Made by a program: the position numbers and the translations under genes. Of a stretch of 33,514 nt of DNA, positions 1 through 33,514 are shown one piece after another. The stretch lies in assembly GCA_013697735.1 (NCBI GenBank), contig JACCWH010000040.1:1-33514 (forward strand), read 5' to 3'. This DNA comes from Trueperaceae bacterium. Its GTDB lineage: Bacteria > Deinococcota > Deinococci > Deinococcales > Trueperaceae. Within the stretch, counting starts at the first letter, position 1; each line of letters starts with the position of its first letter. The notes below the pieces were generated by a model that ran no database searches, was not told the origin of the DNA, and saw nothing but the letters and a program-made list of their open reading frames with translations.

Positions 1-2
1 AG

Positions 3-89
3 CATGTGGTCCACTTCGCTGCCGCCGGCACCAGGCCCCTGACGGTCGACCGCGGCAGCGAAGAGAACCTCTGCAAGACCCTGAGCTGA
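3..89 (+). CDS. C-terminal end of an unidentified protein (partial)
   Basis: An open frame enters from the left edge and stops at TGA 87-89, giving 28 residues that begin HVVHFAAAG and end ENLCKTLS. It stops just before the convergent catalase gene, which is a typical gene layout. The composition looks protein-like, but the fragment is too short to assign a family, so no function is proposed. Confidence 0.3.
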   Translation, partial: HVVHFAAAGTRPLTVDRGSEENLCKTLS

Positions 90-103
90 CCTCGATCGGC
101 GGC

Positions 104-1669
104 TCAGACGCGGTCGGCGTACTCCTCGGTGAAGTCGGGGAGGGCGTCGAGCGACATGCCGAGGCCGTCGGCGACTCGCCGGCCGTACTCCTCGTCGCAC
201 TGCCTGAAGTGCCACACCATCCGCTCCTGGATCGACTTCTCGCACGACCCGAGCAAGGTGGTGAGGTTGAGGATCAGGTCGTCGCGCTCCCAGTCGTCCA
301 TGTCCTGGCGGAAACGCTTGCCGACCTGCCCGTAGGGGTTCTTGCGGTCGATGGCCTTCCGTTGCAGCGGCCCGGAGATCATCGGCTCGTAGTGCGGGCC
401 ACCGGCGGTGGCCTCGCGCAGCCCCGCTACGACGGACGGCTCGTAGTTGACGTGTGGATTTGACCCGACGTTGTCCCGGCCGGATGACATCTGGCCGCCG
501 GTCTGGTTCGTGTTGACCCGGACGTCCTCGCGCGGCGCGTTGACCGGCAGCTGGAGGTAGTTCGGCCCGACCCGGTAGCGCTGGGTGTCGGAGTAGGAGA
601 ACGTCCGGCCGACCAGCATCTTGTCGTCGGAGAAGTCCAGCCCGGCGACCAGTACGCCGGTGCCGAACGCGACCTGCGCGTTCTCGTCGTGATGCGACGC
701 CACGTTGCGGTTGAGCGTCATCATGCCTGCGGGCAGCAGCGGGAACGCGTCCTCCGGCCACATCTTGGTGTCATCGAGCGGGTCGAAGTCGAGCTCGGGG
801 TGCTCCTCGTCGCTCATGACCTGGACGAACAGCTCCCACCTGGGAAAGTCGCCGCGCTCGATCGCCTCGTAGATGTCCTTGGAGGCGTGCCCGAGGTCGG
901 AGGCCTGGATCGCGTCGGCCTGCGCCTGGGTGAGGGACTCCAGGCCCTGCTGGGTCTTCCAGTGGTACTTGACCAGGACGCCCTCACCCGCCGCGTTGAC
1001 CATCTTGTAGGTGTTGACGCCGAACCCGTCCATGTGCCGGTAGTCCTTCGGGATGCCCCGCGGCCCGAACAGGAACGAGAGCATGTGCATGCTCTCCGGC
1101 GTCTGGCTCATGAAGTCGAAGATGCGGTTCGGCTCCTGGCGGAACGTGACGGGATCGGGTTTGAGGGAGTGGATCACGTCGGGGAACTTGATGGCATCAC
1201 GGATGAAGAAGACTGCGAGATTGTTGCCTACCAGATCCCAGTTGCCGTCTTCGGTGTAGAACTTGACCGCGAATCCACGTGGGTCGCGCGCCACTTCGGA
1301 GGAGTCGCGCCCGCCGATCACGGTGGAGAAGCGGATGGCGAGCGGCGTCTTCTTGCCCTGCTCTTGGAAGAGCTTCGCTCGGGTGTACGTGCTCGCCGGT
1401 TCGTCACCGATCGTCCCGGTCGCCTCGAACTCGCCGTAGCAGACGAAGCCGCGCGCGTGCACGACTCGCTCCGGGATGCGCTCTCGGTCGAAGTGCGTGA
1501 TCTTCTCGAGGAAGTGGTAGTTCTCCAGCGTCGCCGGACCGCGAGCGCCGACCGTGCGCTGGCTCTGGTTGTCGTGGACGGGGTGTCCCTGGCGCGTCGT
1601 CAGGGTGCGCTCCGCTTCGCCGTCGCCGCTTGCACCGTCCTTCTTCGATCGCGTGTCGTTGTCGTCCAT
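104..1669 (-). CDS. Monofunctional haem catalase
   Basis: Cytoplasmic small-subunit haem catalase of 521 residues that splits hydrogen peroxide into water and oxygen. The distal catalytic His is His71 in the VVHARG motif, and the distal Asn is about residue 143 in [10 protein letters not shown]. The proximal haem-ligand Tyr is Tyr359 in [12 protein letters not shown]. The long N-terminal arm typical of the fold is present, and the length fits a small-subunit enzyme rather than the roughly 700-residue class with a C-terminal flavodoxin-like domain. The ATG at 1669 is supported by a GGAGG six bases upstream. It diverges from the topoisomerase gene across 143 bases that hold a possible -10 box and a 12-base palindrome. 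No key residue appears to be missing. Confidence 0.97.
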
Positions 1670-1691
1670 GGTGGGCCTCCGCTCCGCGCGA

Positions 1692-1719
1692 CGGCGTACG
1701 CCGCGACGCTGCCATTATG
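1692..1719 (-). promoter_or_regulatory. Candidate catalase promoter and palindromic operator
   Basis: Reading leftwards, CATAAT (1719-1714) resembles a -10 box. It is followed at once by the perfect 12-base palindrome CGGCGTACGCCG (1692-1703), ending 22 bases before the catalase start codon. A palindrome around the predicted transcription start is a usual place for a repressor site or a leader hairpin. No good -35 box is visible, so this is a candidate only. Confidence 0.35.
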
Positions 1720-1812
1720 TCAGGCTCGGCGGCGCGACACCGTGCCGTGCCCTGCCGCATCAGCCGCAGTTGACCACGACAGGCGACCGGAACGGGTGCT
1801 AGAACGATCCGG

Positions 1813-2910
1813 ATGACGCCGCAACGCGAGATGAGCGAACGACAGGACATCGGGGATCGGCAGGAGGCGCATCGCTCGGCGGCACGCGACGCCCGCCTCC
1901 GCTACGTGGGCGAGCACGAGCGGGGCTTCACGCGCCGGCGCCACGGCCGCGGCTTCGGGTACGGCGACACGCGCGGGGAGCGGGTGACCGATCCCGAGGA
2001 GCGGGAGCGGCTGACGGCGCTGGTGATCCCACCGGCTTGGAACGACGTCTGGATCTGCCGCGATGTACGCGGGCACATCCAGGCGACGGGTCGGGACGAG
2101 GCGGGGCGCAAGCAGTACATCTACCACCCGCGTTGGCACGAGATCCGGGACCGCGCCAAATTCGAGCACCTCGTCGCGTTCGGTACGTCGCTCCCGGCGA
2201 TTCGGCGCCGGCTGCGGCGCGACCTGCGCGACGACCTCCTCAGCCGTCGGCGACTGATCGCGGCGATCGTCAAGCTGATGGACGCGACGTTGATCCGCGT
2301 CGGGAACGCGACGTACGCGCGCGCGAACGGCTCTTTCGGACTCACGACGCTGCGCGAGGAGCACGTCCGCGCGAACGGGGACGAGATCGTGTTCGACTTC
2401 GTCGGCAAGGGCGGGACGCGCCACGAGCTCAGCGTGCGCGACGAGGAGTTGGCGGCGATCGTCAGGTCGTGCCAGGAGATCCCGGGGCACGAGCTCTTCC
2501 ACTACCTGGATGCGGAGGGGGTCCCGCGCACGGTCGACTCGAGCGACGTGAACGACTACCTCCGGAGTGTGACGGAGCGCGACGTGACGGCGAAGGATTT
2601 CCGCACGTGGGGCGGCACCGTGCTCACGGCGCGGGCGCTCCACGCGCAGCGCGATGCTGCGTCGCTCACCGCGCGCAAGCGGAGCGTGGTGGCGTCGATC
2701 CGTGAGGTGGCCGGCACGCTCGGGAACACGCCCGCCGTCTGTCGGCGGGCGTACGTCCACCCGTTGGTGATCGAGCACTACCTCGAGGGCTCGTTCCACG
2801 ATGACTACGATCGCGCCCTCGAGGTGGCGCGCAGGAGGCGACCGAGGGAGCTGCGCCTGCACGAGGCTGCGGCCCTCGGCTACCTCGAGCGCGCGGCGGC
2901 GCGGCCCTGA
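1813..2910 (+). CDS. DNA topoisomerase IB (poxvirus-like bacterial type)
   Basis: Type IB topoisomerase of 365 residues that relaxes supercoils by nicking one strand through a 3'-phosphotyrosine intermediate, without ATP. The N-terminal DNA-binding domain carries IPPAW and ATGRDEAGRKQY. The catalytic domain has the family blocks RVGNATYARANGSFG and FRTWGGT, and the nucleophile Tyr314 lies in CRRAYVHP. The length fits the short bacterial form. The ATG at 1813 has no clear ribosome site, and an in-frame ATG at 1831 would remove six residues. It diverges from the catalase gene. A methyltransferase remnant starts 28 bases after its stop codon. Confidence 0.95.
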   Translation: MTPQREMSERQDIGDRQEAHRSAARDARLRYVGEHERGFTRRRHGRGFGYGDTRGERVTDPEERERLTALVIPPAWNDVWICRDVRGHIQATGRDEAGRKQYIYHPRWHEIRDRAKFEHLVAFGTSLPAIRRRLRRDLRDDLLSRRRLIAAIVKLMDATLIRVGNATYARANGSFGLTTLREEHVRANGDEIVFDFVGKGGTRHELSVRDEELAAIVRSCQEIPGHELFHYLDAEGVPRTVDSSDVNDYLRSVTERDVTAKDFRTWGGTVLTARALHAQRDAASLTARKRSVVASIREVAGTLGNTPAVCRRAYVHPLVIEHYLEGSFHDDYDRALEVARRRRPRELRLHEAAALGYLERAAARP

Positions 2911-2938
2911 CGGTGCGCACGACCCGTAGCCTGCAGCG

Positions 2939-3208
2939 ATGGAGCATGCCGACGCGCTCGACCTCATCCGCGCCGCGATCGCGCCTCGCGGTGGACGCTG
3001 GGCCGATCTCGGCGCCGGGGGCGGACGCTTCACCCTCGCACTCGCCGAACTCCTCGGGCCGGAGGGCGAGGTCCACGCGGTCGACCTCGACCCAGGCGTC
3101 GAGCGGCTCGCGCGCGCGCCCTCGGAGGTGGCCGCCAGTATCATCGCCCACGTCGGCGATTTCTCGCGGGACCTGGGTCAGGGAGCTTCTGCAAGCTCCG
3201 ACACGTAG
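2939..3208 (+). pseudogene. Truncated SAM-dependent methyltransferase
   Basis: The 89 residues begin like a class I SAM methyltransferase. An N-terminal helix is followed by the glycine-rich SAM site WADLGAGGGRFT (about residues 22-33) and the acidic second strand VHAVDLDPG. The coding stretch then runs into GASASSDT and a stop just after the third strand (VGDFSRDLG). The substrate-binding half expected in a family of roughly 180-200 residues or more is missing. Its last 31 bases overlap the 3' end of the opposite-strand exported protein gene, as if the second half had been replaced. A TAGCCT six bases before the ATG could be a -10 box for a leaderless message. Any product is probably inactive. 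Confidence 0.7.
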
Positions 3209-3624
3209 AGGAGGGTCACCGCTCGCGTCGGGTGTGGCGCGAGCACGATGAGGTAGCGCTGGCCCGTCACCACGAGGCGCCACGTCGCGTACGCGAGGTT
3301 GCGCGCCGTTTGCCACGCCCCTTCGCGTTCCGTCCCGTCGAACACCTGCTCGTCGAGGCGGTCGAGCCACTCGATGGCGGTGCCGAGTTCGGTCGGGATG
3401 CGAGCACACCCGGGGTCGCTGCGCTCCTCGACCTCGGTGACCGGACACGGCTCCAGGGCGTACCAACCGGTGGTCGCGATCGCTTCGGCCATGAAGCGGG
3501 CGCTGCGGCGCTCGACGTCGTCCACACGCTCAGTCTGCGCGACGGCGACGGCGCCGAGGGCGAGCAGGGCCACCACGATGGTGCACGTGCGGAATCGGGG
3601 CTTCGTTCGCGTTCGGTCGAACAT
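3178..3624 (-). CDS. Small exported protein of unknown function
   Basis: A 148-residue protein with a typical signal peptide: basic start (FDRTRTKPRFR), hydrophobic core (TIVVALLALGAVAVA), and likely cleavage after AVA before QTERVDD. The mature part is about 120 residues, mixed in charge, with only two Cys (in PCPV and GCAR) that could form a disulfide outside the cytoplasm. The ending, RYLIVLAPHPTRAVTLLYVSE, looks like two beta strands. The ATG at 3624 is chosen because a GAGGGGG sequence lies just upstream and the signal peptide starts there, although the frame stays open further 5'. Its 3' end overlaps the methyltransferase remnant. I recognise no family. Confidence 0.65.
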   Translation of the reverse strand: MFDRTRTKPRFRTCTIVVALLALGAVAVAQTERVDDVERRSARFMAEAIATTGWYALEPCPVTEVEERSDPGCARIPTELGTAIEWLDRLDEQVFDGTEREGAWQTARNLAYATWRLVVTGQRYLIVLAPHPTRAVTLLYVSELAEAP

Positions 3625-3833
3625 GATCCCCCTCGGGCCGGTCCGTTTCGTGATGCGGCCGAACACCACGACACCATCGCGTCGCTGCGCTGCGCAGCCG
3701 AGTCCCTCACACGTCCCCGATCCGTGCGTGGTCCGTCGGCAGGGCGTCGGCACGCGATCCCGGCGACGATCGCGGTGAGGCACGACGCCCGGGGGCTCGC
3801 TCAGCGCGTGGATCAGAGCCCGGACGTGCCTGG

Positions 3834-3839
3834 TACGGT
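3834..3839 (+). promoter_or_regulatory. Candidate -10 box for the epimerase gene
   Basis: TACGGT fits the TANNNT pattern of a -10 box and lies 16 bases before the epimerase ATG at 3856, just ahead of its GGGAGGAAGG ribosome site. No convincing -35 box is seen. The rest of the 231-base divergent gap (3625-3855) shows nothing else I can assign. Confidence 0.25.
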
Positions 3840-3855
3840 TCACGCGGGAGGAAGG

Positions 3856-4839
3856 ATGCCGACGCTGATCACGGGTGGAGCCGGGTTCCTCGGCCTCAAT
3901 CTGAGCGAGGCGTTGCTCACGAGGGGCGACGAGGTGGTGGTGTTCGACGCGACCGACGTACTTCCCGAAGCGGCACGCCGACGCTTCGAGGCGCTCCCGG
4001 GCTCACTCGAGGCACGTCGGGGGGACGTGACGGATCGCGCCGCGCTCGAGGCCGTGGTGCGCGACCACCGTGTCGACCGCGTGATCCACGCCGCCGCCAT
4101 CACGCCCGGCCCAGAGCGCGAGGTACGAGACGCTCGACGCATCGTCGAGGTCAACCTCATGGGGACGCTCGCCATGATCGAGGTGGCTGTCGCCCACGAC
4201 GTCTCCCGCTTCGTCTACCCGAGCTCCGCATCGGTCTATGGTGCCAACGCCTTCGATCACGACGAGCTCGACGAGGTGCGCACGCCGCCCGTTCCGAACG
4301 CGTTCTACGCCATCGGCAAGTACGCTGCCGAGCGCGCGGTGGCGCGCGCGGCCGAGATCTGGGGCTTGCCGGCCGTGGTCGCTCGCGTCGGTGCGGCCTT
4401 CGGGCCCTGGGAGCGCGATACGGGTGTGCGGGACACGCTCAGCGCACCGATGCGCACCCTCCGCGCCGCCCTCCGGGGCGAGGAGGTGGTGTTGCCGCGT
4501 CCCGGCCCGCGCGACTGGATCTACTCGCGTGACGTCGCGGCGGCTCTGATCGCCCTGCTCGACGCTCCGACGCTCGCGCACGCTCTCTACAACGTCAGCG
4601 CCGGCCGGCGCTGGACCGTCGCGCAGTGGTGCGATCGGCTGGCTGCCGCGTATCCCGACTTCAGGTACTCGATCGATCCGGCTCCCGGTGCCGCCACGGT
4701 CGAGTTCGGTCCCCGTGACCGCGCTCCCCTCCGCATCGAGCGGCTCACCGAACTGATGCAGCCGTCGTACGGTCTCGAAGCCGCGTTCGACGACTACCGA
4801 GCTTGGGTCGACGGCGTCGACGATTTCTGGATGCGGTGA
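3856..4839 (+). CDS. NAD-dependent epimerase/dehydratase (extended SDR)
   Basis: A 327-residue extended short-chain dehydrogenase/reductase that probably acts on a nucleotide sugar. The NAD-binding loop TGGAGFLG sits at the very N-terminus. The NNAG-like strand end is HAAAITPG, the catalytic Ser region is YPSSASVYG, and the catalytic pair Tyr/Lys is in YAIGK. The C-terminal part (WIYSRDVAAALIALLD, YNVSAGRRWTVAQ) matches the substrate domain of UDP-sugar epimerases. The ATG at 3856 follows GGGAGGAAGG, an excellent ribosome site, so the long open frame upstream of it is not used. The substrate cannot be read from the sequence. It stands alone, 120 bases before the ABC exporter pair. Confidence 0.88.
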   Translation: MPTLITGGAGFLGLNLSEALLTRGDEVVVFDATDVLPEAARRRFEALPGSLEARRGDVTDRAALEAVVRDHRVDRVIHAAAITPGPEREVRDARRIVEVNLMGTLAMIEVAVAHDVSRFVYPSSASVYGANAFDHDELDEVRTPPVPNAFYAIGKYAAERAVARAAEIWGLPAVVARVGAAFGPWERDTGVRDTLSAPMRTLRAALRGEEVVLPRPGPRDWIYSRDVAAALIALLDAPTLAHALYNVSAGRRWTVAQWCDRLAAAYPDFRYSIDPAPGAATVEFGPRDRAPLRIERLTELMQPSYGLEAAFDDYRAWVDGVDDFWMR

Positions 4840-4959
4840 CGGAGGTGAACCCACCCATCGGCGGATCGTGGACGTCGTGTCCGCCCGCGCCGGTAGGCTT
4901 TCGACTCGGATACACTGCGCCTTGCCTTCGTCCGTAAGGGACCCGAGGAGCGATCGAAC

Positions 4960-6756
4960 GTGGCAGTCGAAACCATCCGCGCCGCAACCGGAAACGGCGA
5001 GTTCACGCTCACCGGGGCCGCAACCTACGACCGCCGCAACCCTCGCCGGTGGGTCGTGTCGCACCTCGTGCGCTACTGGCCGTTACTCGCGTTCTTCTTC
5101 GTCGGAACGGTGCTCGGAAGCGTCCTGTTCTCCGCGATTCCTCGCCTCGTGGGGGTCGGCTTCGACCTAGTGCTCGCGCCCGACGTCGACAGCGGTCGAT
5201 TGCTCACGCTGGCGCTTGCCCTGCTCGGCATCGGCGTTCTCCGTGGCGTCATCGACCTGGGATCGTCACTGACGATCGAGACGATCGGGCAGCGGCTCGA
5301 ACGGGACGCTCGTGAGGAGCTCTACCTCTCGCTGCTCGGGAAGAGCCAGACCTTCCACAATCGACAGCGTGTGGGCGACATCATGGCGCGCGCCAACAAC
5401 GACGTCCGGCAGCTCAATCCGATGATGAATCCCGGCGTCTCGCTCATCACGGAGTCGCTGCTGGGCCTCGTCACGCCGCTCGTGTTCATCGCCTTCCTCG
5501 ACCCCCGTCTCCTGCTGTCGCCGCTCGCCTTCGTGGTGGTGTTCGCGCTCGCCCTCCGGCAGTACATGCACCAGCTCAACCCCGTCTCGGGAGCCTTGCG
5601 GCGGCAGTTCGGACAACTCAATGCGAGCCTGAACGAGACCATCACCGGCATCGAGGTCGTGAAGTCGGTCGTACAGGAAGCGCAGGAGCGAGGAAAGTTC
5701 CGCCGCGAGGCGAGCGCGTTCCGCGACCTCTTCGTCCGTCAGGGCCTGGTGCAGGCACGCTACCTGCCGCTCCTCCTCCTCGGCTTCGCGCTCACCGCGG
5801 CGTTCGCGCACGGCGTATCGCTCGTCTCGCAGGGTGAACTGAGCACCGGGGAGCTCGTGGCGTACATGGGGCTGATGGGTGTGCTCCGTTTCCCGGCGTT
5901 CATCTCGATCTTCACGTTCTCGCTCGTCCAGCTCGGGCTCGCCGGCGCGGCGCGCATCCTCGAGCTCCTGCGCGCGGAGACCGAGATGGACGAGAATCCC
6001 GATGGACATGCGGCGCCGATCGCGGGTGAGATCGTGTTCGAGGGGGTGTCGTTCGCGTATGAGGGCGCCCCCGATGGCAAGTCGGTCCTCCGTGACCTGT
6101 CGTTCCGCGCTCGGCCGGGGCAGACCGTGGCGGTGGTCGGCCAGACGGGGTCGGGGAAGAGCACGCTCACGAAGTTGGTGAATCGAGCGTACGACGTCAC
6201 GTCGGGGCGCATCCTGATCGACGGCGTCGACATTCGGAAGTGGAATCTCGAGTCGCTCCGATCCCAGGTCTCCGTGATCGAGCAGGACGTCTTCCTGTTC
6301 TCCCGGAGCATCTTCGAGAACATCGGGTTCGGCTTGGGCGCGCAGGCGACACGTGAGCGGATCGTCGAGGCAGCACAGGCAGCGCAGGCGCACGATTTCA
6401 TCGAGAGCTTCGCTGAGGGGTATGCGACGGTCGTGGGCGAGCGGGGCGCCACGCTGTCCGGTGGTCAGCGGCAGCGCCTGGCGATCGCGCGGGCGCTGCT
6501 GACCGACCCCCGCGTCCTGATCCTCGACGACTCCACGAGCGCGGTCGACAGCGCCACCGAAGACGCCATCCAGCGCGCCATCAACGTCGTGCTCGAGGGG
6601 CGTACCACGCTCATGATCACGCATCGGTTGTCGCAGATCCGTCGCGCCGATCTGGTGTTGGTGCTGCACGGAGGGGAGCTCGTCGACCAGGGAACGCATC
6701 ACGAACTCCTCGAGCGCTGCGAGCTCTACGCGCGAATCTTCGCGAGGTACGACTGA
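4960..6756 (+). CDS. ABC exporter half-transporter, subunit A (degenerate catalytic site)
   Basis: A 598-residue fused membrane and ATPase subunit of a type IV ABC exporter. Six membrane helices span about residues 30-330. In the ATPase domain, Walker A is GQTGSGKS (394-401), the signature is a canonical LSGGQ (499-503), Walker B is VLILDD and the switch His is in THRLS. The residue after the Walker B Asp, normally the catalytic Glu, is Asp524, as in the non-catalytic half of heterodimeric exporters such as TmrAB. Translation starts at GTG 4960, set by GAGGAG nine bases upstream. The stop overlaps the next gene's ATG by one base, so the two chains are probably made together. The exported substrate is unknown (drug, lipid or peptide). 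Confidence 0.95.
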   Translation: MAVETIRAATGNGEFTLTGAATYDRRNPRRWVVSHLVRYWPLLAFFFVGTVLGSVLFSAIPRLVGVGFDLVLAPDVDSGRLLTLALALLGIGVLRGVIDLGSSLTIETIGQRLERDAREELYLSLLGKSQTFHNRQRVGDIMARANNDVRQLNPMMNPGVSLITESLLGLVTPLVFIAFLDPRLLLSPLAFVVVFALALRQYMHQLNPVSGALRRQFGQLNASLNETITGIEVVKSVVQEAQERGKFRREASAFRDLFVRQGLVQARYLPLLLLGFALTAAFAHGVSLVSQGELSTGELVAYMGLMGVLRFPAFISIFTFSLVQLGLAGAARILELLRAETEMDENPDGHAAPIAGEIVFEGVSFAYEGAPDGKSVLRDLSFRARPGQTVAVVGQTGSGKSTLTKLVNRAYDVTSGRILIDGVDIRKWNLESLRSQVSVIEQDVFLFSRSIFENIGFGLGAQATRERIVEAAQAAQAHDFIESFAEGYATVVGERGATLSGGQRQRLAIARALLTDPRVLILDDSTSAVDSATEDAIQRAINVVLEGRTTLMITHRLSQIRRADLVLVLHGGELVDQGTHHELLERCELYARIFARYD

Positions 6757-8591
6757 TGGGCTTCGTGATGGAGGGACTCGCGGCCGAAGCCTACGACCGC
6801 GAATATAGCGATCGCCAGCTGATCACGCGCATCGCGCGGTACTTCCGGCCCAACACATCGATCATGCTCGTGGTCGCGCTCACGGTGTTCCTCGCGGCCG
6901 TGCTCGACGCGGTCCTGCCTGTCCTGATCTCGGCGGGTATCGACCGGCTCGCCGACGTGGCCCGGGTGGGCGGAGACGTCTGGGAGGGTACGACGTGGAT
7001 CGTCACCGCGATCCTCGTGGCGGGGGCGCTGTCGTGGACGTTCAACTTCTTCCGGCAGTGGCTCACGGCGCGCGCCGTGGGCGACGTGGTGCTGGCGTTG
7101 CGCACCGACGCCTTCGACGCCGTGCTGGCACGCGACATGTCGTTCTACGACGAGTTCGCCACGGGGCGCATCGTGAGCCGCGTCACCTCCGACACGCAGG
7201 ACTTCTCGAACGTGGTGACGCTCACCCTCAACCTCGTGAGTCAGCTCCTGCAGGTGGGGATCCTCGTGGGCGTCCTGTTCGTGATCGACGTGCGGTTGGC
7301 GCTCATCGCGCTCACGATCGCACCCCCGATCGTCGCGATCGCCCTCGGCTTCCGACGCGTCGCACGGCGCACCACGCAACAGGCCCGGCGCGTGCTCGCC
7401 GACGTGAACGCCAACGTGCAGGAGTCCGTGACGGGGATCTCGGTCGCGAAGGCGTTTCGCCAGGAGCGAGCGATTTTCGACGAGTTCCAGCGCGTGAACG
7501 CGCAATCGTACTCGCTCAACCTCCGGCAGGGCTTCGTCTTCTCGTCGATCTTCCCGATCCTCACCTCCGTGGCGGGCATCGGCACGGTGCTCGTCGTCTA
7601 CTTCGGGGGTCTCGGTGTGCTCGACGGCAGCGTGACGCCCGGCGGCTGGTTCCTCTTCGTGCAGGTGGTGGGGCTCTTCTGGTTCCCGCTCACGAGTATC
7701 GCGTCGTTCTGGAGTCAGTTCCAGCAGGGGCTCTCCGCGAGCGAGCGCGTGTTCGCGCTCATCGACGCCGAACCACGGGTGGTGCAGATCGACGGAGACG
7801 AGGTCGAAGGGCTCTCCGGTCGCATCGAGTTCGAGCGCGTCGACTTCCGGTATACGGATCAGGAGCAAGTACTCGCTGGCTTCGAGCTCACCATCCCGGC
7901 GGGGCAGACGGTCGCGCTCGTGGGCCACACTGGGGCGGGCAAGTCGAGCCTCGGCAAGCTCGTCGCGCGCTTCTACGAGTTCCAGGGAGGCCGATTGCTG
8001 ATCGACGGGCGCGACATCCGCACGCTCGACCTCGACTCGTACCGGCGGCACCTCGGCATCGTCCAGCAGACGCCCTTCCTCTTCGGCGGCACGGTACGCG
8101 ACAACATCCGCTACAGCCGCATGGACGCCGCCGACGACGAGGTCGTGCGCGTCGCAGCGCGCATCGGCGGTGGCGACTGGCTCGAAGCGTTGCCGCACGG
8201 CCTCGACACCGAAGTGGGCGAGGGGGGGCGCGGGGTATCGATGGGGCAGCGCCAGCTCGTGGCGATGGCGCGCGTGCTCCTCCAGAACCCGAGCATCCTC
8301 ATCCTCGACGAGGCGACGGCCAGCGTCGACCCGCTCACCGAGGCGCAGATCCAGGAGGGGCTCGAGGTGGTGCTGGACGGTCGGACCGCGATCGTGATCG
8401 CCCATCGGCTCTCCACCATCCGCAGCGCGGATCGGATCCTGGTGCTGCGCCGTGGCGCGGTCATCGAAGACGGCTCACACGACGAACTGCTCGATCGCGG
8501 TGGACACTACGCCGAGCTCTTCCAAACCTACTTCCGTCATCAATCTCCGGACTACGACCCCGACGCCGCGCCCCGTCCGCAGGTGCCATGA
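6756..8591 (+). CDS. ABC exporter half-transporter, subunit B (catalytic)
   Basis: A 611-residue partner of the preceding subunit, with six membrane helices (about 35-320) followed by an ATPase domain. Walker A is GHTGAGKS (390-397). The signature is degenerate, VSMGQ (494-498) in place of LSGGQ. Walker B is ILILDEATAS with the catalytic Glu519 intact, and the switch His is in AHRLS. This is the mirror image of subunit A, so the heterodimer should have one working and one silent ATP site. The N-terminus has a longer soluble stretch (AAEAYDREYSDRQL) before the first helix. The ATG at 6756 overlaps the upstream stop in TGATG. The family includes TmrA/TmrB, BmrC/BmrD and TM287/288. Confidence 0.95.
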   Translation: MGFVMEGLAAEAYDREYSDRQLITRIARYFRPNTSIMLVVALTVFLAAVLDAVLPVLISAGIDRLADVARVGGDVWEGTTWIVTAILVAGALSWTFNFFRQWLTARAVGDVVLALRTDAFDAVLARDMSFYDEFATGRIVSRVTSDTQDFSNVVTLTLNLVSQLLQVGILVGVLFVIDVRLALIALTIAPPIVAIALGFRRVARRTTQQARRVLADVNANVQESVTGISVAKAFRQERAIFDEFQRVNAQSYSLNLRQGFVFSSIFPILTSVAGIGTVLVVYFGGLGVLDGSVTPGGWFLFVQVVGLFWFPLTSIASFWSQFQQGLSASERVFALIDAEPRVVQIDGDEVEGLSGRIEFERVDFRYTDQEQVLAGFELTIPAGQTVALVGHTGAGKSSLGKLVARFYEFQGGRLLIDGRDIRTLDLDSYRRHLGIVQQTPFLFGGTVRDNIRYSRMDAADDEVVRVAARIGGGDWLEALPHGLDTEVGEGGRGVSMGQRQLVAMARVLLQNPSILILDEATASVDPLTEAQIQEGLEVVLDGRTAIVIAHRLSTIRSADRILVLRRGAVIEDGSHDELLDRGGHYAELFQTYFRHQSPDYDPDAAPRPQVP

Positions 8592-8619
8592 CGATGGTGC
8601 AGCCGGCGGGGAACGTGCG

Positions 8620-9033
8620 TCAAGGGACCGCCGACTCGACCACCAGCGTGAAGGTCGTCTGCCTCGTGACGGGGATGAGGTTGATGCCTTGGCTCACGGC
8701 CTCCACCCCGATGCCTTCGTAGGTGCCTGGGGCGACGTTCGACGCGACGGCGATACCCCAGTCGCTGCGCGTGAAGACCGTGATCGGATTCGGGTTCGCG
8801 CTCACGCCGACGGGCGCGCTCACGAGTCGCACCGACACCGCCGAGAGCGTGATCCCGGTGAGCGGCTTGATGATCACGCGGACGTTCACGTCGCTGCCGG
8901 CTTCGACCGTTACCACCTGGGGTTCGATGACGAATTCGAACATCGCGAGCAACTGCCCCGCAGCGAGCTCGCAACCCGATAGGACTCCGAGCACCACCAG
9001 CAGCGCTCCGACGCGAGCGAGTTTATTCACCAT
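8620..9033 (-). CDS. Predicted lipoprotein with beta-rich domain
   Basis: A 137-residue lipoprotein. The signal peptide ends in a clear lipobox, LSGC, with Cys21 as the acylated residue, so the protein is membrane-anchored and faces outward. The rest is rich in alternating Val/Thr strands (VVTVEAGSDVNVRVIIKP, TTFTLVVESA) without Cys or obvious catalytic residues, like a single immunoglobulin-like sandwich. The ATG at 9033 has a perfect AGGAGG seven bases upstream. It is convergent with the exporter operon and diverges from the aldolase, with which it shares the symmetric region at 9069-9110. The function is unknown; a structural or binding role is a guess. Confidence 0.75.
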   Translation of the reverse strand: MVNKLARVGALLVVLGVLSGCELAAGQLLAMFEFVIEPQVVTVEAGSDVNVRVIIKPLTGITLSAVSVRLVSAPVGVSANPNPITVFTRSDWGIAVASNVAPGTYEGIGVEAVSQGINLIPVTRQTTFTLVVESAVP

Positions 9034-9068
9034 GCAGGTTCCTCCTACGGTTCGGTTGCGGTCGTAGG

Positions 9069-9110
9069 GAGCATACGGCTTTGCTGCCCCGGCAGGTGAG
9101 TCGTATGCTC
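9069..9110. promoter_or_regulatory. Symmetric divergent promoter/operator between lipoprotein and aldolase
   Basis: A 42-base region with two nested inverted repeats on exactly the same axis (between 9089 and 9090). The outer arms are GAGCATACG (9069-9077) and CGTATGCTC (9102-9110). The inner arms are CTGCC (9084-9088) and GGCAG (9091-9095). Each outer arm contains TATGCT, a plausible -10 box, pointing outward toward one of the two divergent genes. Rightward, TTGCTG (9081-9086) with a 17-base spacer to TATGCT (9104-9109) makes a reasonable promoter for the aldolase; leftward the -35 is weak. It could be a bidirectional promoter, a dimeric regulator's operator, or both. Confidence 0.5.
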
Positions 9111-9133
9111 GCGCGGACGCAAGGGGGGTCACG

Positions 9134-9781
9134 ATGCGCGATGGTTTCGCCGAGATCGACACGACCGACGCTGAGCGCGTGCTCGAGCGCATGCTCGGGC
9201 CGATGGTGGGAGGTGTGGTGGGTGTGCTCCGCAGTGACGACCCGGCCCGGGCCATCGACCTCTCCGAAGCTGCGATCTCGGCCGGCCTCGCCTGCATCGA
9301 GATCACCTGGACCACGCCGGGCGCGGCTGGCGTCGTGCGAACGCTACGGGAGCGGCATCCCGGCCTCCTCATCGGGGCCGGGAGCGTCTTCGACGACGAC
9401 GACGTCGCCAGCGCCCGGGGTGCGGGGGCCGAGTTCGTGGTGAGCCCACACCTCTCCGAGCGTGTCTCTGCGGCGTGCGCAGCCCTCGCACTGCCGTACG
9501 TGCCCGGGGTTGCGACCGCGAGCGAGGTGGTCCGCGCGATGGAGACCGGTCACCAGCTCGTGAAGCTCTTCCCGATCGCGCAACTCGGTGGACCGGCCTT
9601 CGTGCGGGCGCTCCGCGGTCCCGTCCCGACGCTGCGCGCGATGGTGACGGGCGGCGTCGCTCCCGAGGACCTCGCCTCGTACAGAGAGGCCGGCGCCGCC
9701 CTCGTCGGCCTGGGATCGATCTTCGGGCGTGACGCCTCGGAGACGTACGACCGCGTCGCGACGCTCATGCGCGGTCGGTGA
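9134..9781 (+). CDS. eda: KDPG/KHG aldolase (class I, Entner-Doudoroff type)
   Basis: A 215-residue cytoplasmic class I aldolase. In the family it splits 2-keto-3-deoxy-6-phosphogluconate into pyruvate and glyceraldehyde-3-phosphate and/or 4-hydroxy-2-oxoglutarate into pyruvate and glyoxylate. The barrel strands carry the expected residues: Glu56 in CIEITW, the GAGSV turn, VSPH, PYVPGVATASE, and the Schiff-base Lys144 in QLVKLFP. GGVAPEDLASY forms the phosphate-binding end. The N-terminus is about 15 residues longer than in E. coli Eda. The ATG follows AAGGGGGG. No edd or gluconate kinase is nearby, so the true substrate is open; the sugar dehydrogenase downstream suggests sugar-acid metabolism. 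Confidence 0.9.
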   Translation: MRDGFAEIDTTDAERVLERMLGPMVGGVVGVLRSDDPARAIDLSEAAISAGLACIEITWTTPGAAGVVRTLRERHPGLLIGAGSVFDDDDVASARGAGAEFVVSPHLSERVSAACAALALPYVPGVATASEVVRAMETGHQLVKLFPIAQLGGPAFVRALRGPVPTLRAMVTGGVAPEDLASYREAGAALVGLGSIFGRDASETYDRVATLMRGR

Positions 9782-9890
9782 GTGCTCCCCAAACGCTCGT
9801 CACTGCGTGGACCGGAGGCTTCCGCTACCGTTCGTGATGACGCCCGGACGCTCGTCGTGCGCCAATCGACGGTGGCGGGCCGGTCGGTGA

Positions 9891-9926
9891 CTCTGGGGTC
9901 GTGCGCCCTCGGTGGCCGACCCAGAG
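9891..9926 (+). repeat. Inverted repeat ahead of the cytochrome c gene
   Basis: CTCTGGGGTCG (9891-9901) can pair with CGACCCAGAG (9917-9926), giving ten base pairs with one bulged G around a 15-base loop. It ends 18 bases before the cytochrome ATG at 9945 and contains the alternative GTG at 9912. It has no T-run, so a leader structure is more likely than an aldolase terminator. Confidence 0.4.
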
Positions 9927-9944
9927 GGAAGCGACGGTAGTGCC

Positions 9945-11015
9945 ATGGACGATCGACGAGGTTCGCACGGGCACGGCCGCCGCCGCTCCGTTTCGCCCGC
10001 CGTGACGTTTCGAGGCTGTGTTGCGTGCCTCGCGGTGGCGTTCCTCGGCGCCACGCTTCTCGCCGCAGGTGCCGCAGGTGCTCGCGACGGAGGGGCCGAC
10101 GAGGCGAGCCGCCACGCCGACGTCGACCCGCTCGCGTACGACGTCGAGGGCTGGTACACCGACGACCAGGCCCAACGCGGCCGCGAGGCATACGCCCGCC
10201 ATTGCGCCGAGTGCCACTCCCCTGGTGGCAAGGCGCGCGCCACGTTCATCTCTCTCTACCGCTTTCCGGCCCTGACGGGCGCCTACTTCTGGGATCGTTG
10301 GGGGAACGAGAGCGTCCATGCCCTGCTGCTGGTGGTGCAGGAGACGATGCCGTTGCATGCGCCCGGCACACTCGATGGGGATACCTACGCCGACATCACC
10401 GCGCACGTCCTGGCGCTCAACGGCTTCCCGAGCGGCCCGCGGGAGCTGCCGCCGGCGACCGGCGACATCGAGCGACTCGTGGCGATGCCGATCTCACCGA
10501 ACTACGCTCGGCCACAAGCACGAGCTCAGCTCGTCGGTCCCGAGCGGCGCGCGGCACTCGAGCAGGAGGAGGCTCCCCCCGAGCCGGCGGAGCCGGCTGC
10601 AGAGGGAGACCTCGCCGACGAGATCGACCCAGACGAGATCGACCCCGACGAGCGTGCCTGGTTCACCGAAGCGCAGGTCGAGCGGGCTCGCGACCACTAC
10701 TTCGTACATTGTTCACGCTGCCACGGCTCGCTTCTCGAGGGAATCGGCGTGGCTCCGTCGCTCGCGGGCGCCAATTTCATGGCGCGCTGGGACGGAGCGC
10801 GCGTGTCCGACCTCTTCTGGATCGTGAACGAGCTCATGCCCCTCGACGATCAGGGCGTGCTCGGACCGGGCGCTTCGGCCGATCTCGTCGCATACATCCT
10901 GGCGCAGAACGCCTTCGAGGCAGGAGAGACCGAGTTGCCGGCCACCGAGGCGCGGCTCGTGTCGTACGTGATCGAAGCCGGCGAAGTCGAAGCCGATGGA
11001 GGAGGAGACCCGTGA
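9945..11015 (+). CDS. Exported di-haem cytochrome c (internally duplicated)
   Basis: A 356-residue exported protein with two class I cytochrome c domains. A basic N-terminus and a hydrophobic segment (CVACLAVAFLGATLLAAGAAG) make the signal or anchor. The haem sites are CAECH (87-91) and CSRCH (256-260). Each domain is preceded by W(Y/F)T and followed by a probable Met ligand in ETMPL or ELMPL, so the halves look like a duplication. They are joined by an acidic Pro/Glu/Asp linker with a DEIDP tandem repeat. The start could instead be GTG 9912, but that lies inside a hairpin. The stop overlaps the dehydrogenase ATG by one base, so it is probably the electron acceptor for that enzyme. Confidence 0.88.
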   Translation: MDDRRGSHGHGRRRSVSPAVTFRGCVACLAVAFLGATLLAAGAAGARDGGADEASRHADVDPLAYDVEGWYTDDQAQRGREAYARHCAECHSPGGKARATFISLYRFPALTGAYFWDRWGNESVHALLLVVQETMPLHAPGTLDGDTYADITAHVLALNGFPSGPRELPPATGDIERLVAMPISPNYARPQARAQLVGPERRAALEQEEAPPEPAEPAAEGDLADEIDPDEIDPDERAWFTEAQVERARDHYFVHCSRCHGSLLEGIGVAPSLAGANFMARWDGARVSDLFWIVNELMPLDDQGVLGPGASADLVAYILAQNAFEAGETELPATEARLVSYVIEAGEVEADGGGDP

Positions 11016-12406
11016 TGACGACATCCACCGCGAGCGAGGGAATCGGGGCTCCGGCGCGTCTTCGTACCACCCGGCGGCGCGCGATGTGCCTCGCCGTGGC
11101 GCTCCTCGTCACCCTGGCGGCGGCGCAGGTGGGGGTAGGGGCCGACGACGACGTCCTCCTGGGCCTCGAACTCGATCTCGAACTCGTCGCCGAAGGGTTG
11201 ATCTCGCCGCACTTCCTCACCTCCCCCCCGGGAGACGATCGCCGGTTCGTGGTCGATCAGGTCGGGACCATCCACGTGCTCGAAGCGAATGGGACGCTCC
11301 GTGACGAGCCGTTCCTCGACGTGTCCGACCGCCTCGTCGTGCTGCGCGAGACGTACGACGAGCGCGGACTCCTCGGTCTCGCCTTCCACCCCGACTACGC
11401 CGACAACGGCCGCTTCTTCGTCTACTACAGCGCTCCGTTGCGCGACGAGGGCCCCGACCGGTGGGACCACACCGATCACCTCGCCGAGTTCTCGGTCTCA
11501 CACGACGACGCGCACCGAGCGGACCCGTCGAGCGAACGCGTGATCCTGCGCATCGACCAGCCGCAGGTGAACCACAACGGTGGCGCACTCGCGTTCGGTC
11601 CCGATGGGTACCTCTGGGTCACGGTCGGCGACGGTGGCGACGCCGATGACACCGGCATCGGCCACCCGCCGCTCGGCAACGGCCAAGACATCACGACGCT
11701 GCTCGGGAACGTGCTCCGCCTCGACGTCGACGACGGCGATCCCTACGGGGTGCCCGCCGACAACCCCTTCGTCGACTTCGAGTTGAGCGCCGATCACCCC
11801 TTCTCGGGCACGGAGGTGCGCCCCGAGATCTGGGCGTACGGCTTTCGCCATCCGTGGCGACTCACGTTCGATCGCGACGGTGAGCGCGGGCCGTTCGTGA
11901 GCGACGCTGGCGAGAACCTCTGGGAAGAGGTGAGCGAGCTACGGGAACCGGGCAATTTCGGCTGGAACATCAAGGAGGGGCGCCACTGGTTCGACCCCGA
12001 CAACGCCGATCAGGTGGTCGTCGAGGGCCCCGACAGCGGCCATCTCGGCGAACGACTGATCGACCCGGTGATCGAGTACAGGAACAATCGCGGCCGTGAA
12101 CACGGCGTCGGCCTCGTGGTGATAGGCGGGTACCTCTATCGTGGCGCCGCCATCCCCGAACTCGTCGGCCACTTCGTGTTCGGCGACTGGAGCCGGTTCT
12201 TCGACGAGGCGCGCGGTGTGCTGATGGTCGCCGCCCCCGCCGACGCAGATGAGCCGTGGGCGTGGCGGGAGCTGCGGGAACTCGAGAGTGGCGCCATTCA
12301 AGGGTTCGGCGAGGACGCCGACGGCGAACTCTACGTGCTCACGAACGACAGCCACGGCCCACGTGGCAGCGGCCGCGTCTATCGCATCGTCCCTGCCGGC
12401 GACTGA
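11015..12406 (+). CDS. PQQ-dependent sugar dehydrogenase (glucose/sorbosone dehydrogenase family)
   Basis: A 463-residue exported quinoprotein of the soluble glucose dehydrogenase/Hedgehog-interacting-like beta-propeller family, which oxidises aldoses using PQQ. A basic and hydrophobic leader (RRRAMCLAVALLVTLAAAQ) ends in an Ala-Gln type cleavage site. Family blocks are GLLGLAFHPDY, VNHNGGALAFGPDG, VTVGDGGDADD, EIWAYGFRHPWRL, GENLWEEV and NFGWNIKEG; the His in NHNGG and the Arg in GFRHPWR lie where PQQ and catalytic residues are expected. The ATG at 11015 sits in TGATG with the cytochrome stop, behind GGAGGAGG. Electrons probably pass to the upstream di-haem cytochrome. The sugar substrate is not determined. 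Confidence 0.9.
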   Translation: MTTSTASEGIGAPARLRTTRRRAMCLAVALLVTLAAAQVGVGADDDVLLGLELDLELVAEGLISPHFLTSPPGDDRRFVVDQVGTIHVLEANGTLRDEPFLDVSDRLVVLRETYDERGLLGLAFHPDYADNGRFFVYYSAPLRDEGPDRWDHTDHLAEFSVSHDDAHRADPSSERVILRIDQPQVNHNGGALAFGPDGYLWVTVGDGGDADDTGIGHPPLGNGQDITTLLGNVLRLDVDDGDPYGVPADNPFVDFELSADHPFSGTEVRPEIWAYGFRHPWRLTFDRDGERGPFVSDAGENLWEEVSELREPGNFGWNIKEGRHWFDPDNADQVVVEGPDSGHLGERLIDPVIEYRNNRGREHGVGLVVIGGYLYRGAAIPELVGHFVFGDWSRFFDEARGVLMVAAPADADEPWAWRELRELESGAIQGFGEDADGELYVLTNDSHGPRGSGRVYRIVPAGD

Positions 12407-12437
12407 GGCGTGGCGCGGCCGCCCGCTTGCGACTCGT

Positions 12438-13298
12438 TCAGCCGCCGACGATCTCGCCGCCGTTCGGATGGAGCGTCTGCCCCGTCATGTACGAGGAGTC
12501 GCGACACGCCAGGAAGACGTAGCTGGGCGCCACCTCTTCGGGCTGTCCCGGCCGCCCGAGCGGCTCGTCGGTGCCGAAGCTCGACACCTTCTCCGGGTCG
12601 AAGGAGGCGGGGATGAGTGGCGTCCAGATCGGACCCGGCGCGACGGCGTTGACGCGGATTCCGGATTCGGCGAGGTTCAAGGCGAGCGAGCGCGTGAACG
12701 CGAGGATCGCCCCCTTCGTCGAGGCGTAGTCCATGAGGTGAGGGCTTCCCCTGAAGGCCGTGACGGACGTGCTGTTGATGATGGTCGAGCCCTCGCTCAT
12801 GTGCTCGAGCGCCGCGCGCGTCACGTAGAACATCGAGAAGACGTTCGTCCGGAAGGTTCGCTCGAGCTGGTCGTCGTCGATGTCGGCGAGGCGCTTCTGG
12901 TCGTACTGGACGGCTGCGTTGTTGACGAGCACGTCGATTCGCCCGAACGCCTCGACGCACGCTTGGACCGCGTGTGCGCAGAACTGGGCCTCCTGGAGGT
13001 CGCCGGGCACGAGGAGGCAGCGCGCGCCCTCTGCTTCGACCTTCTCCTTCGTCTCGCGCGCGTCGTCGTGTTCGTCGAGGTAGACGATCGCGATCGCCTC
13101 CGCTCCTTCGCGCGCGAAGTGCACGGCCACGGAGCGACCGATTCCGCTGTCACCGCCGGTGATGAGCGCCACCTTCCCCCCGAGCTTCCCTGATCCCGCA
13201 TACGCCAACCCCATGTACGACGGCCTCGGCGTCATCTCCCCTTCGATCCCCGGCTGGCGCTCCTGGTGCTGTGGTGGCATCCCCGTATCCTGTGGCAT
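12438..13298 (-). CDS. Short-chain dehydrogenase/reductase, YghA/general-stress type
   Basis: A 286-residue classical SDR with the long N-terminal extension (PPQHQERQPGIEGEMTPRP) of the YghA/YdaD stress-protein group. The cofactor loop is TGGDSGIG, the next motif is NNAA in place of NNAG, the catalytic Ser is in INSTSV, and the Tyr/Lys pair is YASTK. The end, SYMTGQTLHPNGGEIVGG, is the usual family C-terminus. An Asp-containing loop after strand two (VYLDEHDDA) does not settle NAD versus NADP. The ATG at 13298 has GGAGG five bases upstream; the frame stays open far beyond it, but that part is antisense to the glycosyltransferase. The substrate is unknown. It is convergent with the dehydrogenase operon. 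Confidence 0.92.
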   Translation of the reverse strand: MPQDTGMPPQHQERQPGIEGEMTPRPSYMGLAYAGSGKLGGKVALITGGDSGIGRSVAVHFAREGAEAIAIVYLDEHDDARETKEKVEAEGARCLLVPGDLQEAQFCAHAVQACVEAFGRIDVLVNNAAVQYDQKRLADIDDDQLERTFRTNVFSMFYVTRAALEHMSEGSTIINSTSVTAFRGSPHLMDYASTKGAILAFTRSLALNLAESGIRVNAVAPGPIWTPLIPASFDPEKVSSFGTDEPLGRPGQPEEVAPSYVFLACRDSSYMTGQTLHPNGGEIVGG

Positions 13299-13547
13299 CA
13301 CGACCTCCGCCACCGAATGTAGGCTCGCCGTCGGTGACCAGCGGCGCCATGCGTCACCCCGGGCCGCGGCCGCGCGCGGCGAATGGCGCGAGCGCGTGTC
13401 ATCATGGAGACGAGGTGCAAGTGATGCAGGCTCCCCGCACGACCCACCCTGCGTCCCGCGCAGCCGCACGCGCAGCCGCGTCCCGCCTCGTGAAGATGCG
13501 TCCGCCGCAGCGCCCCGCCAGCACGTCCGCCGCCACGTAGGCCGACG

Positions 13548-14780
13548 ATGCGGGTGATCATCGTCACGGAGACCTACCTCCCTTACCTCTCGGGCGTCAC
13601 CGTCTCGACGGAGGTGGCGGCGCGCGGTCTCGGCCGACGTGGTCACACCGTGATGCTGCTCGCGCCGAGAGCGCGGCGCGGGGTCCCTGTGGGCACCGCA
13701 GGCGCTGCCGGACCGGAGCCGGAGTACGCGTGGCTTCCGTCGTATCAGCTGCCGCGCCCGGTTCCTTTCGGGTACCGCATGCCGTCGATGATCCCGAACG
13801 CGCCGACGTTCCGGCGCGCCCTCGCCTTCCGTCCCGAAATCGTGCACGCGCAGAGCCCGTTCGTCGCTGGCAGCATCGCCCGCAGCATCGCTCGGCGTGC
13901 TGGCGTTCCGCTCGTCCAGACCCATCACACGCGGCTCACGGAGTACCGACATTACCTTTGGCCCGTCTCCGAGATCGGTGCCGCGCTGGTCGACGGGCAC
14001 ACGCGCCGCTTCTGGGCGTCGTGCGACGCCGTGATCGCGCCGTCGCGCGACTTCGCCATCGAGGTATCGGGCGCACTCGGCGAGGGATCGCGCACGATCG
14101 TGCGCGCCATCCCCACGGGTATCGATCTCGACACGATCGACCGGGTGCGCGCCGCCGACCTCCGCAGCCTGCATGACTGGCCCGCCGACGCCGTCGTCGT
14201 GGTGTCGCTCGGCCGCTTGGGCAAGGAGAAGAACGTCGAGTTCCTGCTGGAAGCGTTCGCGCTCGCCGCAAGGCGCACTCCGGCGTTGCATCTGGTCCTC
14301 GTGGGGGGTGGACCGCTCGAGTCGACGCTGCGCCGCCGTGCAGCGGCCCCCGACCTAACGGGGCGGGTGGCGTTCACCGGTGGCTTGCCGCGCCTCGATG
14401 CGCTCGCGCACCTCAAGGGGGCGGACCTGTTCGCATTCGCGTCTCAAACGGAGACGCAGGGACTGGTGCTCGCCGAAGCGCTCGCATGCGGTGTGCCGGT
14501 CGTCGCCCTGGACGGCCCCGGCGTGCGCGATTCCCTCGATCACGACCGCAACGCGATCGTGGTCCCACGCGACGAGCCGAATGGTCCCACCCTCGCCCTC
14601 GCGAACGCGATGTGCCGACTCGCCCACGATGCAGCCCTTCGCGCTGATTTCGCGCGAGAGGCGCGCCGCACGGCACGAGAGGCCGACGTCGACGTGCGCC
14701 TCGGGGCGCTCGAGGCGCTCTATGAGCATGTCCTGGCTCAGCGAGTCCCCTCGCGCACCGCTCCGCTGCCGCGTTCCTGA
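13548..14780 (+). CDS. GT4-family glycosyltransferase (glycolipid type)
   Basis: A 410-residue GT-B fold glycosyltransferase of family GT4. The N-terminal domain begins VIIVTETYLPYLSGV, with the Gly-rich acceptor loop and HAQSPFVAG and QTHHTRLTEY further on. The C-terminal domain has IPTGID, SLGRLGKEKNVEFLL and the retaining EX7E motif in ETQGLVLAEALACG for the sugar nucleotide. The closest recognisable relatives are diacylglycerol glucosyl- or mannosyltransferases (PimA, alMGS-like), so membrane glycolipid synthesis is likely but inferred. It has no membrane helix. The ATG at 13548 has no strong ribosome site. The 249 bases upstream (13299-13547) hold no gene I can support. Confidence 0.88.
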   Translation: MRVIIVTETYLPYLSGVTVSTEVAARGLGRRGHTVMLLAPRARRGVPVGTAGAAGPEPEYAWLPSYQLPRPVPFGYRMPSMIPNAPTFRRALAFRPEIVHAQSPFVAGSIARSIARRAGVPLVQTHHTRLTEYRHYLWPVSEIGAALVDGHTRRFWASCDAVIAPSRDFAIEVSGALGEGSRTIVRAIPTGIDLDTIDRVRAADLRSLHDWPADAVVVVSLGRLGKEKNVEFLLEAFALAARRTPALHLVLVGGGPLESTLRRRAAAPDLTGRVAFTGGLPRLDALAHLKGADLFAFASQTETQGLVLAEALACGVPVVALDGPGVRDSLDHDRNAIVVPRDEPNGPTLALANAMCRLAHDAALRADFAREARRTAREADVDVRLGALEALYEHVLAQRVPSRTAPLPRS

Positions 14781-14793
14781 CCAGCCGAGGCGT

Positions 14794-14823
14794 CGCGCGG
14801 CAAGACCGTGGCGGCGCCGCGCG
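14794..14823 (+). terminator. Possible GC-rich hairpin after the glycosyltransferase
   Basis: CGCGCGGC (14794-14801) and GCCGCGCG (14816-14823) form eight base pairs around a 14-base loop, 14 bases after the glycosyltransferase stop. There is no T-run, so intrinsic termination is uncertain in this GC-rich background. Confidence 0.3.
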
Positions 14824-14924
14824 GTGCGCGTCCACTCGCCCGCTATGACCGTTGACCATGCTCCGCGGGGCGCGAGCGGCTAGCGTCTGCTGACGCGTGT
14901 GCTCGAAGACGCGCCGGGAGCCAC

Positions 14925-17447
14925 ATGGAACGGTTGAAGGAGTACCGACGAAAGCGCGACTTCACGAGCACGGCCGAACCGACCGGCGGGGCCGTGCCGG
15001 ACGCCGGCGCTTCGCGCTTCGTGGTGCACAAGCACGTGGCTCGACGACTCCACTACGACCTGCGTCTCGAGGACGACGGCGTGCTCCGGAGTTGGGCCCT
15101 CCCGAAGGGGCCGAGCCTCGTGGTGGGCGAGCGGCGGCTCGCCGTGGAGGTCGAGGACCATCCCCTCGAGTACGCCGACTTCGAAGGGACCATCCCCGCT
15201 GGAGCGTACGGCGGCGGCACGGTCATGCTATGGGATCGGGGACGCTGGCGGCGCACGTCGCCGAGCGGGCGGTCGGACCGGATCGACCTCGAACTCGACG
15301 GGGTGAAGCTCCGGGGCGCCTGGACGCTCGCCCGGACGCGCGCCCGGCAGCGAGACGAATCGGATTGGCTGATGATCAAGCGGCGCGATGCCCACCCGCC
15401 GCTCGCGCCGGACGACCGCAGCGTCCTCACCGGCAGAACGATGGACGAGATCGCCGCGGGTGCCGACCGGCAGTCACTCCGTGGACCGGAGGACGAGCGG
15501 CGCGACGTCGCCGATCTCGTCGCGCACGGTGCGCGAGGTGGCGCCATGCCGGTCGACGTCGACCTCCAGCTCGCCCGGCTGCGCGACGCCGCTCCGGATG
15601 GCGACGCCTGGCTCCACGAGATCAAATTCGATGGCTATCGGATCATCGCCCGTATCGAGGACGGAGTCGCGACGCTGCGCACGCGCAACGCGCACGATTG
15701 GACGGCGCGTGCGCCCGAGATCGTGGCGGCGTTGCGTGGCATCGGCGCCTCGCACGCGCTCCTCGACGGCGAGGTGGTCGTCTTCGGCGAGCGTGGCGTC
15801 AGTTCCTTCGGTGCGCTGCAGGAGGCGCTGCGGACCGACGACACGGCCCGCCTGCGCTACCAGGTCTTCGACCTCCTCCATCTCGACGGCTTCGACCTCC
15901 GTAGCGTCCCGCTGGCACGGCGCAAGGAGGCGCTCGCGCGGCTGCTCACGACCTCGTCGGGGGAGATCGTTCGCTACACGGAGCACGTGCAAGGACAGGG
16001 TCCGGCGTTCTTCGCGCACGCCTGCGAGCTCGGCCTCGAGGGCATCATCTCCAAGGCGCGTGAGGCCCCCTACCGTAGCGGCCGGAGCGACCGCTGGCGC
16101 AAGGTGAAGTGCACGTGTCGCGACGCCTTCGTGGTCGGCGGCTTCACGCCGCCGTCGGGCTCCCGATCCGCGTTCGGCTCGCTGCTGCTCGGCACCGCCA
16201 GCGACGACGGCGAGATCACGTACGCCGGCCGGGTCGGGAGTGGCTTCGGCGATCGGCAGCTCGCGCACCTGCACGAGCGACTCCTCGAACTCGAGCGGCC
16301 TACGTCTCCCTTCGTCGAGCCCGTGCCCGACGCCCGCGGTGCCACGTGGGTGGAACCCGTACTCGTCGTCGAGGTGAGCTACACGGAGACCACGCGCGAC
16401 GGCCGTCTGCGTCATCCCGTGTTCCACGGGCTCCTGGAGTCGCTCCGTCCGTCTCCGGTCGACCGCACCGTCGCCGCCGCGCGAGGGGAGGGCCATGGCG
16501 CGACGCGGAAGCCCGCCCGGGGTAGCCGTCGCGCGGGCGAGACGGCCGAGGTCGCGGGCGTTCGGCTCACGAACGCGAACCGTGTGCTCTATCCGGAGCA
16601 GGGTGTGACGAAGCTCGCCGTGGCGGAGTACTACGAACGAGTGCAGGAGTACGTGCTGCCGGGGATGGTCGGGCGTCCGCTGGCCCTCGTTCGGTGTCCC
16701 CAGGGACACGAGGAGGGGTGCTTCTACCAGAAGCATCCCGGTGACGCGTTCGCGAAGGGCCTACCGCGTGTCGCGATCGAGGAGGGAGGGGATCGGCGCG
16801 AGTACGCCTACGTCGCGTCGCTCGCGGACATCATCGCCCTCGTGCAAGTCGGCGTCCTGGAGGTGCACGTGTGGGGGAGCCGCATCGAGGACGTCGAGCA
16901 CCCCGATCTGATGGTGATCGATCTCGATCCCGGCCCCGACGTCGCCTGGTCGCTGGTGCGATCGACGGCGCTCGAGCTCCGCGAGCGCCTCGCCGACCTC
17001 GACCTCGACGCCTTCCTCCGCACCACGGGCGGAAAGGGGCTCCACCTGGTCGTGCCGCTCCTTCCCGAGCACGATTGGAACGTCGTGAAGACGTTCGCAC
17101 GGGGTTTCTGCGAGCGGGCTGCGGCCGAGCACCCCGAACACCTCGTGACCACGGCGTCGAAGGCGAAGCGCGAGGGCCGAATCTACCTCGACTATCTCCG
17201 CAACGGTCGCGGAGCGACTGCGATCGCGTCGTACTCGACCCGAGCTCGACCCGGCGCGCCCGTCGCGGTGCCCGTGCGATGGGACGAGCTCGGCGAGTCG
17301 CTGCGCCCCGACCGATACGACGTCGGCAACGTCGCTCGACGGCTCGCCGCGCTGCGTGCCGATCCTTGGGTCGGCTTCGCCGACGCGGCGCGCGCGATCT
17401 CCCCCTCGGCGCTCGACGCGGTCGCGAAGCCGGCGAAACGGCGATGA
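14925..17447 (+). CDS. ligD: ATP-dependent DNA ligase LigD (phosphoesterase-ligase-polymerase)
   Basis: An 840-residue multidomain end-joining ligase in the order PE-LIG-POL. The 3'-phosphoesterase domain (about 1-160) keeps His37, His43 and Asp45 in VHKHVARRLHYDLRLE, and His79 in EDHPLEY. The ligase domain (about 190-500) has the adenylated Lys234 in EIKFDGYR, motif LLDGEVVVF and a C-terminal OB fold. After a basic linker, the primase-like polymerase domain (about 540-830) carries metal ligands Asp666 and Asp668 in VIDLDPG, then TTGGKGLH and YLRNGRGATAIASYS. All three activities look intact. The ATG follows GGGAG. The stop overlaps the zinc-finger gene in ATGA, starting a tightly coupled NHEJ operon. 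The domain order is that of Pseudomonas LigD, not the mycobacterial POL-PE-LIG. Confidence 0.97.
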   Translation: MERLKEYRRKRDFTSTAEPTGGAVPDAGASRFVVHKHVARRLHYDLRLEDDGVLRSWALPKGPSLVVGERRLAVEVEDHPLEYADFEGTIPAGAYGGGTVMLWDRGRWRRTSPSGRSDRIDLELDGVKLRGAWTLARTRARQRDESDWLMIKRRDAHPPLAPDDRSVLTGRTMDEIAAGADRQSLRGPEDERRDVADLVAHGARGGAMPVDVDLQLARLRDAAPDGDAWLHEIKFDGYRIIARIEDGVATLRTRNAHDWTARAPEIVAALRGIGASHALLDGEVVVFGERGVSSFGALQEALRTDDTARLRYQVFDLLHLDGFDLRSVPLARRKEALARLLTTSSGEIVRYTEHVQGQGPAFFAHACELGLEGIISKAREAPYRSGRSDRWRKVKCTCRDAFVVGGFTPPSGSRSAFGSLLLGTASDDGEITYAGRVGSGFGDRQLAHLHERLLELERPTSPFVEPVPDARGATWVEPVLVVEVSYTETTRDGRLRHPVFHGLLESLRPSPVDRTVAAARGEGHGATRKPARGSRRAGETAEVAGVRLTNANRVLYPEQGVTKLAVAEYYERVQEYVLPGMVGRPLALVRCPQGHEEGCFYQKHPGDAFAKGLPRVAIEEGGDRREYAYVASLADIIALVQVGVLEVHVWGSRIEDVEHPDLMVIDLDPGPDVAWSLVRSTALELRERLADLDLDAFLRTTGGKGLHLVVPLLPEHDWNVVKTFARGFCERAAAEHPEHLVTTASKAKREGRIYLDYLRNGRGATAIASYSTRARPGAPVAVPVRWDELGESLRPDRYDVGNVARRLAALRADPWVGFADAARAISPSALDAVAKPAKRR

Positions 17448-17653
17448 CGGGACCGGAGGGACGCGCGACACGCTGGTGGCTCGAGGGCGGGGACGAGCAG
17501 TGTGACACGTGTCTCGCCTTCCACCACGTCGAGATGGAGGTGCGCTGCGAGGCCTGCGACGGTCCCTACTGTCGCTCGTGCATCGCCGAGGTGCGTCGGG
17601 AACGTCTGCTGCTGCTGTGCGCCTCGTGCGCAGCCGACGAGGCGGACTCCTGA
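17444..17653 (+). CDS. Small Cys-rich zinc-finger-like protein in the NHEJ operon
   Basis: A 69-residue protein with four Cys-containing pairs: CDTC, CEAC, CRSC and CASC, plus an adjacent His-His in AFHHVEM. The spacing (CX2C-X14-CX2C-X4-CX2C-X14-CX2C) resembles a B-box or cross-brace zinc finger binding two zinc ions. The tail is acidic and there is no signal or membrane segment. Its ATG overlaps the ligD stop by four bases (ATGA) and its TGA overlaps the ku1 ATG by one base (TGATG), so the frame is locked between two real genes and probably translated by coupling. A role as an accessory or regulator of end joining, or simply a DNA- or protein-binding finger, is inferred from position only. 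Confidence 0.75.
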   Translation: MTGPEGRATRWWLEGGDEQCDTCLAFHHVEMEVRCEACDGPYCRSCIAEVRRERLLLLCASCAADEADS

Positions 17654-18432
17654 TGGCGGCGAGGGCGATGTGGAAAGGGATCGTCACGTTCGGAGACGTG
17701 CGCGTACCGGTGAAGCTCTACGCCGCGATCGAGGACCGGACGTTGCGCTTCCGACTCCTCGATCGCGCCACGAAGACACCGGTCGTGCAGTCGCTCGTGC
17801 AGAGCGACACCGACTCGGTCGTCCCATACGAGGCCACCCGTCGCGGCTTCGTGACCGACGAGCAGGAGGTGGTCGTACTCGACCCCGACGAGCTCGCGAG
17901 CCTCGAGCCGGACGGCTCCCGCACGATCGAGGTGGTGCGCTTCGTACCGCCCGAGGCCATCGACCACCGGCTCTACGATCGTCCGTACTACCTCGGTCCG
18001 GACGGAGGCGCCGGGCCGTACGCGGCGCTCGCTCGAGCGCTCGCCAGGAGCGAGCGGGAGGGGGTGGCTCGCTGGGCGATGCGAAAGAAGGAGTACGTCG
18101 GTGCGCTCCGACTGCATCGCGGCTACCCGATGCTCGTCACGCTTCGGCATGCCGAAGAGGTGGTGAGCCTCGAACGGGTCGAGCGCCCGAAGGGGAAGCC
18201 GCTCGACGACGCGCAACTCGCGATGGCGCGGCAACTCGTGGGGATGCTCGAGGCGCCATTCGAGCCGACGTCGTACCGCGACGAGTATCGTGGGCGCGTC
18301 GCCGAACTGATCGAGGCCAAGGTTCGCGGGCAGACGCCGACGGCACCGAAGCCGCGTCCGAGGCCCAAAGCGCGGGATCTCGACGGCGCGCTCCGGGCTA
18401 GCCTGCGCTCGGCGGGGGACCACCGTGCCTGA
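17653..18432 (+). CDS. ku: Ku protein 1 (NHEJ end-binding)
   Basis: A 259-residue bacterial Ku, forming part of a ring that threads onto broken DNA ends and recruits LigD. The start is typical (ARAMWKGIVTFGDVRVPVKLY), followed by the beta-barrel core with YEATRRGFV, VVLDPDEL, FVPPEAIDHRLYDRPYYL and the bridge-forming region around WAMRKKEYVGAL. The C-terminus is short and basic/proline-rich (PKPRPRPKARDL), the region that in bacterial Ku contacts LigD and DNA. The first residues of the product begin at ATG 17653, sharing one base with the zinc-finger stop. The gene ends eight bases inside ku2. Core features are complete. Confidence 0.95.
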   Translation: MAARAMWKGIVTFGDVRVPVKLYAAIEDRTLRFRLLDRATKTPVVQSLVQSDTDSVVPYEATRRGFVTDEQEVVVLDPDELASLEPDGSRTIEVVRFVPPEAIDHRLYDRPYYLGPDGGAGPYAALARALARSEREGVARWAMRKKEYVGALRLHRGYPMLVTLRHAEEVVSLERVERPKGKPLDDAQLAMARQLVGMLEAPFEPTSYRDEYRGRVAELIEAKVRGQTPTAPKPRPRPKARDLDGALRASLRSAGDHRA

Positions 18433-19426
18433 AGCGGCGGGTCGCGAGGAAGCCGACGCCCGTCGCGCGCGACCGCTCTGGTCGGGGAACGTCGCGTTCG
18501 GGCTCGTGACGCTACCCGTGGAGCTCTTCCCGGCGAACCGCACCGCGCGCGTCTCGTTGCGGATGGTCGACGAGGCGGGGGCACCACTCTCGCGGCGCTA
18601 CTTCGACGCCGACGGTAAGGCCCTCGAGGACGACGACATCGTGCGCGGCTTCGCGCTCGCCGACGGCGAAGGGTTCGTGCTCGTGGAGGACGAGGAACTC
18701 GAGGCGTTGGCGCCGGAGCGATCGCGCGAAATCGATCTCTCGAGGTTCGTCGACCTCGACGAGATCGACCCGGCCTACTTCGATCGCGGGTACTTCCTCG
18801 CGCCCGATCGCGGCGCGCTCAAGGCGTATCGCCTGCTGGCGAGGACCATGGAGGAGACCGGTAGGGCGGGCATCGCGACCTTCGTGATGCGCGACAAGGA
18901 GTACCTCGTGGCGATCATCGCCGACGACGGCATCCTTCGGGCACAGACGCTGCGCTTCCATGACGAACTCCGCACGCCCGACGACGTCGGTCTCCCCGAC
19001 CTCGAGACGCTCGACGCCGGAGACGAGGAGGTCGCTGCCATCGAGCGTGCCATCGTGGCTGCCGCTGCAGAGGAACTCGACGAGTCGCTCCTGCGCGATC
19101 GAGCATCCGCGCGCCTCCTGGCACTCGTGCAGGAGAAGCTCGGGGCACGCGATGACGTCGTGAAGCTATCACCCGAGGCTGCGGAGGCGCCCGGTGCAGC
19201 GGCCGAGGTCGACCTCATGCAGGTGCTGAAGGAGCGACTCGCGCGTGACGACGAGGCGACGGGGCCCTCCGACGCATCCGCGCCCGGTACGGATCGTCAC
19301 GACCTCCAGGTGATGACGAAGGCGGCGCTGTACCGACGCGCGCAAGAGCTCGAGGTACCAGGGAGAAGCAGCATGACGAAGGAGGAGCTCGTGGCAGCGC
19401 TCGAGCGGACGAGCGAGGGAGGGTGA
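18425..19426 (+). CDS. ku: Ku protein 2 with SAP-like C-terminal tail
   Basis: A 333-residue second Ku paralogue starting at GTG 18425 inside the end of ku1, behind GGGGGA. It has its own Ku core (LWSGNVAFGLVTLPVELF, YFDADGK, VRGFALADGEGFVLVED, YFLAPD, FVMRDKEYLVAI), clearly diverged from ku1 rather than a recent copy. After an acidic stretch (DDEATGPSDASAPGTD), the last 40 residues (about 293-330) form a SAP/Rho-N-like helix pair: MTKAALYRRAQELEVPGRS, then MTKEELVAALER. Such a tail is known in longer bacterial Ku proteins and is expected to bind DNA. With ku1 it may form a heterodimer instead of the usual homodimer. Confidence 0.95.
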   Translation: MPEAAGREEADARRARPLWSGNVAFGLVTLPVELFPANRTARVSLRMVDEAGAPLSRRYFDADGKALEDDDIVRGFALADGEGFVLVEDEELEALAPERSREIDLSRFVDLDEIDPAYFDRGYFLAPDRGALKAYRLLARTMEETGRAGIATFVMRDKEYLVAIIADDGILRAQTLRFHDELRTPDDVGLPDLETLDAGDEEVAAIERAIVAAAAEELDESLLRDRASARLLALVQEKLGARDDVVKLSPEAAEAPGAAAEVDLMQVLKERLARDDEATGPSDASAPGTDRHDLQVMTKAALYRRAQELEVPGRSSMTKEELVAALERTSEGG

Positions 19427-19462
19427 CCGACCGTCGATGGCGCCAGTCGGAATGCCCCAGCC

Positions 19463-19981
19463 CTACTCGGCGACGTCCCGCGGTGCGAAGTTCACGAGGC
19501 GCACGGCGCGACCGTCGTTGTCCTCGTACTCGCCGTGGCGCTTGATGACCACCTGCATGCTCACGTCCTCGACCACTTCGTTCTGGTTCGCCTCGACCAT
19601 CGAGCCGGCGAACGTCGTCACGGAGCCTTCGGGAAACGTTTCGCGGAGTTCGTCGAGCGTCGCGGTCTCGTCGGCGGGGCGCCAGCTACCGTCGGCATCG
19701 GCGAGGGCCCCACTCGCGTCGCGGACGCGAGTGATGATGCCGAGCCCTTCGAGGCGACCGAGCACTGCCGGGCGAAGCTCCGGAGGTTCCGGATCGTCGC
19801 CGCTGCGCCGTTTCGTCGCCTTCTCCGGCGCCGCCCGTCGCACGTCATCGTCGTCGGCGGCTGGCGGTTCGTGCGGCACCTGACCTGATGCGCCCGCGTG
19901 GGGGTCGACCGGCGTGTCTGGGTGGGTCGTCGGGTCGTTCAGCGCCACCTGGTCGTCTCGTTCTCGTCTCGATTCGTTCAC
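19463..19981 (-). CDS. Unrecognised 172-residue protein
   Basis: The N-terminal third is polar and low-complexity (many Asp, Pro, Arg; ATKRRSGDDPEPPE), probably disordered. A folded C-terminal part follows from about residue 70 (LGRLEGLGIITRVRDASGA, LDELRETFPEGSVTTFAGS) and ends in a strand pair (MQVVIKRHGEYEDNDGRAV). It has no Cys, signal peptide or membrane helix, so it is cytoplasmic. The GTG at 19981 is chosen because GGAGG lies six bases upstream; the open frame before it covers a hairpin and is not needed. It is convergent with the NHEJ operon, its stop being 37 bases from the ku2 stop. I recognise no family and propose no function. Confidence 0.6.
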   Translation of the reverse strand: MNESRRERDDQVALNDPTTHPDTPVDPHAGASGQVPHEPPAADDDDVRRAAPEKATKRRSGDDPEPPELRPAVLGRLEGLGIITRVRDASGALADADGSWRPADETATLDELRETFPEGSVTTFAGSMVEANQNEVVEDVSMQVVIKRHGEYEDNDGRAVRLVNFAPRDVAE

Positions 19982-19990
19982 GGGAAACCT

Positions 19991-20058
19991 CCGTCTGCCG
20001 CCAGACGGCGCGCGACCGCCGGGCACGTGTCACGATCGGCACTCCACACGATGTGGAG
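19991..20058 (-). promoter_or_regulatory. Structured leader of the 172-residue protein gene
   Basis: Two perfect short hairpins precede the GTG start. The first is CTCCACA (20042-20048) with TGTGGAG (20052-20058), three-base loop. The second is CCGTCTG (19991-19997) with CAGACGG (20002-20008), four-base loop, whose arm takes in the first two G of the GGAGG ribosome site. A TATAGT (20075-20070, leftward) would place transcription just upstream of both. This could modulate translation, or either repeat could be a protein-binding site. Confidence 0.4.
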
Positions 20059-20128
20059 GCCATGAGAGCACTATAGGGAGCGACGGACACCCTTTCGTGG
20101 TCAGCGGACACGGCTGATGCTGATCGGG

Positions 20129-20134
20129 TAGGGT
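20129..20134 (+). promoter_or_regulatory. Candidate -10 box for a leaderless message
   Basis: TAGGGT lies only five bases before the ATG at 20140. No ribosome site is otherwise visible there. This is the arrangement of leaderless genes, which are common in Deinococcus. No good -35 box is seen. Confidence 0.3.
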
Positions 20135-20139
20135 CGTTC

Positions 20140-20793
20140 ATGGCTGGTTGTGTCGGCGTTCGACGACCCTCGACCTCCGTGTGCGGCATACTCGTCGGCA
20201 TCGTCGCGACCTTCGGCGCCTTCGCGCCCGCGCAGGATGCTACCTGGTTCGAGCGGCCCTTTTCCGTCGTGCTCGAGAGCACGCTCCCGGACGGTCGCAC
20301 GTCGTCCGGCGCGCTCCACGTGGGCGACTTCGCCATGCGCCTCGAGACCGTCGAGGACGAGATCCCTTTCGTCGTCCTCTACGAGTTCTCGGCCACGCGC
20401 GTCATCATGCGCATGCTCGACGCCGTGAGCACGACGGTGTTGCGGTTCGACTTCGATCTCGGCGACGTCGTCGAACTCGACGTGCTGCTCATGGGCGCCA
20501 TCACGCTGGCGCCCGAGCACTCGGCGCACCCGTGTCAGGCGAACCCGGACCAAGCCGATTGCACGTTCGAAGGTTTCGACGAGATCGACGCGACGGTCAC
20601 GGAACGATGGTCGGTCGTGCTACACGACGGCTTCGGATTCGAGGAGAGATTCACGCTGTGGCACGACGGAGACCGCGACGTCGTACGCCGCCTGTCGTAC
20701 CCAGACGGGTACGTGATCGACTTCGTGCGCTATGAGTTCGCGCCCCAGAGCCCGATGCTCTTCGACGTGCCGGATGCGTACGAGGCGCGTTGA
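20140..20793 (+). CDS. Exported protein of unknown function
   Basis: A 217-residue exported protein. A signal peptide (RRPSTSVCGILVGIVATFGAFAPAQ) ends in an Ala-Gln cleavage site. The mature part reads as a series of beta strands: FSVVLESTLPDG, ALHVGDFAMRLE, FVVLYEFSATRVIMRMLDA, VLRFDFDLGDVVELD, RDVVRRLSYPDGYVIDFVRYEF. This repeated pattern resembles an all-beta lipid- or ligand-carrier fold such as LolA-like or DUF4412 proteins, but the match is by eye and weak. Two Cys (HPCQA and ADCTF) could form a disulfide. No catalytic motif is visible. It diverges from the 172-residue protein gene and is followed by the oxidoreductase on the same strand. Confidence 0.65.
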   Translation: MAGCVGVRRPSTSVCGILVGIVATFGAFAPAQDATWFERPFSVVLESTLPDGRTSSGALHVGDFAMRLETVEDEIPFVVLYEFSATRVIMRMLDAVSTTVLRFDFDLGDVVELDVLLMGAITLAPEHSAHPCQANPDQADCTFEGFDEIDATVTERWSVVLHDGFGFEERFTLWHDGDRDVVRRLSYPDGYVIDFVRYEFAPQSPMLFDVPDAYEAR

Positions 20794-20858
20794 ACGACTC
20801 GCGCGAAACCGGGAGTCCGGCGCGTACGTCGCCGGCTAGGGTGGTGGAGGAGGTACGG

Positions 20859-21716
20859 ATGGGGACCACACGGATGGGATCCACGACGATCGGCGTGCTG
20901 CACCCGGGCGCGATGGGTGCGGCGGTCGCTCGGACGCTGCGTAATGGCGGTCACGACGTCGTCTGGGCGTCGGCCGGGCGCGGTAACGCCACGCGGGACC
21001 GTGCGGATCGTGCCGGCCTTCGTGACGTCGGGAGTGTGCACGAACTCTGCCGCGTCGCCACGATCGTGATGAGTGTCTGCCCCCCACATGCAGCGTCCGA
21101 CGTCGCACGCGACGTGCTCGCTGCCGGGTTTCACGGCACCTTCGTCGACGCCAACGCCATATCTCCCGAACGAAGCTGCGCCATGGGTGAACTCGTCGAA
21201 GGAGCGGGTGCGTCGTTCGTCGATGGTGGCATCATCGGGGTACCGCCCGAGCGGCCCGGCGCCACATGGCTCCATCTCTCCGGTGCGCGAGCGCCGGAGG
21301 TGGCTGCTGCTTTCATTGCGGGCCCACTCGAAGTGGAGGTGGTGAGCGGACGAGTCGGCGACGCTTCGGCAATCAAGATGTGCTTCGCCGCCTACACGAA
21401 GGGCTCGACGGCGCTGATCGCGACCACGTTCGCCGCCGCCCATCACCACGGCGTTCTCGAGCAGTTGCGCACGCAATGGGACCGCGTAGATCCTGACTTC
21501 TTCGCGGCCGGCGCCGAAAGAGTGAGGCGCGCCACGGCGAAAGCGTGGCGCTTCGAGGGAGAGATGCGTGAGATAGATGCCACGATCGCCGGCGCTGGGG
21601 CACCGGCGGGTTTCCACGCTGCCGCTGCGGTCGCCTATGGGCGACTGGAGCGCTTCAAGGACGACCCGCAGCCTCCGGATCTCGAAACGATCCTAGCGGC
21701 GCTCCTCGGCTCCTGA
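20859..21716 (+). CDS. 6PGDH-like NAD(P)-dependent oxidoreductase (DUF1932 type)
   Basis: A 285-residue enzyme of the beta-hydroxyacid dehydrogenase/6-phosphogluconate dehydrogenase group. The Rossmann domain starts IGVLHPGAMGAAVA, with HPGAMG replacing the usual GXGXMG, followed by VMSVCPPHAA and VDANAISPE. FVDGGIIGVPPERPG is the hinge region. The C-terminal helical domain (SAIKMCFAAYTKGSTALI, HHHGV) matches the DUF1932 family and keeps the catalytic-position Lys. The ATG at 20859 is preceded by GGAGGAGGT, an ideal ribosome site, so upstream codons back to TTG 20790 are excluded. The substrate is not known. It stands about 65 bases after the exported protein and may be co-transcribed. Confidence 0.85.
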   Translation: MGTTRMGSTTIGVLHPGAMGAAVARTLRNGGHDVVWASAGRGNATRDRADRAGLRDVGSVHELCRVATIVMSVCPPHAASDVARDVLAAGFHGTFVDANAISPERSCAMGELVEGAGASFVDGGIIGVPPERPGATWLHLSGARAPEVAAAFIAGPLEVEVVSGRVGDASAIKMCFAAYTKGSTALIATTFAAAHHHGVLEQLRTQWDRVDPDFFAAGAERVRRATAKAWRFEGEMREIDATIAGAGAPAGFHAAAAVAYGRLERFKDDPQPPDLETILAALLGS

Positions 21717-21739
21717 GCCTCGGCGCCTGAGCGACGGGC

Positions 21740-22081
21740 TCAGAGCTTGCGGGCCAGGAAGAGTCCGAGCGCGAAGCCGACGCCCATCGTGATGAGCGCC
21801 GATGCGACCGGCTTCTCCTCGACCTGATCCTTCACGCTCTCGAATACGTCGTGACCCCGTTCCATGACCACGTCCGATGCGTCGTGCATCACGGAGCGCA
21901 TGCGATCGGTGCCCTCTTCGAGAACACCAGCGGCGGCGCCCTTCATGCTCTCCACCGCGTCGCTGGTCACGTGGCGTGCTGCGCTCCCGCCTCGGCGAGT
22001 GATTTGACGTAGGTCGCCTTGTAGTCGATCGAGATCCTTCTTCAGGCCGGCGATGTCTCGGCGTACTTCTTTCGTCGTCAT
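21740..22081 (-). CDS. DUF883/YqjD-ElaB-like membrane-anchored helical protein
   Basis: A 113-residue protein. A long amphipathic helix or coiled coil (KEVRRDIAGLKKDLDRLQGDL, then Ala/Asp/Val-rich helix to about residue 88) ends in a short C-terminal membrane segment, SALITMGVGFALGLFLA, with a basic tail RKL. This is the plan of the ElaB/YqjD/DUF883 group, inner-membrane tail-anchored proteins linked in E. coli to ribosome binding in stationary phase and to stress. EEKPVASALITMGVGFALG matches the family end. The ATG at 22081 follows GAGGAG. The second, related gene lies 70 bases upstream on the same strand, so the two are probably an operon. Confidence 0.82.
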   Translation of the reverse strand: MTTKEVRRDIAGLKKDLDRLQGDLRQITRRGGSAARHVTSDAVESMKGAAAGVLEEGTDRMRSVMHDASDVVMERGHDVFESVKDQVEEKPVASALITMGVGFALGLFLARKL

Positions 22082-22151
22082 GGTACTCCTCGTTTCAGTG
22101 GCTCGGGTGGTGACGTCGTTCCGTCCGCCGATGTGAGCGCGATCGCCCGCC

Positions 22152-22502
22152 TCAGCGTCGGCTCGCGAGCACCCACCCTACGAGGACACCGATGCCGAGC
22201 GCGGTGAGGGTCGAGGTCATCGGCTTCGATTCGATCTGCTCCCTGACCGTTCCCGCCACCTCACGAGTCTTGGCCTCGACCGCGTCCGAAGCGTCGTGCA
22301 ACGTCGACGCGGCACGGCTCGCACCCTCTTCGATTGCATCCTTCGCCTTCGACGTCGCGTGCGAGGCAGCCTCGGAAGCGTGGGCTGCGGCGCCCTTGGC
22401 TGCCTCTCCACCCTTTTCGGCGGCGCGGCGCATCTCTTCCTTGGCCCGGTCGGCGTCGTTCATGGCCTGTCCGGCCTTCTTTTCGTAATCGCGTGTGGAC
22501 AT
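22152..22502 (-). CDS. DUF883-like protein with LEA-like Ala/Lys/Glu helix
   Basis: A 116-residue paralogue of the next gene in the operon. The first 60 residues (AADRAKEE-type Ala/Lys/Glu repeats such as EEMRRAAEKGGEAAKGAA and SHATSKAKDAIEEGAS) resemble late-embryogenesis-abundant or apolipoprotein-like amphipathic helix. A shared module follows, STLHDASDAVEAKTREVAG, paralleling SVMHDASDVVMERG in the partner. A C-terminal membrane segment (LTALGIGVLVGWVLA) and SRR tail complete it. It is tail-anchored, probably in the cytoplasmic membrane. The ATG at 22502 follows GGAGGAGACATC. A possible -10, TACCGT, is near 22600. A desiccation or stress role is inferred. Confidence 0.82.
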   Translation of the reverse strand: MSTRDYEKKAGQAMNDADRAKEEMRRAAEKGGEAAKGAAAHASEAASHATSKAKDAIEEGASRAASTLHDASDAVEAKTREVAGTVREQIESKPMTSTLTALGIGVLVGWVLASRR

Positions 22503-22646
22503 GATGTCTCCTCCGTCAAGGTTCGTCCTCGTCTGGGGATTCCTCCACGTGTGGGGTTCCTTCGTGAGGACGTCGACTCTCTGGCACGGTAGCGCGCTCT
22601 TCGTCGGTGGCGCGGTGACGCACGACCACGGTATCGACCGCCGCCC

Positions 22647-23864
22647 TCAGGCGAACCACGGTGCCACGCGCTCGGCGAGGTGGTCGCCGATGGCGAGCGA
22701 CGCGGTCGCCGCCGGTGAGGGCGCGTTGAGCACGTGCATGGCACGATCCGTTTCGACCACGGCGAAGTCGTCGACCAGACGACCGTCCCGTCCGACGGCC
22801 TGCGCGCGTACCCCTGCTCCCCCACGTCGCACGTCGCTGATCGTGAGTTCCGGCACGAGCGTCCGCAAGGAGGCGACGAAGGCGGCCTTGCTGAACGAAC
22901 GGTAGTACTCGTAGGCGCCGACGCGCCAGAAGCGACCGGCGAGCTTCCAGAAGCCGGCGTACGCCATCGATTCGAGCAGGTCGCGAGGTCGGATGACGCC
23001 GTGTGAATACCCTTCGCGCGCGAGCGCTAAGACCGCGTTCGGCCCCGCCTCCACCTCGCCGTGGACGGTGCGGGTGAGGTGCACCCCCAGGAACGGCAGC
23101 TCCGGATCCGGGACCGGGTAGATCAGCCCGCGCACCAGGTCGCTCCGCTCCTTCGAAAGGAAGTAGTACTCACCGCGAAAGGGGACGATCTGGACCTCGG
23201 GCGTCGCTCCGCTCATGCGCGCCAATCGATCCGCGTGGAGGCCGCCACAGGTCACGAGCCGCCGAGCAGTGAGCGTCGGGCCCGACGTGGTGACGCGGAC
23301 ACCGACGCCGTCATCGGCGATCGCCGTGACGGTAGCTCCGAACTCGATCCGCACACCGCGCGAACGCACCACGTCGGCCAGGGCCGCGGAGATCTGAGCG
23401 TAGTCGACGATGGCGGTGTGCGGTGAGTGGATCGCGCGGAGCCCGGCGGCGTGCGGTTCGATCTCGCCAAGTTCATCGGGTTCGATCATGCGCAGGCCGG
23501 GCACGCCGTTGCGTGTACCGCGCTCGAGCAGCGCGTCGAGGCGCGGGAGTTCCTCGTCGCGTGTGGCGACGATGACCTTGCCGACCTCGTCGTAGGCGAG
23601 GCCGTGCTCGCGGCAGAAGTCACGCAGGCGAACCACGCCGTCCACGCACAGCCGGGCCTTCAGTGATCCGGGCGTGTAGTACACGCCGGCATGCACCACC
23701 CCGCTGTTGTGCCCCGTCTGATGTCGCGCCACGCCCGCTTCCTTCTCGAGCATCACGATGCGGAGATCGGGGTGGCGCGCCGTGAGCGCGTAGACGGTCG
23801 CGAGGCCGACGATCCCGGCACCGACGACGACGACGTCGGCCTCGTTGCCGCCCGGTGACGTCAC
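22647..23864 (-). CDS. lhgO: L-2-hydroxyglutarate oxidase-like FAD enzyme
   Basis: An FAD-dependent oxidoreductase of the DAO superfamily closely resembling LhgO, which oxidises L-2-hydroxyglutarate to 2-oxoglutarate and feeds electrons to the membrane quinone pool. The FAD loop is VVVVGAGIVGLATVY at the N-terminus, then MLEKEAGVARHQTGHNSGVVHAG, the family fingerprint. RRLVTCGGLHADRLA and VPFRGEYYFL are in the middle, and RRGGAGVRAQAV and HVLNAPSPAATASLAIG at the end. About 405 residues from GTG 23864, the usual family length. An ATG at 23927 would add 21 Arg-rich residues, but it overlaps a TATCAT -10-like box (23931-23926) and lacks a ribosome site. GTG 23879 is also possible. Confidence 0.9.
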   Translation of the reverse strand: MTSPGGNEADVVVVGAGIVGLATVYALTARHPDLRIVMLEKEAGVARHQTGHNSGVVHAGVYYTPGSLKARLCVDGVVRLRDFCREHGLAYDEVGKVIVATRDEELPRLDALLERGTRNGVPGLRMIEPDELGEIEPHAAGLRAIHSPHTAIVDYAQISAALADVVRSRGVRIEFGATVTAIADDGVGVRVTTSGPTLTARRLVTCGGLHADRLARMSGATPEVQIVPFRGEYYFLSKERSDLVRGLIYPVPDPELPFLGVHLTRTVHGEVEAGPNAVLALAREGYSHGVIRPRDLLESMAYAGFWKLAGRFWRVGAYEYYRSFSKAAFVASLRTLVPELTISDVRRGGAGVRAQAVGRDGRLVDDFAVVETDRAMHVLNAPSPAATASLAIGDHLAERVAPWFA

Positions 23865-23982
23865 GTCACGGCGCGCCACGAAGGCGCGTCGAAGACGGGG
23901 AGTGCAGAGGATCCGTCGATGGCGCATGATAGCGCGCCGTTCGTATCGTGAGCGGGCCCGGCGGGCGGCAGCGGGGCGCCGT

Positions 23983-25224
23983 TCAGCGATTCCCCGACGC
24001 CATCTTCGACGCCTCTGGCAGGCCCCGCAGCCGCATCATGCTCCAGGCACCGAGCGCCGGCCCGAGCGCGAGGACCGAGAAGGCCCACGTCCACCCGACC
24101 AGGTCGACGAGACTCGGCACGAGCCTGATGCTCACGAGGGTGACGGCGAAGCCGAGCGCCGTCTGCATCGTCAGCGCCGTACCGACGAAGCGCGGGTCGG
24201 CGAGTTCGCTCACGGCCGCGCTGAACTGGGCGCTGTCGGCGATCACGGCGAAACCCCAGACGAGGCAGACGATCGTGAGCAGGAGTGGCGACCTGAAGAG
24301 AAGACCCACGACGAGCGCGCAGGCGCCGGAGACGACGAGGCTCGCCGTCGCCACCCTCGTGCGCCCGATGCGGTCCGCCACGAGCCCGGCACCGACGCAG
24401 GCGAGGCCGCCGACGGCGATGACCCCGAAGGCAGCCAGGCGCGCATGCGACGCGTCGATGCCAGCCTCCGTGTAGCTCGCCAGCAGGAGTACGGGGACCC
24501 ACGTCCACATGGCGTAGAGCTCCCACATGTGCCCCAGGTAGCCGAAATTGGCGAGTCGCGGCGCGCGCTCGCGCAATCCCGCCGTCGCTTCACGCGCGCG
24601 GAAACGCGCTCCCTTCGCGACGTGCGGTCCGGGGCGCGCGCATGCCAACACCAGCGCCCCGGCGAGGAGCGCGAGCGCGGAGGCGGCGAGCAGCGTCGGT
24701 CGCCAAGGGGGCAGGCCCGGGTCCGCGCCGAACACCGGGACCGCGTTGAGCAGGTGCGGGAGCGCCGACCCGACCGTGAGCGCCCCGACCACCAGCCCGA
24801 TGCCGAAGCCGCGGTCGTGGAGGCACCACGTCGCCACGAGCTTCATCCCGGTGGGGTAGACGCCCGCGAGCGCCATGCCGGTCACGAAGCGGAGCGCGAA
24901 CGCGGGAGAGGGCGCATCGACGCCCACCGCGAGGAGGGCGTTCGCGGCGGCCGCCAGGAGTGCGCTCGCCGCGAAGAGCGCCGGCGCAGGCAAGCGATCG
25001 GCCAGGTTGAGTGTGGCACTCGCGAGTGCCCCGAGCACGAAGCCGAGCTGCACGCTCATCGTGAGCCAGGAGCGCTGTCCGTCGCTCAGGCCCCAGGCCT
25101 CGTCGAGCTGCGGCAGCACGGCCGTCGCCGAGAACCAGAGCGACAGGACCAGGAGCGTCGCGAGCGCGAGGAGCGCAAGCTGGAAGGGTTTGCTCGCCAC
25201 CGTGTCGACATCGTACGTGCGCAC
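23983..25224 (-). CDS. Major facilitator superfamily transporter
   Basis: A 413-residue integral membrane protein with about twelve hydrophobic helices in two halves, separated by a basic central loop (GARFRAREATAGLRERAPRL, about 205-225). Helix 1 is FQLALLALATLLVLSLWFSA. The cytoplasmic loop after helix 8 has the MFS signature-like DRIGRTRVA. The start of helix 4-5 (RFVTGMALAGVYPTGMKL) resembles nitrate/sialic-acid/cyanate-type MFS carriers, so a small organic or anionic solute is likely, but the substrate and direction cannot be told. Translation probably begins at GTG 25224; a tandem repeat lies immediately upstream. It follows the oxidase gene start by 119 bases and could be functionally unrelated. 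Confidence 0.9.
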   Translation of the reverse strand: MRTYDVDTVASKPFQLALLALATLLVLSLWFSATAVLPQLDEAWGLSDGQRSWLTMSVQLGFVLGALASATLNLADRLPAPALFAASALLAAAANALLAVGVDAPSPAFALRFVTGMALAGVYPTGMKLVATWCLHDRGFGIGLVVGALTVGSALPHLLNAVPVFGADPGLPPWRPTLLAASALALLAGALVLACARPGPHVAKGARFRAREATAGLRERAPRLANFGYLGHMWELYAMWTWVPVLLLASYTEAGIDASHARLAAFGVIAVGGLACVGAGLVADRIGRTRVATASLVVSGACALVVGLLFRSPLLLTIVCLVWGFAVIADSAQFSAAVSELADPRFVGTALTMQTALGFAVTLVSIRLVPSLVDLVGWTWAFSVLALGPALGAWSMMRLRGLPEASKMASGNR

Positions 25225-25225
25225 C

Positions 25226-25250
25226 GTTGTCGCGCGCTGTTGTCGCGCGC
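25226..25250. repeat. 13-base tandem repeat in a divergent promoter region
   Basis: GTTGTCGCGCGC occurs at 25226-25237 and 25239-25250, a direct repeat with a 13-base period. It starts two bases upstream of the MFS start codon and sits between divergent genes. A direct-repeat operator or a chance GC repeat are both possible. Confidence 0.45.
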
Positions 25251-25349
25251 CGAGCGCGGGTCGCGTTTGCGATACTGGGCCGTCGCAGGCACACGACGGC
25301 GACCCATACCGTGCGGGGCCGTCGGCGACCGCGACCGTGGAGGAATTGC

Positions 25350-26339
25350 ATGGAGATCCTCGTCCTCGGCGGCACCGGCTTCGTCGGTCGCCACATCGTC
25401 GCGGCGGCGCTCGCCGCCGGGCACCGCGTCACGCTCTTCAATCGCGGCACCGATCGACGCCTCTTTCCCGAGGCGGAACGCCGCGTCGGTGACCGCGACG
25501 GCGGCCTCGATGCGCTTGCGACCGGCGCCTGGGACGTCGCCATCGACGTCACCGGCTACGTGCCGCGGCTCGTGGGCGCTAGCGCACGGCTCCTGTCGGA
25601 GCGTGTGGCACACTACGTCTTCGTCTCCACGATCTCCGTCTACGCCGAGAACGCATGCACGACCATCGCTGAGGACGCGACCCTGCTCGAGCTCGACGAT
25701 CCCAGCGCCGAGGTGGTCGACGGAAATAGCTACGGCGGCCTCAAGGTGGCGTGTGAGCGCGAGGTCGAACGCATCTACGGCGAGCGCGCACTCGTCATTC
25801 GTCCGGGCGTGGTGGTCGGACCGTTCGACCCGACCGATCGCTTCACCTACTGGATGCGGCGAATGGCCGACGGCGGCGAGGTTCTTGGGCCGGAGGGTCC
25901 CGACACGGCCACGCAGTGGATCGACGGGCGCGACCTGGCCTCGTGGACGGTCCGCGCCGCCGAGCACTCGCGCTCGGGTCCCTACAACCTGGTGGTACCG
26001 CCGGGGAGCGTCACGTTCGGGGCCATGCTCGGGGCGGCGGCGCGCTCGAGCGGTAGCGACGGCGCCGTCACCTGGGTCGATGGCGAGTTCCTGCTCGCGC
26101 AGGGCGTCCGGCCGTTCGTCGATCTGCCGCTCTGGCTGCACGATCCTCGCGCGAGCGGTCTCCTGCGGGTCGATCCGACCCGTGCCCTCGCCGACGGACT
26201 GCGCGTCACACCACTCGAGACGACGGTCCGGGACACGCTCGAGTGGGACGCGCAGCGTTCGGATGCGACGCTGGGCGCCGGAATGTCGCGTGAGCGCGAA
26301 CGCGAATTGCTCGACGCCTGGCACGCGCGTACCGTGTGA
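25350..26339 (+). CDS. NAD-dependent epimerase/reductase (atypical extended SDR)
   Basis: A 329-residue extended SDR. The nucleotide loop GGTGFVGRH lies at residues 7-15, and NRGTDRRLFPE after strand two is the pattern of CSP41-like and related NAD(P)-binding reductases. VFVSTISVYAE supplies the Ser region and YGGLKVACE gives the YX3K pair. LVIRPGVVVGPFDPTDRFTYW and TQWIDGRDLASW are strongly family-like. It is unrelated in detail to the epimerase at 3.9 kb. The ATG at 25350 has GGAGG six bases upstream, which rules out the longer open frame. The substrate is unknown (sugar nucleotide or small carbonyl compound). It diverges from the MFS gene and is convergent with the protease. Confidence 0.88.
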   Translation: MEILVLGGTGFVGRHIVAAALAAGHRVTLFNRGTDRRLFPEAERRVGDRDGGLDALATGAWDVAIDVTGYVPRLVGASARLLSERVAHYVFVSTISVYAENACTTIAEDATLLELDDPSAEVVDGNSYGGLKVACEREVERIYGERALVIRPGVVVGPFDPTDRFTYWMRRMADGGEVLGPEGPDTATQWIDGRDLASWTVRAAEHSRSGPYNLVVPPGSVTFGAMLGAAARSSGSDGAVTWVDGEFLLAQGVRPFVDLPLWLHDPRASGLLRVDPTRALADGLRVTPLETTVRDTLEWDAQRSDATLGAGMSRERERELLDAWHARTV

Positions 26340-26370
26340 TGTGCTTCGGCGCGCTGCTGCTCGGCTCGGC

Positions 26371-27984
26371 TCAGCGCACCTCGAACGTATAGGAGGCGGT
26401 CTGCTGGGGACCGATGGGGTAGAAGACGACGTCCACGTACCACGTGCCGGGCCGCGGCGCAGGGATGCGCAGCGTGGCGTGGTGCGCGAACTCCACGTCG
26501 CGCGCGTCCCAGTCGCCGTCGTCGCCGTACCCCAGGATGTCGCTGCCGTGCTTGACGACGAGGTCGAGGTCGGCGTCGGCGTCCATGACGAACGAGATCT
26601 CGCTCGTGCCGGTCGGCACCTCGACCACGTACGTGTGGTACGCGACGTCGGCGCTGCTGGCGAGACGACCCGCGATGCGCGCACCGATCGGCACCACACC
26701 CACCGTTCCGAAGGATGGATCGTTCGCACGCGCCTGGGTCGACGCGTCGACCCGAGCCGCGCTGCCGAACGGATCGGCTTGCGGTGGGGGCGCGAGCGGC
26801 GCCGACGGTGCTGGTGCTGCGCTCGCAGATCCGGTACGTACCGAGAGCTCGTAGGCTCCCGTCTCGCCCGGGTAGGCGCTGGTGACCACGAGGGTGTACG
26901 ACCCGCTGCGGTCCGGTACGAGCGTCTCTCGGACGTCGAGGCCCTCGCCCGGGCTGTCGTCGACCTCGAGCACGATGTCGCCGGCGGGATCGATCACGAC
27001 GAGGTACGGGTCGAAGACGCTCGAGCGGAGCGTGAGCTCCACGGCGACGCCAGCGGTGAAGTTCCAGTCGTGCAGCTTCAGGAACTCGCCCGAGGGTAGC
27101 GTCTCGTCTCCGGGTGCGAGGGAGCCACGGACCAGGCCGTCGGACCCGCCGGCACCGCCGGGGGTCGAAGGCGTGGGTGACGTGGCACCGGGAGCAGCGG
27201 CCCCCTGTGGCCGGAGACTGGCGATCCCACCGGCGCGTTCGACGTTCGAGACGTGGGCAGCGATGAGCGGCAACGCGAGCGCGACCGGACGGAGCAGGTT
27301 CTGCTCCTCGAACGCCCCCTCGTTCGTCTGCACACGGCTCGTCGGGACCGCCACGAGTCGCCCCTCTTCGTCGAAGGCGCCGCCCCCGGAGTTGCCGCCG
27401 GCGATGCGTGCGTCGGTCTTGATCCACCCCTTGCCGCCCGATTCGAGGTCCTCGCCGAGCCAGCCGCTCACGATGCCGGTGGTGACGGTGACGGTGAAAC
27501 CACCGATACCGGGGTAGCCGACCACCGTGATCGGGTCGCCGGGAATGAGTGCGTTCGAGTCTCCGATCGGCATGGAAGTGAAGACGATCCCGGGCGGGAG
27601 TGCACTCTCGTCCGCGAGGAGCTCGATCTTCACGAGGGCGAGGTCGTGGCGCGCGTCTCCGGCCACGAAGCGTGCCCAGTAGCGGTGTTCGGTCTGGCGA
27701 TCGGGATTGCTCGGATCGGTGACGAAGATCGCATGCCACGTGAAGTGCGTGCCGGCGACGTCGTCACCGATCACATGGAAGTTCGTGAGCACGAAGCCGT
27801 CGGGGCTGATGATGGTGCCGGAGCCGCCGGTGCCGGCGAAGCGGCCGGCGGCGTCGTCGTAGGGGGCGATCTCGACGACGGCCTCGAGAATGCGGGTCCG
27901 GACCTCGCGCGGGAGCACCTGGGCGGCGGCCAGGCCCGTGGCCAACAGCACTACGATCGACAGGGACGTTCTCCAGCTCCTCAT
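26371..27984 (-). CDS. Secreted trypsin-like serine protease with two PPC-like domains
   Basis: A 537-residue exported protease. The signal peptide (RSWRTSLSIVVLLATGLAAAQ) ends in Ala-Gln. The chymotrypsin-fold domain (about 30-265) has the full triad: His70 in LTNFHVIG, Asp114 in RHDLALV, Ser199 in GGNSGGG. A Pro/Gly/Ser linker follows. Two beta-rich domains (about 295-405 and 435-537), with GSYTLVVTSAYPGETGAYELSV and GTWYVDVVFYP, resemble pre-peptidase C-terminal (PPC) sandwiches. There is no PDZ domain, unlike HtrA/DegP. The ATG at 27984 follows GGAGGACC; 11 upstream in-frame codons are not used. It may process or cleave cell-surface proteins. It follows the import operon on the same strand after 114 bases. 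Confidence 0.88.
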   Translation of the reverse strand: MRSWRTSLSIVVLLATGLAAAQVLPREVRTRILEAVVEIAPYDDAAGRFAGTGGSGTIISPDGFVLTNFHVIGDDVAGTHFTWHAIFVTDPSNPDRQTEHRYWARFVAGDARHDLALVKIELLADESALPPGIVFTSMPIGDSNALIPGDPITVVGYPGIGGFTVTVTTGIVSGWLGEDLESGGKGWIKTDARIAGGNSGGGAFDEEGRLVAVPTSRVQTNEGAFEEQNLLRPVALALPLIAAHVSNVERAGGIASLRPQGAAAPGATSPTPSTPGGAGGSDGLVRGSLAPGDETLPSGEFLKLHDWNFTAGVAVELTLRSSVFDPYLVVIDPAGDIVLEVDDSPGEGLDVRETLVPDRSGSYTLVVTSAYPGETGAYELSVRTGSASAAPAPSAPLAPPPQADPFGSAARVDASTQARANDPSFGTVGVVPIGARIAGRLASSADVAYHTYVVEVPTGTSEISFVMDADADLDLVVKHGSDILGYGDDGDWDARDVEFAHHATLRIPAPRPGTWYVDVVFYPIGPQQTASYTFEVR

Positions 27985-28026
27985 GGTCCTCCGCGGCGCT
28001 GCGGTATCGACGGCCACCGCGCGCGT

Positions 28027-28076
28027 CCCCTAGGGGTGTGGCGTAACGCTACATGGCGTCGTGTCACGGCGTCGTG
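28027..28076. repeat. Palindrome and direct repeats upstream of the protease
   Basis: The 114 bases between the PHP hydrolase stop and the protease start hold three signals. These are a perfect palindrome CCCCTAGGGG (28027-28036), a short dyad GCGTAACGC (28041-28049), and two direct copies of GGCGTCGTG (28055-28063 and 28068-28076) separated by TCAC. They could be a protease operator. None has a T-run, so a terminator is less likely. Confidence 0.4.
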
Positions 28077-28098
28077 AACTCGCCTCCACGACACACGC

Positions 28099-29574
28099 TC
28101 AGCGCACGTACACGGGATTCGAGAGCGCCAGACGATAGGGACGCGCGAACACGGCGGTCTCCTCGATACCGGCCGCTCGTCGACGCTCCGCGCCCGAGCT
28201 CCGAAGGGCGGCGCGGCGTGCGTCGAGGCTGGCGTCGGCGACGACCTCCGCGCGGACGAAGGCGCCGCCGGCTGCGAGCGAGCAGGCGTCCTCGAAGGCG
28301 TCGTCGTCGATGGCGACCTCGCGGATGGGTCCGTCGGCGCCGATCCAGCGAAGCCGTTCACCGCGCGCGCCGCGGATTCGCGCCCGGCAGCGGAGCGTGG
28401 GCGCTGCGGCGACGATGCTCCCCATGCCGCTTCCCGAGACCTCGATCTCGAGGAACGGACCCTCGGGCCCCTCGGAGACGGTGGCCCGACCCTCTCGCAG
28501 CGCTGCGAGCGCGTCGGCGCGGGTGCGAGCGGCGAGCTGCAGCCACGTCGTCGGTGAGCCGACGCGCAGCGGTTCGGGGTCGGTGTCGGGCCCGGGAGGT
28601 TGGTGGCGGTCGCTGCCTCCCACGAGCGTGACCCGCCGCCCCGCACGCAGCAGCCGGTCGTAGCGCTCGAGCGATTCCCAGTTCCGGTAGGCCCAGGGGC
28701 CCTGCCAGGCTTCGAGTGCGTCGAGGTCGGTCGGAATGGGGTACTCCCAATCGCAGCCGATGCAGCCCGGTGCGGCCTTCGGGTGATTGACCGAGAAGAG
28801 CCCGCCGCGGGCGTGCACGTGCGCCACGAGTGCAGCGACGTCGGCGTCGGAGCGGACGCGGAAGTCGACGGCACCGTCGACGCCCCACACGTTCGCGTGC
28901 CCTCGGTACGTGGTGACCTCGGTGCTCGGGAGCCACAGCAGAGCGTCGGTCGCGAACCGGTCGATCGGTGCGTGGTGGCTGACGGTGTTGTGATCGGTCA
29001 CGGCGAGGTACTCGAGCCCTCGCGCGAGGGCGGCGGAGCGCAGATCCTCGAGCGATCCGCGCGCGTCGCTGTGGTGGGTGTGGCTCTGGAGGTCACCGCG
29101 GTACCAGCGGGGGCCGGTGTGGTGGGCGCCGTGCGCCGGCGATGCATGGTCGGCGGCCGGGCGGGCGCGACCGTCGTGCGTTGGCCCCTCGCGAGCCTCC
29201 GCTGCCGCGTCGACCTCGACGTCGACCTCCACCTCCACACGGTACGAGCACCCCCCCGGCGCAACCGCGGCCAACCCGAGCAGCACCCGCCACGTGCCAC
29301 TCGGGAGGGGGCCGGGAAGGTAGCCGGGCGTCGCGCGGTCGAGGCCGACCTCGACGTGGTCCCGCGCGCCGCCACTCCACCCGCGCAGGCCGGTCGCGGA
29401 GGGAAAGGGACCGACGGAGGGGTCGAGGAGCCCGAGGTCGAGCACGCTGCCGGCGTCGTGCCGGTAGCCGACCGAGATGCGCACTGCTCCCGCCCCTACC
29501 TCGAAGGGGAGTTCGAGGTAGGGGTCGCGGGCGCGGTCGTCGGCGGTGACGTGCCCCTCGAAGGCGAGCGTCAT
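28099..29574 (-). CDS. PHP-domain metallohydrolase, CehA/McbA-like
   Basis: A 491-residue cytoplasmic protein. An N-terminal beta-rich domain (about 1-165) with a His/Asp-rich linker precedes a PHP phosphoesterase domain. This begins GDLQSHTHHSD, with Gln in place of the first His, a variant I recall in CehA/McbA relatives. It continues with LAVTDHNTVSHH, PSTEVTTYRGHANVWG, FSVNHPKA and VGGSDRHQP, which supply the metal ligands. A C-terminal beta domain follows. The family includes carbaryl-type hydrolases and phosphodiesterases, so the reaction is probably ester or phosphodiester hydrolysis. There is no signal peptide. Its ATG overlaps the ATPase stop by four bases (ATGA), placing it last in the import operon, where it may cleave the imported compound. 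Confidence 0.85.
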   Translation of the reverse strand: MTLAFEGHVTADDRARDPYLELPFEVGAGAVRISVGYRHDAGSVLDLGLLDPSVGPFPSATGLRGWSGGARDHVEVGLDRATPGYLPGPLPSGTWRVLLGLAAVAPGGCSYRVEVEVDVEVDAAAEAREGPTHDGRARPAADHASPAHGAHHTGPRWYRGDLQSHTHHSDARGSLEDLRSAALARGLEYLAVTDHNTVSHHAPIDRFATDALLWLPSTEVTTYRGHANVWGVDGAVDFRVRSDADVAALVAHVHARGGLFSVNHPKAAPGCIGCDWEYPIPTDLDALEAWQGPWAYRNWESLERYDRLLRAGRRVTLVGGSDRHQPPGPDTDPEPLRVGSPTTWLQLAARTRADALAALREGRATVSEGPEGPFLEIEVSGSGMGSIVAAAPTLRCRARIRGARGERLRWIGADGPIREVAIDDDAFEDACSLAAGGAFVRAEVVADASLDARRAALRSSGAERRRAAGIEETAVFARPYRLALSNPVYVR

Positions 29575-30665
29575 CCCAATTCGATCCGTTCGCCACCCTC
29601 GCGGAAGAGGCGGAGGTTGGTGTTCTGTATGCGTGCGTGGACGCGTCCGTCGACGACCGGCGGATCGTCGCCGAAGATGCGGAGCGTGGTGAGCGCGTCG
29701 CCCACCGAGATGGTGATGAGCGTCTCGGGGCCGAGGGGCTCCGTGGCGTAGAGCTCTCCAGGGAAGCTCCAGGGGTCGTCGGCCTCGCCGAGGGCGAGGT
29801 GCTCGGGGCGCACCCCGAGGATGACCGACTCGCCGTCGTCCACCCGCCCCTGCAGCCGCTCGTGCCACCCCTCGGCGGTGATGGTGAAGGCGTCGGCGAC
29901 GAAGCGCGTGACGCCGGTGCGGCGCTCGAGGCGCACCGGGAGCAGATTCATGGGTGGGCTACCGAGGAAGTTCGCCACGAACGTGTTCGCGGGGCGGTGA
30001 TAGACCTCGAGCGGCGGCGCCATCTGCACGATCCGACCGCCGTCCATCACCGCGATCCTATCGGCGAGCGCCATGGCCTCCGCCTGGTCGTGCGTGACGT
30101 AGATCGAGGTGACGCCGAGGCGCTTCTGGAGATGCTTGATGAAGCCTCGCGCTTCGAGCCGTAGCTTGGCATCGAGGTTCGAGAGCGGTTCGTCGAAGAG
30201 GAAGACCTGCGGCTTGTGCACTACGGCGCGCGCCACCGACGTGCGCTGCTGTTGCCCCCCGGAGATCTGGCCGGGGCGGCGCTCGAGCAGGTTGCCGATC
30301 TGCAGGCTCGCCGCGACCTCCGCGGCGCGCGAGGCACGCTCCTCCTTCGAGACGCCACGGACCTTGAGCGGATAGGAGATGTTGTCCGAGATCGTCATGT
30401 GCGGGTAGAGGGCGTAGTCCTGGAAGACCATGCCGATGTCGCGCCCTTTGGGCGAGATCATCGTCACGTCGCGGTCGCCGATGTGGATGCTCCCCGCGGT
30501 CGGCCCCTCGAGCCCCGCGATGAGGCGCAGCGTGGTGGTCTTGCCGCAGCCCGAGGGTCCGAGCAAGCAGACGATCTCGCCGTCGTGGATGTCGAACGAG
30601 ACGTCGTCGACGGCGGTGACGGCGCCGAAGGACTTGCTGACCCCCCGGAAGGCTACGCCGGCCAT
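29571..30665 (-). CDS. ABC importer ATPase, MalK/UgpC type
   Basis: A 364-residue cytoplasmic ATPase for the adjacent permeases. Walker A is GPSGCGKT, the Q-loop is VFQDYALYPHM, and the signature is ISGGQQQR, with Ile for the usual Leu. Walker B is VFLFDEPLSNLD, and the switch His is in THDQAEAMALAD. A TOBE regulatory domain occupies about 240-360 (ILGVRPEHLALG). It is of the CUT1/MalK-UgpC group, serving disaccharide, polyol or glycerol-phosphate uptake. The ATG at 30665 lies 52 bases after the permease stop and has no visible ribosome site, which is unusual in this operon, so the rate of translation may be low. No key residue is lost. Confidence 0.94.
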   Translation of the reverse strand: MAGVAFRGVSKSFGAVTAVDDVSFDIHDGEIVCLLGPSGCGKTTTLRLIAGLEGPTAGSIHIGDRDVTMISPKGRDIGMVFQDYALYPHMTISDNISYPLKVRGVSKEERASRAAEVAASLQIGNLLERRPGQISGGQQQRTSVARAVVHKPQVFLFDEPLSNLDAKLRLEARGFIKHLQKRLGVTSIYVTHDQAEAMALADRIAVMDGGRIVQMAPPLEVYHRPANTFVANFLGSPPMNLLPVRLERRTGVTRFVADAFTITAEGWHERLQGRVDDGESVILGVRPEHLALGEADDPWSFPGELYATEPLGPETLITISVGDALTTLRIFGDDPPVVDGRVHARIQNTNLRLFREGGERIELG

Positions 30666-30717
30666 GCGGCGCCGTGGTCGTGGGAGGCGAGGGGGGGCCG
30701 GCGGGTGGGGTCGAGGC

Positions 30718-31551
30718 TCACGATTTGATCCCTCCGAAGAAGCGGAAACCGTACTTCCAGTTGACGAACAGGTAGAGCAGCAGGACGGGGAGCGTGTAGA
30801 GGAGGGAGTACGCCGCCGTGAGCGTGACGAGCGGCGTTCCGGCCTCGCTGTAGAAGGAGTAGATCGCCACCGCCGCCGGCATCTTGCCCGAGGAGCGGAG
30901 CAGGATGAAGGGGATCAGGAAGCCCCCCCACACGTTCACGAAGGCCCACACCGCGATCACCATCATGCCGGGGCGGACGATGGGGAGGGCGATGTCGTTG
31001 AAGACGCGCCACGGGCTCGCCCCAGCCACCAGCGCCGACTCCTCGTAGGAGCGCGGGATGGAGTCGACGAAATCGCGCATGATGAAGATCGCGGCCGGCA
31101 GGAGCCCGCCCGTGAACACCAGGATCACGGCGACGTGCGTGTCGATGAGACCCATGCCGTGGATCATCAGGAAGATCGGCACCATGGCGGCGGTGCCCGT
31201 GACCACCGACGAGAAGAGCACGAGTCCGTAGGTGATGACGTCGGTCCCCTTGATGGAGGAGCGCGAGAGCGCGTACGCGGCGAGCGTCGCGGTGATCGTG
31301 ACGAGCACCATCGCGCCGCCGGCTTGCAGGACGCTGTTCTGCACGAGCGCTCGGATCGCGAACGTGTTGGCGAACACGCGTCGGAAGTTCGCCAGGCTGA
31401 ACTCCTCCGGGAGCGAGAGGGAGAGCGTCGCGAGGGTGTTGAACGGCGCGACGGTGAGCCACAGGAGCGGCAGCACGAAGAACGACGCGAAGAGGCAGGC
31501 GCCGGCGTAGAAGAAGATCCGCCCGAGGATGAAGCGCGCGTGGTGGTTCAT
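30718..31551 (-). CDS. ABC importer permease 2 (UgpE/MalG-like)
   Basis: A 277-residue membrane permease with about six helices, the first at FFYAGACLFASFFVLPLLWLT. The EAA loop that docks to the ATPase is ESALVAGASPWRVFNDIALP, followed by Pro-Gly (IVRPG). The order and length match the second permease (UgpE/MalG type) of CUT1 importers. Its ATG (31551) overlaps the stop of permease 1 by four bases (ATGA), so the two membrane chains are probably translationally coupled and made in equal amounts. The end is FRFFGGIKS, with a typical short cytoplasmic tail. Confidence 0.93.
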   Translation of the reverse strand: MNHHARFILGRIFFYAGACLFASFFVLPLLWLTVAPFNTLATLSLSLPEEFSLANFRRVFANTFAIRALVQNSVLQAGGAMVLVTITATLAAYALSRSSIKGTDVITYGLVLFSSVVTGTAAMVPIFLMIHGMGLIDTHVAVILVFTGGLLPAAIFIMRDFVDSIPRSYEESALVAGASPWRVFNDIALPIVRPGMMVIAVWAFVNVWGGFLIPFILLRSSGKMPAAVAIYSFYSEAGTPLVTLTAAYSLLYTLPVLLLYLFVNWKYGFRFFGGIKS

Positions 31552-32453
31552 GCGTGTGCCTTCTGCGAGCGCAGGATCCCGAGGTAGACGATCGCGAAGG
31601 CGAGATTGATGATCATCATCACCATTCCCACGGCGCCACCCATGCCGAAGCGGAAGAACTGGAAGGCGGTGCGATACGTGTAGATGGAGACCACCTCCGT
31701 CTGGAAGGCGGGGCCGCCGCCGGTGAGCAGGAAGGGCGTGAAGGTGTTGAACGTCCAGAGCGTGATCAGGATCAGGACCGTGATGATGTGCGTCCGGATG
31801 AGTGGCAGGATGATGTCGCGGAGCTTCTGCAGCCCCGTCGCCCCCGCCACGGACGCGGTCTCGAGGTGGCTGGGCGGGATCGAGCCGAGGGCGGACGAGA
31901 AGAGCAGCATGCTGAACGCGGTCCCGCGCCAGATGTTGAACATGATGATCGACACCATCGGGAGCGCCAGCAGCCAATCCGGGTGCCCCAATCCGATCGC
32001 GGAGAGGATCTGGTTGAGCGTGCCGTCGTCGCGGTCGAGGAAGGCGAACCAGGCGAACGCCACGACCACGTCGGGCATGATCCACGCAACGATGGCGAGC
32101 GTCTGGACGGTGCTCTGCACCCAGCCGCGATGGTTGTAGAAGAACCAGGCGAGCAGGAGACCGAGGATCGCCTGGCCGAGGATGGCGGAGAAGAAGACGA
32201 ACTGCCCGGTGAGGATGAGCGAGGCACCGAACTCGCCCGAGTTGAAGAAGCGGTCGGGATCGAAGAGCCGTCGATAGTTGGCGAGACCCACGAACTCTGG
32301 GTTGAGCGCGGTCCGGCCGGTGAGCGTGCGGTTCGTGAACGAGACCGCGGCGATCCAGAAGAACGGCAAGATGATGAAGACGAACACGAAGGCGCCCGCC
32401 GGCAGCAGGAAGAGCAGACCGGCTGGCAGGGACAAGATACTTCGCCGTTGCAC
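31548..32453 (-). CDS. ABC importer permease 1 (UgpA/MalF-like)
   Basis: A 301-residue membrane permease with about six helices; the first is LLFLLPAGAFVFVFIILPFF. A periplasmic loop carries FVGLANYRRLFDPDRFF, typical of the CUT1 family. The EAA loop is ETASVAGATGLQKLRDIILP. The start is GTG 32453, set by GGAGG five bases upstream; longer open sequence upstream is not translated. It begins 68 bases after the binding-protein stop, with a strong hairpin in between. It pairs with the next permease to form the channel. Confidence 0.93.
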   Translation of the reverse strand: MQRRSILSLPAGLLFLLPAGAFVFVFIILPFFWIAAVSFTNRTLTGRTALNPEFVGLANYRRLFDPDRFFNSGEFGASLILTGQFVFFSAILGQAILGLLLAWFFYNHRGWVQSTVQTLAIVAWIMPDVVVAFAWFAFLDRDDGTLNQILSAIGLGHPDWLLALPMVSIIMFNIWRGTAFSMLLFSSALGSIPPSHLETASVAGATGLQKLRDIILPLIRTHIITVLILITLWTFNTFTPFLLTGGGPAFQTEVVSIYTYRTAFQFFRFGMGGAVGMVMMIINLAFAIVYLGILRSQKAHA

Positions 32454-32478
32454 ACGGGCCTCCGGAGATGGACGGAAG

Positions 32479-32505
32479 GGTCCGGGGCCGCGGGGGCCCC
32501 GGACC
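32479..32505 (-). promoter_or_regulatory. Strong intercistronic hairpin after the binding-protein gene
   Basis: GGTCCGGGGCC (32479-32489) and GGCCCCGGACC (32495-32505) pair perfectly over 11 bases around a five-base loop, 16 bases after the binding-protein stop and before the permease ribosome site. A second small dyad, GACCG-AAT-CGGTC (32502-32514), overlaps it. There is no T-run, so it probably protects or partly terminates the upstream message, giving more binding protein than permease. Confidence 0.6.
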
Positions 32506-32521
32506 GAATCGGTCGGTTCGC

Positions 32522-33514
32522 TCAGTCGAGCAGATCGACGACGGCGTCGTCGCCGGCGATCTCGGCGACCGCTTGCGCGTAGGCGTCCATCGCCTGCATG
32601 GGGGTCATCTCGCCGGAGATGACGCGCTCGGTCATCAGCTGCGCCTGGAACGAGATCTCGGGGTAGACGGCGAGGTTCGGCCGTGAGGTGGTGAGCGGTC
32701 CGAGCGCCTCGGCGGTCTCCGTGAGGAAGACGGCGCCGGGGACCGGGACGTCGTCGCGGACACGGATGCGAGGCTGGATCTCCTGCGCGGCCGCGAGCGC
32801 CTCCTGGCTGTTCATGAAGGCGAGGAGCTCCCAGGCGAGTTCGCCGTGGTCGGTGTTGGGATTGAGCACGAAGCCGGTTCCGCCCGAGATGGTGACGAAG
32901 TCCTGTCCGCGGAGACCCGCTCCGGGCTCTTGCGCGGGCATCATCGCCCACGTCATGACCTCGTCGCGGTTGGCGACCTCGAACTCCTGACCGGGGGCGG
33001 TCGGCCCACGGTAGAAGAAGTCGCCCTCGACGAGGAGCGCCGTGGTGCCGGTGCGGAAGTTGCCGAACGACTGGTTACGCCCGTCCTGCAGGAGCTGGAG
33101 GCGCGGGTCGCCGAGTTGCTCGTCGACGTAGACGGTGCGGTAGAACTCGAGCGTGTCGAGGATGCCTTGCGAGCGAACGATCCAGCGATCCTCGTCGTCG
33201 GTGAGGAAGTGTCCGGTGCCGAGCAGGAGCATGAAGTAGCCCTGCATGGTGGTCGCTTCGCCCATGGCGGTGCCGGCGTTGATCTGCAGCGGGAAGCTCG
33301 CGGGGTCGGCTTCCTTGAGGGTGCGAGCGGTGTCGAGCAGCTCCTCCCACGACGTCGGCTGCCAGTCCGCGGCGTTTTCGATGCCCGCCTCGGCGAGGAC
33401 GTCGTGCCGCACGAAGATCACGCGGTAGTCGGTGCCGAGTGCGACGCCGTAGCGTTCACCCTCGAACGAGGCGAGTCCCTGGAGACCTTCGGGGATGTGA
33501 CTCCAGCCCTCCCA
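32522..33514 (-). CDS. Extracellular solute-binding protein (partial, N-terminus outside window)
   Basis: The C-terminal 330 residues of a family 1 (MalE/UgpB-like) binding protein; the frame is open to the right edge with no start in view that fits the family. Typical features are GVALGTDYRVIFVRHDVLAE (domain crossover region), WEELLDTARTLKEADP, FPLQINAG, the GTTALLVEGDFFYRG strand-helix and NPNTDHGELAWELLAFM, with a final helix ending VVDLLD. It captures the substrate outside the cell and delivers it to the two permeases that follow. The ligand cannot be identified, because the missing part holds much of the pocket. First gene of the visible import operon. Confidence 0.92.
   Translation of the reverse strand, partial: WEGWSHIPEGLQGLASFEGERYGVALGTDYRVIFVRHDVLAEAGIENAADWQPTSWEELLDTARTLKEADPASFPLQINAGTAMGEATTMQGYFMLLLGTGHFLTDDEDRWIVRSQGILDTLEFYRTVYVDEQLGDPRLQLLQDGRNQSFGNFRTGTTALLVEGDFFYRGPTAPGQEFEVANRDEVMTWAMMPAQEPGAGLRGQDFVTISGGTGFVLNPNTDHGELAWELLAFMNSQEALAAAQEIQPRIRVRDDVPVPGAVFLTETAEALGPLTTSRPNLAVYPEISFQAQLMTERVISGEMTPMQAMDAYAQAVAEIAGDDAVVDLLD

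Follow-up and report, generated by a model that had tools for sequence, protein, structure and literature searches.

The window, a stretch of 33,514 nucleotides from a draft genome of Trueperaceae (Deinococcota), carries ligD, a small zinc-finger gene, ku1, and ku2 in succession. Their coordinates and junctions are as follows.

14925 to 17447, + strand: ligD, 840 aa, with LigD_N phosphoesterase, ligase, and Prim-Pol (LigD_Prim-Pol) domains by Pfam
17444 to 17447, + strand: ATGA stop/start overlap of ligD and the zinc-finger gene, 4 bases
17444 to 17653, + strand: small zinc-finger gene, 69 aa; start ATG at 17444, stop TGA at 17651-17653
17474 to 17482, + strand: WWL motif, N-terminal to the finger; second Trp present in 42 of 43 homologues
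17501, 17510, 17546, 17555, 17570, 17579, 17618, and 17627, + strand: first bases of the codons for the ligand cysteines of the zinc-finger gene
17651 to 17655, + strand: TGATG overlap, in which the zinc-finger stop and the ku1 ATG (17653) share 1 base
17653 to 18432, + strand: ku1, 259 aa, Ku core (Pfam Ku, E=3e-34), in the supported Ku1 clade
18425 to 19426, + strand: ku2, 333 aa, Ku core, GTG start, 8-base overlap with ku1, in the Ku2 clade

These tight overlaps, including the 8 bases between ku1 and ku2, make the four genes one closely packed run, an operon that unites ku with ligD and is thus of the bacterial NHEJ type. The ku2 product ends in a Rho_N-like domain that scores slightly under the Pfam cutoff. 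The zinc-finger gene encodes MTGPEGRATRWWLEGGDEQCDTCLAFHHVEMEVRCEACDGPYCRSCIAEVRRERLLLLCASCAADEADS (69 aa), with four CxxC pairs: CDTC, CEAC, CRSC, and CASC. The initial annotation had described a 69-residue frame with these four pairs, a 4-base overlap with ligD, and a 1-base overlap with ku1; all of these details were confirmed, and the frame is intact. Elsewhere in the window, two adjacent and similar small proteins are encoded on the - strand (21740-22081 and 22152-22502); they have a C-terminal hydrophobic segment and look DUF883/YqjD-like by eye.

Occurrence of the gene at tandem-Ku loci

Scanning genome contigs with the 69-aa protein as a single sequence gave no match, as the gene is too short and divergent for such a search; the family was exposed instead by scanning with an alignment of its neighbor, ku1. 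A scan of genome contigs with a ku1 alignment gave 80 ku1 loci, 77 of them assessable and three cut by contig ends. A profile built from only the four Trueperaceae zinc-finger proteins was then run against the open reading frames of these loci. Outside Trueperaceae, the matches directly before ku1 have E-values of about 1e-19 to 1e-6, with one other match at E=0.002. The zinc-finger gene lies immediately upstream of ku1 in 67 of the 77 assessable loci, a count that includes one locus (L099) recognized by its Cys pattern. These loci come from at least seven phyla: Deinococcota, Pseudomonadota, Acidobacteriota, Gemmatimonadota, Planctomycetota, Myxococcota, and Thermodesulfobacteriota. The order zinc finger-ku1-ku2 holds in all loci with sufficient sequence (L097 is cut). 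On plasmids, tblastn with the finger gave only weak matches, in UvrA genes, unannotated DNA, or a Klebsiella hypothetical protein, or none at all; the annotation of Burkholderia, Streptomyces, Kitasatospora, and Variovorax plasmid Ku loci shows no such gene directly before ku.

Within the window's own order, 111 genomes were sampled, and the number is the same at class and phylum rank. Profile search located relatives in three other genomes of the window's family, all outside the window's genus. All three place the gene between ligD and ku1 with a TGATG junction, and two have a ligD overlap of the same kind (ATGA or GTGA). Ku is encoded in 6 of the 111 Deinococcota genomes and the zinc-finger gene in 4 of those 6; it is absent from all 105 genomes without Ku. 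In the remaining Ku-bearing pair (G082 and G083), the zinc-finger gene is missing and ligD directly abuts ku1. Ku1-type Ku occurs in this sample only in those 6 genomes, which all belong to the window's family; NHEJ thus looks sporadic in the phylum. One Trueperaceae relative (G086, locus L004; G086:C301, about 9690-9900) has the ATG at its ligD overlap out of frame by one base, with no in-frame ATG, GTG, or TTG near the ligD stop; its finger core is intact, which suggests a frameshift, an assembly error, or an unusual start.

Because the 80 loci had been picked by ku1 similarity, genomes were also sampled independently of that choice. Among 119 genomes of an Acidobacteriota order, Ku is found in 21 and the finger in 16. 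The latter are exactly the 16 genomes with tandem ku1-ku2, and in each the finger is adjacent, on the same contig; two 16-genome sets would coincide exactly in 119 genomes with a chance of 4e-20, relatedness ignored. The finger is absent from all 5 genomes of this sample with only non-tandem or fragmentary Ku and from all 98 without Ku. Many of the finger-ku1-ku2 genomes (G116, G450, G492, and others) carry a third, unlinked Ku without a finger. Another Acidobacteriota locus (L160; G520:C485, about 2012-2128) holds an apparently degenerate second finger copy.

In the order of Billgrantia saliphila (295 genomes), 16 genomes have Ku, and three of these retain a tandem ku1-ku2 operon, whole or in remnants; among the matches listed, the finger occurs in 2 of these three, one of them a decaying operon, and in 0 of 13 single-Ku genomes. 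Likewise, 24 of 274 Gammaproteobacteria have Ku, and among the matches listed the finger is found only in the tandem-Ku reference. Another gammaproteobacterial tandem-Ku locus (G304) is without it. Each genome with the finger has one copy, beside ku1, and genomes whose ku1 is without a finger have no copy elsewhere, bar one weak embedded match. That match (L111; G129:C34, Schlegelella) is a CxxC stretch inside a predicted transporter-histidine kinase with a frame of more than 1000 aa; we regard it, like a match in G800 with two internal stops and no Ku, as unrelated or due to chance.

The two Ku proteins are distinct lineages. A tree of 126 Ku rows built with FastTree recovers Ku1 as one supported group and Ku2 as another (local support 99 and 100), and the tandem paralogues of the window fall one in each. 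Loci with the finger are spread across the whole Ku1 group and confined to it, with some 14 state changes; a single early acquisition followed by repeated loss fits best, gain and loss being inseparable from the tree alone. About a dozen ku1-ku2 loci have no finger and an apparently intact ku1 (L040, L047, L095, G082, G083, G304, G759, and others); the finger is thus not essential everywhere. A comparison of Ku1 residues between loci with and without the finger gave no clear signature, only four weak columns confounded by kinship. In G543, the NHEJ operon is decaying (L163; G543:C15:339500-346000): its ligD and ku1 are in fragments, and one ligand Cys is gone from the finger. Joint decay of finger, ligD, and ku1 is what would be expected if their functions are tied. 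Together, these distributions strongly support linkage of the zinc-finger gene to NHEJ.

Constraint, junctions, and predicted fold

An alignment of 43 diverse members shows no variation at any of the eight Cys or at the Asp that follows the fourth one, the Cys invariance being somewhat inflated because membership was partly chosen by a profile that contains Cys. Besides the Cys, the conserved residues are WW, G, E, and Asp. We propose as a family signature WW[L/M], four CxxC pairs, and an Asp after the fourth Cys, in a gene directly upstream of ku1; the window protein has all of these. Across 18 copies from Halomonadaceae and Microbulbifer, pN/pS is 0.22 and differences by codon position number 1126/848/2918, a pattern indicating that the gene is translated into a constrained protein. 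Most members are acidic (40 of 43; median net charge -6, pI 4.7), which argues for a protein partner rather than a DNA partner.

The junction with ku1 raises the possibility of a regulator. In that case a protein or leader that responds to zinc or redox would, by its translation, gate ku1 (and ku2) and match Ku output to zinc or oxidative state. Cys-rich domains are able to sense redox or metal. In 45 of 67 loci the stop of the finger overlaps the start of ku1, by 1 (34 loci), 4, or 11 bases, and spacing is close in most of the others. However, the spacing is not fixed; two loci overlap by 31-61 bases, and others have gaps of more than 100 bases. Furthermore, the protein is acidic, not basic, and purifying selection together with the conserved non-Cys residues marks a conserved protein, beyond a coupling frame. 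We therefore hold such a regulator to be unlikely, though it is the rival that best withstands these data.

Another reading makes LigD the partner: the protein would recruit or stimulate the ligase or polymerase, and would stand beside ku1 only through the usual ligD-zinc finger-ku1 order. That order is found in the window and in 38 of the 67 loci, where ligD is directly upstream. In 25 others, however, no ligD lies in the available flank, and in 4 it is downstream or on the other strand; the junction with ku1 persists in these loci, so that the constant partner is ku1. In addition, LigD beside a single Ku is never accompanied by the finger in the sampled loci. A LigD partner is accordingly an improbable account. 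These results also refine what the initial annotation had proposed. Its suggestion of an accessory NHEJ factor depended on homologues in other ligD-ku loci and on conserved Cys; both are found, in 67 of 77 ku1 loci for the former, and an accessory factor is now the best reading. The tie that it drew to both LigD and Ku stands for ku1 of the tandem ku1-ku2 pair, and does not extend to ligD. Of its idea of coupled translation, the stop-start overlaps are real; purifying selection on the protein speaks against a mere coupling device.

The fold is predicted to be a FYVE/RING-like binuclear (cross-brace) double-zinc domain, preceded by the short N-terminal WWL segment. An AlphaFold2 model of the protein has a mean pLDDT of 85, and its best Foldseek matches are FYVE domains (probability 0.99-1.00, TM about 0.55-0.59), with E-values of at least 0.03 that are expected for so small a domain. 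The domain probably holds two zinc ions. Known families come close without including it. The window protein scores 13.8 bits for FYVE_2 against a cutoff of 27.2 and reaches neither the FYVE nor the FYVE_2 cutoff of Pfam; other members' best Pfam E-values are 1e-4 (FYVE_2) and 3e-4 (FYVE). The ANCHR-like B-box (PF22586) gives the window protein 20.6 bits, under a 27-bit cutoff. In NCBIfam the window protein has no match, and no family matches more than 2 of the 43 members. As judged from these profile comparisons, no Pfam or NCBIfam model describes the family.

The closest folds are FYVE, and a profile search of PDB sequences ranks a RING chain first; a FYVE domain that targets membranes or phosphoinositides, or a ubiquitin ligase of the RING type, is nonetheless very improbable. 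The lipid motif R(R/K)HHCR is absent from the alignment of 43 members, and the gene is linked to Ku. We know of no PI3P or ubiquitin context in these bacteria. We reject membership in the FYVE, B-box, or RING families on the curated cutoffs and the missing lipid motif; with the PI3P motif gone, the fold suggests a protein-binding scaffold. Finally, open frames are plentiful in GC-rich DNA, but a chance frame can be dismissed: homologues stand at the same position in at least seven phyla with codon-position bias and low pN/pS, and sequence comparison confirms a gene far beyond chance, with the same gene, place, and TGATG in three other Trueperaceae and the Cys invariant in 43 members.

Proposed role and relation to known systems

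We consider that, with fair probability, the gene encodes a small subunit or adaptor dedicated to an end-joining system with two Ku proteins (Ku1-Ku2). Ku1 is the likely partner, and the role would lie in assembly, stability, or bridging of a putative Ku1-Ku2 complex. The zinc-finger protein would be translated just before Ku1 through the stop-start overlap, and synthesis directly ahead of Ku1 would allow contact with nascent Ku1. Its most likely binding target is Ku1, or a putative Ku1-Ku2 dimer; once bound, it may help to assemble or stabilize the complex at DNA ends, or bridge it to LigD. A broader claim, to which we give an even chance, is that a large multi-phylum branch of bacteria has a third conserved core NHEJ component, namely a FYVE-like zinc protein that belongs as an integral subunit to a heteromeric machine of Ku1 and Ku2.

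If true, the two-Ku branch has an accessory factor that went unnoticed, in a pathway usually reconstituted as Ku plus LigD, and this branch of bacterial NHEJ is more complex than the supposed two-protein pathway. Reconstitution would change, and genome editing in Halomonas-type, Marinobacter, or Acidobacteriota hosts is one example of where this would count. The accessory factors of eukaryotic Ku70/80 would also gain a simple bacterial counterpart for comparison. The set of three proteins (zinc finger, Ku1, and Ku2) is testable and can be obtained from cultured species.

Within the open-access literature, we conclude that the family is undescribed. According to the initial annotation, no small cross-brace finger is known as part of bacterial NHEJ, and the open-access sources searched likewise do not mention one; description elsewhere is possible. 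The word zinc does not occur in a survey of nearly 6,000 genomes with an analysis of ku-ligD neighborhoods (PMC7719229), and a 2025 paper on Ku evolution names zinc fingers only where it deals with amoebal Ku70 and in the reference list (PMC11936186).

Comparison with known systems places the protein as follows. FYVE domains (EEA1, Vps27, RUFY1, and CARP2) share its eight-Cys spacing, the Trp before the first Cys, and the predicted fold; they carry R(R/K)HHCR, whereas the family consists of stand-alone bacterial proteins of 60-90 aa, without that motif, in a Ku operon. B-box (including the ANCHR-like B-box), RING, and PHD fingers give weak Pfam and PDB profile matches to the family, but none reaches a curated cutoff for the window protein, and its context is neither E3 nor histone. 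Among multi-Ku systems, Sinorhizobium and Rhizobium also have tandem ku near ligD (R. etli p42e), yet rhizobial tandem Ku falls outside the Ku1 clade and has no zinc-finger gene annotated upstream (R. etli p42e). The usual description of bacterial NHEJ, found for example in PMC3656841 and PMC12784961, has two proteins, Ku and LigD. The window shares with that system a common operon, a full three-domain LigD, and Ku core proteins; it differs by a second Ku paralogue and a conserved zinc protein.
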